From the NCBI RefSeq assembly GCF_014279795.1, contig NZ_CP047945.1:454572-518571 (forward strand): a DNA stretch of 64,000 nucleotides, written 5' to 3'. Position numbers and translations under genes: made by a program. Of this stretch, positions 1 through 64,000 are shown piece by piece; the stretch's first letter is position 1, and every line of letters starts with the position of its first letter. The DNA comes from Synechococcus sp. PROS-7-1 (GTDB lineage Bacteria; Cyanobacteriota; Cyanobacteriia; PCC-6307; Cyanobiaceae). The notes beneath the pieces are model-generated. The model was not told the DNA's origin and ran no database searches. It worked only from the letters and a program-made list of their open reading frames with translations.

Positions 1-30
1 CTTTTGACTGGCGTTGAAGGCCAGAGCCAT
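1..30 (-). CDS. possible 5' end of a divergent gene (cut by window edge)
   Basis: On the minus strand an ATG at position 30 opens a frame that runs off the window after ten codons (reading MALAFNASQK). It would be divergent from pheA, with about 50 bp between the starts. The ten residues resemble the N-termini I recall for the cyanobacterial DUF1997 family, but ten codons cannot establish identity. This is an inference from spacing and a weak resemblance. Confidence 0.3.
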   Translation of the reverse strand, partial: MALAFNASQK

Positions 31-81
31 GGACCTTCCGCTGACGCGGCATGATCCTATCGATGCAAGGGACGGTCATTC

Positions 82-921
82 ATGCCGATGCGCTTGGCTT
101 TTCTGGGGCCTGAGGGAACCTACGGAGAACGGGCAGCGAGGGAGATGCTCACCCTTGAAGACATCCCCGATGGAGAGCTGGTGGCGTGCACTGGATTGCG
201 CGCGGTTGTGGACCATGTGGCCGATGGCCGCTGTGATGGTGCTGTGGTTCCCGTGGAGAACTCAGTTGAGGGGGGCGTGACCGCCAGCCTCGATGCTCTC
301 TGGACCCATCGGGACCTCTCGATTCGCAGAGCCCTGGTGCTGCCGATTCGTCATGCCCTGCTCAGCAGCGGATCGTTGAACGACATTACGGAGGTGCTGT
401 CCCATCCCCAGGCCTTGGCGCAATGCAGCGGATGGCTCTCCACCAATCTTCCTGGAGCCTTGCAGCTTCCCACCAGCTCAACGGCTGAAGCCGCGCGGAT
501 GGTGCGGGGGAGCCGCTTTCGCGCAGCGATCGCTGATCGCGCCGTTGGAGCACGCCTGGAGTTGCAGCAGCTTGCATTCCCGGTGAATGACGTGGCTGCG
601 AACTGCACCCGCTTTCTTCTCCTGAAACGGGGTGAACGGTTGCGGGACGGAGATGTGGCCAGCCTGGCTTTTTCGTTGCATCGCAATGCACCTGGTGCGC
701 TGATCGAGGCTCTCCAGGCCATCGCTGGGCTTGGACTGAACATGAGCCGAATCGAATCACGACCCTCCAAGCGGGAGCTTGGCGAGTATGTGTTTTTTGT
801 GGATGTGGAGCTCCCGAAGGGGAAGGCTTCGGGAAGTCTTGATGCACTCGAAGCTCACCTCGAACCGCTATGTGAGCATCTAGCCCAGTTTGGTGCTTAT
901 CCGAGCTCAGATCTGTCCTGA
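82..921 (+). CDS. pheA: prephenate dehydratase
   Basis: Converts prephenate to phenylpyruvate in phenylalanine synthesis (cytosolic). The 279-residue protein opens with the family signature GPEGTY (residues 9-14) and has PVENS (57-61). The catalytic NCTRF block is at 174-178, and a C-terminal ACT domain carries the phenylalanine-binding ESRP at 225-228. It is a monofunctional dehydratase without a chorismate mutase domain, as usual in cyanobacteria. A second Met two codons in (position 88) could be the real start. It converges with the methyltransferase gene, overlapping it by 25 bp at the 3' ends. The gene for the competing tyrosine branch begins at the other end of the window. Confidence 0.95.
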   Translation: MPMRLAFLGPEGTYGERAAREMLTLEDIPDGELVACTGLRAVVDHVADGRCDGAVVPVENSVEGGVTASLDALWTHRDLSIRRALVLPIRHALLSSGSLNDITEVLSHPQALAQCSGWLSTNLPGALQLPTSSTAEAARMVRGSRFRAAIADRAVGARLELQQLAFPVNDVAANCTRFLLLKRGERLRDGDVASLAFSLHRNAPGALIEALQAIAGLGLNMSRIESRPSKRELGEYVFFVDVELPKGKASGSLDALEAHLEPLCEHLAQFGAYPSSDLS

Positions 922-1862
922 CTGTTGTCGAGGCGAAACACACCGAACTGCATCATTCCTCGGGCAAAGGCCCAGCGCATTAACAGCAGGGTTGGTGTTT
1001 CGCGCAACCCCTGAACGATGGCCGAAGGGCCGAGTCGCAACACCGCTGCGGGGCGCCGTAGCCCTTCCAGAATCGACTCGTTCCAGGAGGGCAAAGTGGC
1101 CTGGTTCCAATTGGCCACTGCGATCGGACCTTTGGAATACGCACTGCTTTCCAGATTGTGTTGCAGTCCACGGATGCTGGCGAATTCAGGGTGCGCCCAT
1201 TGGGTGAGTAGCTGATGCATGACCCAGCGCTCTTGGCCATTCAAAGGTCCATCCACAGGGTCACGACGATTCCAATCGGCGACGGCCAGGATTCCTCCAG
1301 GACGGAGCATGCGCAGCAATTCATCGGCATAGCGCTGTTTGTCCGGCATGTGCGGACCGGCTTCCACACTCCAAACAGCATCAAATCCCCCGTCGTTCAG
1401 TTGCAGATCCAGGGCATCCATGACGGCGAACCTGCAGCTCATTCCCTCCGGGGTTAGCTCGGTGGCCCGCCGAATCTGCCCTGGGCTGATGCTGACTCCC
1501 AGAACGTCAAAGCCGTAATCCCTGGCAAGAATCCTGGCGCTGCCGCCGATGCCGCAACCCACATCCAGCACTTTCGCTCCTGGCGGCAGCCGATCCAATC
1601 CGCTCCAGCGAACCAATTCATGAACGAAATCGGCCTTGGCACGACGGAAATCCTTGCTGCGCGGAGGCTCGCCGTAGTGACCAAGGTGAACATGCTCACC
1701 CCAGAGGGTTTCAAGAAGTTTGTCCTCCGTCCAGGCGTCGTAAGCCGAAGCAACGCTCTCGCTGGAGAGGTAGGCGCGATTACGCCGTGACCAGAGCGCA
1801 TACGCGCCGGCGATAGCCGCCACACCGATCGCGGCTGGTCCGAGAAAAGCGGGCAGGGGCAT
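897..1862 (-). CDS. MPBQ/MSBQ methyltransferase (plastoquinone/tocopherol pathway)
   Basis: SAM-dependent methyltransferase of 321 residues. A hydrophobic N-terminal segment (about 5-23) probably anchors it to a membrane. The Rossmann SAM site is DVGCGIGGS at 100-108, followed by an acidic VWSVEAGPHMPD stretch. The blocks SVASAYDAWTED and HVHLGHYG before the SAM site match my memory of Synechocystis Sll0418, which methylates 2-methyl-6-phytyl- and solanyl-benzoquinols. The gene is translationally coupled to the LON-domain gene upstream through a TGATG overlap at 1860-1864. A tocopherol gamma-methyltransferase is the main alternative, but the N-terminal anchor favours MPBQ/MSBQ activity. Confidence 0.85.
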   Translation of the reverse strand: MPLPAFLGPAAIGVAAIAGAYALWSRRNRAYLSSESVASAYDAWTEDKLLETLWGEHVHLGHYGEPPRSKDFRRAKADFVHELVRWSGLDRLPPGAKVLDVGCGIGGSARILARDYGFDVLGVSISPGQIRRATELTPEGMSCRFAVMDALDLQLNDGGFDAVWSVEAGPHMPDKQRYADELLRMLRPGGILAVADWNRRDPVDGPLNGQERWVMHQLLTQWAHPEFASIRGLQHNLESSAYSKGPIAVANWNQATLPSWNESILEGLRRPAAVLRLGPSAIVQGLRETPTLLLMRWAFARGMMQFGVFRLDNSQDRSELG

Positions 1863-2524
1863 CAGCCGTCATCCGAATTGGAAGACGACAGGGTGTCCCG
1901 CAGGACGGTGCGAGCTGCAAGCTGACGGCGTGTTTCGTCCAGCATGCTGAACTCCTGTTCAAGTCTGCTGCGCGTGCTGGTGAGCTCAAGAAGTTCCTGT
2001 TGCTGATCGGCAACGGGGCCACCCAGGTGAGCACCGATCCAGAAGGAGAGTTCTCTGGGGAGATCTGGCAGATCGTCGGGAAGTGCAGTCGGTGAATCGG
2101 TGAGTTTTCCAGTGAGCTCGACAACATCCTTCAACGCCGACGCAACCGATTCCGTCAGGGAGTGGAGGGACGTCATGTCCTCAACTGGATCGTCTTCAAT
2201 CCAACTGACCATGGCAGAACGGAATGGCGTGTCGCGGGTCACGTTCAGAACCCGGAAGCGCTGCTGGCCAAGCGTGACGATGTTGCTTCGACCATCCTCA
2301 CCGGTTTGATGCTGAATCACTTCGGCACAGCAGCCGATGGAGGCCATGCTTTGGCTGCGAGGGTCCCACCGGACGACACCGAAGCGCCTGTCAGTCTCCA
2401 GGACGCTTTGGAGCATCATCCGATAGCGAGATTCAAAGATGTGCAAGGGCAGCACATCGCTCGGAAAGAGCACAACGTCCGGCAGAGGGAAAAGAGGAAG
2501 TTCTCTGACGGACAGGTCAGCCAC
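1862..2524 (-). CDS. LON substrate-binding-domain protein
   Basis: A 220-residue protein consisting of the Lon protease N-terminal (PUA-like) domain, without the AAA or protease domains. The family start is visible as ELPLFPLPDVVLFP near residues 8-21 and LPLHIFESRYR near 26-36. Stand-alone LON-domain proteins are conserved in cyanobacteria but their substrate is not well defined. The gene ends in a one-base-shared stop/start with the methyltransferase gene and lies about 55 bp downstream of rpsJ, so it may be co-transcribed with the str cluster. Confidence 0.85.
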   Translation of the reverse strand: MADLSVRELPLFPLPDVVLFPSDVLPLHIFESRYRMMLQSVLETDRRFGVVRWDPRSQSMASIGCCAEVIQHQTGEDGRSNIVTLGQQRFRVLNVTRDTPFRSAMVSWIEDDPVEDMTSLHSLTESVASALKDVVELTGKLTDSPTALPDDLPDLPRELSFWIGAHLGGPVADQQQELLELTSTRSRLEQEFSMLDETRRQLAARTVLRDTLSSSNSDDG

Positions 2525-2580
2525 GCATGCATCAATCGGGGCACTGATCCTAGGAAGCTGACCGGTTCATCGAGCTGTCT

Positions 2581-2901
2581 TTAGAGCTTCACTTCGATAT
2601 CAACGCCACTGGGAAGATCAAGCTTCATCAACGCGTCGATGGTTTTGGCTGAAGGGCTGTAGATGTCGATGATGCGCCGATGGGTGCGGGTCTCGAAGTG
2701 TTCACGGGAATCCTTGTCCACGTGAGGAGAACGCAGCACGCAGTAGATCTTGCGCTTGGTGGGGAGGGGAATGGGGCCGATGGCAGTCGCTGCCGTGGTG
2801 TCGGCCGTTTCAATAATCTTGTCGCAGGAGAGATCCAGCATGCGGCGGTCAAACGCCTTAAGACGGATGCGGATCTTCTGCTGAGCAATGGCAGTTGACA
2901 T
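2581..2901 (-). CDS. rpsJ: 30S ribosomal protein S10 (uS10)
   Basis: The 106-residue product has the uS10 pattern: IRIRLKAFD near the start, then GPIPLPTK, and [11 protein letters not shown]. It is a small-subunit head protein and doubles as NusE in antitermination. In cyanobacteria rpsJ sits at the end of the str cluster behind tuf rather than at the head of the S10 operon, and that is the arrangement here. A hairpin separates it from tuf. Confidence 0.97.
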
Positions 2902-3000
2902 GAAGCGCGATGGAATCTCCTGAGGAGATCACGAGAGGTGGATTGTCGAGGTGCAGTTCAGCTGGTTCGCAAACACAGCTGACGCCATCTCAAAAGACTA

Positions 3001-3032
3001 GGGGATGAACCGACCGTGGTCGGAACATCCCC
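3001..3032 (-). terminator. tuf-rpsJ intercistronic hairpin
   Basis: A 7-bp outer stem (GGGGATG/CATCCCC) encloses a 6-bp inner stem (CCGACC/GGTCGG), separated by a symmetric AA/AA internal loop. On the transcribed minus strand it follows the tuf stop codon and is trailed by a short T-rich run (TAGTCTTTTGAG). It could be a partial terminator, an RNase processing site or a stabiliser. The weak T tract argues against full termination. Confidence 0.55.
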
Positions 3033-3051
3033 GCATTTGGATGGATTTAGA

Positions 3052-4251
3052 TCACTCGATGATCTTGGAAACCACGCCCGCACCGATGGTGCGGCCGCCT
3101 TCGCGGATGGCGAAACGCATTCCCTGTTCGATGGCCACCGGGCAAATCAGCTCGCCGGTCATCTTGATGCGGTCACCAGGCATCACCATTTCCACATCGC
3201 TGCCGTCATCGGCAGTGAAGGCGGTGATTTGGCCAGTCACATCCGTTGTACGGATGTAGAACTGCGGGCGATAGCCAGCAAAGAAGGGAGTGTGGCGACC
3301 ACCTTCTTCTTTCTTCAGCACGTAGACCTCACCCTCGAACTTGGTGTGGGGGGTGATGGAGCCGGGCTTGACCAGCACCATGCCGCGCTCGATGTCTTCC
3401 TTCTGGATGCCGCGCAGCAGCAGACCGACGTTGTCTCCGGCCATGCCCTCATCGAGCAACTTGCGGAACATCTCAACACCGGTGACGGTGGTCTTGCGGG
3501 TGTCCTTGATGCCGACGATCTCGATTTCTTCGCCAACTTTGACGATGCCGCGCTCGATACGGCCGGTGGCCACGGTGCCTCGACCGGTGATCGAGAAGAC
3601 ATCCTCGATCGCCATCAGGAAGGGCTTATCAACTTCGCGCTCTGGCTCGGGGATGTTGGCGTCGACAGCTGCCATGAGCTCATCGATCTTGGCTTCCCAT
3701 TCGGCTTCGCCTTCGATCGCCTTCAGGCCGGAGACCTGAACCACGGGGATGTCGTCGCCGGGGAAGTCGTAGCTGGAGAGCAGTTCGCGGATCTCCATCT
3801 CCACCAGTTCGATGATCTCTTCGTCATCGACCATGTCGCACTTGTTCAGGGCGACCACCAGAGCAGGAACGCCCACCTGCTTGGCCAGGAGGATGTGCTC
3901 CTTGGTCTGAGCCATGGGGCCGTCGGTGGCGGCACACACCAGGATCGCACCGTCCATCTGGGCGGCACCGGTGATCATGTTTTTCACATAGTCCGCGTGA
4001 CCGGGGCAGTCCACGTGGGCGTAGTGACGGGTGTCGGTTTCGTATTCGACGTGTGCAGTATTGATGGTGATGCCACGCTCCCGCTCCTCGGGGGCGCCAT
4101 CGATGTCAGCGTAATCCTGAACCTTGGCCTGACCTTTCTTGGCCAGCACATTGGTGATCGCGGCGGTGAGGGTGGTTTTGCCGTGGTCAACGTGGCCGAT
4201 GGTGCCGATGTTGACGTGAGGCTTGTTCCTTTCAAACTTCTCGCGTGCCAT
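3052..4251 (-). CDS. tuf: translation elongation factor Tu
   Basis: Delivers aminoacyl-tRNA to the ribosome as a GTPase. The 399-residue protein has the P-loop GHVDHGKTT near residue 19, the switch region [15 protein letters not shown] and the guanine-specificity NKCD. The 10-residue insertion around YDFPGDD, common in cyanobacterial and plastid EF-Tu, is present. It follows fusA by 42 bp and precedes rpsJ in the str cluster. The long antisense frame opposite it has no family features. Confidence 0.98.
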
Positions 4252-4293
4252 TTTTGTAAAGAATCGAGGGAGTGGATTAGGGGAGTTTAGAGA

Positions 4294-6369
4294 TCAGGAA
4301 TTGCCCTGATTCTTGGAGATGATGGCCTCGGCCACGTTGCGAGGAACATCCTCATAGTGGCTGAATTCCATCGAGAAAATACCCCGACCCTGGGTCATGG
4401 ATCGGAGCTCGGTGGCATAGCCGAACATCTCGGCCAGGGGCACCTTGGCCGAGACTTTCGACGTGCCATCGTCAATTGCCTGACCTTCAACCTGTCCTCG
4501 ACGGGAGGACAGATCGCCGATGATCGAGCCGAGGAAATCCTCGGGAACCTCGACCTCGACCTTCATCATCGGTTCAAGAAGCACAGGATTGCACTTCTTG
4601 ACTGCATCTTTGAAGGCCATGGATCCTGCGATCTTGAAAGCCATCTCGGACGAGTCCACATCGTGATATGAACCGTCGACCATGGTGACTTTCACGTCGA
4701 TCAGCGGATAGCCGGCAATCACGCCTGATTCGCAGGTCTCTTTCATGCCCATCTCGGAGGGCTTGATGTATTCCTTGGGAACAACACCACCGACGATCTT
4801 GTTGATGAATTCGAATCCGGATTCCGGCTCGCCGGGTTCCATTTCGATCACGACATGACCGTACTGCCCTTTACCACCGGTCTGGCGGGAGAACTTGCCC
4901 TCGCCCCGTGAGGACGCGCGGATTGTTTCCCGGTAGGACACCTGAGGTGCACCGATGTTGGCTTCGACCTTGAACTCCCGAAGCATCCTGTCCACCAGGA
5001 TCTCCAGGTGAAGTTCTCCCATACCGGCAATCACGGTCTGACCTGTTTCTTGGTCAGTGTTCACGCGGAAGGTGGGGTCTTCTTCGGCCAGAGCAACCAG
5101 TGCTTTGGAGAGTTTCTCCATGTCCCCTTTGGTCTTGGGCTCCACGGCCACTGAGATCACCGGTTCAGGAACGAACAGGGTCTCGAGGACAATCGGATCT
5201 TCAGGCGAACAAAGTGTGTCCCCGGTGGTGGTGGCCTTGAGGCCAAGTACGGCCCCGAGGTCGCCGGCGCGGAGCTCGTCGACCTCTTCACGATCGTCGG
5301 CTTTCAGCACCACCAGACGGGAAATGCGCTCCTTGGAATCCTTCGTGGAGTTCAAGACGTAGCTGCCCTTCTGCAGCACACCGGAGTACATCCGAACAAA
5401 GGTGAGTTTTCCGTAAGGGTCAGCCATCACCTTGAAGGCGAGTGCACTGAAGGGAGCACTGTCATCGGAAGGACGAACCGCTTCTTCTCCGCTGGGAAGC
5501 ACACCCTGAATCGGGGGCACATCGATCGGAGCCGGAAGGTAGTCGACCACAGCATCGAGAACCAGCTGCACACCCTTGTTCTTGAAGGCTGAGCCACACA
5601 GCACGGGCACCAAGCCATGCTTCAGCACGCCCTTGCGGATCCCGGCCTTGAGCTCCTCAACGCTGAGTTCTCCTGTTTCGAGGAACTTCTCGATCAACGC
5701 TTCGTCGGTCTCTGCGACGGCCTCCATGAGATAGGTGCGCCATTCAGCGACCTGATCCTTCATGTCGTCAGGGACATCGGTAATTTCGATGTTTTGGCCA
5801 AGGTCATCTTTGTAGATGTGGGCCTTGTTCTCAACAAGATCGATAATGCCGCTGAGATCACCCTCAGCACCGATGGGGAGCTGGATCGGAGCCGCATTGG
5901 CTTTCAGTCGATCCTTGATTTGACCGTGAACCTTGAGGAAGTCCGCGCCAGTGCGGTCCATCTTGTTCACGAACACCATCCGGGGAACGGAATAGCGGTC
6001 GGCCTGACGCCATACGGTTTCCGATTGTGGTTGAACGCCGCCCACAGCACAGAACACAGCGATCACACCATCCAGCACGCGCATGGAGCGCTCCACTTCG
6101 ATCGTGAAGTCGACGTGCCCAGGCGTGTCGATGATGTTGATGCGGTGGTCGTTCCAGCTCGTGGAAATGGCAGCCGCAGTAATCGTGATGCCACGTTCCC
6201 GCTCCTGGGCCATCCAGTCGGTCACGGCGGCGCCATCGTGCACCTCACCGATCTTGTGAACCACACCTGAATAGAACAGGATGCGTTCGGTGGTTGTGGT
6301 TTTGCCGGCATCAATGTGAGCGGCAATACCAATATTTCTGACGCGTTCCAGGGGAAAGGCGCGAGCCAC
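4294..6369 (-). CDS. fusA: translation elongation factor G
   Basis: Ribosomal translocase of 691 residues, full length for EF-G. It opens with the P-loop [13 protein letters not shown] (about 17-29), then [15 protein letters not shown] and [10 protein letters not shown]. Domains II-V are complete, ending in the typical [13 protein letters not shown] region. It lies between rpsG and tuf, both on the same strand, in the conserved str order. Confidence 0.98.
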
Positions 6370-6423
6370 AGGAAACTCCGGGGTGGGGCGTTAAAAGGCG
6401 GGTGAGACTCTACAGGTCAGCCC

Positions 6424-6440
6424 CCGGCCGGTGAGGCCGG
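6424..6440 (-). other. rpsG-fusA intercistronic hairpin
   Basis: A 6-bp GC stem (CCGGCC/GGCCGG) with a 5-nt loop lies in the 86-bp gap between the rpsG stop and the fusA start. No T tract follows on the transcribed strand, so it is more likely a structural or processing element than a terminator. Confidence 0.35.
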
Positions 6441-6455
6441 CTGGGCGACTGCGGA

Positions 6456-6926
6456 TCAGTAGCGGTAGTGGGCGAAGGCTTTGTTGGCTTCGGCCATCTT
6501 GTGAGTCTCTTCGCGCTTGCGTACAGCACTACCGGCTTCATTGGCCGCATCCATCAGTTCACCTGCCAGCTTCTGGGCCATGCTGCGGCCGTTGCGCGCA
6601 CGGGAGAAGTTCACCAGCCAGCGCAGGGCCATGGCTGTCCCCCTTTCCTGGCGCACTTCCATCGGCACCTGATAGGTGGCACCACCCACGCGACGCGCTC
6701 GCACCTCCACGAGAGGAGTGGCATTTTTGACGGCGGTTTCGAACAGCTCGATCGGATCACCACCGGTACGGTCTCCGATCAGGCTGAAGGCATCGGAAAG
6801 GATGCGTTGCGCCGTGGATTTCTTGCCGTGCTTCATGAGCCTGGCCACGAGCATCGTGGCTAGGCGATTGTTGAACTGAGGATCCGGCAGAACCGGACGC
6901 TTGACGGCGGCATTACGGCGTGACAT
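6456..6926 (-). CDS. rpsG: 30S ribosomal protein S7 (uS7)
   Basis: The 156-residue product starts [10 protein letters not shown] and has the S7 core blocks [11 protein letters not shown] and GGATYQVP. The end is [11 protein letters not shown], matching the short S7 form ending in YRY found in cyanobacteria. It nucleates assembly of the 16S 3' domain. It lies 80 bp downstream of rpsL. Confidence 0.97.
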
Positions 6927-7006
6927 GGACTGTCAGTGGAGGGAACGATGAGTGGGTGGTGGGATGGGCGCGTGAGCAGGCGATCCGATAGGCGAATCGC
7001 TCGGCA

Positions 7007-7381
7007 TCACTCCTTAGGCGTCTTGGCGCCGTACTTGGACCGGGACTGACGGCGATCCTTCACGCCGGCAGTGTCGAGCGTTCCACGGATGATGTGGTAG
7101 CGGACCCCCGGCAGGTCCTTGACGCGGCCTCCGCGGATCAACACAACCGAGTGCTCCTGAAGGTTGTGACCGATGCCGCCGATGTACGCCGTCACCTCGA
7201 AACCAGATGTGAGGCGCACACGCGCCACTTTGCGAAGAGCAGAATTCGGCTTCTTCGGCGTGGAGGTGTACACACGGGTGCAGACCCCGCGACGCTCAGG
7301 GCAGGATTTGAGCGCGGGTGATTTGGTCTTCGCTTTAGAGCTCTGGCGCTCGGTGCGGATCAGTTGCTGAATGGTTGGCAT
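7007..7381 (-). CDS. rpsL: 30S ribosomal protein S12 (uS12)
   Basis: The decoding-centre protein, 124 residues from the ATG at 7381 ([12 protein letters not shown]). This is the family start; a 14-residue in-frame extension upstream has no counterpart in S12 and was not used. The conserved loops [14 protein letters not shown] and the [12 protein letters not shown] segment are intact, with Lys at the classical streptomycin-sensitivity position TPKKPNS. It heads the str cluster. A run of nine C (G on the transcribed strand) lies about 65 bp upstream. Confidence 0.97.
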
Positions 7382-7461
7382 CGACGGTCGGTATGCGGCC
7401 GGGGACCCGACCTGGTTCGACAATCCACCACATTACCGGGTCGTCCCCCCCCCTCGATCCT

Positions 7462-7788
7462 TCAGTTGCGGCTGAATGCACTTCCACAGGCGCAGCAGCG
7501 CACCTGATCACTGCTGAGAATCAGGAATCCACCGCCGCTGATGTCGCTTCTGTAATCGAGGGTGAGTCCCTCAAGCAACTCGATCTGGGGTTCAGGCGCA
7601 TGAAGGGTGACTCCGTCAGCCCTTGCGATCGGTCTCCCTGAGAGGTGCCCCGGCTGCAGTCGGATCACGTGCTTTTCGCAGTGTCCGTGCTGCAGATCAA
7701 GGTGCATCAGCCCTGGGGTCCCCGCCACTGCAGCCTGGCGACCGAGTTCGGCAGCGGCCGCCGGGGTGATCTGAAGGATTGCGCCCAC
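7462..7788 (-). CDS. HesB/IscA-like iron-sulfur assembly protein
   Basis: A 108-residue protein with a GTG start and the A-type carrier fold: ITPAAAAELGRQA at the start, LDYRSDISGGGFLI at 78-90 and a C-terminal cysteine cluster. The three cluster-ligand positions appear as Cys37, Cys99 and Cys101, with an extra adjacent Cys98 (CCACGSAF instead of the usual CGCG). The Cys37 context (HGHCEKH) differs from the usual SGC of IscA/SufA, so this is a divergent subgroup. It reads toward rpsL with an 80-bp gap. The role in Fe-S biogenesis is inferred from family only. Confidence 0.75.
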   Translation of the reverse strand: MGAILQITPAAAAELGRQAAVAGTPGLMHLDLQHGHCEKHVIRLQPGHLSGRPIARADGVTLHAPEPQIELLEGLTLDYRSDISGGGFLILSSDQVRCCACGSAFSRN

Positions 7789-7831
7789 CGTCGTGCATCA
7801 ACAGGTGAATTCAGTGTCGCAGCTTTCCCCG

Positions 7832-9556
7832 TCAGGGTTTGATTAACCCCAAACCGTTCTGAATCCTTGGCGGCACGCCCCGTCCTGTCATGACGGTTCT
7901 GTTGGCGATCAGCATGGTGGTGGAGCTCCCTCCATCAAGGTTTAGAGCGTCGCTGAGGCCCAGTTGCTGGAGGGCCAGAGTGGTTTCCAGCAACGTTGGA
8001 TCGCTGCCGCTTTGTCCTTCAAGCGTCAACATCCAGCGGTGCTTGGAGTCTTGCGCCACCACGGTGCGTGGGGCGGCCTGACCGAGAAATCCTGAGCTGA
8101 ATCCTTCTTGTCGGCCCCTCAGCACCACTTGTCCTCCCTTCAGCAATAAGGGGCCGCCCGCCATGACCTGACGGCGTTCTCCCACTGGACTTGAGGGCCT
8201 CAATCGAATCACGACCTCGTCACCGGGCCTGGCTGGAAGAGGCGCACTGGCGCGGGCCACAACGAGGGATGCGCCTTGAGGAAGAGGAACCCCACGAGCG
8301 AGTTCAGTCCGGGAAAACTGATCGGTGACCCGTCCATCGCGGATCAGGATCGCCTGTTCTTCGCCACTGAGAGCTCGGTAGATGGGGCCCCAAGCCCGGG
8401 TGTACCGGCTCAAGCCTCTCTGTACGTAGCCGCTGTTCAGAAATCCAAGTCCCCAGCGACGTCCACCGTTCACGCGCATGTCCTGATCGAGGCGAAGCCG
8501 GTCAAACAGAAGCGGGCCTGGTCCATCCCAGCCCACCGCACCACGGTTGAGAATCGGACCTGAAAGCCAGACCCCGTCGAGGCGTACGGCTCCCAGGGGC
8601 AGTTGACGCACTCGGTTGAAGAAGCCGCCGTTGATGGAGGCCAGGGCGTTCGCTGGCTGGGCGAGCTGGTTGAGAAATCGAAGCCCCGTCTGGGCCCTGA
8701 CAGGGGCCAGTGGACGCAGCAGAAGGCTTTCGTTGCCCAGAGGCCATCCTGCGCGGTAGATGCGCAGAGGCTTGACCCCAACCTGCACGGCTCGGATGTC
8801 CAGGATTAGCCCCTTGCGAATGGCCTCCTGGATCTCAGGGGTGAAACGTGCCGCCTGAAAAGGAGAGGTGCGAGCCCTCCTACTGGTGACCGATCGGCGC
8901 TGGGTCCCGTCCATGACGATGCGCCAGGGGTCTTTAAGCGTGAAAAAGTCGAGGTCATGACCTCGACTGGTCAGTCGCAGGGCCTCCGGACGCGTCTGCG
9001 GGGACAGGCCCAAGCTGCGCAGGAGATTGTTCTGGGATCGCGTGCTCTTCACACCCAACACCAACCCCTGCTGATCGCGCTGAATCAATGCTGGAGTTGA
9101 AAGGTCGAGCACCACCCGGCCCGCTGTGCTGCCACGACCCTGGCGGATCGACACAATCCGCGGTGGTGCCAGAGAGAGTTCAAGGGTTGTGTCTCGCCGT
9201 TGCACCGAGACGCCGATGGCACGGAACCAGGGCAAGGCGTCCACCGCTACCTCGTCCTTCAGGGTGCGTGTTTCGAGATCACTGAGGAGTTGATCACGCC
9301 CGAACCATTCGAGCTGCTCGCCCGCGGCCGTTGTTGTTCGGCGGAACCCAAGGCGGCCGGTCAGAACGTCTAAGGGCAGCCAGAGTTGATCGGTGGACTT
9401 TCCCTTGCCAGTGATCCAAAGCCAGGCGCTTTTCTGGGAGATCTCCCCGATCCTGACTCTGCTGCCGATGCTCTGATCGGCTTGCCGCACTTCAGCGACA
9501 GGAGCAGGCGGGGGAGGCGGCAACGGCATGAGCCAAACGCTAGCCGGGCTGATCAA
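7832..9556 (-). CDS. AMIN-like/phosphodiester glycosidase (NAGPA) domain protein
   Basis: A 574-residue protein. The C-terminal half carries the NAGPA/DUF2233 signatures SINGGFFN (307-314) and LDGGSS (540-545), as in phosphodiester glycosidases and EpsL-like exopolysaccharide proteins. The N-terminal half (about 25-220) has beta-rich stretches such as GRVVLDLSTPAL and a WRIVMDG block resembling AMIN peptidoglycan-targeting repeats, which suggests the cell envelope. The longest frame starts with TTG at 9556; an ATG nine codons later (9529) precedes a PLPPPPPAP run. An AAGGA lies too close to the TTG to decide. No complete signal peptide is visible. The substrate is unknown. Confidence 0.7.
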   Translation of the reverse strand: MISPASVWLMPLPPPPPAPVAEVRQADQSIGSRVRIGEISQKSAWLWITGKGKSTDQLWLPLDVLTGRLGFRRTTTAAGEQLEWFGRDQLLSDLETRTLKDEVAVDALPWFRAIGVSVQRRDTTLELSLAPPRIVSIRQGRGSTAGRVVLDLSTPALIQRDQQGLVLGVKSTRSQNNLLRSLGLSPQTRPEALRLTSRGHDLDFFTLKDPWRIVMDGTQRRSVTSRRARTSPFQAARFTPEIQEAIRKGLILDIRAVQVGVKPLRIYRAGWPLGNESLLLRPLAPVRAQTGLRFLNQLAQPANALASINGGFFNRVRQLPLGAVRLDGVWLSGPILNRGAVGWDGPGPLLFDRLRLDQDMRVNGGRRWGLGFLNSGYVQRGLSRYTRAWGPIYRALSGEEQAILIRDGRVTDQFSRTELARGVPLPQGASLVVARASAPLPARPGDEVVIRLRPSSPVGERRQVMAGGPLLLKGGQVVLRGRQEGFSSGFLGQAAPRTVVAQDSKHRWMLTLEGQSGSDPTLLETTLALQQLGLSDALNLDGGSSTTMLIANRTVMTGRGVPPRIQNGLGLIKP

Positions 9557-9609
9557 TCCTTAGGATCCGAGATTATCCCGCTATGGATCGCTGATTCCAC
9601 GTGCGGTGA

Positions 9610-12600
9610 TTGTCCGAATCCATGAAGGTCATGTCTCATCCCACCGGATCCCTCTGGCCCTACAGCGACAGTGCTGCGCCTGAGGCGGTTGCCGGTGAGA
9701 AAGATGCCTGCGGCGTTGGTTTTCTGGCGCAACTATCTGGTGAGACCAGCCACTGGGTGCTGCAGCAAGCCCTGCGCGGTCTTGGTTGCATGGAGCATCG
9801 CGGCGGCTGTGGGGGAGACGGTGATTCCGGTGATGGGGCTGGCGTGCTCTGCCAAATCCCCTGGAGCTATCTGAAGGCGGTTTGGCCCGAGGCGACGTCG
9901 GCCCGTGGGCTCGGAATGATGTTCATGCCCCAGGATCCCGAGAGGCGGGAGCAGGCCCGCCAGTTCTGCAATGAGGAAGCCGAGGCCCTCGGCCTCATGT
10001 CCGCCGGCTGGCGGGTTGTTCCGGTGGATCCATCCGTGTTGGGCCCCATGGCGCGGGACACCGCCCCCGTGATCGAGCAGTGGAGTCTCGCCGGCGGTCC
10101 CGATGGCGATGTCTTCGAGGCCTTGTTGCTGCGACTGCGTCGCCGGATCGGTGCCCGCGCCCGCAAGGTTTGGGGCTTTGAGGGATCCCAGGATCTTTAT
10201 GTGGCCTCCCTGAGCAGCCGCACCGTTGTGTACAAGGGCATGGTGCGCTCCGAGGTGCTGGCCCAGTACTACGCCGATCTGCGCGATCCGCGCTTTGAAG
10301 TGAGCTTTGCGGTGTACCACCGCCGCTTCAGCACCAACACCCTGCCCCGCTGGCCCCTGGCTCAACCGATGCGGCTGCTGGGCCACAACGGTGAAATCAA
10401 CACGCTGCTGGGCAACCTCAACTGGGCCAAGGCCTCCGAAGCCAGCCTCACGGATGTTTGGGGTGAAGCCGCGAATGATCTGAATCCCGTGGTGAATCCG
10501 GCCTTCAGTGATTCGGCCAACCTCGACGCCACCCTGGAACTGATGGTGCGCAGCGGCCGTTCGATCACGGACAGCTTGATCACCCTGGTGCCTGAGGCCT
10601 TCCGCAACCAGCCAGATCTGGAGGATCGCCCTCAGGTGACGGCGATGTACGAATTCAATGCCGGAATTCAGGAGCCCTGGGATGGTCCGGCCCTGCTGGT
10701 GTTCGCCGACGGCAAACGGGTGGGCGCCACCCTGGATCGGAACGGCCTACGACCCGCCCGTTGGTGCACCACTGCCGATGGTTTCGTGGTCATGGGATCG
10801 GAGACCGGTGTGGTGGACCTCAGTGGCAAAACCGTGGTTCAGAAGGGACGTCTCGGCCCCGGCCAGATGGTGGCTGTGGATCTGGAGAACGGCCGGCTGC
10901 TCGACAATTGGACCGTGAAGGAAGACGCTGCTGGACGCTTCCCCTACAGCGACTGGCTGCAGCAGCACCGCCGCAGCGTGGTGGCCCAGCCCTGGACCCA
11001 GGATCGTCAGATCGGTGAGCTGGATCTGCTGAGGCTGCAGACCGCCATGGGCTTCACGGCCGAAGACTTCGATCTCGTGATCGAAGACATGGCCGGGCTG
11101 GGAAAGGAGCCCACCTACTGCATGGGCGACGACATCCCCCTTGCGGTGTTGTCAGACAAACCCCACCTTCTTTACGACTACTTCAAACAGCGCTTCGCCC
11201 AGGTCACCAACCCGCCGATTGATCCCCTGCGGGAAAAGCTGGTGATGAGCCTGGAAATGCATCTGGGTGAGCGTCGGCCGGCGCTGAAGCCCCAGGCCGA
11301 GTCGGCCGCCGTGATCCACCTGGACACGCCGGTTCTCAATGAAGCTGAGCTTGCAGCGATCAGCGAGCAGGGACTTCCCGTTGCCACCCTGTCCACCCAG
11401 GTGGCCGTTGAGGCTTGCGCCGGTGGTCTGTCTTCGGCCCTGCAAGGGCTGTGTCAAGCGGCTGAGAAGGCTGTGCGCGGCGGTGCCCAGGTGCTGGTGC
11501 TCTCCGATCGTGTTGATGGCTCCGGTGCCGCTGCCCAGCTCACCGCCACCAGCGTGGCGATGCCGGCCCTCCTGGCCGTGGGGGCGGTGCATCACCACCT
11601 GCTGCGGCAGAAGCTGCGTTTGCGCTGCTCCTTGGTGATCGACACCGCCCAGTGCTGGAGCACCCACCACATGGCCTGCCTGATTGGCTACGGCGCCAGT
11701 GCGGTCTGCCCGTGGCTCACCTGGGAGACCACCCGCCATTGGCTCGCCCACCCCAAAACCCAGAAGCGGATTGAGCAGGGCAAGCTGCCCGCCCTCGATG
11801 CCGACAAGGTGCAGGCCAACGTGCGCGTTTCCCTGGAAAACGGCCTGCGCAAGATCCTCTCCAAGATCGGTATTTCGCTCCTGGCTAGTTATCACGGCGC
11901 TCAGATTTTTGAAGCGATCGGTCTCGGTGCCGATGTGATCGACACCGCGTTCAGCGGCACCACCAGCCGTGTGGCGGGCATGACCCTGGCGGAGCTGGCC
12001 AACGAAACCCTGTCACTCCATGCCAAGGCCTTCCCGGAGCTCAACCGCAGCAAGCTCGAGTTCATGGGCTTTGTGCAGTACCGCACCGGCGGCGAGTACC
12101 ACCTCAATAGTCCCGACATGGCCAAGGCCTTGCATGCAGCGGTGAAGACCGGGCCTGGCTACGACCATTTCTCGACTTACAAAACCCTGCTGGAGAACCG
12201 GCCGGTCACGGCGCTTCGGGATCTGCTGGAGTTCAAGCTGGCTCCAGCGCCGCTGTCCCTGGATCAGGTGGAGAGCGCAGAGAGCCTTTGCAAGCGGTTT
12301 TGCACCGGTGGCATGAGCCTCGGCGCGTTGTCGCGGGAAGCCCATGAGGTGCTTGCAGTGGCGATGAACCGCATTGGCGGCAAGAGCAACAGCGGCGAGG
12401 GTGGTGAGGACCCGGCCCGTTTCCAGGTTCTTCACGATGTGGATGCCGAGGGCCGCTCGCAGGCCTTCCCCAGCATCGGCGGCCTTCAGAACGGCGACAC
12501 CGCCTGTTCGGCGATCAAGCAGATCGCTTCCGGGCGGTTCGGCGTGACGGCCGAATACCTGCGCAGCGGCAAGCAACTGGAAATCAAGGTGGCTCAGGGG

Positions 12601-14229
12601 GCCAAGCCCGGGGAAGGTGGACAACTGCCTGGCCCGAAGGTGGATCAGTACATCGCCTGGCTGCGCAATAGCAAACCCGGTGTGGCCCTGATCTCACCGC
12701 CGCCGCATCACGACATCTATTCCATCGAGGATCTCGCGCAGTTGATCCACGATCTGCACCAGGTGCATCCCAAGGCGCCGGTGAGCGTGAAGCTGGTGGC
12801 CGAGATCGGCATTGGCACGATTGCCGCCGGCGTGGCCAAGGCCAACGCCGATGTGATTCAGATCTCCGGTCACGACGGGGGCACCGGAGCCTCGCCGCTG
12901 AGTTCGATTAAGCATGCCGGCAGCCCCTGGGAGCTGGGTCTCACCGAGGTGCACCGCAGCCTTCTCGAGAACGGCCTGCGGGATCGGGTGCTGCTGCGGG
13001 CCGATGGCGGCCTCAAGACCGGCTGGGATGTGGTGATCGCAGCCCTGCTTGGCGCTGAGGAGTACGGCTTCGGCTCGGTGGCGATGATCGCCGAGGGCTG
13101 CATCATGGCCCGCGTTTGCCACACCAACAATTGCCCGGTGGGCGTGGCTACCCAGAAGGAGGCCCTGCGCAAGCGCTTCACCGGTGTGCCCGAGCACGTG
13201 GTGAATTTCTTCTGGTACGTGGCGGAGGAAGTGCGTCAGCTGCTGAGCCTCCTCGGCGTGGCCAAGCTCGAAGACCTGATCGGCCGCAGCGATCTGCTTC
13301 AACCCCGTGCGGTGCAGCTGGCCAAAACCCAGGGTGTGGATCTCTCCAGTCTGTTGGCACCGATCCAGGGCTCAGAAGACCGCTCCTGGCTGCGCCACAG
13401 CGCTGAGGCCCACAGCAATGGCCCGATTCTTGAGGATCAACTGCTCGCCGATGCCGAACTAGTGGCGGCGGTGGAGAGCCACGGCTCTCTCAATCGCACG
13501 ATTGCGATCATCAATACCGACCGCAGTGTCGGGGCCCGTCTGGCCGGTGAGATCGCTCAACGCCACGGCAACCGCGGCTTCAACGGCCAGCTCAACCTCA
13601 CCTTCCAGGGCGCGGCCGGCCAGAGCTTCGGCGCCTTCCTGGTGCAGGGCATGAACGTGCGCCTGGAAGGGGAAGCCAACGACTACGTGGGCAAGGGCAT
13701 GAACAGCGGTCGCATCAGCCTGGTGCCATCCGATGGCTGCGCCAATCCCGGCGATCAGGTGATCCTCGGCAACACCTGCCTCTATGGGGCCACGGGTGGT
13801 GAGCTGTTTGCCCTCGGCCGCGCCGGTGAGCGCTTCGGGGTGCGCAACAGCGGGGCCCGCACCGTGGTGGAGGGAGCCGGTGACCACTGCTGTGAGTACA
13901 TGACCGGTGGTGTGGTGGTGGTGCTGGGCAGCACCGGCCGCAACGTTGGTGCCGGCATGACCGGTGGCGTCACCTTCCTGCTGGATGAGAGCGATCGCGT
14001 CACCTCCAGGGTCAACCCTGAGATCGTTGCGGTCTGCAGCCTCACCACCTCGCAACAGGAGGCCACGCTCAAAGAGCTGCTGGAAGCTCACGTGGTCGCC
14101 ACCGGCAGCAGCAAGGCTTCGGCGCTGTTGGCCGACTGGGCCGCGGCCAAGGGGCGCTTCAAGGTTCTGATCCCCCCGAGTGAGCGGGCAGTGATGGGTC
14201 TGGTGGACCAGCAGGCAGTAGCGGCCTGA
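9610..14229 (+). CDS. gltB: ferredoxin-dependent glutamate synthase (GOGAT)
   Basis: Makes two glutamates from glutamine and 2-oxoglutarate with reduced ferredoxin. The 1539-residue protein has the class II amidotransferase nucleophile Cys34 (KDACGVGF) after a short propeptide, a central domain, an FMN/synthase domain and the C-terminal beta-helix (GGxxxG repeats). The 3Fe-4S cysteines are at about 1164, 1170 and 1175 (C-x5-C-x4-C in CIMARVCHTNNC). No NADPH-binding small-subunit gene is adjacent, which fits the ferredoxin type, also called glsF. The longest frame begins at TTG 9610; ATG codons at 9622 and 9631 are likelier starts. Confidence 0.95.
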   Translation: MSESMKVMSHPTGSLWPYSDSAAPEAVAGEKDACGVGFLAQLSGETSHWVLQQALRGLGCMEHRGGCGGDGDSGDGAGVLCQIPWSYLKAVWPEATSARGLGMMFMPQDPERREQARQFCNEEAEALGLMSAGWRVVPVDPSVLGPMARDTAPVIEQWSLAGGPDGDVFEALLLRLRRRIGARARKVWGFEGSQDLYVASLSSRTVVYKGMVRSEVLAQYYADLRDPRFEVSFAVYHRRFSTNTLPRWPLAQPMRLLGHNGEINTLLGNLNWAKASEASLTDVWGEAANDLNPVVNPAFSDSANLDATLELMVRSGRSITDSLITLVPEAFRNQPDLEDRPQVTAMYEFNAGIQEPWDGPALLVFADGKRVGATLDRNGLRPARWCTTADGFVVMGSETGVVDLSGKTVVQKGRLGPGQMVAVDLENGRLLDNWTVKEDAAGRFPYSDWLQQHRRSVVAQPWTQDRQIGELDLLRLQTAMGFTAEDFDLVIEDMAGLGKEPTYCMGDDIPLAVLSDKPHLLYDYFKQRFAQVTNPPIDPLREKLVMSLEMHLGERRPALKPQAESAAVIHLDTPVLNEAELAAISEQGLPVATLSTQVAVEACAGGLSSALQGLCQAAEKAVRGGAQVLVLSDRVDGSGAAAQLTATSVAMPALLAVGAVHHHLLRQKLRLRCSLVIDTAQCWSTHHMACLIGYGASAVCPWLTWETTRHWLAHPKTQKRIEQGKLPALDADKVQANVRVSLENGLRKILSKIGISLLASYHGAQIFEAIGLGADVIDTAFSGTTSRVAGMTLAELANETLSLHAKAFPELNRSKLEFMGFVQYRTGGEYHLNSPDMAKALHAAVKTGPGYDHFSTYKTLLENRPVTALRDLLEFKLAPAPLSLDQVESAESLCKRFCTGGMSLGALSREAHEVLAVAMNRIGGKSNSGEGGEDPARFQVLHDVDAEGRSQAFPSIGGLQNGDTACSAIKQIASGRFGVTAEYLRSGKQLEIKVAQGAKPGEGGQLPGPKVDQYIAWLRNSKPGVALISPPPHHDIYSIEDLAQLIHDLHQVHPKAPVSVKLVAEIGIGTIAAGVAKANADVIQISGHDGGTGASPLSSIKHAGSPWELGLTEVHRSLLENGLRDRVLLRADGGLKTGWDVVIAALLGAEEYGFGSVAMIAEGCIMARVCHTNNCPVGVATQKEALRKRFTGVPEHVVNFFWYVAEEVRQLLSLLGVAKLEDLIGRSDLLQPRAVQLAKTQGVDLSSLLAPIQGSEDRSWLRHSAEAHSNGPILEDQLLADAELVAAVESHGSLNRTIAIINTDRSVGARLAGEIAQRHGNRGFNGQLNLTFQGAAGQSFGAFLVQGMNVRLEGEANDYVGKGMNSGRISLVPSDGCANPGDQVILGNTCLYGATGGELFALGRAGERFGVRNSGARTVVEGAGDHCCEYMTGGVVVVLGSTGRNVGAGMTGGVTFLLDESDRVTSRVNPEIVAVCSLTTSQQEATLKELLEAHVVATGSSKASALLADWAAAKGRFKVLIPPSERAVMGLVDQQAVAA

Positions 14230-14243
14230 ACAGGCCGTTTCCC

Positions 14244-14585
14244 ATGCCCTGGTTTGTCAAACACGAAACCTTCACGGCGGCAACGGCCGCGCTCCCGCTC
14301 GAGCAGCGTCGGTCTCACCTGGAGGCCCACCGGGACTGGGTTGAGCAGCAGCTGGAAGCTGGGACAGTCATCACTACGGGGTTTCTGGTTGATCAGGAGG
14401 GCCTGCCGGGAGGAGGGGGCCTGCTACTGGTCGAGGCTGAAAGCTACGCGCAGGCGCTTGCGTTGTTGCAGGGCGATCCGATGATTGTGCGTGGTCTCGT
14501 GGACTGGACCCTGCAGCAGTGGATGCCTGTGATGGGCGTGCCGTTGATGGCGACCCTGTCTCCAGCTCCAGGCCGGCCCGACTGA
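14244..14585 (+). CDS. YciI-like protein
   Basis: A 113-residue protein with the dimeric alpha/beta-barrel YciI (YCII-related) pattern: MPWFVKHE at the start, RSHLEAHRDWVEQQLEAG with the conserved His, then GGLLLVEAESYAQAL and a DP pair. The biochemical role of these proteins is mostly unknown. It begins 14 bp after gltB and is probably co-transcribed with it. Its last 212 bp overlap, in antisense, the 3' part of the TolC-like gene. Confidence 0.75.
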   Translation: MPWFVKHETFTAATAALPLEQRRSHLEAHRDWVEQQLEAGTVITTGFLVDQEGLPGGGGLLLVEAESYAQALALLQGDPMIVRGLVDWTLQQWMPVMGVPLMATLSPAPGRPD

Positions 14586-15981
14586 GATTCCACTGCTGGA
14601 TCGCCGTTGCTTCAGCGCTCCGGGCTGCTTGCAGATCGCGTTGGGCCAGCAGCACTTCTGTGACTGGAGCAATCCCAGCGCGATAGCGCAGCTGGGCATC
14701 CCGCACGGCCTCTTCGTTGGCCACCACAGCTTCTCTGCTGGCAGCCATGGCGGCCTTGGCGCTGCGGTGGGTGTGCCAGAAGGTTTCCACCGACTGGATG
14801 ATCACCTGTTTCCGCTCCTCCAGCAGCAAGCGTTGCTGGGACACCTTGCTGCGCGCTAGGGCCGCACTCTGGCTTGAAAGACCACCGTCAAAAAGAGGTT
14901 GGCGCAGGGTGAGCAGCACGCCGTAGTCGTAGAAGCTGCCGCTGGCACTGCCGCTGCTGTTCACAGTCGGCAAGTTCACCCCTCCTCCAACAGGCAGGTT
15001 GCCGATGCGATTGCCGCCGTTGACGACCGGCACATTGAGGCTGTCGCCGTTGATGCCGCCGCTGAGCAGGAGCCCCACCCGGGGAAGCATGGTGCCTCGG
15101 GCTGCTTGCACTTTGGCTTCAGCTGCGGCTTGAGCCTTAAGGATCACGTCCAGGGCAGGACGATTTTGGGTTGCCGATGCAATCGAGGCCTGCAGCCCTA
15201 GAGGCCATGGCGACTCGGCCAAGAGGGGATCGCTGGCTTTCACCCTCTGATCGGCCGGAAGGTTGAGCAATCGGGCCAGGGCGCTGGCGGCGATCGCCTG
15301 GGCCGAGCGGGCGGCGCTGAGTCCGCGCTGGTCGGTGGCGAGCAGGGCACGAGCGCGGAACACATCGATGCGAGCGCCTAGCCCGCCGTTGCGTAACGCT
15401 TCCGCATCCTTGAGCAGCGCGCTGGAGAGCGCGATTGAGCGCTGCCACACGGGGATCAGCGCGTCGCTGAGCTGCAGGTTTAGGTAGGCGGTCGTAATTG
15501 CGAAGCGACTCTGCCGCCGTTGTTCTTGAATCTGCGCGGCTGCTGCCTGATCCATGGCCTTGGCAGCCGTGAGCAGTGGACCTCGCTCGAAGTCGAGGAG
15601 GGGATAGGTGAGCGCGAGGCTGAGGTTGCCGAAGGTGTTCTGGATTAGGGCATAACTATCACCGCCAAGATCCAGATTGAGATCGCCGATGGTGGGGAGA
15701 TTGGAAATGAAGCCGATCGAGCTGCCGACCTGGGCCCAACTGCCGAGCCCCACCACATCCAGTTTCGGTAGAAAAAGGCTTCGCCCGAGACCGACTTCTG
15801 CTGCTGTGCCTAACTTCTGGGCTTCGGTTAGCTGGAGTGCGAGGGAGGCGTCCATGCCTTGCTCGAGGGCCTGATCCAGGCTGAGGGCAAGCGGTTCGGC
15901 TTCGCCCCTGGCAGGCAGGCAGGTCGAGGTCGCCACTAGCAAGGAGATCAGGAGCTGGCGACGGAGCATGCCGGTTGACAT
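14374..15981 (-). CDS. TolC-family outer-membrane efflux protein
   Basis: A 535-residue frame with a hydrophobic signal segment (about 8-27, ending near LPARGEA) and two OEP repeats, as in TolC. These include YLNLQLSD, GGLGARIDVFRAR, and YRAGIAPVTEVLLAQRDL in the second repeat. The recognisable protein stops near residue 476 (GLELETG). The last 59 residues are rich in Pro, Ser and Ala and are read antisense to the YciI-like gene, so they are either a late addition or a result of losing an earlier stop. It is divergent from the HlyD-like gene by about 60 bp, suggesting one efflux apparatus. Confidence 0.85.
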   Translation of the reverse strand: MSTGMLRRQLLISLLVATSTCLPARGEAEPLALSLDQALEQGMDASLALQLTEAQKLGTAAEVGLGRSLFLPKLDVVGLGSWAQVGSSIGFISNLPTIGDLNLDLGGDSYALIQNTFGNLSLALTYPLLDFERGPLLTAAKAMDQAAAAQIQEQRRQSRFAITTAYLNLQLSDALIPVWQRSIALSSALLKDAEALRNGGLGARIDVFRARALLATDQRGLSAARSAQAIAASALARLLNLPADQRVKASDPLLAESPWPLGLQASIASATQNRPALDVILKAQAAAEAKVQAARGTMLPRVGLLLSGGINGDSLNVPVVNGGNRIGNLPVGGGVNLPTVNSSGSASGSFYDYGVLLTLRQPLFDGGLSSQSAALARSKVSQQRLLLEERKQVIIQSVETFWHTHRSAKAAMAASREAVVANEEAVRDAQLRYRAGIAPVTEVLLAQRDLQAARSAEATAIQQWNLSRAGLELETGSPSTARPSQASTAAGSSPRDHAQSSDRPATTQAPARSFQPRPVAGPLLPAGPPDQPETP

Positions 15982-16043
15982 GTCAGGAATGGAGCTGAGC
16001 CATCCGAAAACGGGGCTACCCTAAGCGCGATTTTCAATTGCAG

Positions 16044-17279
16044 ATGGGCACTCTTCTGCAACGGTGCTGGCCGATGGCCCTCGTCACCGGCGCAACTGCG
16101 GTATGGGCTGTGCTCCCCGCAATTGATGTGAAGGTGTTTGGTGCAGCCGTGTTGCTGGCCCCAGGTGATCGACGAGGCCTCTATAGCCGCTCTCCAGGTC
16201 AGGTCCTCGATCTAACGGCCCCTGTTGGCGCTCATGTTGTTCGAAATCAATTGCTCGCAAGGCTCGATCGCATCGATCAAGCTGCCCGCGGTGGCCCTGT
16301 TCCCGTAGGGCAATCTCAGGCTCTCGATCGTCAGCTTGAGGCCAACGCGGAACAGCAGCAAGGATTGGTGGAGCAACTGCGCGCTAACAGCGAAGAGGTG
16401 GCGGCCGTGCGCCAACAAATCAACACTCTGCAGATGAGTAATCAGCCTGTGAAAAAGCAACTCACGGCGCTGGAAAGCTTGCGACAGGATCAGGTGATCC
16501 CCACCTACAGCCCCCTCTGGGTTTCAGCCCAGGATCTCTACCTCGGCAACAAGGCAGCGATCCGTTCACTGGAGGCGAAAATCGCTCAGCTGCAGGCGAA
16601 TCGGGGTCGTGTTCAGGCCCAGCAGTCTCAGCTGCGGGCCGCACGGTCGGAGCTGGAGGCCCAGAACAAGGCACTGGAGCTGCGCGCTCCCGAGAATGGC
16701 CGGGTGGTGAGTTGGGCGGTGGAGAAAGGGCAACCTGTCCTGCCTGGTGAGCGCTTAGGCACGCTGGCCCTAGACCGACCTAGCTCCTCTTCTCGACAGG
16801 CGATGGCCCTGTTCACAGAGGCCGACGCCACACGGCTAAAGGTTGGTGCACCGATCGAAATCGAACCAATTTTGCAAAGCCGTAATCAATACGGCGGCAC
16901 GGCTCAGCGTTACGGCGGGGTGAAGGGCAGGATTCAGGGAATCTCTCCCACATCGCTTGATGGCACTGCTCTGGCCAGTGTCATTGGCGAGGCGGATCTG
17001 GCGGCTTCCCTGGTGGCGCGGGCCAGGCAGCAAGCCTATGGAGAAGGAGGGGACCCGTTAGCGATCTTGCCTGGGAAAGCGACAGCGCCTCTGATGCTTG
17101 TGAGGGTGACGCTGGAGTCAGCCCAGACTCCCTCAGGATTGCGTTGGAGCAGTGGTCGAGGGCCTGACCTGCGTTTCGAGGATGGTCAGCCCGCAGAGGC
17201 GAAGGCGGCCGTTGAACGGCGTTCGCTGCTGAGCTATTCGATGCCGTTCCTGCGATGGCTTTCCGGTATCAATCGCTGA
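16044..17279 (+). CDS. HlyD-family periplasmic adaptor protein
   Basis: A membrane-fusion protein of 411 residues from ATG 16044 (a TTG two codons earlier is also possible). It has an N-terminal membrane anchor (about 10-30) and a split lipoyl domain: RSPGQVLDLTAPVGAHV before, and LRAPENGRVVSWAVEKGQPV after, a long alpha-hairpin rich in Gln and Glu. A beta-barrel follows. The layout resembles adaptors of NHLM-type and aromatic-acid exporters. It joins inner-membrane pump and TolC across the periplasm. It is the first gene of a three-gene unit with the small membrane protein and the FUSC-type permease. Confidence 0.8.
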   Translation: MGTLLQRCWPMALVTGATAVWAVLPAIDVKVFGAAVLLAPGDRRGLYSRSPGQVLDLTAPVGAHVVRNQLLARLDRIDQAARGGPVPVGQSQALDRQLEANAEQQQGLVEQLRANSEEVAAVRQQINTLQMSNQPVKKQLTALESLRQDQVIPTYSPLWVSAQDLYLGNKAAIRSLEAKIAQLQANRGRVQAQQSQLRAARSELEAQNKALELRAPENGRVVSWAVEKGQPVLPGERLGTLALDRPSSSSRQAMALFTEADATRLKVGAPIEIEPILQSRNQYGGTAQRYGGVKGRIQGISPTSLDGTALASVIGEADLAASLVARARQQAYGEGGDPLAILPGKATAPLMLVRVTLESAQTPSGLRWSSGRGPDLRFEDGQPAEAKAAVERRSLLSYSMPFLRWLSGINR

Positions 17280-17302
17280 ACCTTCGATCTCTCCGCCTCC
17301 CC

Positions 17303-17506
17303 ATGTCGCGTCACCCCCGGCCCCCATCCAGTTGGTTGAATGCCCTGCGTCAGCCGGTCCCGTGGATCGCCCTCGTGTTGCTCTTGATCACGGTGTTCAG
17401 CACGGCACCAAGGCTCTGGTTTTGGTTCGCGCTTCTGCTGATCGTGCTGCTGGTGGGCTGGGTTCAAGCGCTCAAGGGTGACCTCCCCAGGCCCCATGAC
17501 GACTGA
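17303..17506 (+). CDS. small two-helix membrane protein of efflux unit
   Basis: A 67-residue protein from ATG 17303, chosen because it starts 24 bp after the adaptor stop; a frame extension further upstream overlaps that gene. Two hydrophobic helices are predicted (about 19-34 and 39-57), followed by a short polar tail. It overlaps the permease start by 11 bp. Its place and size recall AaeX (67 residues, two helices) of the enterobacterial aaeXAB operon, but I see no clear sequence similarity. The function is unknown. Confidence 0.6.
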   Translation: MSRHPRPPSSWLNALRQPVPWIALVLLLITVFSTAPRLWFWFALLLIVLLVGWVQALKGDLPRPHDD

Positions 17507-18617
17507 AGCCCAGTGGCTCGGCTTGCGGGCAGCTCTGGTGATCGGCCTGGCTGCGAGCATCACGCGGCTGATCTGCCTCACGCTTGGTCTGGGCGACAGC
17601 CAAGCCGCCTTCGGCGTGGTGGTGGGCGTGTTGGTGGTGCGTCCTGATTTCTGCCGTTGGCCTGCGCTGATCTACCCGGTTCTGCTGCTGATCGCTGGTG
17701 TCGCGATGGCCGTAGGGCTCAGTGTGCGCATGATGTTTCCTGATGCCCCCCAGGTGTGGTGGTTCGGCATTGTCGGTGTGGTGATGCAGCTCATGGCGGT
17801 GGCACTGCCGGCCAAGCTGGCGTTGCTCACCAACGTGGTGGCCGTCGCCGGGGTGTTGCCCCTGCTGGATTCGTCGGCCACCTGGGCTGACTGGGGACAT
17901 CAGCTGGAGGCCATCGCCATCGGGTTGGCCATTGGCACCGCCGTGCAGTGGTTGTTGACGCCATCGGGTTATGGCGCCCCGGCACCGCCCACTGGGCCGG
18001 GGGGGAAGGATTGGCCTCTGCCGGAGCGGTATCGCTTGGCCTTCGCAAGCTGGAGCTTCTGCCGCAAAGTCGTGCTGGCGGCGTTCGCCCTGGCGATCGG
18101 CGTCGGCCTGGGAACGCAGACTCCTAAATACCTCTATTTCGGTGTGGTACTGCTGCTGAATGACAGCATTGGCGCCACCATGGCCCGGGTTCGTGACCGG
18201 ATGGTGGGGGTGAGCCTGGGGGTGTTGATGCCCCTGCTGGTGTTCAACACCATCGGTCTCAACAGCGTGGGAGTGGGGTTGGCCATGGGTGGCACGGCGG
18301 CCCTGCTGGTTGCCCTGAATCTCGGCCCCTACCTGCGCACGGCCCTGATTTCCAGCGGTGTGGCGTTTGCTGGCTATGGGCCGCTCGTGGCCTGGTACAT
18401 CCCGAATCGCTGGATCGACTACCTGATGGGAAGCGGCTTGGCGCTGTTGTCCGGGGTTCTCCTCTTCCCGCAGTCATCGCTGCGCCGCTACCGCCGTCTG
18501 CTCGATCGGGGTGATCCGGACAGTCTGGAGCAGCTGCGGCGGCTCTACCCGGCGGCCCGTGAAGAAGCCGCCTGGTTGGGGCAGGGGCTTGTTAGTCCAG
18601 ACGCTCAGCGGGGGTGA
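17496..18617 (+). CDS. FUSC-family (aromatic acid exporter-like) permease
   Basis: A 373-residue membrane protein from ATG 17496. Two halves of about six hydrophobic helices each are separated by a short soluble linker (around [24 protein letters not shown]). The repeats share [12 protein letters not shown] in the first and [20 protein letters not shown] in the second, the FUSC/ArAE pattern. It lacks the large cytoplasmic domains of AaeB (about 650 residues). The start overlaps the stop of the small membrane gene by 11 bp, implying coupling. The substrate is unknown. It converges with lipA by 13 bp of overlap. Confidence 0.75.
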
Positions 18618-19483
18618 GTGGCCATGAGCCTCTGCACCTCGCCGGCGTGATAGCTGCTGCGGGTGAGGGGGGTGCTCACCACCTGCAGAAAGCCCAGCTC
18701 CTCTTCGCCGATGCGACGGTAGGTGTCGAACTGCTCAGGGGTCACGAAACGATCCACAGCCAAGTGCTTGGGGCCTGGGGAGAGGTACTGGCCGATGGTG
18801 ACGATGTCCACCCGGTGGGTGCGCAGGTCGCGCAGCACCCCGATCACTTCATCGTCGGTTTCACCGAGGCCCACCATCAGGCCCGACTTGCTGTAGGCCC
18901 CCGCCCAGTTGTCCCGAACCCGTTGCAGGAGCTCAAGTGAGCGTTCATAAATGCCCTGAGGTCGGGCCAGGCGGTACATCCGCGGCACCGTTTCAATGTT
19001 GTGGTTGAGCACGTGGGGAGCGGCGGCCATCACCGTGGCCAGGGCATCCCAGTTGCCGCAGAAGTCGGGAATCAGCAGCTCGATCGTGGTGAGCGGTGAG
19101 CGTTGCTTCACCTGTTCGATGCAGGCCACGAACTGGGAGGCTCCCCCATCCGGCAGGTCGTCGCGGTTCACCGAGGTGATCACTACATGCTTCAGACCCA
19201 AACGCGCCACCGCTTCCCCGAGCCTCTCTGGTTCGGTTGGATCGAGCGCACGGACGCTCTTGTCGAAGTCGATGTCGCAGTAAGGGCAGGCGCGGGTGCA
19301 GCCCGGGCCCATAATCAAAAAGGTGGCCGTACCGCCGGCGAAGCACTCACCGATGTTGGGGCAACTGGCCTCCTGGCAGACCGTGTTCAGCTTCAGGTCG
19401 AGCAGAAGATCGGCAACGGCACCGATGCGCTCCCGCTGCGGCGCTTTCACGCGCAACCACTCGGGTTTCAAGGCAGAGGTCAT
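18605..19483 (-). CDS. lipA: lipoyl synthase
   Basis: A radical-SAM enzyme that inserts sulfur into octanoyl groups to make lipoyl cofactors. The 292-residue protein has both clusters: the auxiliary [12 protein letters not shown] (Cys36, 41, 47) and the radical-SAM C-x3-C-x2-C (Cys62, 66, 69 in CTRACPYC). The C-terminal conserved serine motif RSSYHAGE is present. It is a single gene facing the FUSC-type permease gene, and tRNA-Pro starts 19 bp upstream on the other strand. Confidence 0.95.
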
Positions 19484-19501
19484 CTTCTACAGTCGATTCA
19501 T

Positions 19502-19575
19502 CGGGATGTAGCGCAGCTTGGTAGCGCACTTCGTTCGGGACGAAGGGGCCGCAGGTTCGAATCCTGTCATCCCGA
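19502..19575 (+). tRNA. tRNA-Pro (CGG)
   Basis: A 74-nt cloverleaf: perfect 7-bp acceptor stem (CGGGATG/CATCCCG), anticodon stem CTTCG/CGAAG with loop TTCGGGA giving anticodon CGG, the T-loop GGTTCGAATCC and discriminator A. CCA is not encoded. Confidence 0.95.
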
Positions 19576-19590
19576 CTGCACGCCATTCCA

Positions 19591-21399
19591 TTAGCTGAGT
19601 TCGGCTCCCGGGTATCCCCTCGGCGTCACCATGCGACCGCCTTCCATGGTGCTGCTGCTGTTGCCGATTACCAGCACTGTGAGCATGTCCACCTGGTTGA
19701 CAGGCAGAGCGTTGAGATCATGCAGGGTCACCTGTTCATCTGTACGGCCCAGCTGACGGGCCATCACCACCGGGGTGTGATCGGGACGATGGCCGAGAAG
19801 AATCTCTTGGGCCCGTTGCAGCTGCCAGTCGCGGCCTTTCGATCGGGGGTTATAGAGAGCCACCACGAAGTCGCCGGCGGCCGCGGCGTGAAGCCGTTGT
19901 TCAATCACAGGCCAGGGCGTGAGGCGATCGCTGAGGCTGATGGTGCAGAAGTCATGCATCAGCGGCGCTCCGGCCCGGGCCGCCGCCAGTTGAAGGGCCG
20001 AGAGGCCGGGATGCACCTCGAACAACGGACGTGAGCTTTCAGCCAGCGCCATCCAAAGCTCGAGGGCCAGCCCGGCCATGCCGTAGATGCCGCTGTCGCC
20101 AGACGACACCAGCGCCACTTTGGCCCCCTGTTGAGCAAGGGACAGGGCCTGCTGGCAGCGGTCCCGTTCGCGAGTGAGTTGACCGTCCAGACGGACCTGA
20201 TCCTGGCGGCGAAGCGGTTCGAGGAGATCCAGGTACAGCCCGTAGCCCACCCAGACCCCGCAGCGGCTCAACGCGCGGCGGGCATCGGGGGTGAGCAGGC
20301 TGAGATCCCCCGGGCCGCTGCCGATGAGATGCAGTTCTCCCCTTTGCGGTGCAAAGGGGAGAACTGCTTCGGCGATCGCCACGGTGACAGCGCCCTGTTC
20401 CTCAGGCCCGGCATGAAGGATGCGTTTGGTCTGCAAGAGCTGGGCATCCTCACCAGCTGCCAGCACAGCCGCGGCTTCCGCAACGGATGCTGTGCCCATC
20501 TCCGCTTCAACCACGGCTGAAGGCGTGGGCACCGGCACTGCCGCGAGGGCTGAGGCGCTGAACAGCCGAAATCTCCAGTCACGTTCCTTTGCTAGGGCGA
20601 GCAAAGCGGGCTCATCGCCCTTGGCGTCAATGCTGCCGAAGCCAGCAACAGCCTCGGCGGCCAGCCCTGCGTTCTCCAGTGCTTGATGAACGGCTCGTTC
20701 GATCAGTCGATCGCTCGTGTTGCGTTCGCAGCCGAGGCCCAGCCACAAGGTGGCCGGATGCCAGCGACAGGGTGCGGCTTCAATTCCAGGACCAATCGCT
20801 AGTTCGGATGTGCCATCAGGTCCTGACGTGAACGTCAGGGCGCTGGCTGAGGCACAAGCCCGCCAGTGTTCAGTCCCGCTTTGCTGCCTCACCGCAATCG
20901 GGCTTCCCTTGGCCTGGTGGATCATCAACCGGCGCCAGGCATCGGCATCGCCACTGCGCCGAAACCCCCAGATCTCTCCGAAGGAGTCCAGCGCAAGCCG
21001 CCCCTGAGTGGCGGCATCACCGGTGATCACAGCGGTGCCTCCAAGCGCTGCTGCGAGCTCCCTGGCCAGTTGTTCCCCTCCGGCTCGATGGCCTCCCAAC
21101 AGAGGGACCACCTGCAGACCCTGGGCATCGAGCACCAGAACGGCCGGATCGCTCTCCTTGTCGTTGAGAAGAGGGGCAATCAGTCGGGTGACGGCTCCCA
21201 GAGCACCGACCACAATCAGGCGATCGCCCTTGATCCAGTGCGTCTGCAAGAGGTCACTGGCTGTCGCCACCAGAACTGAATCTGGGCAGGGATCGAGGGA
21301 CTCTGCGGCACCGGGGGACAGCGCGATGCGTTCGCTAAGGCCCTGGTGTGACAGGCGCTGAAGCAGCGGCCATGCGCTCCGTGAGAGTCCGATGGCCAG
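19591..21399 (-). CDS. cobJ: CbiG/CobJ fusion: cobalt-precorrin-5A hydrolase and precorrin-3B C17-methyltransferase
   Basis: A corrin-ring enzyme for cobalamin. The last ~250 residues are a tetrapyrrole methylase: HLIGSGPGDLSLLTPDA, VSSGDSGIYGM and NPRSKGRDWQ. The preceding ~300 residues are CbiG-like, with VGALGAVTRLIAP, LGGHRAGG and the C-terminal domain LGLGCERNTS. Such fusions are common in cyanobacteria. The first ATG/GTG/TTG is the GTG at 21270, giving 559 residues. In the same frame 43 further codons lie upstream, with a plausible CbiG N-terminus (LAIGLSRSAWPLLQRL). I place the start at CTG 21399, but this is tentative. Confidence 0.85.
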   Translation of the reverse strand: MAIGLSRSAWPLLQRLSHQGLSERIALSPGAAESLDPCPDSVLVATASDLLQTHWIKGDRLIVVGALGAVTRLIAPLLNDKESDPAVLVLDAQGLQVVPLLGGHRAGGEQLARELAAALGGTAVITGDAATQGRLALDSFGEIWGFRRSGDADAWRRLMIHQAKGSPIAVRQQSGTEHWRACASASALTFTSGPDGTSELAIGPGIEAAPCRWHPATLWLGLGCERNTSDRLIERAVHQALENAGLAAEAVAGFGSIDAKGDEPALLALAKERDWRFRLFSASALAAVPVPTPSAVVEAEMGTASVAEAAAVLAAGEDAQLLQTKRILHAGPEEQGAVTVAIAEAVLPFAPQRGELHLIGSGPGDLSLLTPDARRALSRCGVWVGYGLYLDLLEPLRRQDQVRLDGQLTRERDRCQQALSLAQQGAKVALVSSGDSGIYGMAGLALELWMALAESSRPLFEVHPGLSALQLAAARAGAPLMHDFCTISLSDRLTPWPVIEQRLHAAAAGDFVVALYNPRSKGRDWQLQRAQEILLGHRPDHTPVVMARQLGRTDEQVTLHDLNALPVNQVDMLTVLVIGNSSSTMEGGRMVTPRGYPGAELS

Positions 21400-21459
21400 G
21401 GATGCAGCACCAGAGCGTGATGGGGAAGACGTGTCGTTCAGAACTGCAGCCTCGGATGG

Positions 21460-22749
21460 TCAGCGCTGGGTGCCATCAGCGTTCAACAGCTCCCTTGCTG
21501 ATCCTCCCAGGCTGCTGGATGGTGCTGCCTGCGGTGTTTGCTGTTGCGGCGGTGGCTCAGGGGCGCTTTGGGCGATGGGGGGGACGTCCTCGAGGGGGGC
21601 TTTCTCGGGGGCTGCCTCCTCTGAGCTTGGATTGTCTGCAGCGGTGACTTCCTGGACAGTCGCTTCCTTGATGGGCTCGACCATGGGCTCGAGCGCGACG
21701 GGTTCCTGCGCAACCTGCGGTTCTGTTGCGGGTTCCGGCTCCGGCTCATCAGAGGGCACCGCTTGTGCTGCCTGCTCAGGGGTGGGCGATTCTTCCTTCA
21801 TGACAATGTCTCCCAGTAAGCGGGCGATCTGCTCGTCGCTGAGCCGGGATTGCATCCAGACGGGGCGCGATCCCGGGTGATGGGGAATCGCCCGAAGTTG
21901 GTTGTTGAAGACAGGGCTCATCGGTTCACCCACGCCATCCAGCAACTCCATCTGAACGCGTCCAGGACCATTGCCGCTTCCCTTGATCCAGAGAGACTCC
22001 TGTCGGTCCACCAGGAAACTGTCTCCGTTGACGGAGATCCGCAGCCTCCAGCGGCCGTCTCCTTCGCGCAGGTTCTGCAGCGGTGCGTTCCAAATCAGCC
22101 AGTCGAGAAGAAGTGGCTCGCCGCTGCCAAGGTCTGCCGGGCTGACCACGGCAAGCCAGGGGGAATCCGGAGCTGGCTGGGTGCCTGCAAGACCCTGAAG
22201 CTGGTCAAAATGCCATTGCAGGCTGGCTCCAGGTGTTTTCACCGCTTCCCCCCAGGGCATGGCTGCATAGGCGGTGAAACGATGGCTTCCCGGCGTGAGC
22301 GCTGGAAGTTGGATGCGCAGGCGTCCGCTATCAGCCTCGCTGAATCGAAGCGGAGGCTGATCATCGATCTGGAGGGCGACATGGGCTCCCAGGCCGAGTT
22401 CGGGATCTTCTGCTATGGGCCAGTCGCTCGCTTGTAGCACCAGGGTTTGTTGGCCCGACTGGAGCACCGTGCCATCGGCAGGGCTGATCAGCTTCAACTG
22501 AGGGTGATGGCCAGAAAGGGCTGCCTGCAGCTGTTGAACCGCGCCCGGAGGAGCCACCTCCTGCAGGCGCCCGGCTGGAGGAGTGGGATTCATGGGATCC
22601 GTCGCGGACCCAGTGTCCATGGACCCCATCCGTCCCCATCCCCAGGCTGAGGCCGGCTCTGCGTTCGTGACCAGCAACACAACGCACAGAAGGGCAGTGA
22701 TCCAGTGGAGGCGGAGTGGAAAGCGGCCCGAAGCCGTCATGGGGACCAA
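21460..22749 (-). CDS. secreted protein with acidic/proline-rich C-terminal tail, unknown function
   Basis: A 429-residue protein with a signal peptide (charged start, hydrophobic 16-28, probable cleavage after ASA near 35). A globular part follows, about 60-300, with beta-sandwich-like pieces (PADGTVLQSGQQTLVLQASDWP, then a GSHRFTAYA segment). The last 110 residues are dominated by Glu, Pro, Ala and Gln and look disordered. I do not recognise the family. It sits between cobJ and the psaA leader and reads away from psaA. An export or envelope role is inferred from the signal peptide only. Confidence 0.7.
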   Translation of the reverse strand: MVPMTASGRFPLRLHWITALLCVVLLVTNAEPASAWGWGRMGSMDTGSATDPMNPTPPAGRLQEVAPPGAVQQLQAALSGHHPQLKLISPADGTVLQSGQQTLVLQASDWPIAEDPELGLGAHVALQIDDQPPLRFSEADSGRLRIQLPALTPGSHRFTAYAAMPWGEAVKTPGASLQWHFDQLQGLAGTQPAPDSPWLAVVSPADLGSGEPLLLDWLIWNAPLQNLREGDGRWRLRISVNGDSFLVDRQESLWIKGSGNGPGRVQMELLDGVGEPMSPVFNNQLRAIPHHPGSRPVWMQSRLSDEQIARLLGDIVMKEESPTPEQAAQAVPSDEPEPEPATEPQVAQEPVALEPMVEPIKEATVQEVTAADNPSSEEAAPEKAPLEDVPPIAQSAPEPPPQQQTPQAAPSSSLGGSARELLNADGTQR

Positions 22750-23155
22750 TTCGAGTTCAGTTCATTCTGAATGCCCATGCCGGTGTCAAGGAGATTTGGG
22801 GCTGTTTGTATTACTTAGTGGCCTGCATTTGCTTTTGTATGAATAGTTTCTTGTGTGATTTTGATTTTTTTGTTGATAGCGAGCTGCACGAAGATGTCAG
22901 GCCCAGACAGGGGCGCGGCCGGATTGAACCTTTGTAACTCCATGGGGTCTTCTGTGCATCTGCGCCCCTATGCTTCCGCCAGCGGTCCCCTCTTTGGGGC
23001 CCAGCGCTCCAGTGGTGGTCAGGAGTTTGCGCTCCTGGCGCCATTGGCGCCCGGTCGCGGTGACGCTCTGCGGAGCTGCGTCCGGGGCCCCGGTGAACCT
23101 CGTTCACCGGAGGGGTGGCCCACCACCTCGATCCCGTCCCTCGAGGAACGACTCG
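22750..23155 (+). promoter_or_regulatory. psaA upstream region and long structured leader
   Basis: 406 bp without a convincing gene. The first part (about 22800-22880) is markedly AT-rich (runs such as TTTGCTTTTGTATGAATAG and TTGATTTTTTTG) and probably holds the psaA promoter, though I cannot assign a -10/-35 pair. From about 22900 the sequence becomes GC-rich and has several short inverted repeats (22987-22999, 23021-23036, 23037-23051, 23090-23110). The psaA ribosome-binding site GAGGAA is at 23143-23148, 7 nt before the ATG. Confidence 0.55.
23090..23110 (+). promoter_or_regulatory. perfect 9-bp hairpin in the psaA leader
   Basis: CCGGTGAAC, loop CTC, GTTCACCGG: a perfect 9-bp stem extendable by two GC pairs past a bulged A. 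It lies 32 nt before the ribosome-binding site of psaA and has no T tract, so it is a candidate 5'UTR control or stability element. Confidence 0.5.
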
Positions 23156-25459
23156 ATGACCATCAGCCCACCAGAGCGTGGGAGCACCGCGAAGACTCAG
23201 GTCGAAAAGGTTGACAATCCTGCAACCTTTGAGCTGTTCGGCAAGCCCGGACACTTCGACCGTGCTCTCGCGAAAGGTCCCAAAACCACCACCTGGGTTT
23301 GGAACCTCCACGCCAATGCTCACGATTTCGACAGCCACACGAGTGACCTAGAGGAGGTCTCTCGAAAGATCTTCAGTGCTCACTTCGGCCATCTGGCCGT
23401 GATCTTTATTTGGCTGAGCGGTGCCTTCTTCCACGGAGCCCGCTTCTCCAACTTCTCCGGTTGGCTTGCTGACCCCACGCACGTGAAGCCCAGCGCTCAG
23501 GTGGTGTGGCCGGTGTTCGGCCAGGAGATCCTCAATGGCGATATGGGTGCCGGTTTCCAGGGCATCCAGATCACCTCAGGCCTCTTCCATGTGTGGCGTG
23601 CCTGGGGCATCACCAACGAAACACAGCTGATGTCTCTGGCCATCGGCGCCCTGGTGATGGCCGGCCTGATGCTGAATGCAGGCGTTTTCCACTATCACAA
23701 AGCAGCTCCAAAGCTGGAGTGGTTCCAGAACGTTGAGTCGATGCTCAACCACCACCTCGCTGGACTGCTCGGCCTCGGGTCACTGTCCTGGACAGGTCAC
23801 CTTCTTCATGTGTCCCTGCCCACCACCAAGTTGATGGACGCCATTGACGCCGGCCAGCCGCTGGTGCTCAACGGCAAGACCATCGCTTCTGTGGCGGACA
23901 TCCCCCTGCCGCATGAATTCTTCAATCAGGATCTGCTGGCGCAGCTCTATCCAGGATTCGGTGCCGGCATCGGTGCTTTCTTCTCGGGTAACTGGGCTGC
24001 CTACAGCGATTTCCTCACCTTCAAGGGTGGTCTGAACCCTGTGACAGGCAGCATGTGGATGAGCGACATCGCTCATCACCATCTGGCCATTGCGGTGCTC
24101 TTCATCGTGGCTGGTCACATGTACCGCACGAACTGGGGCATCGGTCACTCCATCAAGGAGATCCTCGAAGGTCAGAAGGGCGATCCCCTTCTCTTCCCTG
24201 CCACGAAGGGCCATGACGGCCTGTTCGAGTTCATGACCACGAGCTGGCATGCCCAGCTGGCTGTGAACCTCGCCATGCTCGGCTCCCTGAGCATCATCGT
24301 GGCTCAGCACATGTACGCGATGCCTCCATACGCGTACATGTCAATCGACTATCCGACGCAGATCGGCTTGTTCACCCATCACATGTGGATTGGTGGCTTC
24401 CTGATCGTTGGTGCCGCAGCGCACGCTGCCATCGCGATGATCCGCGATTACGACCCTGCCAAGCACGTCGACAATGTGCTGGACCGGGTGCTGAAGGCTC
24501 GTGACGCCCTGATCAGTCACCTCAACTGGGTGTGCATCTGGCTTGGCTTCCACAGCTTCGGCCTCTACATCCACAACGACACCATGCGTGCCCTGGGACG
24601 TCCCCAGGACATGTTCAGTGACTCAGCGATTCAGCTGAAGCCTGTGTTCGCTCAGTGGATTCAGGGTCTGCATGCCGCTGCTGCTGGCAGCACCGCTCCC
24701 AACGCTCTTGCGGGTGTGAGCGAGGTGTTCAACGGTTCCGTCGTTGCCGTGGGTGGCAAGGTCGCAGCTGCGCCGATCCCCCTGGGCACCGCAGACTTCA
24801 TGGTGCACCACATCCACGCCTTCACGATCCACGTGACGGTGTTGATCCTGCTGAAGGGTGTGCTCTACGCCCGGAACTCCCGCCTCATCCCCGACAAGGC
24901 CAACCTTGGCTTCCGTTTCCCTTGCGACGGCCCCGGCCGTGGCGGCACCTGTCAGGTGTCCGCATGGGACCACGTGTTCCTGGGTCTGTTCTGGATGTAC
25001 AACTCCCTGTCCATCGTGATCTTCCACTTCTCCTGGAAGATGCAGAGCGATGTGTGGGGAACGGTGAATGCTGACGGTTCCGTTCAGCACATCACCAACG
25101 GCAATTTCGCCAACAGCGCCATCACCATCAACGGCTGGCTGCGTGATTTCCTGTGGGCTCAGGCCGCTCAGGTGATCAACAGCTACGGCTCCAACACCAG
25201 TGCTTATGGCCTGATGTTCCTTGGTGCTCACTTCGTCTGGGCCTTCAGCCTGATGTTCCTGTTCAGCGGCCGCGGCTACTGGCAGGAGCTGATCGAGTCC
25301 ATCGTCTGGGCTCACAACAAGCTGAAGGTGGCCCCGGCCATCCAGCCCCGTGCGCTGTCCATCACCCAAGGCCGTGCCGTGGGTGTCGCCCATTACCTCT
25401 TGGGCGGCATTGCGACCACATGGGCCTTCTTCCACGCCCACATCCTTGTGGTCGGCTGA
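23156..25459 (+). CDS. psaA: photosystem I P700 apoprotein A1
   Basis: A reaction-centre core subunit binding P700, A0, A1 and the FX 4Fe-4S cluster in the thylakoid. The 767-residue length is standard, starting at [10 protein letters not shown] 62-codon in-frame extension to 22970 is ignored because it has no PsaA likeness and the RBS lies at the inner start. The FX ligands are Cys590 and Cys599 ([10 protein letters not shown]). Eleven hydrophobic helices with many His chlorophyll ligands (for example [11 protein letters not shown]) are visible. It is co-transcribed with psaB 22 bp downstream. Confidence 0.98.
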
Positions 25460-25481
25460 CCTCTCCTGACCTTTCCCTCTA

Positions 25482-27698
25482 ATGGCAACGAAATTTCCTT
25501 CGTTCAGCCAGGGTCTGGCACAGGACCCGACAACCCGCCGCATCTGGTACGGGATCGCCACGGCTCACGACTTCGAGAGCCATGACGGAATGACGGAGGA
25601 GAAGCTTTACCAAAAGCTCTTCTCCACCCATTTCGGCCATCTCGCGATCATCGGCCTGTGGGTTTCGGGCAACCTGTTCCACATCGCCTGGCAGGGCAAC
25701 TTCGAGCAGTGGGTCGCCGACCCTCTGCACGTGCGCCCCATCGCTCACGCAATCTGGGATCCCCACTTCGGGCAGGGCGCCATTGACGCCTTCACCCAAG
25801 CGGGTGCCTCCTCCCCGGTGAACATCGCCTATTCGGGCCTGTATCACTGGTTCTACACAATCGGCATGACCACCAATGCCGAGCTGTATCAGGGTTCCAT
25901 CTTCATGATGATCCTGTCGGCTTGGGCCCTGTTCGCCGGTTGGCTTCACCTCCAGCCCAAGTTCCGCCCCTCACTGGCTTGGTTCAAAAACGCGGAATCC
26001 CGCCTGAACCACCACCTGGCAGTTCTCTTCGGCTTCAGCTCCATCGCCTGGACCGGTCACCTGGTTCACGTGGCGATTCCTGAGTCCCGTGGTCAACACG
26101 TTGGTTGGGACAACTTCCTCAACGTGATGCCCCACCCCGCCGGTCTGGGACCCTTCTTCACCGGAAACTGGGGTGTGTATGCCCAGAATCCCGACACCAT
26201 GGGCCAGGTGTTCGGTACCGCTGAAGGATCCGGCACTGCGATCCTCACCTTCCTGGGAGGCTTCCACCCTCAAACCGAGGCTCTGTGGCTCACCGACATC
26301 GCCCATCACCATCTGGCCATCGGCGTGATCTTCGTGATCGCCGGCCACATGTACCGGACGAATTTCGGAATCGGTCACTCCATCCGCGAGATCCTCGAAG
26401 CCCATAACCCTCCCCAGGGCACCCCTGGCGATCTGGGTGCAGGCCACAAGGGTCTCTACGACACCATCAACAACAGCCTGCACTTCCAGCTTGGTCTGGC
26501 CCTCGCATCCCTGGGCGTTGTCACCTCCTTGGTGGCCCAGCACATGTATGCGATGCCGTCGTATGCCTTCATCGCGAAGGACTACACAACCCAGGCTGCG
26601 CTCTACACCCACCACCAGTACATCGCCATCTTCCTGATGTGCGGTGCCTTTGCTCACGGTGCGATCTTCTTCATCCGTGACTACGACCCCGAAGCCAATA
26701 AGGACAACGTCCTGGCTCGGATGCTCGAGCACAAAGAAGCCATCATCAGCCACCTGAGCTGGGTCTCCCTCTTCCTCGGTTTCCACACCCTCGGCCTCTA
26801 CGTTCACAACGACGTGGTCGTGGCCTTCGGAACCCCTGAGAAACAGATCCTGGTGGAGCCCGTCTTCGCTCAGTTCGTTCAGGCTGCGTCCGGTAAGGCG
26901 ATCTACGGCTTCGACGTTCTGCTCGCCAATAGCGGCGGTGTGGCCGCCAATGCCAATGCTGCCTACATGGGCGGCTGGATGGATGCCATCAACGGTGTCC
27001 GCGGCAGCAATGATCTATTCCTGCCCATTGGCCCTGGTGACTTCCTTGTTCACCACGCCATCGCTCTGGGACTGCACACCACCACCCTGATCCTGGTCAA
27101 GGGTGCACTGGATGCCCGTGGTTCCAAGCTGATGCCTGACAAGAAGGACTTCGGCTATTCCTTCCCTTGCGACGGCCCAGGCCGTGGCGGTACCTGCGAC
27201 ATCTCGGCTTGGGACGCCTTCTATCTGGCTGTCTTCTGGGCCTTGAACACCGTGGGTTGGGTCACCTTCTACTGGCATTGGAAGCATCTCGCCATCTGGC
27301 AGGGCAACGTGGCTCAGTTCAACGAATCCAGCACTTATTTGATGGGCTGGTTCCGCGATTACCTCTGGCTCAATTCCTCTCAGCTGATCAACGGTTACAA
27401 CCCGTTTGGCAGCAACAACCTCGCCGTCTGGGCCTGGATGTTCCTGTTCGGTCACCTGGTGTGGGCCACCGGTTTCATGTTCCTGATCTCCTGGCGCGGT
27501 TACTGGCAAGAGCTGATCGAGACCATCGTTTGGGCTCACCAGCGCACGCCTCTGGCCAACCTGGTTGGCTGGCGCGACAAGCCAGTGGCCCTGTCCATCG
27601 TTCAGGCGCGTGTTGTGGGTCTCGCCCACTTCACGATCGGCTACATCCTCACGTACGCCGCTTTCCTGATCGCTTCGACCTCTGGCAAGTTCGGTTGA
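25482..27698 (+). CDS. psaB: photosystem I P700 apoprotein A2
   Basis: The second core subunit, 738 residues, starting [11 protein letters not shown]. The FX ligands are Cys563 and Cys572 in [10 protein letters not shown]. It shares with PsaA the block [10 protein letters not shown] and ends near TSGKFG. It lies 22 bp after psaA and is followed after 46 bp by a strong terminator, so psaAB is a two-gene unit. Confidence 0.98.
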
Positions 27699-27744
27699 TC
27701 CAACTGAGCTGCCTTTGAAGTCAGCAGTCGTTCCTCGTTTCCTT

Positions 27745-27774
27745 CCCCGTCCGGTTCTCCGGGCGGGGTTTTTT
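27745..27774 (+). terminator. rho-independent terminator of psaAB
   Basis: A 10-bp GC-rich stem (CCCCGTCCGG, loop TTCT, CCGGGCGGGG, one G-T pair) followed directly by six T. Classic intrinsic terminator placed 46 bp after psaB. Confidence 0.92.
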
Positions 27775-27782
27775 GATGGCGA

Positions 27783-28724
27783 TCAGCCGCTGAAACGGAT
27801 GTCGAGCGTACGCAAATAGGTGTGCAGGCCAGCGTCCTGAATCGGCAGCACGTAAGCGTCTGCACCGGATTCGTTGTGATGGGAATGCCAGTAGCCCGGC
27901 GGGGTGACGAACGCTGCACCCGGGGCCCAGTCTTCCCGGTGCGGGTTGATGATGCGCCCCTGGTCATTTAGCTCCGTTCCAATCAGCGTGTAGCAGCCCG
28001 GTTCACAGGCCACTGCGAAGTCCAAGGCGATGGACTGATGGCGGTGGGGCATCTGCTCTTGGTTCGCCGGAAGAATGCCGAGCATGGCCCAAAGGGTTTG
28101 GCTCACTGTGCGTGACTGGGGAAACGCGCTGTTGCCGAGGAGCACACTCACGCGGTTGGCCTTTGCACCACTGGCGCTCTTTGCGATCTCCGCGAGTCTC
28201 TGCTCACTGTCCTGATGGCTGTAGAAGGTGGGTTCGAAGCGAGCTTGGCTGGGTTCCACTCCCAGATGCCTCAGCAGGGGTGCATCGTGAACCCAGTAGA
28301 TGGCAGCTTTGTCCGCGCTGGTGTGAATGGCGTCGCCGCCGGCCGGCAACACGAGCATGTCGCCTTTGGTCCAGGCGAAGCGTTGACCGCAGGCAGTCGT
28401 TTCACCCTGGCCTTTGGCCACGAAGAACAGTTGGCTGGTGGCCACTGCGGATGTTCGCAACTCCCCTTGATCGAGACGAATGAAGTTGGCGCAGAGAGAG
28501 GGGCCAGTGGCTGGGCCTGCGCAGCCCAGTGATTCACTCAGATCCAGCGGCAGGACTTCGCTACCAGGTTCCTGGAAGAAGGCAGGCGAGAAGCTTCGAT
28601 AGGGCACGAGCTCGGTCAGGCCGTTGCGAATCGGATTGGCCGCTTCTCCGTAGGAAAAGAACTGTGCCTGCTCCGATGAGGCGCATCGTTCCGTTGCACT
28701 GCTCACCATGCGCTCGTCACCCAA
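27783..28724 (-). CDS. bicupin protein, gentisate 1,2-dioxygenase-like
   Basis: A 313-residue protein with two cupin modules. The first spans about residues 70-150 (GDMLVLPAGGDAIHT), the second about 200-300 with MPHRHQSIALDF (HxH metal-ligand pattern), PGCYTLIG and TPPGYWHSHH. This resembles gentisate dioxygenase-like cupins, but the first module lacks the HxH pair, so only one metal site is likely. The substrate is unknown. It converges on the psaAB terminator, eight bases away. The start may be Met6 (28709). Confidence 0.75.
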   Translation of the reverse strand: MGDERMVSSATERCASSEQAQFFSYGEAANPIRNGLTELVPYRSFSPAFFQEPGSEVLPLDLSESLGCAGPATGPSLCANFIRLDQGELRTSAVATSQLFFVAKGQGETTACGQRFAWTKGDMLVLPAGGDAIHTSADKAAIYWVHDAPLLRHLGVEPSQARFEPTFYSHQDSEQRLAEIAKSASGAKANRVSVLLGNSAFPQSRTVSQTLWAMLGILPANQEQMPHRHQSIALDFAVACEPGCYTLIGTELNDQGRIINPHREDWAPGAAFVTPPGYWHSHHNESGADAYVLPIQDAGLHTYLRTLDIRFSG

Positions 28725-28867
28725 GTCTTAAAAAGAGACCCACCTTACGGAGCAGTGGTTCGGGCATCGGTATGCACCGCGTCATGTTTTCGTTGAGGCT
28801 CAGTCACCTTTCTGCGGCTCTTGGGCGCTGAACTAAGGCATCCCCGCTCTTCCCTTGGGCCAAGACC

Positions 28868-29173
28868 ATGCCAACGCTGCCCCCCCGCCTCGAACTCGTG
28901 TTGCTTCTTTCTGCCGCAGCGACTGGTTACAACCTCACGATGAAGATCCTGCCAAGTCAGCGCATCGACCTGGCGCAATTAGAGGTGGAAGAACGCGTTC
29001 AGACGTCAGAAGCTTTTCGCTCGACCCGCTCTCCGTCGGGTGCGAGAGCCCCCGTGAGCAGGAATCCAGCACCCGCTGTCGTGATGGACGTGGCCGTTGT
29101 CAACAACAGGGGGACTTGTGCTGTTCCTCCGTCGGGTGGCCCCGCACTGAATGACCAGTTTGAACCCTGTTAA
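28868..29173 (+). CDS. small exported protein, unknown function
   Basis: A 101-residue frame with a hydrophobic N-terminus (LELVLLLSAAATGY) that could be a signal or anchor sequence, then a polar region and two cysteines (84 and the last residue, 101). It ends four bases into the 3' end of the RND pump gene, on the opposite strand. I do not recognise it. The codon composition looks like the neighbours, which is the main reason to keep it. Confidence 0.45.
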   Translation: MPTLPPRLELVLLLSAAATGYNLTMKILPSQRIDLAQLEVEERVQTSEAFRSTRSPSGARAPVSRNPAPAVVMDVAVVNNRGTCAVPPSGGPALNDQFEPC

Positions 29174-32100
29174 CCATCCAGTTCCGGCATGGATGGGCCC
29201 ACGCCGCGCCAGCGCTTGAGCTGTAGGTAGATCGCCGGGATCACGAACAGGGACAGCAGTGTGGACACCAGCAATCCACTGAAGACCACCGTTCCGATGC
29301 TGATCCGGCTGGCTGATCCACTTCCGCTGGCCAGAAGCAGGGGCAGGAAGCCCGCGAGCGACGTGACTGCAGTGAGCAAGATCGGTCGCATCCGATTGAT
29401 GGCGGCTTCCTCAATCGCCTCCAGCAGGGGAATGCCTTGCTCAAGGCGTTGATTGGCGAATTCCACAATCAGAATTCCATTCTTTGCTGCCAGGCTCACT
29501 AAAACAAGCAGACCCATCTGGGCATAGACATCCAGCGTGAGACCCCGCAGCTTCAATCCGATCAAGGCCCCAAGCAAGGCCATGGGCACGGTGAGCAGGA
29601 TGATCAGTGGGTCGAGGAAACTTTCGTAAAGCCCTGCTAACAGCAGGTACACAACCGTGAGGCCTAGGGCAAACAGCACCCAGGTCACGGATTCAGCCCG
29701 GGTCTCTTCTTTGGCCAGTCCTGTGAAGGTGAGAGCCAGATTGGTTCCGCCGGTGCGGTCGCTCAGGGCTTGGAGGGAATCGATGGCCTGTCCGCTGCTT
29801 ACAGCGTCGGTCGGCACGGCGGTGATGCTGATTGAGCGGTTTTGGTTGTAGTGGGTAATGCTGTTGGCGCCGGAATCCCGTTTCAACGTCACAACGTTGG
29901 CGACCGACACCAACTCACCGCTGCGATTGCGCACCATCAGACTTGTCAGGTCGCCTGGAGTGCTGCGATCGGATCCCTCCAGCTGAACGTAGATACTGCG
30001 GATCTGTCCGCCTTCAAACGTGTCATCGATGTAGCGGCCGCCGATGGCCGTTCCGATGTCGCGAAGGGTCGGTCCTACCGGCAAGTCGAGCGCTGCCATC
30101 TGGCTTCTGTCGATCTCGAGACGCCATCGCGGTGAACTGGCATCAAACCGAGTGCTCACCCGCTGGAAGAGGCCGGACTCCTGTGCTGATCGAATGAACT
30201 GCTGGGCCTGGGCTTCGAACTCTTGAAGACTCAGCTGGCCACCACTGCGGTCTAGCAGTTCCAACTGCAGCCCTGATTCGCTGCTGAATCCCCGCACCGT
30301 GGGGGGTGTGGTGACAATCACCCTCGCATCCGTTATTTGTTGCTTCAGGGCCTTGTTCAGGCGTTTTTTTACAGCCTCGCTGCTGTTCTCGCGTCCTGGT
30401 CGTTCCTTGAGAGGGGCCAGGCGCAGGTAGAACGCTCCCCGGTCTTCTCCGCTTTGGCCGAACGAGCGGCCGGCATAAAAATTGCCGCTGCGGATCAGTG
30501 GTTCTTCTGCGATCACCTGACGAATCCGTTCCATGACCGCTTCGGTGCGCTCGAGGCTGGCGCCTTCCGGCAGGGTGAAATACCCCCGCACTTGGCCCTG
30601 ATCTTCATTGGGGATGAAGGAGGTGGGAATCGTGGCCAGTCCGATGCCCGTGAGCATCAGACCCGTGAGGATTAGGCCCAGAACGATGCGACCGCGAGGG
30701 AGCCAGAGCGCCAGGGCTTGGCCATACCAGATCTGCAGACGACGCATTCCATGGCGCAGCCTCTGGCTGATGCGCTTCACAGGCCCGGGTAAGCGGCCAC
30801 TCCCTGAACTAAGCACCCGGGCACAGGCCATGGGGGTGAAGGTGAGGGCGTTGAAGGTTGAGAACAGGATGGCTCCGCTGATAGCCAGAGCAATCGGTTG
30901 GTAGAGGCGGCCGATGGATCCTGGGATCAGGAGCACAGGGAGGAATACAGCAGCCAGCACGAGGGAGGTCGCCACCACAGCCCCAGCGAGCTCGGCCATG
31001 GCGTCCTCAGCGGCACCCTGCGGCTCGGCTCCTTCTTCGATGCGCCCTGCGATGTCCTCGCTCACCACGATGGCGTCGTCGACCACGATTCCGGTGGCGA
31101 GAACCAGTCCGAACAGAATCAAGCTGTTGAGATTCGATCCGCTCAGCCGCACCACCACGAGGCTGCCGATCAGGGCGACAGGCACAGCGATGCCAGGGAT
31201 CAGCGCCAATCGCCAGCGCCCAAGGAACAGCACCAGCACCACAAGCACCAGTACCACCGCATCACGGAGAGTGCCGGTGGTGCGATCCAGGTTGGCCTGC
31301 ACGGTTTCGGCGACATCCACGATCACCTGCATGCTCAGGCTTGGAGGAAAACTGCTCTCCAGGCGCTTGAGCGCGTCCATGACAGCGCCACTGACTTCAA
31401 GGGCGTTGGCACCATCTCGCTGGAAAATGCCCACTGCGACAGAGCTGTTCCCCTCGAGGTTCAGGGTGCTGCTGCCGTAACTGCGCTGGCCGAGTTGGAC
31501 CCGTCCAACATCCTTCAGGCGAATCAGACCACCCGTCTCAGTGCGTTTGACCACCATGGTCTCGAAATCAGCCCGACTGCGAAGACGTCCCTCCGCATCG
31601 ATGGGAAGGCTGAACAGTTGTCCAGTTGGTGCTGGGGCTTCTCCCAGGCTTCCCACTGCAGCAAGAACGTTTTGCTCGGCCAGCGCTGCGGTGATGTCGT
31701 TGGTGGAGAGGTTGAACTGTTCCAGACGATTGGGATCAAGCCAGAGTCGGAAGGCCAGTTCGCTGCTGCCGAACACGCGGATGTCGCCGACGCCAGGTGT
31801 TGCCCTGAGCGCTTCTCGCAGGTTTTGATCCAGCCAGCCGCCGATGAAGATCGGTTCGTACAGGCCAGGCGGTGCGCTGAACCCCAGGATCAGCAGCAGG
31901 TCATCGGTGGAACGGTTCACGTTCAGGCCTTGGCGAGTGACGGCCTGGGGCAGCCGACGGCTGGCCAGGTTCACCTCGTTCTGAACCTTGATCGCATTGA
32001 GTTCGGGATCGCCTGATTCGAAGCGCAGGCTGAGGCTGGCGCCGCCCTGACGGCTGCTGGACGTCATGCTTTCGAGTCCTTCCAGCCCATTGAGCTGTTT

Positions 32101-32307
32101 TTCAAGAACGGCCGTGACGCTTTGCTCCACCACCTCCGGACTGGCAGCGGGGAAGGAGGCGCTCACGCTCACACGCGTGGGTGCCAGCTGGGGTAAGTCT
32201 TCAAGGCCGAGGCCCATCAGTGCCACAGAGCCCGCCAGCAGCACAAGCAAGCTGCAGACGATGGTGAACACAGGCCGCCGCAGGAACGGCTGGGAGATGG
32301 ACCGCAA
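29170..32307 (-). CDS. RND-family efflux pump permease (AcrB-like)
   Basis: A proton-driven inner-membrane pump of 1045 residues, full AcrB-type length. It starts MRSISQPFLRRPVFTIV, has two large periplasmic loops, the TM4 proton-relay aspartates in GIVVDDAIVVSED, and the second-half block AAKNGILIVEFANQRL. No adaptor (MFP) or TolC gene is adjacent. The nearest ones in the window are about 13 kb away with the FUSC-type permease. The substrate cannot be read from the sequence. Confidence 0.93.
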   Translation of the reverse strand: MRSISQPFLRRPVFTIVCSLLVLLAGSVALMGLGLEDLPQLAPTRVSVSASFPAASPEVVEQSVTAVLEKQLNGLEGLESMTSSSRQGGASLSLRFESGDPELNAIKVQNEVNLASRRLPQAVTRQGLNVNRSTDDLLLILGFSAPPGLYEPIFIGGWLDQNLREALRATPGVGDIRVFGSSELAFRLWLDPNRLEQFNLSTNDITAALAEQNVLAAVGSLGEAPAPTGQLFSLPIDAEGRLRSRADFETMVVKRTETGGLIRLKDVGRVQLGQRSYGSSTLNLEGNSSVAVGIFQRDGANALEVSGAVMDALKRLESSFPPSLSMQVIVDVAETVQANLDRTTGTLRDAVVLVLVVLVLFLGRWRLALIPGIAVPVALIGSLVVVRLSGSNLNSLILFGLVLATGIVVDDAIVVSEDIAGRIEEGAEPQGAAEDAMAELAGAVVATSLVLAAVFLPVLLIPGSIGRLYQPIALAISGAILFSTFNALTFTPMACARVLSSGSGRLPGPVKRISQRLRHGMRRLQIWYGQALALWLPRGRIVLGLILTGLMLTGIGLATIPTSFIPNEDQGQVRGYFTLPEGASLERTEAVMERIRQVIAEEPLIRSGNFYAGRSFGQSGEDRGAFYLRLAPLKERPGRENSSEAVKKRLNKALKQQITDARVIVTTPPTVRGFSSESGLQLELLDRSGGQLSLQEFEAQAQQFIRSAQESGLFQRVSTRFDASSPRWRLEIDRSQMAALDLPVGPTLRDIGTAIGGRYIDDTFEGGQIRSIYVQLEGSDRSTPGDLTSLMVRNRSGELVSVANVVTLKRDSGANSITHYNQNRSISITAVPTDAVSSGQAIDSLQALSDRTGGTNLALTFTGLAKEETRAESVTWVLFALGLTVVYLLLAGLYESFLDPLIILLTVPMALLGALIGLKLRGLTLDVYAQMGLLVLVSLAAKNGILIVEFANQRLEQGIPLLEAIEEAAINRMRPILLTAVTSLAGFLPLLLASGSGSASRISIGTVVFSGLLVSTLLSLFVIPAIYLQLKRWRGVGPSMPELDG

Positions 32308-32346
32308 GGCGGCAGTGGTTCAGAAGCGACAAGATCTTGACAGCAG

Positions 32347-32385
32347 AATGCCCCGAATGCGCCATTCAGGAGCATTCGGGGCATT
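32347..32385 (-). terminator. perfect 14-bp inverted repeat downstream of psaL
   Basis: AATGCCCCGAATGC and its exact complement GCATTCGGGGCATT enclose an 11-nt loop, between the psaL stop and the RND gene. On the psaL strand no T tract follows; on the other strand a TTTT is five bases on. It is probably the 3' end or a stability element of psaI-psaL mRNA. Confidence 0.6.
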
Positions 32386-32417
32386 GCGCTTTTGAAGTGA
32401 GGCCAGGCTGAACCGGC

Positions 32418-32909
32418 TTAGTTCACGCTCCAGACACCGCCGGCGATGTTCACCAGAGGGGCAACAAGCGCAGTGCCGGTCAGGAACCAGGCAAAAGCTG
32501 CGCCACCACAGCCTCCAAGCCAGAAGCCACTGGCGAACTCTGCCCATCCGGCCTTGGTGAACAGGTCGGCAGGAGGGTTGTCGATGGTGGCGTCAGCCGG
32601 CTGCACATTGGGGCCGTTGCCAGCGGTTCCGTAGATGGAGAGGCACACCGTCAGGATGGACACCAGACCAATGGTGGCGAGTAACCCAGCGGTGGTGGAG
32701 TACTCGGTGAGTCGCAGGGGGCCACAGATTGTGAAGGGGCCATACAGGAAAAAGCCGTGGGCCATGCCAACTTCCAAACCGCGACGGTTGGGAGAGAGGG
32801 CTGGTCTGTAGGCGGGGAGTGCGTTGAGGAAGGCCTTGGCGAAATAGCTGCTGTTCACCGGGGTGGCCAGGTTGCCGACTGTGGGGTCGGCCACGGGGGT
32901 CACGGTCAT
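32418..32909 (-). CDS. psaL: photosystem I subunit XI
   Basis: The subunit that holds PSI trimers together, 163 residues. The features are [28 protein letters not shown] split by the chlorophyll-ligand region, GPLRLTEYS, and two to three hydrophobic helices ending in GGVWSVN. It lies 58 bp downstream of psaI on the same strand, the usual psaI-psaL pair. Confidence 0.97.
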
Positions 32910-32967
32910 GGATTAGATAGCGATTGAGGTGCGGAGCGCTGAAGCGGTCTGAAGGGCACGCGGCCGA

Positions 32968-33084
32968 TCAATCAGTGGCTTCGATCACGTTGAACAGCAG
33001 AGCCATGGCCACAGCTGGGCCCATGATCCCCACGAGGGGAACAAACACTGAGGGCATCCAGGCAGCGACAAATTCTCCGGTCAT
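32968..33084 (-). CDS. psaI: photosystem I subunit VIII
   Basis: A 38-residue single-helix PSI subunit. It reads MTGEFVAAWMPSVFVPLVG and ends FNVIEATD, with one membrane helix rich in Pro, Gly and Val and the charged tail expected of PsaI. It supports PsaL binding. It lies just upstream of psaL on the same strand. Confidence 0.93.
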   Translation of the reverse strand: MTGEFVAAWMPSVFVPLVGIMGPAVAMALLFNVIEATD

Positions 33085-33198
33085 GGCAGCGGCCAAAAGG
33101 TCCGCCGGTACTGTAGTAAGCGCCTTTCTGTCGGTCTCGCGCCGACGGCAACGGCGACATAAAAGTTCAATCCCTGCGGCGTCCGTCGCTCAAGCTCC

Positions 33199-33693
33199 AT
33201 GACTCAGCTTCTTGCCGGTGGTGCAGCGTTCGTGCTGGTGGCTGTGCTCTGGTTGCTCGGACGCCGTCCAAGCAAGACTCTCCTGCGCAGCACCGATGCG
33301 GGTTCGGTGGCAGCGATCAACCGGGCCCAGCTTGGCCTCGTTCAAACCAACGCCTCAGCATTGCCCGAGGCCTCAACCGCCGCCGAAGCGTCGGAAGATG
33401 AGGCGGCTCCGGTCTTTGCACGGCCAGTGGGGACCGCCGCGCGACTGGCTTTGGCGAAGGAACTTCGCCGGGCCATGGATCAGGGCGGACCGGAGCAGCG
33501 TCTTGTGGCCGTCGAGCGTGCTGGCCTCTGGGGGCATCGTTCGGTGCTGCCTGTGCTCCGCCGAGGCCTGCGTGATTCGGATCGCCGCGTTGTGCTGGCC
33601 GCCGCCGCAGGCATTGAGCGGCAGCGTGGTGCAACCCGTCCCAGCCTGGCTCAGCAGGCCCGGCCACCCCGCAACGTCGCCCGAATGCGGTAG
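33199..33693 (+). CDS. membrane-anchored HEAT-repeat-like protein
   Basis: A 164-residue protein with an N-terminal membrane helix (about 4-20, then RRPSK), a polar linker and a helical segment (about 85-145). That segment has HEAT-like spacing: QRLVAVERAGLWGHRSVLPVL, then a second unit ending VVLAAAAGIER. The function is unknown. It is divergent from psaI across 114 bp and its 3' end overlaps the glycosyltransferase gene by about 43 bp on the opposite strand. Confidence 0.6.
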   Translation: MTQLLAGGAAFVLVAVLWLLGRRPSKTLLRSTDAGSVAAINRAQLGLVQTNASALPEASTAAEASEDEAAPVFARPVGTAARLALAKELRRAMDQGGPEQRLVAVERAGLWGHRSVLPVLRRGLRDSDRRVVLAAAAGIERQRGATRPSLAQQARPPRNVARMR

Positions 33694-34610
33694 ATCGGAC
33701 GCCCCTGGCTTTCGTGATAGGTGCGGATCAGCAGTTCCGCCAGTAGCCCGAAGCAGAACAGCTGAATGCCGGCCAAGCCCAGCACCACCGCCAGGATCAG
33801 CAGTGGGCGGGTGCCGATGTCATCGCCCATCAGCTTGATCACCAGGAGATAGGAGCTTGCGATCAGGCTCAGGAGAATCGCAATCAGCCCCCCAAATCCG
33901 AAGACGTACATCGGGCGCGTCAGAAACCGCTTCATGAACCACACCGTGAGCAGGTCCATGAGCACCCGGAAGGTGCGGTCAATGCCGTATTTGCTTGTGC
34001 CGTACTGGCGGGCCCGGTGATTCACCTTCACTTCTGTGATGCGTGCCCCCTCGATGAAGGCAAGCGCCGGCAGGAACCGGTGAAGCTCTCCGTAGAGACG
34101 CATGTCGGCAAGCACGTCGCGGTCGTAGGCCTTCAGTGAACAGCCGTAGTCATGCAGGCGCACACCCGTGACGCGCCCGATGATCCGATTGGCGATTCTG
34201 GAAGGAAGCTTGCGTTGCAGTTCGGCGTCCTGACGATCGTGGCGCCAGCCACTCACCAGGTCGTAGCCCTCGCGTTGCTTGGCAAGCAATAGGGGGATAT
34301 CGGCAGGATCGTTCTGTAGGTCGCCATCCAAGCTCACGATGACCTTGCCTTGCGCGACGTCGAATCCTGCGGCCATCGCAGCTGTCTGGCCGTAGTTCTT
34401 GCGCAGGAGCACTCCTACGAGCTCCGGTACGTCTGCGCTGATCCGTTCCAGAACAGCAGCCGTTGCATCGGTCGAGCCATCATTGACCAACACCAGTTCA
34501 AATTGCTCGCCGGTTGGACGCAGCGCTGTGAGCAGCTGCTCGACCAGTTCGGGCAGACTCTCCTCCTCGTTGTAGAGGGGCACTACGACCGAAAGGTCAA
34601 GCCCTGCCAT
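33651..34610 (-). CDS. family 2 glycosyltransferase (DPM1/GtrB-like)
   Basis: 319 residues from ATG 34610 (MAGLDLSVVVPLYNEEE). It has a GT2 domain with VLVNDGSTD and the metal-binding SLDGDLQND, then ELHRFLPALAFIEGA. Two C-terminal membrane helices follow at about 225-290. This is the layout of enzymes that transfer sugars from nucleotide donors to polyprenyl phosphate (dolichyl-phosphate mannose synthase, GtrB, ArnC). The sugar is not predictable. It is encoded alone on its strand and overlaps the HEAT-like gene at the 3' end. Confidence 0.88.
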   Translation of the reverse strand: MAGLDLSVVVPLYNEEESLPELVEQLLTALRPTGEQFELVLVNDGSTDATAAVLERISADVPELVGVLLRKNYGQTAAMAAGFDVAQGKVIVSLDGDLQNDPADIPLLLAKQREGYDLVSGWRHDRQDAELQRKLPSRIANRIIGRVTGVRLHDYGCSLKAYDRDVLADMRLYGELHRFLPALAFIEGARITEVKVNHRARQYGTSKYGIDRTFRVLMDLLTVWFMKRFLTRPMYVFGFGGLIAILLSLIASSYLLVIKLMGDDIGTRPLLILAVVLGLAGIQLFCFGLLAELLIRTYHESQGRPIYRIRATLRGGRAC

Positions 34611-34683
34611 GGGGATCAATCTCGTATGGCAGCAACTTAATCGGCGCTCGGATCCCCTTTGCTAACAAGCGTGCGGGCTGGGC

Positions 34684-35337
34684 TTACCAGGACCGATAAC
34701 GGCGGTAGATCGTTCGTGTCCCTAGTTGAATCGTTTTGCCGTTGGGGCAGACCCCTTCCCTGGTCACTTTGTAATACCCGGCCCGACATTGGCTTAAAGG
34801 GGTGCGGGAGTTGGAATACTGTTCCCCAGGGCAGAAAGCGTCTTCATTGATCGAGCGGAAATCCCGGTAGCGCTCCCGATCCTCTGTTTTGACCATCAGC
34901 ACGGCACTCCCTTCTGCAGGGCTCCCCTCCTCACTCGCTCCTGTCACTTTCCAGCGGAACTCATTCTCTCCAGGGCGAACGGACAGGAAACTGCCGTGTT
35001 GACGGGTGCCCAAGCTGATGGAAAAGCTTTCCGAGCTTCTGCGACCTTTTCCGTATTCCCTGTTGGTGAAGCCACCCGTGCGTCGATTGCGGATCACGAT
35101 TCGCTGCTTTGCCGCTGGCGGAGTCGATGCCAGAAAACGGATTCCCTTCATCGCTGTCACGCTCTCCCCAGGGCAATCCCCCCTGTAAATCGTGCGCACA
35201 AGCGTGAGCTCCTCAATGGGCTGGCTGCCCTGGAGAAATTCCCCGCTGGAGGCATCCATGCTGAAAGGGTTGCGTTCAGGCGCTCCTGGATCCCATTGCG
35301 CGATCAGGGTGCCGGCCAGCAGGGAAAGGGGGTCCAT
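34684..35337 (-). CDS. conserved-looking protein of unknown function
   Basis: A 217-residue protein. There is no full signal peptide, only a mildly hydrophobic MDPLSLLAGTLIAQW. The middle is basic and Ser/Thr-rich (RIVIRNRRTGGFTNREYGKGRRSS would span the core), and four cysteines cluster toward the end (near AFCPGEQY, SQCRAGYY and GVCPNGK), suggesting disulfides or a metal site. I do not recognise the family. It stands alone between the glycosyltransferase and NlpC/P60 genes on the same strand. Confidence 0.55.
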   Translation of the reverse strand: MDPLSLLAGTLIAQWDPGAPERNPFSMDASSGEFLQGSQPIEELTLVRTIYRGDCPGESVTAMKGIRFLASTPPAAKQRIVIRNRRTGGFTNREYGKGRRSSESFSISLGTRQHGSFLSVRPGENEFRWKVTGASEEGSPAEGSAVLMVKTEDRERYRDFRSINEDAFCPGEQYSNSRTPLSQCRAGYYKVTREGVCPNGKTIQLGTRTIYRRYRSW

Positions 35338-35388
35338 GACTTGGGATCATCGAGCTTCATTTTGCTGTTCGGCCACCCCTGTCCCTAC

Positions 35389-36129
35389 TTAGGGCAGGGT
35401 GGTGCCGTCATGACATCGCATGATCCGACCAGCCCCACGCAGTTCGGCTCTGTAATGACTGGCCACAGGATGTCGGTCGCTGGGATGGAGGCTGTCGATG
35501 CCGATGCCATTGCGTCCATGCTCCCGTCCTGAGCTGTGCATGTAGCGGCCGCGCTCGAGGTGAATGGCTACATGCGTACAGCGTTGTGGTCGCCCGAAGA
35601 AAATCAGATCACCAGGTCGCAGAAGTTGGTCATTGCCTGGCCGAACCGCGACGGGTTCGCAGAAGCGTTCCTGCTGATAAGCGTCTCTGGGTAGCCAGAT
35701 GCCGGCACTGGCGAAGGCACACTGCACCAGCCCCGAACAGTCGAGATCAGGGCCCAGCGTTCCGCCCCAGAGGTAGTCATTCGGGCGAGCGGCGGCAACC
35801 TTGAGCCATTCGAGGACCGCAGGAATCCGCGCCGCAATCGCGTCACTCGTCAACAGTCGAGGCCGGGGAGGAGTTGTTGTGCGTGCCTGTCCGGCGAGAT
35901 CGGGCACATTCAGCCAACAGGGGTAGCCGTCCTCGAGCAATTGCACCTGAATGCGGGTGACGCCGACCTTGTCGATGGGGGTAATCACGCGGAAACTCCG
36001 GCCCGCCGCTGCCTGGGTTGCAAGACCTTCGCCACGGGCACGGGCGTAGCCGTTGATGTCTTTGAGAAGTTGCCAGCAGCTCCCCAGAGTGATCAGATCC
36101 GGAGCCAACGGAGTGCCTAGGGTCGGCAT
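35389..36129 (-). CDS. NlpC/P60-family peptidoglycan hydrolase-like protein
   Basis: A 246-residue protein. An N-terminal SH3-like part (about 45-80) is followed by an NlpC/P60 domain with catalytic Cys131 (LDCSGLVQCAF), His186 (CTHVAIHLE) and His198 (YMHSSG). Such enzymes cut gamma-D-Glu-diaminopimelate links. No signal peptide is seen, which is common for the cyanobacterial group. The start ATG at 36129 is 18 bp from the start of the divergent beta-lactamase-fold gene, so one of the two starts or promoters must lie inside the other gene. Confidence 0.85.
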   Translation of the reverse strand: MPTLGTPLAPDLITLGSCWQLLKDINGYARARGEGLATQAAAGRSFRVITPIDKVGVTRIQVQLLEDGYPCWLNVPDLAGQARTTTPPRPRLLTSDAIAARIPAVLEWLKVAAARPNDYLWGGTLGPDLDCSGLVQCAFASAGIWLPRDAYQQERFCEPVAVRPGNDQLLRPGDLIFFGRPQRCTHVAIHLERGRYMHSSGREHGRNGIGIDSLHPSDRHPVASHYRAELRGAGRIMRCHDGTTLP

Positions 36130-36146
36130 TGACTAAAGCCATTGCC

Positions 36147-37046
36147 ATGGCGTTCTACCGCCCCGAGCCGACGATGCAGGAGCATCTGGCTGCTCTGATC
36201 GATCGACTTGCCGCCGAGGGCCGCCCCGGGCTGCATGATCGGATCGCTGTCACCTGGGTGCGTTACGACCAATCATCACCAGCAACGGGGAGTGGCTGCG
36301 GGGCGTCTTGGGCGGATCAGAAACTCATCTATCCCGCCAGTGTGGTGAAGTTGATGTATGCCGTGGCAGCAGAGCACTGGTTGGAGAGGGATTTCCTTCC
36401 TGACAGTGAGGAATTCCGCCGCGCTTTGCTCGACATGCTGGCTGACTCCAGCAACGATGCCACCGGGTTGGTCGTGGATCTGTTGACCGGTACCACCAGC
36501 GGGCCCGCCTTGCGTTCTCCGGCATGGGAGCAGTGGCAGCAACAGCGGCTGGCCGTGAATCGCTGGCTCTGGGATTTGGGATGGCCCGAACTGGACCGGG
36601 TGAATTGTTGCCAGAAAACCTGGGGAGAAGGGCCTTATGGCCGCGAAAAGGCGTTCTACGGCGAGGCCAACGCCAATCGCAACGCTCTGTGCACGGCAGC
36701 GGTGGGGCGCATGCTGGAAGCGGTGATGACGGATGGAGTGCTGTCGCCACCGGCTTGTCAGCGCCTGAAGACTCGCCTGCTCCGCTCTCTGGATCAGGAG
36801 GTGAGGGCGGCAGACCCAGAGAATCAGGTCGACGGATTTCTCGGAGAAGGGTTGCCTGCAGGCAGCACGCTTTGGAGCAAGGCCGGTTGGATGAGCCAGG
36901 CGCGCCACGATGCCGCCTGGTGGGCATCAGGTGATGAAGCGCCAAACCTGTTGGTGGTGTTTACCGAAGGTGCCGAGCTGGCGAATGACGAAGCACTGCT
37001 TCCAGCCATCGCCCACAATCTGGCGTTCTTCGCAACCAGCGCTTGA
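36147..37046 (+). CDS. class A beta-lactamase-fold serine hydrolase
   Basis: 299 residues from ATG 36147. The serine-lysine catalytic motif S65-VV-K68 (YPASVVKLMY) and the SxN motif near 101-103 (DSSNDATG) are present. The third motif is KAG (LWSKAGW) instead of the usual KTG. No signal peptide is visible. The family includes beta-lactamases and murein-linked hydrolases, and the neighbours (NlpC/P60, alr) point to peptidoglycan. It should not be read as an antibiotic-resistance gene without evidence. Confidence 0.7.
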   Translation: MAFYRPEPTMQEHLAALIDRLAAEGRPGLHDRIAVTWVRYDQSSPATGSGCGASWADQKLIYPASVVKLMYAVAAEHWLERDFLPDSEEFRRALLDMLADSSNDATGLVVDLLTGTTSGPALRSPAWEQWQQQRLAVNRWLWDLGWPELDRVNCCQKTWGEGPYGREKAFYGEANANRNALCTAAVGRMLEAVMTDGVLSPPACQRLKTRLLRSLDQEVRAADPENQVDGFLGEGLPAGSTLWSKAGWMSQARHDAAWWASGDEAPNLLVVFTEGAELANDEALLPAIAHNLAFFATSA

Positions 37047-37062
37047 TCACGTTTAATTCAAC

Positions 37063-37150
37063 GGAGAGGGAGGGATTCGAACCCTCGACAGAAGTTGCCT
37101 CCTGTAACTCCTTAGCAGGGAGCCGCTTTCAACCACTCAGCCACCTCTCC
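37063..37150 (-). tRNA. tRNA-Ser (GCT)
   Basis: An 88-nt class II tRNA with a 7-bp acceptor stem (GGAGAGG/CCTCTCC on the reading strand), a long variable arm, anticodon loop CTGCTAA giving GCT and the T-loop GGTTCGAATCC. Confidence 0.95.
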
Positions 37151-37184
37151 AGCGGCCCGCCCACCCTATCAAGAGGTCGTCCCT

Positions 37185-38366
37185 TCAGACCACCAGTCGG
37201 GGCAGCCGATGCTTGAAGCTGCAGAGCACTTCCCATGGGATCGAATCGGACAGCTCGGCCCAGTCCTGGGGCGGAATCACCGCGTCACCATCCGATCCAA
37301 GCAAGGTCACGACATCGCCCACATCCAGGGTTGGGTGGTCGGTGGCGTCCACCATCAGTTGATCCATGGTGATCGCACCCACCTGCGGTAGGCGCTGGCC
37401 GGCGTGGAGCACCACGATCTGGCCCGAGAGACAACGGCTCACGCCATCGGCATAGCCGATGCCCACCACGGCCAGTCGGCTGGGACGGCTGGTGATGAAA
37501 CGGTGGCCGTAACTCACGCCCACTCCCGCAGGCACATCGCGGATCAGGCTCACCCGCGCCTTCACCGCCATCGCAGGTTCCAAGCACACGCTCTGGTTCA
37601 GGTGCTCACTGGGCGTATGGCCATACAAAGCCAGGCCCACTCGCACCTGGTCATGGTGGAGGGAACGGTCGCGCAGCGTTCCGGCTGAATTGGCGAGATG
37701 GAGTTGAAGGTTTGCACTGCGATGGGAGCGCGTGACAGCGACAAAGCGTTCCTGCTGCAATCGGGTGATGCGCTCAGCCTCACCCGAGGGCCCCCCATCG
37801 GCTAAGGCCAGATGGCTGTAGACGCCTCGGAGCATCAGCTGGTCCAGTTGCTGGATGGCCTGGGTGAGACGGCCGCCGTCCTGCCAATCGCAACCGAGGC
37901 GGGTCATGCCTGTGTCCAGCTTGAGCTGAACGGAAAAGCGTCGGCCGCTGCCACTCGCGAGGTTCTGGCAGAGCAGCGCTTCACGCATGCTGCTCAAAGT
38001 GGGCATCAATTGCCAGTGCAAGCAAGCCCGCAGCTCCTCCGCCTGGATCAAGTTGCCGAGCACCAGCACGGGCAGTTCGAGTCCTGCTCGCCGCAGCTCA
38101 ATTCCCTCTTGAAGCGTGGCCACGCCAAGACTGGTGGCTCCTCCACAAATGGCTGCTCTGGCAACAGTTTCAGCGCCGTGTCCGTAGCCGTCGGCTTTGA
38201 CAACCGCCATCAGGGCACAGCCAGGATCCAGAATCCTTCGCAGTGCTCGCGCATTGTTTTCTATCGCCTGAGCGGAGACTTCCATCCAGGCCCGTTGGCG
38301 GGGGTCGGATCCGTTCTGGTTCTCGAACCCTGCAGATTGTGGGTTGTCGACGAACAGGTCGGACAT
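37185..38366 (-). CDS. alr: alanine racemase
   Basis: A PLP enzyme that makes D-alanine for peptidoglycan. From ATG 38366 (MSDLFVDNPQ) it has 393 residues, the usual length. An in-frame extension to 38462 would overlap the divergent HNH gene and is not used. The PLP lysine is K57 in VVKADGYGHG. LDTGMTRLGC and the C-terminal GAITMDQLMVDATD complete the alpha/beta-barrel and C-terminal domains. tRNA-Ser lies 34 bp downstream. Confidence 0.93.
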   Translation of the reverse strand: MSDLFVDNPQSAGFENQNGSDPRQRAWMEVSAQAIENNARALRRILDPGCALMAVVKADGYGHGAETVARAAICGGATSLGVATLQEGIELRRAGLELPVLVLGNLIQAEELRACLHWQLMPTLSSMREALLCQNLASGSGRRFSVQLKLDTGMTRLGCDWQDGGRLTQAIQQLDQLMLRGVYSHLALADGGPSGEAERITRLQQERFVAVTRSHRSANLQLHLANSAGTLRDRSLHHDQVRVGLALYGHTPSEHLNQSVCLEPAMAVKARVSLIRDVPAGVGVSYGHRFITSRPSRLAVVGIGYADGVSRCLSGQIVVLHAGQRLPQVGAITMDQLMVDATDHPTLDVGDVVTLLGSDGDAVIPPQDWAELSDSIPWEVLCSFKHRLPRLVV

Positions 38367-38439
38367 GGACTTGAGGTAGTGAGGGTCACAAAGTCTTCGT
38401 TGTGACCCCGTTAGCATGCCTTTTAATCTGGGAGCTTGC

Positions 38440-38937
38440 ATGAGCCAGGTTCTCGTTCTCAATGCGTCCTACGAGCCCCTGAATATCACCACCTGGCGTC
38501 GAGCCTTGGTGATGATGCTCAAGGGCAAGGCTGAGAGCCTGGAGCATGATCCTGAACGGCTTGTACGCCGTGATTTGCATGTTCCAACCGTGATCCGGTT
38601 GCGGCAATTCGTGCGTGTTCCGTTCCGTCAAGTTCCCTTGACCCGCCGCAACGTGTTTCAGAGGGACAATCACACCTGTCAGTACTGCGGCGCCAAGGAG
38701 AATCTCTCGATTGATCACGTGATGCCTCGCAGTCGTGGTGGCGGTGACAGCTGGGACAACGTGACCACAGCCTGCATGCGTTGCAACGTTCGAAAAGGAA
38801 ATCGCACGCCCCAGGAAGCTGTGATGCCTCTGCGGAAAATGCCAAGACGACCGCTCAGCAGTTTGAGTTTCGATGCCGTCCGTCAGATCGATTCCGGTCG
38901 GCACAGTGAGTGGGCCAAATATGTGATCGGCGCCTGA
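38440..38937 (+). CDS. HNH endonuclease-family protein
   Basis: 165 residues from ATG 38440 (MSQVLVLNASYEPLNI), the conserved start of this cyanobacterial family. A treble-clef HNH module has two zinc CxxC pairs (C80/C83, C112/C115) around the catalytic DH (92-93) and N107. The domain resembles McrA-type and group I intron-type HNH proteins, but it is a stand-alone housekeeping-like family in cyanobacteria. The cellular role is unknown. Confidence 0.85.
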   Translation: MSQVLVLNASYEPLNITTWRRALVMMLKGKAESLEHDPERLVRRDLHVPTVIRLRQFVRVPFRQVPLTRRNVFQRDNHTCQYCGAKENLSIDHVMPRSRGGGDSWDNVTTACMRCNVRKGNRTPQEAVMPLRKMPRRPLSSLSFDAVRQIDSGRHSEWAKYVIGA

Positions 38938-38938
38938 T

Positions 38939-40048
38939 TCAGTCGTCTGACTGACGACTGAGCGCTTCGAGTTTGCTGCGCTGTTCCTCAGCGATACAAG
39001 CACCAATGACGTCCTCCATTTGTCCCTGGAGCACCGGATCAAGGCTGAAGTTCCGTCCCAAGCGGTGATCTGTGACCCTGTTGTCTTTGGCGTTGTAAGT
39101 GCGGATCTTTTCACTGCGATCGCCTGTGCCCACTTGCGCGCGTCGGGCTGAGCTTTCTCGGGCGTTCGCTTCCGCAAGCTGGCGTTCGTAGAGCTTGGCT
39201 CGCAGAATCTCCATGGCCCGCTCCCGGTTCTGGAGCTGGGATCGTTCCTGGGTGCAAAACACACGGATTCCGCTGGGGCGATGCATGAGATCCACAGCGG
39301 TTTCGACCTTGTTGACGTTCTGCCCTCCGGCGCCGCCGGAACGCGCCGTGCTGATCTCTAAATCGGCGGGTTCGATCTGCACTTCAACAGGGTCGGCCTC
39401 TGGCATCACGGCCACGGTGGCTGTGGATGTATGAACGCGCCCCTGCGATTCTGTGGCTGGGACACGCTGCACCCGGTGAACTCCGGCTTCGAACTTCAGT
39501 TCGCTGAACACCGAATCTCCTTTCACCGAGAGGATCAGCTCCTTGAAGCCTCCAAGGTCGGCTTCACTGGCACTCACGGGTTGAACCGTCCAGCCGCGCC
39601 GGCTGCTGAAGCGTTCGTACATCCGTGCCAGATCTCCAGCCCAGAGGCAGGCTTCATCGCCGCCTGCACCGGCACGGATCTCCAGCATCACACTGCGTTC
39701 ATCCCGGGGATCCCTCGGCAGCAGTGCCAGGGTGAGCCGTTGAATTAGGACTTCATGGCGTTGGTCCAGTTCCTCCAATTCCAGTTGCGCGAGGTTGGCC
39801 ATCTCCTCATCCCCACGGCTATCACGTAGGAGCTCTCTGGCCTGTTCCCGCTCCGCTTGCACCAATTGCAGGCTGGAGTAGTCGTTCACCAGGGGTTCAA
39901 GTCTGGATCGTTCCCGGGCGATTGACTGCAGACGCGTGGGATCGGAGGCCACGTCAGGATCCGCCAGTTGGCGTTCCAGGTTGTGGAAACTATTGCGTGC
40001 CGCCTCAAGACGACTGATCAAGGTCGATGGATCCATTCCCTCAGACAC
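38939..40048 (-). CDS. prfA: peptide chain release factor 1
   Basis: Reads UAA/UAG and releases the nascent chain. The 369-residue protein has the codon-recognition PAT (197-199) that marks RF1 rather than RF2, and the catalytic GGQ at 241-243 ([15 protein letters not shown]). It lies downstream of the rpmE terminator, so it either reads through from the ribosomal operon or has its own promoter in the 102-bp gap. Confidence 0.96.
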
Positions 40049-40087
40049 GGAGTTGATGCCTGGTCTGCAATGAACGATGGTGGGTCA

Positions 40088-40128
40088 ACAAAAACCCCCG
40101 TAGGCAGAGACAACCCTGCCTTCGGGGG
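40088..40128 (-). terminator. terminator closing the ribosomal superoperon
   Basis: On the minus strand a 13-bp stem (CCCCCGAAGGCAG/CTGCCTACGGGGG, one mismatch) with an 8-nt loop is followed by TTTTTGTT. It is a strong intrinsic terminator between rpmE and prfA. Confidence 0.9.
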
Positions 40129-40150
40129 AAAGTCCATGGCAAGACAGTGA

Positions 40151-40408
40151 TCAGGCTTCGGCTTTGTCGTCGGCTTTCTTGTCTTCGGCAGCGCTGCTGG
40201 CTCCGCCCATTCCGTATTTGCGCATGAAACGATCCACACGCCCCTCGGTGTCGAGGATTTTTTGCGTGCCTGTAAAAAATGGATGGTTGCCGCTCCACAC
40301 ATCAACGTGGATTTCGGGCTGCGTGGAGCCGGTGGTCATGACCACTTCTCCGTTGCAGATCACCTTGGCATCGGGGTACCAGGTGGGATGGATTTCGGGC
40401 TTGGGCAT
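40151..40408 (-). CDS. rpmE: 50S ribosomal protein L31 (bL31)
   Basis: 85 residues: PEIHPTWYPDAKVICNG, HVDVWSGNHPFFTG and the C-terminal GRVDRFMRKYG. Only one cysteine is present, so this is the zinc-free form of L31. An acidic/lysine tail (EDKKADDK) extends the C-terminus. It is the last gene of the superoperon before the terminator. Confidence 0.95.
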   Translation of the reverse strand: MPKPEIHPTWYPDAKVICNGEVVMTTGSTQPEIHVDVWSGNHPFFTGTQKILDTEGRVDRFMRKYGMGGASSAAEDKKADDKAEA

Positions 40409-40416
40409 GACAGAAA

Positions 40417-40821
40417 TCAGCGCTTGGAGAACTGGGGAGCTTTACGGGCTTTCTTGAGGCCGTACTTGCGACGTTCCTTGGCCCGGGGATCTCGGCTGAG
40501 ATGGCCTTCGGTCTTCAGGGGCTTGCGGTTGTCGGCTGAAAGCTCACACAAGGCGCGAGCGGCACCCTGCTTGATGGCATCAGCCTGCCCTGTCAGGCCA
40601 CCTCCACGCACATTCACCAGGACGTCGTACTCCGTGAGGAGACCCAACGTTTGCAGTGGAGCGCGAACCGCGGCCAGATAGGCGGGGTTGTAATTGAGGT
40701 AATTATCGCCGGGGCGACCGTTGATGGTGATGGTGCCGTTTCCTGGCACAAGGCGCACACGGGCCACAGAGGTTTTGCGGCGGCCGGTACCCCAGTAAAC
40801 GACTGAATTCGTGGTGCTCAT
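40417..40821 (-). CDS. rpsI: 30S ribosomal protein S9 (uS9)
   Basis: 134 residues with [26 protein letters not shown] and the basic C-terminal tail reaching the P-site tRNA ([17 protein letters not shown]). It overlaps the rplM stop by four bases, the usual L13-S9 pair. Confidence 0.96.
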
Positions 40822-41270
40822 TGGGCAGTAGCGGCGGGATCGAGCTGCAGCGGCTGGGGCTGCTGGGCGGCGTGCGGATGCTCGGCACCCTTGTACACCT
40901 TCAATTTGCGGAACATCTGCCGACCCAGGGCGTTGTGGGGAAGCATGCCTTTGATGGCCTTCTCCACGATCCGCTCGGGCAGGCGCTCCTGAAGGTGCGC
41001 GAAGGTTTCCACCTTCATGCCTCCGGGACGACCGGAGTGGCGGCGGTAAAGCTTTTGTTGAGGCTTGTTGCCGCTCACCCGGATCTTGTCAGCGTTCACG
41101 ACGACCACGAAATCGCCGGTGTCGAGGTGAGGGGTGAAACTGGCTTTGTTCTTGCCGCGAAGCACGGAAGCCACCTCGGTTGCCAGTCGGCCGAGGGTTT
41201 GATTCTCAGCGTCCACCAGATACCACTGGCGGTCGATTGAATCGATGGAGGGGACAGAGGTCTTGTTCAT
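40818..41270 (-). CDS. rplM: 50S ribosomal protein L13 (uL13)
   Basis: 150 residues. The core blocks are [32 protein letters not shown] and [15 protein letters not shown], with a cyanobacterial C-terminal extension rich in Ala, Pro and Gln. It starts 166 bp after truA, the longest gap in this part of the operon. It is coupled to rpsI by a 4-bp overlap. Confidence 0.96.
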
Positions 41271-41436
41271 CGCGCCGGCATGCCGGTTCTGAAATGCCCC
41301 GTCGCGAACGACGAAGCTGGGCAGGGAGCGTTGGTCACGCCGTGGCGTTCCAACCAGAGCTCAAAGATCGACTCTACCTTGTCGCCATACCCCATCCTCT
41401 GAACGTGGGTAGGGGTGGTGCGGTTCAGGTGTTGAA

Positions 41437-42306
41437 TCACCAGCCCGGAGGATCCGGAGGCGGATCTTCCGATGCCAGACAAAAAGTCGGTTGGCAATCA
41501 TACCAGCCGCCCTTGCTGAAGATGGTGTCTTCGTAGCCTGCCCTCAGCAGGCACAAGCCCTGGGGTGGAGCTCCGTCTTTCACCTCTTCACGCCGTCGTT
41601 CCCGCCAGCGGCGTTCGAACTGTTCAGTGGTGAGTCGATGTTCCCCAACGGCCACCAGTTGCCCCATTAACAAGCGCACCATTCCATAGAGGAACCCGCT
41701 GGCCTGGATTTCCAGGTCAATCAGATCGCCACGCCGTTGAACGGAGACATCCTGAATGGTCGTTCGCGAATGAGCTCTGCGGCTGCCAGCGCGCTGGAAG
41801 GCTGCAAAGTCATGACTGCCGAGCATTCCCTCCAAGGCTTCAGCCATCGCTTGGTCATCAAGACGCGCTTGGTAGCGATGCCAGCTCCAGGGTGCGAGAA
41901 AGAGATTGGGTCTGCGGCCGTTGTAGAGGGTGTACCGGTAGCGCCGGTAGGTGGCCGAGTAGCAGGCATGCCACGAGAGAGGTCGTTCCACGGCTTCGCG
42001 GACTCTGATGCTGGCGGGTAGCCGGCCATTCAAGGCTGGAGCCCAGCGACTGGCGGGAATCGGACCACTACTGTCGAAATGCACCACCTGTCCGGCCGCG
42101 TGCACACCGGCGTCAGTGCGGCCAGCAGCGACGGCATGGACGGGACGATGGGGGTCGAGATCTGCAATGGCCTGCTCAAGCACGCCCTGCACGCTGGTGC
42201 CCTGACGTTGCCGCTGCCAGCCACAAAAAAACGACCCCGCGTACTGGAGGCTGATAGCAATCCTCTGGGGGGGATTGGCTTCAGGTCCGGGTCGGGGGTC
42301 GGGAAT
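41437..42306 (-). CDS. truA: tRNA pseudouridine synthase A
   Basis: Makes pseudouridine at tRNA positions 38-40. The catalytic Asp lies in [14 protein letters not shown]. The first standard start (GTG 42190-42192) would give 251 residues but cuts off the conserved N-terminus. In the same frame upstream, codons encode [15 protein letters not shown] and QGTSVQG, which match TruA starts. No ATG, GTG or TTG lies in that segment, so I place the start tentatively at ATT 42304-42306. It sits between rplQ and rplM as in other cyanobacteria. Confidence 0.85.
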
Positions 42307-42326
42307 CGTGCTCTGATCTGAAGGGT

Positions 42327-42677
42327 TCAGACCAACTCAATGATGGCCATCTCGGCATTGTCGCCACGGCGGCGGACTGTGCGGGTGATCCGGGTGTAAC
42401 CGCCCTTGCGGTCGCTGTAGCGGTCGGGGGCTTTTTCAAACAGAGCATGCACGAGCTGCTTGTCGTACACATAGCCGAGCACCCGTCGGCGAGACGCCAA
42501 GCTGCCCTCTTTGGCCAGGGTGATCATCCGCTCGGCTTCATCCCTCAGGGCCTTGGCACGGGCCTTGGTTGTCATAACCCGGCCTTCGCGGATCAGCTGC
42601 GTGGTCAGGCCACGCAACATGGCTTTGCGTTGGTCAGCTGGGCGGCCCAGCTGTGGAACTCGACATTGGTGACGCAT
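42327..42677 (-). CDS. rplQ: 50S ribosomal protein L17 (bL17)
   Basis: 116 residues beginning [20 protein letters not shown], with [18 protein letters not shown] and the ending AEMAIIELV. It lies at the exit-tunnel rim. It follows rpoA by 36 bp. Confidence 0.97.
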
Positions 42678-42713
42678 GGTTCGGGTGAGGACTGGGAATG
42701 GAGTGAGGAACGA

Positions 42714-43652
42714 TCAGGCGCTGGTGCGACTTTGGGGGATCTGGATGCCGATGCGCTCGAGGGCTTCGATCACTTCGTCAGCAGACTTGGATCCGAAGTT
42801 CTTGATTTCCAGCAGATCCTCATAGCTGAAGCCCATGAGATCGGAGACCGAATTCACTTGAGCTCGCTTCAGGCAGTTGTAAGCACGAACCGAGAGGTTG
42901 AGTTCCTCGAGAGGAATCTGAGCCTCTGCCGTGGGCTCGGGCTCGGCGCTGACCTCTTCGACCATGGTGACCGTGGCCAGCGGCTGAAACAGCTCGATCA
43001 GCTGATTGGCAGCCTGGGCAATGGCATCGTCTGGGGTGATGGATCCATCGGTCACCACCTCCATGCGCAGACGCTCACGCGCGGATCCGCCTTCGGCAAC
43101 GGCCGTCTCGTCGATCGTGAAGTTCACCCGATGCACCGGCATGAACACGGCATCGATCTGCAGGAGGTCGATGGCGCTGGTGTCTTCGTTGTGGCGATCC
43201 ACCGGCCGATAACCGATGCCCCGCTCCACGTGCACCTCAAGCTCGAGGCTGTAACCGTCGCTAACGGTGGCGATGGAACGCTCCCCATCGACCACCTGGA
43301 CCTGAGATGAGAACTGCAGATCCCGAGCCTTCACCGTTGCAGGTCCGGCGACCACCAAGCGTCCGATTTCCAGCTCGCTGGTGCGACTGTTCACCGTGAT
43401 CTGCTTGCAGTTCAGGAGAATGTCGAGAACATCCTCGCGAACTCCTGGGATGGTGGCGTATTCGTGATTGACACCGGCAATCCTCACGGCAGTGACTGCT
43501 GTGCCCTCGAGGTTGCCCATCAGCACACGTCGCAGGGAGTTGCCGAGGGTCGTGGCCTGACCACGCTCCAAGGGGCCGATGAGAAACACACCGGTTTGCG
43601 AGCGATCGTCAGCGATCTGATGCTCGATACGGTCGATCTGGTATTGCAACAC
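42714..43652 (-). CDS. rpoA: RNA polymerase alpha subunit
   Basis: 312 residues with two domains. The N-terminal dimerisation/assembly domain (about 1-230) includes [17 protein letters not shown] and the [13 protein letters not shown] segment. The C-terminal promoter-contact domain (about 245-312) includes [14 protein letters not shown] and [12 protein letters not shown]. It lies between rpsK and rplQ as usual. Confidence 0.98.
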
Positions 43653-43697
43653 GGTCTGAGGCGGGGGGAGAGAGGGACCTGAACGGAAACGTGTGGA

Positions 43698-44090
43698 TCA
43701 GACGCGGCGACGCTTGGCGCGGCGACAGCCGTTGTGGGGTAACGGCGTGACATCTCGGATCAGGGTGATCTCCAGGCCGGCGACCTGAAGGGCACGAATG
43801 GCGGTTTCCCGCCCGGAGCCGGGGCCGCGAACCAGAACTTCGATCTGGCGCATCCCCTGATCGAGTGCGCGACGGGCCGCGGCTTCGGCTGCGGTCTGTG
43901 CTGCGAAGGGTGTGCCTTTGCGGGCGCCCTTGAAACCACTGGCACCAGCCGACGACCAGGAAATGACCTCGCCGGTGGTGTCGGTAATCGAGACGATCGT
44001 GTTGTTGAACGTGCTCTGGATATGGGCAACGCCGTTTGGAACGTTGCGCTTGGCCTTCTTCGGGCCGGATTTCTTGACGGTCTTGGCCAT
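43698..44090 (-). CDS. rpsK: 30S ribosomal protein S11 (uS11)
   Basis: 130 residues. The features are [18 protein letters not shown], the [10 protein letters not shown] segment and the ending CRRAKRRRV. It lines the platform with S18 and sits between rpsM and rpoA. Confidence 0.97.
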
Positions 44091-44147
44091 GGGCCTGGGG
44101 GTGATGGGAGCTGGAGGAACGGAGCGATCCGAACGACCGCGGGTGGC

Positions 44148-44513
44148 TTACTTCTTCTTGCCGGCCACGGTCTTACGGGCGCCGCGACGGGTTCGGGCAT
44201 TGGTGCGGGTCCGCTGGCCGCGAACCGGCAGGCTCATGCGGTGACGGCGGCCACGCAAACAGCCGATGTCCTGCAGACGCTTGAGGGCCATGCCCTCCTG
44301 CCGGCGCAGATCACCCTCGATCGTGAAGGCTTCGGTGGCACCACGCAATTTCTGCACGTCACCATCCTCGAGATCCTTGACGCGGATGTCGGGATTGACC
44401 CCGGTCTTGGAGAGGATGGTTTTGGCCCTGGTGAGGCCGATTCCGTAGATGTAGGTGAGGGCGACTTCGATCCGCTTGTCGCGGGGAATGTCGACACCAG
44501 CAATCCGTGCCAC
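44148..44513 (-). CDS. rpsM: 30S ribosomal protein S13 (uS13)
   Basis: 121 residues. The features are [24 protein letters not shown] split at the H2TH region, [16 protein letters not shown], and the basic tail ending GKKK. It contacts the large subunit at the head. Confidence 0.97.
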
Positions 44514-44587
44514 TGAGCTAATAATCGAGGGGGACAGTTGCCGCCTGGGGCGGCGAATGGGCGATCAGAATTCCAGACGACGGACGT

Positions 44588-44701
44588 TCAGCCCTGACGC
44601 TGTTTGTGCTTAGGGTTCTCGCAGATCACCATGACGCGGCCATGGCGACGAATCACCCGGCACTTGTCGCACATTTTCTTGACCGAGGCGCGCACCTTCA
44701 T
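44588..44701 (-). CDS. rpmJ: 50S ribosomal protein L36 (bL36)
   Basis: 37 residues: [11 protein letters not shown], then [14 protein letters not shown], ending HKQRQG. The zinc ligands are two CxxC-type cysteine sets plus the conserved His near KHKQ (C11, C14, C27, H32). It lies between adk and rpsM. Confidence 0.96.
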
Positions 44702-44748
44702 TGGGTGTGGCTCTCCAAAATTCCAAACAGCTAACCTACCACAGCGGG

Positions 44749-45300
44749 TCAAGCTAGACTTGCTTCAAGTCTTGTCGTGATGGCTTCCACGCTTCCCTGG
44801 GCGTCAACCGCGATCAAGAGTCCCTTGCTTCGGTAGTAGTCAATCAGCGGAGCGGTCTGCTCGCGATACACCTCGAGGCGATTGCGGATCACGGACTCAT
44901 TGTCGTCCGCCCGACCCCGGGCCAGGAGTCGTTCGACGAGTACCTCGTCGTCGAGTTCCAGCAGGACAACGGTTTCGATGCTTTGTTGCAGTTCTCCGAG
45001 CAGAGGCTCCAATGCCTCAGCTTGAGCAACGTTTCGGGGAAAGCCGTCGAGAAGCCAGCCCTGGCCGTTCAGGGCCGTGAGCTGGGAACGGACGATGGCG
45101 AGAACCAGATCGTCGCTGACGAGTTCGCCGCGATTCATGACCGCTTCCGCCTCCTGGCCAAGGGCGCTGCCTGCTGAGACCTCAGAGCGCAGCAGGTCGC
45201 CGGTGGAGAGATGGCGAAGCCCGTGGGTGTCGCAAAGGCGTGAAGCCTGGGTACCTTTGCCGGCCCCGGGAGGGCCGATGAACAGCAGACGTTGCTTCAT
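44749..45300 (-). CDS. adk: adenylate kinase
   Basis: Interconverts AMP, ADP and ATP. 183 residues with the P-loop GPPGAGKGT (9-17), the AMP-binding LSTGDLLR and WLLDGFPRN, and [10 protein letters not shown]. It is the short form with a minimal LID and no zinc cysteines. It lies 92 bp after secY. Confidence 0.96.
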
Positions 45301-45392
45301 GGTGTCAATGGGATGGGGCAGGAGTTAAGGCAATGGGACGGCACGGTTTCGCGCCTGATTCGTGTCTAAAGCGTCACGGAATAGTGCTCTTG

Positions 45393-46712
45393 CTATTGGC
45401 GAACCATTCCTTCGTAGCGCTGGGAGATCACGTAGGTCTGAACCTGCTTGGCAGTGTCAATGGCGACGCCGACCAGGATCAGCAGTGATGTTGCGCCCAG
45501 TCCTTGGAATGTGGTGACGCTGGTGGCGCGTTCGACGGCGGAGGGAATGATGGCCACAGCCCCTAGGAATAAGCCTCCGAGCAGGGTGAGTCGATTTTTC
45601 ACACCCTCGAGATAGCTGGCTGTAGCGCTCCCGGGGCGGACCCCTGGGATGGCGACACCACCACGTTTGAGGTTGGTGGCGACTTCAGTGGGATTAAAGG
45701 TGAGCGAGGCGTAGAAGTAGGAGAAACCCAGGATCAACGAGAAATACAGCAGTGCGTAGGGCCAAGGGTTCGAGGCACTCGGATTCAAAGCGCTTGCTGC
45801 CGTGATCAGCAGAGGGTTTTGACTGAAATTGGCGATGGTGATCGGTAGAAAGATCAGTGCCGACGCGAAAATGATCGGCATCACGCCACCGGCGTTCAGC
45901 TTCAGTGGTAGGTAACTCTGACGGTTTGGAAGCAGAGCCGATCCTCCAACCTGACGTTTGGCACTCACGATCGGAAGCCGCCGGGCTCCCTCCTGCACAA
46001 AGATGATTCCAACGATCGTGACCAGAAACACCAGCACGAGAACGATGATTCCAAAGACATCGTTGCGGTCTCCGGTTTGGGCCTTCTCGATCGTGGAGCC
46101 AAGAGCCTGAGGCAGGGTGGCCACGATGTTTAGGAAAATCACCAGGGAGGCTCCCTGGCCAATCCCTCGCTCGGTGATCACTTCGCTGATCCACATCACG
46201 ATCATGGATCCGGTCACCAGAGCCAGAGCTGTCTGGGTAATGAACACCGCGTCTGTCAATCCTTCCAGGGCGTATGGACGGAGAATCACAGCGAAGATCA
46301 CGCTCTGAATCAGGCCCCAACCCAGCGCCACATAGCGAGTGATTTGGGCGATTTTGCGTCGACCGGCTTCGCCCTCATTTTTCTGCAGATCTTCGAGCTG
46401 GGGCAGGGATGCTGTCAGCAGCTGCAGAATGATCGACGCGTTGATGAATGGAAGAATCCCGAGAGCGAAGATGCCCAGGGTGGAGATGCCTCCACCAGTG
46501 AAGATGTCGAGGAAGCCAATCAGCTGCCCTCCCTGCTGGATGAACTGCTGGAAGGCCACGCGATCGATGCCCGGCATGGGGATGTAGATGCCGAGGCGCA
46601 CCAACATCAGCAAACCGAGCGTGGTGAGAACCCGGTTGCGCAGCTCCGGGTTCTGCACCACTTGGGTGATGACTTCAGCGGCACTGGGGTTGCGTCCCCG
46701 ACTGACGAGCAT
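45393..46712 (-). CDS. secY: protein translocase subunit SecY
   Basis: The channel of the Sec translocon, 439 residues with ten hydrophobic helices. It has the plug-region start ELRNRVLTTLGLLMLVRLG split by charged residues, the LGILPFINASIILQLL block and the cytoplasmic QEGARRLP loop. It lies between rplO and adk. Confidence 0.97.
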   Translation of the reverse strand: MLVSRGRNPSAAEVITQVVQNPELRNRVLTTLGLLMLVRLGIYIPMPGIDRVAFQQFIQQGGQLIGFLDIFTGGGISTLGIFALGILPFINASIILQLLTASLPQLEDLQKNEGEAGRRKIAQITRYVALGWGLIQSVIFAVILRPYALEGLTDAVFITQTALALVTGSMIVMWISEVITERGIGQGASLVIFLNIVATLPQALGSTIEKAQTGDRNDVFGIIVLVLVFLVTIVGIIFVQEGARRLPIVSAKRQVGGSALLPNRQSYLPLKLNAGGVMPIIFASALIFLPITIANFSQNPLLITAASALNPSASNPWPYALLYFSLILGFSYFYASLTFNPTEVATNLKRGGVAIPGVRPGSATASYLEGVKNRLTLLGGLFLGAVAIIPSAVERATSVTTFQGLGATSLLILVGVAIDTAKQVQTYVISQRYEGMVRQ

Positions 46713-46748
46713 GAAACAGAGAGCGTGGGTTTGGGCTTGATGCAGGAA

Positions 46749-46781
46749 AGCCGTCCGCGGATCGAAATCCTGCGGACGGCT
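46749..46781 (-). other. rplO-secY intercistronic hairpin
   Basis: A perfect 10-bp stem (AGCCGTCCGC/GCGGACGGCT) carries an inner 4-bp stem (GGAT/ATCC) past a single bulged base. On the transcribed strand it closes with a TTCG tetraloop. Only a TTTCC follows, so it is probably a processing or attenuation element rather than a terminator. Confidence 0.6.
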
Positions 46782-46818
46782 CAGACCTTAGAGCTGGGCG
46801 GCATGACCTTGAAGGGTC

Positions 46819-47271
46819 TCACTCAGGAAGTTCGCAGGTTCCACCGGCGGCTTCGATCTTGGTGCGGGCTGATGCCGTGAAGGCGGCGGCCTGAACCGTG
46901 AGTTTGGTCTTCAGTTCTCCGTTCCCCAGAATTTTGAGGGGATGCTTGGGGCTTGTGACAATGCCGTCCTTCACAAGAGAGTCGAGACTGACGGTGCTGC
47001 CTGCCTTGAGGTCATTCAGGGCCGACACATTCACCACAGTGAACTCCTTGGGGTTCACCAGGGGAAAGTGCTTCAGTTTCGGGACTCGGCGGTAGAGGGG
47101 CATTTGGCCGCCCTCGAAGCCTGGGCGCGTTGGCCGGCCCGAGCGGGACTTCTGACCGCGCATTCCGAAGCCGCAGCTAGCACCCTGGCCAGCGGCGATG
47201 CCGCGACCTTTGCGCAGTTTGCGGCGACGGGCGCCTTTGTTGGATTTGAGGGATTCGAGTCGGAGAGTCAT
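46819..47271 (-). CDS. rplO: 50S ribosomal protein L15 (uL15)
   Basis: 150 residues starting [18 protein letters not shown]. It has [24 protein letters not shown] (glycine-rich rRNA-binding N-terminus) and [14 protein letters not shown]. It lies just downstream of rpsE (gap 5 bp). Confidence 0.97.
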
Positions 47272-47276
47272 GGGAA

Positions 47277-47924
47277 TCAGGAGTAGATCTGCTCGAGGGA
47301 GATCCCCCGTTCCTTGGCAGTCTCCTTGTGGGTGCGGAGACTATCGAGAGCCACCATGGCGGCCCGTGCGTTGTTCAGGGGAGTCTTACTGCCCAGGCGC
47401 TTGGCCAGCACGTTCTTGATGCCGGCGAGCTCAAGCACCGTGCGGATCGAGCCGCCGGCGATCACACCCGTACCGGGAGCAGCGGGCCGGATCAGCACGC
47501 TGGCAGCTCCGTCTCGCCCGTTGGAGAGGGTGGGAATTGAGTTGTGACGCGTGAGCGGAACCTTCACGAGGTGCTTTTTGCCATCGGCAACACCCTTGCG
47601 GACGGCCCCGATCACATCACCGGCTTTGCCGACGCCGACACCTACCTGTCCACGCTCGTTCCCGACGACGACAATCGCGCGGAAACTCATTTTCTTACCG
47701 CCTTTAACGGTCTTGGAGACCCGGCGGATCTGAACTACGCGCTCTTGCCATTCGGAGTCGCGCTCCTGGTTGCGGCGGTCACCGCGACGGCCACCGCGAC
47801 GGTCTCCGCGGTCACTCCGTCCGCCGCCACCGCGGCGTTGCTCCTGCTGTCCTTCGGCCGCTGCCGGGACATCAGCCGCCGATGGGATGTCGTTGGGGGT
47901 GGTCTGAGGGTTGGAATCGGTCAT
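47277..47924 (-). CDS. rpsE: 30S ribosomal protein S5 (uS5)
   Basis: 215 residues, longer than the E. coli protein because of a ~55-residue N-terminal extension rich in Gln, Gly, Arg and Asp ([18 protein letters not shown]), as in other cyanobacteria. The core is [18 protein letters not shown] and [11 protein letters not shown]. rpmD (L30) does not follow it, as usual for cyanobacteria. Confidence 0.96.
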
Positions 47925-47937
47925 GTTGAGAGCAGGA

Positions 47938-48306
47938 TCAGAACTGAAGGCCCGCTTCCCGGGCGGCGTCGGCGAGGGCTTTCACCCGGCCGTGATACAG
48001 GTTGCCGCCACGATCGAAGACCACCTGTTGGATGCCCTTGGCCAGGGCGCGTTTGGCGACGAGCTCGCCAACGACGACGGAAGCATCGCAGGTGCTCCCT
48101 GTGTCCTTGAGGCTCGTGCGCACGTCCTTGTCAAGCGTCGATGCCGAGCAGAGCGTGCTCTGGGCTGCATCGTCGATGACCTGGGCGTAGATGTGGCTGT
48201 TGGAGCGAAACACAGCCAACCGGGGACGATCGGAGGTGCCGCTGAGATGGCGACGCAGGCGCCGGTGGCGCTTCTGGGTCTGTTGTTTGCGAGAGAGGGT
48301 CGACAT
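47938..48306 (-). CDS. rplR: 50S ribosomal protein L18 (uL18)
   Basis: 122 residues. The features are [31 protein letters not shown] and the ending [22 protein letters not shown]. It binds 5S rRNA. It precedes rpsE by 13 bp. Confidence 0.97.
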
Positions 48307-48339
48307 GGTGGGTTATGCGGAGGAGTGTCTGGCGGGGAA

Positions 48340-48879
48340 TTACTTCTTGCCTGACTTGCCTGCCTTGCGCAGGATGCGCTCGCCCGCGTATTTGATGCCT
48401 TTGCCCTTGTAGGGCTCGGGCGGACGGATGGCGCGGATTTTGGCCGCCTCATTGCCCACCAGCTCCTTGTCGGTGCCGGAGACAGTGACGTTGGTGTTGT
48501 TTTCAACCGCGAAGGTGATGCCTTCAGGGGCCAGCATCTCCACTGGGTGGCTGTAGCCGGCACTCACCACGAGGGTTTTGCCTTTGACTTGAGCTCTGGA
48601 GCCGACGCCCACGATTTCCAGTTTCTTGGAATACCCGTTGCTGACACCTTCGATCATGTTGGCCACCAGGGTGCGGCACAGTCCGTGACGCTCTCTGGAG
48701 AGGCGCTTCTCGCTAGTGGGAGCCACCACAATGGTGTTGTCCACCTGATTCACACTCACACCGTCGGGGAGCGTGCGCTTGAGTTCGCCTTTCGGCCCTT
48801 TCACGGTGACAGCGAGTCCGTCGAGACTCACACTCACCTTGTCGGGAATGGGGATGGGGTTTTTACCGATACGTGACAT
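48340..48879 (-). CDS. rplF: 50S ribosomal protein L6 (uL6)
   Basis: 179 residues of two similar domains. The start is [15 protein letters not shown] and the second-domain signature [10 protein letters not shown] is near residue 155. It ends in a lysine-rich tail. It lies 33 bp before rplR. Confidence 0.97.
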
Positions 48880-48894
48880 GGTTCTGGCTCCGGA

Positions 48895-49296
48895 TCAATA
48901 GACGTAGCAGAGCACTTCACCGCCGACGCCCTGCTTGCGGGCGTCGCGATCGCTCATCACACCCTTGGAGGTGGAGATGATGGCCACCCCCAGTCCACCG
49001 AGGACTTTGGGCAGTCCGCGGGTGTTCTTGTAGATGCGCAAACCGGGCTTGCTCACCCGTTGCATGGAGCGGATCGTGGGCAGTCGATGCTTGCCGCTGT
49101 ACTTCAGTTCCAGCACCAGATTGGCGTGGACGCCTTCGCCTTCTTCGCTGATCTCAGCGATGAAACCCTCCTGCTGCAGCACCTTGGCGATGCTGCGGGA
49201 CATTCGGGATGCGGGGACTTTGGTGTTCTGGTGACGTTTCTCACTCGCATTACGAATGCGGGTGAGCATGTCGGAAATAGGGTCGTGGTTGGCCAT
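48895..49296 (-). CDS. rpsH: 30S ribosomal protein S8 (uS8)
   Basis: 133 residues from ATG 49296 ([17 protein letters not shown]). An in-frame 25-codon extension upstream overlaps rplE and is not part of S8. The C-terminal signature [13 protein letters not shown] is intact. S8 commonly represses the spc operon by binding its mRNA. Confidence 0.97.
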
Positions 49297-49315
49297 GGTG
49301 GTTTCCGAGGAGGGC

Positions 49316-49855
49316 TCAGTTGCTGCGGAATGGCATTCCCATCTCGCGGAGGAGGGCCCGGCCCTCTTCATCCGTGCGGGCAGTGGTCACGATGGTGATG
49401 TCCATGCCCCTGATGGCATCGATTTTGTCGAAGGAGATTTCAGGGAAGATGATTTGCTCTCTCACCCCCAGGGTGTAATTGCCCCGACCGTCGAAGCTCT
49501 TGGGGCTGACGCCTCTGAAGTCGCGGATTCGGGGGAGCGCCAGGTTGATGAGTCGCTCAAGGAACGCATACATGCGCTCGCCACGAAGGGTGACGGCACA
49601 ACCGATTGGCATGCCCTGGCGGATTTTGAAACCGGCGATGGCTTTCTTGGCGCGGGTCACCATCACTTTTTGGCCGGTGATTTGAGCCAGCTCGTTCACG
49701 GAGGCCTCAAGGGACTTCGCGTTCTGGGCGGCTTCGCCAAGTCCTCGGTTGACGGTGACTTTCACCACCTTGGGGACTTCGTGGATGTTGGAGAGACTCA
49801 GGTCTTTCAGCAGTTTGGGCTGAATGGTCTCCCGATAGCGCTGTTTCAGTGACAT
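49316..49855 (-). CDS. rplE: 50S ribosomal protein L5 (uL5)
   Basis: 179 residues. The features are [53 protein letters not shown] and the [13 protein letters not shown] end. It contacts 5S rRNA and P-site tRNA. No rpsN follows, as usual for cyanobacteria. Confidence 0.97.
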
Positions 49856-49904
49856 GGCTGGGGGATGGGACTTCTGGGCTTGGTCAGAAGGAGGGTCGGG
49901 GTGA

Positions 49905-50261
49905 TCAGTCGATCACCTCGCCTGTTTTCTTGAGGCGGCGCTTCTTGCTGCCGTCTTTCTCGGTGATCAGCTCGACTCGGCTGGCCACCTTTTTTGTGGT
50001 GGAGTAGAGCATCACGTTGGAGGCATGCAGTGATGCTTCTTCGGTGACGATCCGTCCGCTCTCACCTTCTTGGGTGGGCTTCACGTGGCGCGTGCGCATG
50101 TTCACGCCTTCCACGATCACGCGGTTTTCATTGGGCAAGGTGCGCAGAACTTCTCCGGTCTTGCCCTTGTCCTTGCCGGCAATGACCTGAACGGTGTCGC
50201 CTTTGCGCAGACGCATCTTGATGCGCTGGGTCGGTGCTGATTGGGATGTTGCAGCGGCCAT
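49905..50261 (-). CDS. rplX: 50S ribosomal protein L24 (uL24)
   Basis: 118 residues with a short Ala/Ser/Thr N-terminal extension before the KOW motif ([19 protein letters not shown]). The end is [12 protein letters not shown]. An inner Met (residue 16) could also serve as start. It lies two bases after rplN. Confidence 0.96.
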
Positions 50262-50263
50262 GA

Positions 50264-50629
50264 TCAGATCACCTCCGGAGCGAGGGACACGATTTTGGTG
50301 AAGTTGCGCTCGCGCAGCTCACGGGCAACGGGACCGAAGACGCGGGTGCCCTTGGGGTTCTTGTCGTCGTTGATGATCACGGCGGCGTTGTCGTCGAACC
50401 GGATCGAATTTCCGGTGTCACGACGCAGGGTCGCCTTGGTGCGAACCACCACAGCTTTGACTACATCGGACTTTTTCACGCCCATGTTGGGCATGGCGTC
50501 TTTGACGGCGGCGACGATCACATCACCCACGTGGGCGTAGCGGCGGTTGGTGCCCAGCACACGGATGCACTGGATGCGCTTGGCGCCGCTGTTATCGGCG
50601 ACGGTGAGGAACGATTCCTGTTGGATCAT
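50264..50629 (-). CDS. rplN: 50S ribosomal protein L14 (uL14)
   Basis: 121 residues. The features are [31 protein letters not shown] and [18 protein letters not shown], ending [10 protein letters not shown]. It overlaps the rpsQ stop by four bases. Confidence 0.97.
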
Positions 50630-50892
50630 TTTTGACCCTCCTCAGCCTTGGGGCTGTGGCTAAGCACCTCGGCGACGGCCCAGCGCTTGTGGCGGCTGAG
50701 CGGGCGAGTTTCGGTGATGCGAACCCTGTCTCCGACGCGAACACTGTTGTCCTCGTCATGAGCTTTGTAGCGGGTGGTGCGGCTCACCGTCTTTTGATAG
50801 ATGGGATGTGGGAAGCGGTTTTCCACCGCCACCACCACCGTTTTGTCCATCTTGTCGCTGACGACGGTGCCGACCCTTTCCTTGAGTGCCAT
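50626..50892 (-). CDS. rpsQ: 30S ribosomal protein S17 (uS17)
   Basis: 88 residues. The features are [25 protein letters not shown] and [15 protein letters not shown]. Its stop shares four bases with the rplN start. It follows rpmC by 17 bp. Confidence 0.96.
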
Positions 50893-50909
50893 GGGAATGA
50901 AACGGGGGA

Positions 50910-51119
50910 TCAGGAGGCGGTGGAGCTTTGACGCTCCTTCTGCACCGTCAGCAGCTGAGCCAGCTTGATGCGGCTCTGCTTGAAACGGTGGGTGTTGCCC
51001 AGCTGCCGGGTGGCTTGCTGGAAGCGCAGATCGAACAGTTCACGGCGAAGACCGTTGATCTGTTCAGTGATGTCTGCGTCGGAGAGCTGACGCAGCTCGG
51101 AAGCGTTGGGACGTGCCAT
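50910..51119 (-). CDS. rpmC: 50S ribosomal protein L29 (uL29)
   Basis: 69 residues. The features are [26 protein letters not shown] split by helices, then [16 protein letters not shown]. It starts two bases after rplP. Confidence 0.95.
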
Positions 51120-51121
51120 GG

Positions 51122-51595
51122 TCAGGACTCCACGGTGGCGGCAGCAGCGGCCGGAGCGTTCGCTCCGGTGGACTGCTCCTGTTCATCGAGGCTGATGAAC
51201 TTGGTCTTCACAGGGAGCTTGTATTGCGCAAGGCGCATCGCTTCCCGTGCGATTTCAGGGGTGATTTCGTCACCACCCATTTCGAAGAGAATCCGACCGG
51301 GTTTGATCACAGCGACCCAGAATTCTGGGTTGCCCTTACCAGAACCCATGCGGGTTTCGGCAGGTCGCATGGTGACCGGTTTGTCCGGGAAAATTCGGAT
51401 CCAGATCTTGCCGCCACGCTTGACGTAGCGGGTCATGGCACGACGGCTGGCCTCGATCTGACGCGAGGTGATCCAGCCACATTCTTGTGCCTGCAGAGCG
51501 AACTGACCGAAAGCGATGGTGTTGCCACGGGTGGCGACGCCACGCATACGGCCGCGTTGCTGCTTGCGGAATTTGACGCGTTTTGGACTCAGCAT
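51122..51595 (-). CDS. rplP: 50S ribosomal protein L16 (uL16)
   Basis: 157 residues. The features are [40 protein letters not shown] and [13 protein letters not shown], then an Ala-rich tail. It sits near the A site between rpsC and rpmC. Confidence 0.97.
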
Positions 51596-51611
51596 GGTTC
51601 AGGCCTCCTGT

Positions 51612-52343
51612 TCACCCCTCGTTGGAGCGGTCTTCGAACTGTTGGGGCCTGCGGCCGGCCCGACGCCGCGGGGTTGCCCCCACAGGCAGTTGCTGCTGGG
51701 CTTCATCCCCCAGCACTTCGCCCTTGAACACCCAAACCTTGATGCCCAGCACGCCGTAGGTCGTGCTGGCCACCTTGGTGGCGTAGTCGATGTCAGCGCG
51801 CAGGGTGTGCAGGGGAACACGCCCTTCACGGGTCCACTCGGTCCGAGCAATCTCGGCACCGTTGAGGCGACCGGACACCTGGATCTTGAGGCCGAGAACG
51901 CCAGCCCGTTGGGCTCGCTGCACGGCCATGCGGATTGTGCGGCGGAAGGCCACCCGCTTTTCCAGTTGTTGGGCGATGTATTCGGCCAACAGGAACGCGT
52001 CGGCATCGACCCGCTCCACTTCAACCACGTTGATCCGAACCTGACGGTTTGGATCACCAACAGTTTTCTGGATACCGGAGCGAAGATCCTCAATGCCGCT
52101 GCCTTGGCGACCCACCAACACGCCGGGACGTGCGGTTTTGAGCTCCACTTCGAGCTGATCGGCCTTGCGGGCGATCAGGACATCACTGATGCCGGCGGAG
52201 CCGTACTTCTTGTGGATGAACTTGCGGATCCGATCATCCTCTTGGAGGAGGGTCGGATAACTTTTGCTGGAGGCGTACCAGCGGGACCGGTGCTCCTGGG
52301 TGATCCCCAGGCGTAAGCCGGTTGGATGGATTTTGTGTCCCAT
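51612..52343 (-). CDS. rpsC: 30S ribosomal protein S3 (uS3)
   Basis: 243 residues from ATG 52343 ([13 protein letters not shown]), the family start; a 16-codon upstream extension overlaps rplV and is rejected. The KH motif [14 protein letters not shown] and the C-terminal [13 protein letters not shown] block are present, with a Gln/Arg-rich tail. Confidence 0.97.
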
Positions 52344-52362
52344 CAGTCGGTGTGCTCGGGGG

Positions 52363-52728
52363 TCAGGAGTCGGTCTGGGATGCCACAGCAATGCTGATGT
52401 GACAGGTCTGCTTTTTGATCGCGTAGGCGCGACCCTGGGCGCGGGGCCGATAGCGCTTCATGGAGGGACCCATATCGGCGCTGGCCTGGGAGATCACCAA
52501 GGTGGAAGGGTCAAGGCCGAGGTTGTGCTCGGCGTTGGCCACTGCGGAACGCAGCACCTTGGTGATCGGGCCGGTGGAGCGATAGGGCATGAACTCGAGC
52601 ATGATCAGCGCATCGCGATAGGTGCGTCCGCGGATCTGATCGAGCACCCGCCGCACCTTGGACACGGAGCCGCGGATGAAGCGGCCGTGGGCCTGGGCGG
52701 TGGTTGCCGTTGGGGATGACGTTGTCAT
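52363..52728 (-). CDS. rplV: 50S ribosomal protein L22 (uL22)
   Basis: 121 residues. The features are [39 protein letters not shown] and the ending of the tunnel-lining hairpin. It lies between rpsS and rpsC. Confidence 0.96.
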
Positions 52729-52732
52729 GGAC

Positions 52733-53008
52733 TCAGCGGCCTCCTTTCTTGTCTTTGATGTGGCCCTTGAAGGTGCGGGTCGGAGCGAATTCGCCCAGCT
52801 TGTGACCGACCATCTGCTCGGTCACGAAGACCGGCACGTGGGTTTTGCCGTTGTGAACGGCAATGGTGTGGCCGATCATCATCGGCAGAATCGTGGAGGC
52901 CCTGGACCACGTTTTGATCACCGACTTGTCGTCGGCGGCATTTTGCTTTTCAACCTTGCGAAGAAGGCTGTCAGCGATGAAAGGGCCTTTTTTAAGTGAA
53001 CGTCCCAT
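52733..53008 (-). CDS. rpsS: 30S ribosomal protein S19 (uS19)
   Basis: 91 residues. The features are [37 protein letters not shown] and [15 protein letters not shown]. It binds the 16S 3' domain with S13. Confidence 0.97.
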
Positions 53009-53043
53009 GGCGGATTAAGCGAACAGCAAAACAGTGATGAACA

Positions 53044-53907
53044 TCAGGAGTCGCGTCCGCCACGGCTCCGCTTGGACGTCTTGCGACGCTTCCGGAGGAC
53101 GAACTTGTTACTCGGCTTGTTGCGCTTGCGGGTCTTCAGACCCAGGGCAGGTTTGCCCCAGGGCGTGACAGGACCAGAGCGGCCGATGGGTGCCCGACCC
53201 TCACCACCACCATGGGGGTGGTCGCAAGGGTTCATCACACTGCCTCGCACCTGGGGACGACGTCCCAGCCAGCGGCGACGACCGGCCTTGCCAAGGCTGG
53301 TGTTGCGAATTTCGGAGTTACCGACTTCGCCCAGCGTGGCGTAGCACTCACGCCGGACCAGGCGTACCTCAGTGGAGGGCAGCTTGAGGGCGACATAGTC
53401 GCCTTCCTTGGCCATCACCTGGGCACTGGCACCGGCCGTGCGCACCATTTGGCCTCCGCGTCCGGCATACAGCTCGACGCAATGCACGCTCGAACCGAGC
53501 GGCACGGAGGAGAGCGGCATGGCATTGCCGTCCTCGATCGGGGCATCAGGCCCTGAAATCACGGTTTGTCCGACCGTGACACCAGCAGGGGCAAGGATGT
53601 AACGCTTCTCGCCATCGGTGTAGAAGAGCAGCGCCAGCCGCGCATTGCGGTGTGGGTCGTAATGGATGGCCGCCACCTTGGCGGGCACACCGTGCTTGTT
53701 GCGTCGGAAATCAACGACGCGGTACTGCCGCTTGTGGCCACCGCCGCGATGGCGGCAGGTGATCACGCCGCGGTTGTTGCGTCCCTTGCGGCGGTGCTTG
53801 GACACCACAAGTGAGCGTTCCGGCTTGCGGCCGGTGACTTCACTGAAGTCGGTGACCACCCGGGTGCGGGTTCCGGGGGTGTAGGGGCGGAAAGTGCGAA
53901 TTGCCAT
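53044..53907 (-). CDS. rplB: 50S ribosomal protein L2 (uL2)
   Basis: 287 residues, full length. The features are [17 protein letters not shown], the peptidyl-transferase-region [15 protein letters not shown] and the C-terminal [14 protein letters not shown]. It precedes rpsS by 35 bp. Confidence 0.98.
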
Positions 53908-53922
53908 GACGTTTCAGACCCC

Positions 53923-54225
53923 TCAGGACTCAGGGAAGAGTTGGATGGAGTTGCCTTCGGCGAGGCGCACCACGGCCTTTTTCACCTGCGCACGCTTGCC
54001 GGCGAAACGGCCGACCCGACGGCTGCGGCGAGGAGGGTTCATGGTGCTGATGCCGGTGACCTTGACATCGAAGAGTTGTTCAACAGCAGCTTTGATGTCT
54101 GGCTTGGCAGCTCGGTGATCCACCTCAAAGGTGTACTGGTTGAGTTCCAGCGCACGGGTGGCTTTTTCTGTGATCAGCGGCCGGCGGATCACATCCGCCA
54201 GGCGTCCGGTGAAGCGCTCAGTCAT
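53923..54225 (-). CDS. rplW: 50S ribosomal protein L23 (uL23)
   Basis: 100 residues from ATG 54225 ([16 protein letters not shown]); an upstream extension inside rplD is rejected. It has [12 protein letters not shown] and [11 protein letters not shown]. It lies at the tunnel exit and overlaps rplD by eight bases. Confidence 0.96.
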
Positions 54226-54853
54226 CGCCGTAAACCTCCTGGATGGTTGCGAGAGCCTCTTCTCCCAGCACCAGCGCGTTGGCATGGAGCAGGTCGAAGA
54301 CGTTGAGTTGGTTGGCTGCAATCAGCTTCACCTTCTCGAGGTTGCGGACGGAACGACGCAGCACGTCCGAGGGTTCCCCCACCACGATCAGAACTTTGGA
54401 CCCGGCTTCGATGCCCAGGCGTCCGAGGGCATCGGTGATTTCCCGAGTCTTCGGAGCTTCCAGGGATGCTCCGAAATCCTTGACCACCGTGACGTCGTCG
54501 ATGCGAGCCATCAGCGCGGTGCGCAGGGCCAAGCGACGCTCCTTTCGGTTCATCGCAAGGTTGTAGGTGCGGGGCTTCGGTCCAAACACGATGCCGCCAC
54601 CGGGACGGAGAGGCGTACGGATCGAACCCTGACGAGCCCGGCCAGTGCCTTTCTGCTTGTAAGGCTTGCGACCGCCACCGCGAACTTCGGCCCGGGTCAG
54701 GGTGCTTGCAGTGCCCTGACGGCTGTGGGCCTGCTGACGCAGAACCGCACGGTGCATCAGATCGAGGGCTGTGGTCTCTTTGGCGACCTTCAGGTCCAGG
54801 GAGGCCTTGCCGGTTTCCTTGCCCTGCCAGTCGCGGACTACACAGTTAGCCAT
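54218..54853 (-). CDS. rplD: 50S ribosomal protein L4 (uL4)
   Basis: 211 residues from the second ATG (54853, [11 protein letters not shown]). The features are [19 protein letters not shown] and [16 protein letters not shown]. In proteobacteria L4 represses the S10 operon by binding its leader; whether that applies here is unknown. It shares one base with the rplC stop. Confidence 0.97.
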
Positions 54854-55509
54854 CACTTACCTCCTTTGGCGGGCTTGGCACCCACGCGATTGGCGGGGCG
54901 GATGTTGAGCAGCGCTCCGGGCTTGCCTGGAACGGAGCCCTTCACTACCAACAGATTGCGATCACTGTCCACTCGGAGGATGGTGAGCCCCCGTGTGGTG
55001 ATCTTCTTGCCGCCATAACGGCCAGCCATGCGCTTGCCGGGATAGATGCGACCCGGCGTTGTACCAGCGCCGGTGGAGCCTGGTTCCCGATGATTTTTGG
55101 AACCGTGCGTCATCGGACCGCGACTGAAGCCATGACGCTTCTGGTAACCGGCAAAGCCGCGTCCCATCGTGTCGCCGCTGACGTCAACCTTTTGGCCGGC
55201 TTCGAAGTCACCCACGGTGACTGCACCGCCGAGTTCCAGACCGTTGACATCGTCAACGCGGTATTCACTGAGGTGACGGAGCACACCCTCGCCGGATTTG
55301 GCGAGGTGCCCTTTGGCTGGTTTGTTGACCAGCTTTTCGCGGGTGTCCCCGAAGCCGATCTGGACGGCGATGTAGCCGTCCGTTTCTGTTGTTTTGAGTT
55401 GGGTGATCCGGCAAGGACCCGCCTCGATCAGAGTGACCGGGACGGCTTTGCCTTGCTCGTCGAAGAGCTGGGACATACCCAGCTTCTTCCCAAGGATGCC
55501 GATGGACAT
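54853..55509 (-). CDS. rplC: 50S ribosomal protein L3 (uL3)
   Basis: 218 residues from ATG 55509 ([18 protein letters not shown]), the family start; an 84-codon upstream extension lies in the leader and has no L3 similarity. The [24 protein letters not shown] region and the [10 protein letters not shown] block are intact. It is the first gene of the superoperon that runs to rpmE. Confidence 0.97.
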
Positions 55510-55905
55510 GGGAGGTAGTGACGCCAGCGTGGACAACCCCGCTCGTGCATCCGAAGGCGCAGGAACGGTGGCCAAGTGGGGGCTGATCGAAGTAACGCAG
55601 TCGTGGCCGAAGCGACAGGCACCATGAGCGCCGGAACGATTCGGAATGGAGCTAGCGAGCGAATCAGCTGGCTGGGACTTGCCCGATCGGATGGATCGGT
55701 AGTTTCCCGGCAGCAGAACAATCGGAATCGTCTTGCTGCTCTGGCCTGGGACCCGGCGCACTCGCCGGATCTGCTCTTGGAACTGGAGGCCCGGCTAGCG
55801 GACGGGCACAGATCTTCAGAGCAAACAAAAACACTACACCAGCGAGTGCCTGCTTCCGTTCATCTCTGATTAGCTGCCAGACTCCCTCTCATCTGAGATG
55901 GACTC
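55510..55905. other. divergent intergenic region of the ribosomal superoperon and ndhN
   Basis: 396 bp with no convincing gene. It should hold the promoter and leader of rplC on the minus strand and the promoter of ndhN on the plus strand. Two short inverted repeats are visible: CCGGCG/CGCCGG at 55753-55768 and CCGATC/GATCGG at 55683-55699. No clear -10/-35 boxes can be assigned. Confidence 0.5.
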
Positions 55906-56367
55906 ATGCCGCTGCTGCTTTCAGGTCGGGGTTTCCGCCGTGAGCTGGAGTCCGTGGGATGTATGGCTGTTCATGCCCCTCTCGAAGGAGGCGCTGAGAC
56001 GCGTCTGCTCCGACGCCTGCGCGCGGCTGGCTATCGCACCCACTTGAGCTCCGCTCGCGGGCTTGGCGATCCCGAGGTGTTCCTGCTTCAGAAACACGGG
56101 GTGCGCCCGCCCCATCTGGGTCACCAGAGCGTCGGACGCGGTGCCGCCGTTGGAGAGGTTCAGGAAGTGATGCCTCAGCTCGGGGAAGCTCTTCTTGGCG
56201 ATAAGCCTGTCGTGCTCTGGTTGCTGGAAGGCCAGGTTCTATCCCGCTCCGAACTTCTCACGCTCTGCGATCTCAGCCGACGAGAGCCCCGTCTCAAGAT
56301 TGTTGTGGAAATGGGGGGAGCCAGGAGTTTGCGCTGGCAGCCGATGACCCAGCTGCTCGGGGCCTGA
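55906..56367 (+). CDS. ndhN: NDH-1 subunit N
   Basis: 153 residues of the cyanobacterial and plastid NdhN family, part of the oxygenic-photosynthesis-specific module of NDH-1 (cyclic electron flow and respiration on thylakoids). It begins [16 protein letters not shown] and has [18 protein letters not shown], then the [14 protein letters not shown] end. The gene overlaps the likely ldpA start. Confidence 0.93.
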
Positions 56368-57407
56368 TCGTTTCTCTGCCACGGGATGCCGGTCTCACCG
56401 GCGATGAAGCGCTGCGTCAGGGGTGCTGGGTCAAGTTGATCTGTGGTGCCAGCAATCAGGATCTGGCCTCAATCAGCGACCTGTGTGCTGTGTATGCGGC
56501 TGCGGGTGTGCATTGCGTGGATGTCGCGGCCGATGCGGCGGTGGTGCATGCGGCTCGCCTCGGACTGAACTGCGCCCGAGAGCGCACTGGATCCTCTCCC
56601 TGGTTGATGGTCAGCGTCAGCGACGGATCCGATGTTCATTTTCGCAAGGCTGTCTTTGACCCAGCGTTGTGCCCCCCCGACTGCCCGAGGCCTTGTGAAC
56701 GGGTCTGCCCCGCTGACGCCATCACTGCGGATAGAGGCGTTGAGGCCAGCGTTTGTTATGGATGTGGGCGCTGTCTTCCTGCCTGTCCCCAGCAGCTCAT
56801 CCACGCTGAGGAGCACCAGGTCGGACTCGAGGGTTTGAGTCAATTGCTTCAGGAGCTGCAGCCGGATGCTCTGGAAATTCACACGGCACCGGAGCGAAGC
56901 GTTGCTTTCGAACGCACGCTGCTTGCGGTGGCAGCATCCCGTGTCCCCCTGCGTCGCTTGGCTGTCAGCTGTGGGCTGGAGGGCCATGGCGTCACTCCAG
57001 CAGCTCTGGCGAGGGAGCTCTGGCATCGTCATGGCGCTCTGCGTCGACAGGGCATGCGACCCCTCTGGCAATTGGATGGCCGGCCGATGAGCGGGGATGT
57101 GGGGGCTGGGACGGCCCGTGCCGCCCTGCGGCTCTGGCAGCAGCTGCGCACGATCGCTCCTCCAGGACCATTGCAGCTGGCCGGAGGCACCAACGATGTG
57201 ACGATCAGCCTTCTGCAAACGCTGGATCCATCGGTCCAGGTACGACCCTCAGGCGTGGCGTTTGGCGGGATGGCTCGGGCGCTCCTCCAGCCCCTGCTTG
57301 TACAGGCGGAGTCTCGTCAGACCTCACTGCGGGACTGGCCAACGGGTTGGGAGAAAGCCGTGACGCTGGCCCGTTCTCTCGTTGCACCCTGGTTGCAGAG
57401 GGTCTGA
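56364..57407 (+). CDS. ldpA: LdpA, light-dependent period (Fe-S) protein
   Basis: A redox-sensing protein that ties the circadian clock to cell redox state in Synechococcus elongatus. It carries two ferredoxin-like 4Fe-4S motifs. Numbered from the TTG at 56436 they are C79-x3-C83-x3-C87-x3-C91 and C107-x2-C110-x2-C113-x3-C117 (add 24 for the CTG start). The conserved N-terminus [13 protein letters not shown] extends upstream of that TTG. The frame has no other ATG/GTG/TTG, so I place the start at CTG 56364, which shares CTGA with the ndhN stop. It is probably cotranscribed with ndhN. Confidence 0.88.
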
Positions 57408-57479
57408 GCCGGCCTCACTGCATGGCATCTCCCTGCTAGAAGGCGATCGGGACCTGACGGTTGGCGGGTTGATACGGAC

Positions 57480-59117
57480 ATGAGCACCGAGCGCATCACC
57501 GATGACCTTCAGCGACTTTTGTCGCTTTTGCCCGCATCGGTGCGTCAGGTCCTGGAACAGGACGATCACCACGATCAGTTGCTCGAGGTGGTGCTGGATC
57601 TCGGAAGGCTTCCTGAAGCCCGTTATCCAGGCCGCTCCCTGGCCTTGGGGGAACGCAGCCTCGAGCGCAAGGACCTGGAAGAGATGGTGGACCGCCTTGG
57701 CCAATTCGGTGCGGACAATCGGGCTGGCATCGAACGCACGCTTCACCGCATCAGCGCCATTCGCAATCGACGGGGTGATGTGGTGGGGCTCACCTGCAGG
57801 GTGGGGCGTGCCGTTTTTGGCACGGTCGCGATGGTGAGGGATTTGCTGGACAGTGAGCAATCTCTGCTGCTGATGGGGCGGCCTGGAGTGGGAAAAACCA
57901 CAGCGTTGCGCGAGATCGCCAGGGTGCTTGCGGATGACCTGGGGAAAAGGGTCGTGGTGATCGACACCAGCAACGAAATCGCCGGTGATGGGGACATTCC
58001 TCATCCGGCGATCGGCAGGGCGCGGCGCATGCAGGTTGCGCGCCCCGAGCTGCAGCACCAGGTGATGATCGAGGCCGTTGAGAATCACATGCCCGAGGTC
58101 ATCGTGATCGATGAAATCGGCACCGAGCTTGAGGCGCAGGCCGCGCGCACCATCGCCGAGAGGGGGGTGATGCTGGTGGCCACGGCCCACGGGAACGCAC
58201 TCACCAATCTCATCAAGAATCCAACCTTCTGTGATCTGGTGGGTGGAATCGAATCGGTCACCCTCGGGGATGAGGAGGCTCGCCGGCGTCGCAGCCAGAA
58301 GACGGTTCTGGAGCGAGCCGCTGAGCCGACGTTTCCGATCGCGATTGAGATGCACAGCCGTCATCGGTGGGCTGTGCATGACGATGTGGCCCGAACGGTT
58401 GATCTGCTCTTGAGGGGGCAGACCCCGAGGCCCCAGGAACGCGAATTGACAGAGGACGGGGGCGTGCGACTGGTGGACGCTGATGTTCAAAAGTCCCTGC
58501 GGGCTCCGCAAAAGCGACCAGCTCTTGCCATTGTTCCGATGCCGGATCCTGTTGCTGCACGGGTGCGGGATTTCCAGTCCGCAGAAGGGGAGATGGAGGC
58601 GGTTCGCGATCCGGAAACGCTTCAGATTCTCTGCTGCGGACTCAGCCGCCAACGCCTTGAAGAGGCCGTCCGATGTCATCGATGGCCCGTTCAGGCTGTG
58701 GATGATCTCTCAGCCGCTGATGTCCTTCTCAGCGTGCGTCAGGGGCTCGGCCGCCAGCCGGATCTTCGCCGTCAGGCACGGGAGGCCGGGGTGCCCATTC
58801 TGGTGATCAAGTCTGACTCCTTGCCCCAAGTGGAGCGGGCTCTCGAGCGTCTGCTCAGTCGCCGATCACGGCCTGAAACGCAATCGTTACCGCCGGTATC
58901 CGCCGCAGAACCTGGTCGGGCTGATGCGCTTGCGGCCCTCGAGGAGTGTCGGCTGGCTGTCGAGCAGGTGGTGATGCCGGAGGGGCGGCCTGTGGAGCTG
59001 TTGCCCCGCAGTGAGGTGGTGCTGCAGATGCAGGCAGATCTGGTGGCGCGCTACAGACTGCGTAGTGATGTGTACGGGCCTTCGGATCAGCGCCGGCTCA
59101 GGCTTTTTCCACCTTGA
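57480..59117 (+). CDS. Ycf45-type AAA ATPase with R3H-like tail
   Basis: 545 residues. An N-terminal helical part precedes an ATPase core with Walker A GRPGVGKT (133-140), [18 protein letters not shown], Walker B VIVIDEIG (207-214) and a TAHGN block. This resembles SpoIIIAA-like and plastid Ycf45 proteins. The C-terminal [20 protein letters not shown] aligns with the R3H nucleic-acid-binding position, but the His of the RxxxH pair is not visible. The biological role is unknown in cyanobacteria; a nucleic-acid-binding ATPase is the family inference. Confidence 0.85.
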
Positions 59118-59222
59118 ACAAGGCTCTTCTGAGACAGACGGATTGACGAAGGTCACTCCGCTGTGGGTAACTATCTGAACGCCAGTGCTTGATCTCCGCA
59201 GGAGATCATGACCTGGAGTCAA

Positions 59223-59294
59223 TGGGCCGTCGCCAAGTGGTAAGGCAGCGGGTTTTGGTCCCGCCATTCCTAGGTTCGAATCCTAGCGGCCCAG
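59223..59294 (+). tRNA. tRNA-Gln (TTG)
   Basis: A 72-nt cloverleaf: acceptor TGGGCCG/CGGCCCA, anticodon loop TTTTGGT giving TTG, T-loop GGTTCGAATCC, discriminator G. Six T follow the 3' end, a likely termination signal. Confidence 0.95.
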
Positions 59295-59310
59295 TTTTTT
59301 CAGGATTCCA

Positions 59311-60075
59311 GTGTTGTCCTGTGAACTCCTTGTCTTCGACTTCGACGGGGTGATTGTCGATGGGATGGAGGAGTACTGGTGGAGTGCTCGCCGTGCCGCG
59401 TTGAGCCTCTGCCCCGGGGCCGCGCTGCCAGACACCATCCCCGATGGGTTTCGTGCTCTGCGTCCCTGGATTCACCACGGCTGGGAGATGGTGCTGATCG
59501 CGTCGCTGTTCTCTGAGCCCAGTCGGTCGCTGATGACGGGTGATCTCGATGGGGTGATCCGCGATTACAGCGCGTTCTGTTCCGAAGGCCTGTCCCGGTT
59601 CGGCTGGACCCCGACCCTCCTGCAGGAGCGGCTTGAGCACGTTCGTCGCGAGGCTGTCCTGATGGATCGGAGTGGTTGGCTGGCGATGCATCGGCCCTAT
59701 CCAGGGGTGCCGGAGCGCCTCGCGTCTTTGGAGGATGAAGGAGTGGCCTGGGCGGTGCTCACCACCAAGGGGAAAGCCTTCACTGGAGAATTGCTGGCTT
59801 CGATGGGCCTGACACCCGCGCGCTTGGATGGACGGGAGTCGGGCCCCAAGCCTGACGTCTTGCTCAGTCTTCGTGATGACTGGCGCCTGAGGGGATTCAT
59901 CGAGGACCGCAAGGCGACCCTGGAAACGGTCCGCGGCACAGCGGGTCTCGAGGAGCTGCCTTGCTGGCTGGCCTCATGGGGATATCTGAAGCCGGATGAC
60001 CCCGTGACCCTCCCCGAGGGTGTGTCGCTACTCAGTCCGGAATGCTTCGCAGGGCCCTTGGCGAGCTGGAACTGA
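59311..60075 (+). CDS. HAD-superfamily hydrolase (phosphatase-like)
   Basis: 254 residues from GTG 59311. Motif I is DFDGVIVDG (10-18), a second Asp two residues on from the nucleophile as in phosphatases. Motif II Thr lies in VLTTKGKAF, the motif III lysine in GPKPDVLL, and motif IV is IEDRKATLE with one clear acid. The helical cap (about 20-130) fits subclass I. The substrate is unknown. It starts 16 bp after tRNA-Gln. Confidence 0.82.
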   Translation: MLSCELLVFDFDGVIVDGMEEYWWSARRAALSLCPGAALPDTIPDGFRALRPWIHHGWEMVLIASLFSEPSRSLMTGDLDGVIRDYSAFCSEGLSRFGWTPTLLQERLEHVRREAVLMDRSGWLAMHRPYPGVPERLASLEDEGVAWAVLTTKGKAFTGELLASMGLTPARLDGRESGPKPDVLLSLRDDWRLRGFIEDRKATLETVRGTAGLEELPCWLASWGYLKPDDPVTLPEGVSLLSPECFAGPLASWN

Positions 60076-60083
60076 TTCGTTAA

Positions 60084-60097
60084 CGTACATCTGTACT
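60084..60097 (+). promoter_or_regulatory. LexA-like box upstream of recA
   Basis: The 14-mer CGTACATCTGTACT fits the cyanobacterial LexA consensus RGTACNNNDGTWCB except for its first base. It lies about 130 bp upstream of the recA start, within the 152-bp intergenic region, and the position suggests SOS-type repression of recA. Confidence 0.7.
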
Positions 60098-60227
60098 ACG
60101 TGTGACGGATGGTTCGTGATGGGGCACTGGATGCATTGTCCGGTGTCTGTTCCCAGGTCAGCGGCGGTTTCGCCGCCGTCCTGATCAGCTGCCGCCGACG
60201 CCCTTTAGCTCCTTAACTGTTCAAGCC

Positions 60228-61376
60228 ATGCCAGTCGAAGTGAAATCCTCCCAGTCCTCCGGTGGAGATGTCCGCCCCGGTGAGCGTGATCAGGCGCTCA
60301 ATCTCGTGCTCGGGCAGATCGAGCGCAATTTCGGGAAGGGGTCGATCATGCGTCTTGGAGACGCCTCTCGAATGCGGGTGGAGACCATCTCCACCGGAGC
60401 GCTCACTCTCGACCTTGCCTTGGGTGGTGGTTATCCCAAAGGACGGGTTGTGGAGGTGTATGGGCCGGAAAGCTCCGGTAAGACCACGCTGACGTTGCAT
60501 GCCATCGCCGAGGTGCAGCGGCGGGGCGGTGTGGCGGCCTTCGTGGATGCTGAGCATGCACTCGATCCCGTTTATGCCGCTTCGCTCGGAGTCGATATCG
60601 AGAATCTGTTGGTGTCGCAGCCCGACACCGGTGAAATGGCCCTGGAGATCGTCGATCAGCTCGTGCGCTCTGCTGCCGTTGACATCGTCGTGGTGGACTC
60701 GGTCGCGGCGCTGACGCCCCGAGCCGAGATCGAAGGCGAGATGGGTGATCTGGCGGTGGGATCCCAGGCGCGTCTGATGAGTCAGGCCATGCGCAAGATC
60801 ACAGGCAACATCGGCAAATCCGGTTGCACCGTGATTTTCCTCAACCAGTTGCGTCTGAAAATCGGTGTGACCTATGGCAATCCGGAAACAACAACCGGTG
60901 GTAACGCCCTCAAGTTCTATGCGTCGGTGCGCCTCGATATTCGCCGCATCCAGACGCTGAAGCGCGGCACCGAGGAGTACGGGATCCGGGCGAAGGTGAA
61001 GGTGGCCAAAAACAAGGTGGCGCCGCCCTTCCGAATCGCAGAATTCGACATCCTTTTCGGTCGTGGCATCAGCACCCTGGGATGCTTGTTGGATTTGGCG
61101 GAAGAAACAGGTGTCGTGACCCGCAAAGGAGCCTGGTACAGCTACGAAGGCGACAACATTGGCCAGGGGCGGGACAACACCATCGGCTGGCTGGAGCAGA
61201 ACCCTGAGGCCAAAGACACGATCGAGACGTTGGTCCGTCAGAAGCTCACCGAGGGCTCGGAAGTGACCTCCAACTCCATGCGGCCGCTTGCCGCCGCCGC
61301 ACGCTCGGCGGCAACCAAGCCCGGCGAGAAGGCCTCTGATGCTCAGGCGGATGTCAAGAGCAAAGGGGCTGCCTGA
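60228..61376 (+). CDS. recA: recombinase RecA
   Basis: 382 residues with Walker [10 protein letters not shown] (79-87), the DNA-binding loop region and a C-terminal Lys/Ala tail. It catalyses strand exchange and triggers LexA self-cleavage. A LexA-like box lies upstream. The stop is 17 bp from the stop of the convergent DUF1815 gene. Confidence 0.98.
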
Positions 61377-61393
61377 GTACGGCCCCTCACGGA

Positions 61394-61738
61394 TCAGACT
61401 TGAATCGAGCAGGAAGAGCCGCGTTGACTGCGGCTCTCCTGGAGATTGTCGGCAATGCGCTGAAGTTCTTGGATCGCTTCAGCACCTTCGAACTTCACCA
61501 ATTCGCGTCCGTTGCGCGACTCAACCCAGCTGATTCCGAAGTCGGACACGAGAAATCGCACCATGTGCTGATCACCGAGCTCGGCGACAAATGAGGCTCC
61601 AGAGCCATCGCGACCGTCGTCGCAGACGTAGCAAGTTGCCGTAACGCCAAGCTTCTGGAGGCTTTTGGCGAGAGCCTGAAGGCTCATCACCAGATCCTGG
61701 ACAACCGTTCGATATTGCTCTGAAAGACGCAAAAACAC
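61394..61738 (-). CDS. DUF1815 family protein
   Basis: A small cyanobacterial family of unknown function. From GTG 61738 the frame reads MFLRLSEQYRTVVQDLVMSLQALA (family start with FxRLxEQYR), 114 residues; an ATG six codons upstream (61756) is the other option. The LVSDFGISWVE and KFEGAEAI blocks match. Two cysteines (TCYVCDD) and a third near the tail are present. It converges on recA. Confidence 0.85.
   Translation of the reverse strand: MFLRLSEQYRTVVQDLVMSLQALAKSLQKLGVTATCYVCDDGRDGSGASFVAELGDQHMVRFLVSDFGISWVESRNGRELVKFEGAEAIQELQRIADNLQESRSQRGSSCSIQV
61415..61437 (+). terminator. hairpin after recA, inside the 3' end of the DUF1815 gene
   Basis: An 8-bp perfect stem (AGAGCCGC/GCGGCTCT) with a 7-nt loop lies 38 bp beyond the recA stop, on the opposite strand from the DUF1815 coding sequence. 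No T tract follows. It may cap recA mRNA; confidence is low. Confidence 0.35.
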
Positions 61739-61812
61739 TTCGATCACCCGACGCATGAGTGAATTCTAAAGGTTTTCTATTGATTTGGTTGAGTCTTCGG
61801 TTCTTGGTTCTT

Positions 61813-62052
61813 TCAGGGTGTGTCTGCCAGTGTCCACCAGCCCGCTGCTGGACCAACAAATCGCACCACCACCCAAAACACAACCAGCGCTCCGATTCCG
61901 ATCCAAGCGCCGCGCGTGGTGATTGAAACGAACTGCGATGCCTGGCTTCGGGTTAGGGGTAACCAATCAATGAAGCGCTCGGCATCCTTGGGATTGGTTT
62001 TCTGCTGTCGGGGCGGCAGGCCCTGGCTGGCGCGACGGCGGGCTTCTCCCAT
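61813..62052 (-). CDS. DUF2839 family membrane protein
   Basis: A 79-residue cyanobacterial protein: MGEARRRASQGLPPR at the start and one strong membrane helix at about 50-70 (IGIGALVVFWVVVRFVG). The family has unknown function. It lies 37 bp after the stop of the DinG-like gene, on the same strand. Confidence 0.8.
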   Translation of the reverse strand: MGEARRRASQGLPPRQQKTNPKDAERFIDWLPLTRSQASQFVSITTRGAWIGIGALVVFWVVVRFVGPAAGWWTLADTP

Positions 62053-62089
62053 GGTTGTTCTATCCCTAAGACCAGCCTAGGGGTGTCCA

Positions 62090-63538
62090 TCAATCAGGTA
62101 GCAGCCGCTGCAGTGAACTCCAAGGCTCCAGAGCTTGGAACACCTGCTCTCCCCAGCTTCGGCTTCGCACTCGACCATCCAGGATGGCGAGACGGCCGCC
62201 ACTGCGTCTGAGGGGGGCAATGGCCGGAATCAGGATGGCCAAAGCCTCCGGCAGAAGCAGGTCTCTGAACCAGTCGCGACCTTGTTTTTTCAAGACTTTC
62301 ACGCGCGCGGCCGTGAGTGGATCTTCCAAGCTTGCGATCGGCAGCAGGGCTGTGATGAGTTGATCCGGTTCCGGAAGGGTTGGCTGATGGGTCATCCACC
62401 AGCCCCAACTGGTGCAGATCACGCCATTGGGTTTGTCGCAAGCGCGATCGATGGTCACTCTGCTGCCGAATTCCGCTGCTAGTTCGCTGGCCAGTCTCTG
62501 CAGCAGGGCTGCGTCATTCGCAAGAACCACCGTCAGACCTGAGCGGCCAAGGATGAGACGCCGGCACTGATCGAGCAGATGGCTGGCGTAGATCTCCGTA
62601 TTGGGCAGGGGTTGCCTGCGGGGGGCGTAGATCGGGATCGGTTCACTGCGTGGCGGCTCGCGCAGATCGATTCGGATCACGGGATCGTCACGGTCGGGAG
62701 GTGTTGGATTGGAGGCTCTGCGGCATCCCCCATCGCCATGAATCAGGGTCCAGGGTCGCGTGCTGAACAGGTCTTGGATTTCCTCAAGGGGCTCAAGGGG
62801 CTGAAGCGTCCATTGCCACTGCAGGTGTTCATGGTCGAGTCGGGCCCAGCTCGCCCAGGTGTCCATCCCCATGGCAGCGAGGTGACTCCAGGGTTCCGGC
62901 GCCGGGCCGGTCAGTTGCAGTAAGTCGCGGACGCTCGTCAGGGCGCTGTCCGGCATGGAGAGCTGACGGCACTTGCCGGAACCACGGGCGAACAGTTGTC
63001 GGCTCAAGCGTTCATGCAGGTCCAGAAGTCCTTGGCCTGTGGCGGGAAAGGCGGTTCTGAGTTCTTCCCAATGGCGCGCCTCGAGCTGCACGGCCATGGC
63101 GTCCCGGAGTCGTGTAGCCAGATGCTCTGCTTCTGGAATCACCAGGTGGTCGTCATGCCGGAGGTGCCCGAGGCGGTACGCCGTGATCAGCTGGCTGGGA
63201 GTGAGTAGCCACAGTTGATCGCTCGTGGGTGGATGAACACTGCTCCAGCATCCGAGTCGTAGGTCGCTCTGGAGCAGACGGGGACGCTCCAGGCTGAGAA
63301 AGCGTTGCCGTTGCTGCGGATCCAGTACCAGAACGGTGTTGCGGCTCTGGAGGCAGAGGGGGACGAGCAGGGCAAGCCACCAGCGTTCATCACTACCGGC
63401 AGAAAGTTGGATGCTGGTTTGATCGCGGCGGCGCAGGCTACGGCCCACCAGCCGACTCAAGGTCAGTTGATGCTCCCACTGTCCGGCATCTGCACGGAGC
63501 AGATGCTTCAACTGCTGATGGGCCTGAACTTCCAGCAT
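62090..63538 (-). CDS. DinG-like helicase-family protein with degenerate motifs
   Basis: 482 residues that keep the outline of the DinG/XPD helicase group: N-terminal domain, a YRLGHLRHDDHLVI run before the motif II position, and a C-terminal LLPEALAILI...GGRLAILDGR block. The Walker A position (46-54) reads SAGSDERWW instead of GxGxGKT. Motif II is IPEAEHL (134-140) instead of DEAH, and motif VI lacks the QxxGRxxR pattern (residues 447-456 GGRLAILDGR). ATP hydrolysis is unlikely. The frame is long and intact, so the fold may be kept for another job. Confidence 0.6.
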   Translation of the reverse strand: MLEVQAHQQLKHLLRADAGQWEHQLTLSRLVGRSLRRRDQTSIQLSAGSDERWWLALLVPLCLQSRNTVLVLDPQQRQRFLSLERPRLLQSDLRLGCWSSVHPPTSDQLWLLTPSQLITAYRLGHLRHDDHLVIPEAEHLATRLRDAMAVQLEARHWEELRTAFPATGQGLLDLHERLSRQLFARGSGKCRQLSMPDSALTSVRDLLQLTGPAPEPWSHLAAMGMDTWASWARLDHEHLQWQWTLQPLEPLEEIQDLFSTRPWTLIHGDGGCRRASNPTPPDRDDPVIRIDLREPPRSEPIPIYAPRRQPLPNTEIYASHLLDQCRRLILGRSGLTVVLANDAALLQRLASELAAEFGSRVTIDRACDKPNGVICTSWGWWMTHQPTLPEPDQLITALLPIASLEDPLTAARVKVLKKQGRDWFRDLLLPEALAILIPAIAPLRRSGGRLAILDGRVRSRSWGEQVFQALEPWSSLQRLLPD

Positions 63539-63637
63539 CGGCTAACCCTACGGAGCTCTCTGATCAGGAATGGTTCAACCTGATCATGCTTGCTTTCTTG
63601 AGTGGTGAAGCAACATGGTGGCCTTGGCTGGGCAGGC

Positions 63638-64000
63638 ATGGGAGAGGAGCGGAGCACTGGGCTGCAGGCTCTCGGGAAGGTTGGTGTGGTGGGCCTCGGT
63701 TTAATCGGTGGCTCGATCGCTCTCGACCTTCGTGAGCAGGGTGTGCCGGTGACCGGGCTTGTGCATCGCGACAGCACAGCGGCTCGTGCCATGCAGCGGG
63801 GGCTGGTGGACGAGGTCAGTTGCCATCCCTTCTGCCTCAGCGACTGCAACACCGTGATCCTGGCCCTTCCGATCGAAGCGCTGCTGACGCCTGAACCGCA
63901 GTTGGTCGAGGCACTACCGGCCCATGCCGTTGTGACGGATGTGGGGTCCGTGAAAGGGGCGGTGCTTGAGGTCTGGCGCGACCGCCACCCTCGTTTCGTG
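63638..64000 (+). CDS. tyrA: prephenate/arogenate dehydrogenase, partial (cut by window edge)
   Basis: The first 121 residues of a TyrA-family enzyme of the tyrosine branch, from ATG 63638. The NAD(P)-binding VGVVGLGLIGGSIALDL is in the expected place (about residues 15-31), followed by the V-T-D-V-G-S-V-K block. It runs off the end of the window. It and pheA, at the other end, take prephenate to the two aromatic amino acids. Confidence 0.9.
   Translation, partial: MGEERSTGLQALGKVGVVGLGLIGGSIALDLREQGVPVTGLVHRDSTAARAMQRGLVDEVSCHPFCLSDCNTVILALPIEALLTPEPQLVEALPAHAVVTDVGSVKGAVLEVWRDRHPRFV

Follow-up and report, generated by a model that had tools for sequence, protein, structure and literature searches.

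Why a cell would keep an intact gene for a helicase that has apparently lost its motor is the question raised by an open reading frame at positions 62090..63538 (-) of the 64,000-nucleotide stretch of Synechococcus sp. PROS-7-1 DNA analyzed here (the window). The frame begins with ATG, runs uninterrupted for 482 residues, and was read in the initial annotation as a full-length protein of DinG/XPD layout that had lost Walker A, the DEAH box and motif VI. When aligned with DinG and YoaA of E. coli and with 14 catalytic DinGs, the protein was collinear from end to end, which bore out both the layout and the losses. The Walker A lysine column is occupied by W53, within a motif I remnant (63377..63409 (-), residues 44-54, QLSAGSDERWW, with SAGSDERWW at residues 46-54). 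The DEAH column reads P135-E-A-E138 (63125..63136 (-), inside IPEAEHL at residues 134-140), and the SAT column reads H-G-D. The motif VI remnant (62201..62230 (-), residues 437-446) has P438-A-I-A-P-L-R-R445 in the QGxGRLIR column, with P442 in the place of the arginine finger and a new, family-invariant arginine at R444. A region of ~100 residues between motifs Ia and II, which carries the Fe-S cysteines in DinG, is deleted. The window protein thus lacks both the DinG/XPD helicase motifs (Walker A GxGK[ST], DEAH, QGxGRxIR) and the Fe-S domain of YoaA/DinG type.

The window protein and 49 relatives were used to build an AlphaFold2 model (pLDDT 87.3). It matched E. coli DinG with a Foldseek E of 4e-17 and S. 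aureus DinG with a Z of 23.9 (rmsd 4.0, 464 residues), and its superposition on DinG structures across residues 3-481 indicates that the DinG fold is present; motifs II and III are separated by a helical bundle (residues 136-221). Relocated ATPase motifs, which the initial annotation had proposed to look for by alignment with DinGs, were found elsewhere in the protein neither by the full-length alignment nor by superposition of the model. Family profiles recognized the C-terminal end: Helicase_C_2 from Pfam gave a sub-threshold match (15.3 bits versus a cut-off of 25.3), and the YoaA and DinG profiles from NCBIfam gave weak matches there (41 bits versus a cut-off of 680 for YoaA). As modeled, the protein consists of MD1, MD2 and Arch alone; it has no Fe-S or pseudo-Fe-S domain and no ATP-binding residues. 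This is the composition given for sDinG (short-type DinG), a kind of protein named in section 3.9 of a 2025 review of DinG-like proteins with Nostoc sp. PCC 7120 as exemplar (PMC11981726).

Losses at the ATPase site and of the Fe-S region are a family-wide trait, not peculiar to PROS-7-1. All 24 aligned sDinG members carry Y, W or H where Walker A has its lysine, none has the arginine finger, and the columns of the Fe-S-domain arginines R117 and R211 are gaps in 24/24 and 23/24. Degeneracy private to picocyanobacteria is ruled out by the absence of the motifs throughout the family. A few members hold motif fragments, such as DGAH in the protein L057, and these could be taken as traces of a residual or divergent ATPase that works through unconventional residues. 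However, lysine and arginine finger both score 0/24, and published AlphaFold 3 modeling of the Nostoc protein failed to place ATP (PMC11981726); we consider such an activity very improbable.

A matching open frame was present in 59 of 60 relatives searched, which excludes chance. In a profile search over 291 genomes of the phylum, sDinG was detected in 139 of the 141 genomes that belong to the window's class. Both exceptions came from a single family (f23), and the gene was absent from all 38 sampled genomes of that family (8 genera; e.g. G058, G319, G345). It is kept in streamlined genomes of 1.6-1.7 Mb. In other classes, nine genomes gave partial matches only, to frames of 639-1021 residues that are catalytic DinGs with EAGTGxGKS, DEAH and QGFGRLIR all intact. 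No match was obtained by tblastn against 50,697 phage records, which were searched for phage carriage.

Long catalytic DinGs occur in only 6 of 116 sampled class genomes (four from family f13, one from f53 and one from f20), and the genomes that bear them also carry the short form. Deep-branching Gloeobacterales-like genomes have a catalytic DinG beside sDinG (L209-L212 and L214, in G358, G337, G048, G343 and G351), and f13 and f53 resemble Gloeobacterales by their place in the tree. One lone long DinG (L213), which has DEMH for DEAH, accompanies sDinG in G055 and was possibly acquired separately. No Helicase_C_2 match at E 0.001 and no catalytic DinG were found in the PROS-7-1 genome; above the Pfam cut-off, 71 of 116 class genomes have a Helicase_C_2 match, mostly sDinG. 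The co-occurrence in Gloeobacterales-like genomes would suit a regulatory or antagonistic subunit acting on catalytic DinG, or on another helicase in the same cell. But since PROS-7-1 and most of the class are without catalytic DinG, partnership with it cannot be the general role of sDinG and was rejected as such, and we regard a regulatory subunit of either kind as unlikely.

In a maximum-likelihood tree of 40 sequences (LG+F+I+G4), the short proteins grouped as a single clade with UFBoot 100, its stem 1.70 substitutions per site long. L057, from an f13 genome that still has a catalytic DinG, was deepest within it, and the nearest catalytic relative of the clade was not firmly resolved. The most economical reading is that a short motorless form arose from a DinG-type helicase before the radiation of crown cyanobacteria and that the catalytic copy was subsequently lost in most lineages. 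Distribution, tree and motif table support this timing, by which the Fe-S insert, the motifs for ATP binding and hydrolysis and the arginine finger of an Fe-S helicase of DinG/YoaA type would all have been gone by the time the crown group radiated. The sDinG proteins L180 and L181, from small (1.6-1.7 Mb) Prochlorococcus-like genomes (G208 and G153), are intact and much faster-evolving, with a branch length of 1.94 for L180.

Selection was estimated from the 40 closest pairs among 30 members of the window's genus. dN/dS was about 0.06-0.13 in all but one pair, and the exception, at 0.43, is uninformative since its dS was only 0.011. In the pairs examined, segments corresponding to the former motifs were constrained like the rest of the protein. 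Such values mean that the gene is not decaying neutrally, so the comparison across strains suggested in the initial annotation ruled out neutral decay and upheld its view of a retained pseudo-enzyme, not a pseudogene. The loss of every ATPase motif and the speed of one high-light-Prochlorococcus-like lineage, that of L180, could still be put down to a slowly decaying pseudogene that has stayed open by luck. That explanation is contradicted by open frames in the sampled members, by dN/dS of about 0.1 and by retention in streamlined genomes, and we give it almost no credence. With a helicase fold and a gene under selection, the window protein would belong among the pseudohelicases, and the best explanation is that it is a picocyanobacterial member of sDinG, an ancient pseudohelicase.

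Residues kept from DinG cluster in HD2. The P motif region (62318..62341 (-), residues 400-407) is retained, with P400 in 24/24 members, as is D422-W423-F424 (62267..62275 (-)), in which W423 and F424 form a W-F pair before LP in 24/24. F424 aligns with F638 of E. coli DinG, which stacks on ssDNA deoxyribose; the positions of P400 and F424 have been described as P motif or ssDNA contacts in that enzyme (PMC6300356). This conservation fits a DNA-binding role; the suggestion in the initial annotation, that the protein is retained to bind DNA or to act as a partner, is plausible. HD1 and Fe-S contacts to DNA, on the other hand, are gone from the window protein. Across the family, two Fe-S-domain arginines among the E. 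coli ssDNA contacts are deleted, and the other sugar-stacking residue, F615, is aliphatic in 20/24 members. With F615 mostly lost and all Fe-S-domain contacts gone, nucleic-acid binding could be weak or lost. These lost contacts also suit a pure protein scaffold, in which the fold would no longer bind nucleic acid and would instead provide a platform on which, for example, DUF1815, DUF2839 or some unrelated complex assembles. The same can be said of the near-neutral charge of sDinG (pI 6.2-8.7) and of E3, H7, W21, H23, R33, G358 and R444, which are fixed or almost fixed across the short family, are not shared with catalytic DinGs and point to a new surface. Against a pure scaffold stands the invariance of the W-F pair and the P motif, whose residues line the ssDNA site in E. 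coli DinG, although W423 and F424 are invariant-like in catalytic DinGs too and could be kept for folding alone. Taken as a whole, the residue pattern would fit a protein that lost ATP use but still presents a face for nucleic acid on its second motor domain, together with a newly gained surface. Our best guess, which we hold with a little more confidence than doubt, is a passive nucleic-acid-binding scaffold or sensor; the pure protein scaffold is a possible but clearly less favored alternative.

As the initial annotation had it, a DUF2839 gene (61813..62052 (-)) adjoins the sDinG gene, 37 bp downstream on the same strand, and the two are probably co-transcribed; a DUF1815 gene (61394..61756 (-)) follows on that strand. 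On the other side, a divergent intergenic region of 63 bp (63539..63601) separates sDinG from tyrA (prephenate/arogenate dehydrogenase, 63602..64000 (+)), which continues past the window and was named from the look of its sequence rather than by family scan. The arrangement recurs in other cyanobacterial families: DUF2839 is directly downstream on the same strand in sDinG loci of 14 families, DUF1815 slightly further downstream in 11, and tyrA divergent upstream in 6, with psb28 in its place in some. By psb28 synteny slr1462, termed a hypothetical protein in one paper, is the putative Synechocystis orthologue of sDinG. Proximity to recA, also remarked on in the initial annotation, is real at this locus but carries little weight as a functional hint, being limited to the window's family and one other locus (2.2 kb), and a functional link to recA found no support beyond these. 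The neighbors point to no pathway, and a literature search turned up only passing mentions of DUF2839 and DUF1815. Elsewhere in the window, positions 22967-23159 (+) match the psaA leader RNA family RF01752 strongly (178 bits).

DUF1815 was found in 96 of 116 class genomes and was absent from all 38 genomes of f23, the family without sDinG; DUF2839 is kept in the 4 f23 genomes checked. Because f23 is one lineage and counts as one event, and because Prochlorococcus-type genomes, those of L180 and L181 among them, keep sDinG without DUF1815, we treat the link between sDinG and DUF1815 as a lead only. In one sDinG-bearing genome of the window's genus, the neighboring DUF1815 (G024:C1:434398-434496) matches over only 33 positions in a 54-aa frame and looks like a decaying copy. 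Second copies of DUF1815 were seen at G081:C50:19969-20259 and G349:C1:980074-980370.

In the favored reading of sDinG as a passive nucleic-acid-binding scaffold or sensor, it has been under purifying selection ever since the loss of its motor, as is seen within the window's genus, and without ATP it would be unable to translocate. The retained HD2 groove, formed by the P motif and W-F, may hold single-stranded nucleic acid in a static grip, and a partner may be bound by conserved surfaces particular to the family (the N-terminal E..H and W.H..T..R, GSRV, and R444). The outcome would be a scaffold or sensor, not a motor. Synteny and joint absence make the DUF1815 and DUF2839 products the best candidate partners. 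It is conceivable, though doubtful, that the three proteins form a module that binds nucleic acid without ATP and is found in photosynthetic cyanobacteria alone, in which a motor became a static clamp in their last common ancestor and which nearly all of them need.

The kind of protein has already been described (PMC11981726). What is new here is its near-universal distribution in the class, its origin before the crown radiation, the estimate of selection, the residue-level contrast with catalytic DinGs, the presence of both forms together in deep-branching genomes, the conserved synteny with DUF2839, DUF1815 and tyrA, and one family's lack of both sDinG and DUF1815. An apparent pseudohelicase has been kept by nearly a whole bacterial class since before its radiation, even in 1.6 Mb genomes. 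Class-wide retention, model hosts amenable to knockouts and named conserved residues make its role directly testable. Many members match helicase profiles and are at risk of being annotated as helicases.

Among known systems, the published sDinG is closest. It is described as cyanobacterial, with MD1, Arch and MD2 only, no Fe-S domain and no ATP-binding residues, all of which the window protein shares; partial DNA binding on MD2 was predicted, with no functional study (PMC11981726). Members were reported from Nostocales, Chroococcidiopsidales and Pleurocapsales (PMC11981726), whereas the window protein comes from a marine Synechococcus-type genome and is ~31-39% identical to full-length members outside its family. 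The query in that review was E. coli DinG, with an E threshold of 1e-5 (PMC11981726); a comparable BLASTP with that query and threshold reached none of the sDinG members of our set, which may explain the narrow published range. An extra helix in the ATP site of the Nostoc model was not seen in the window-protein model, which has no helix between strand 39-44 and helix 52-62. The window protein and the Nostoc exemplar are very likely of one family, since an sDinG-type protein is the sole Helicase_C_2 match in most class genomes that have any match.

With E. coli DinG and YoaA, 5'-3' helicases of the XPD family, the window protein shares fold, domain order, the HD2 P-motif proline, the F before LP and the LDxR...YG/WG block, whereas Walker A, DEAH, SAT, motif V, motif VI and the Fe-S domain are missing or degenerate. 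PriA of Deinococcus radiodurans likewise is a bacterial helicase whose motifs are degenerate and which is retained throughout a phylum, and it binds DNA without ATPase or unwinding activity; it belongs to another helicase family, however, and has been proposed to interact with DnaB and to help reload the replisome (PMC4504706). Utp25 also combines vestigial helicase motifs and an intact helicase fold with a non-catalytic role, but it is a eukaryotic, essential DEAD-box derivative that acts in ribosome assembly (PMC9539457). Documented pseudohelicases are few, and two were counted in a 2022 paper (PMC9539457).
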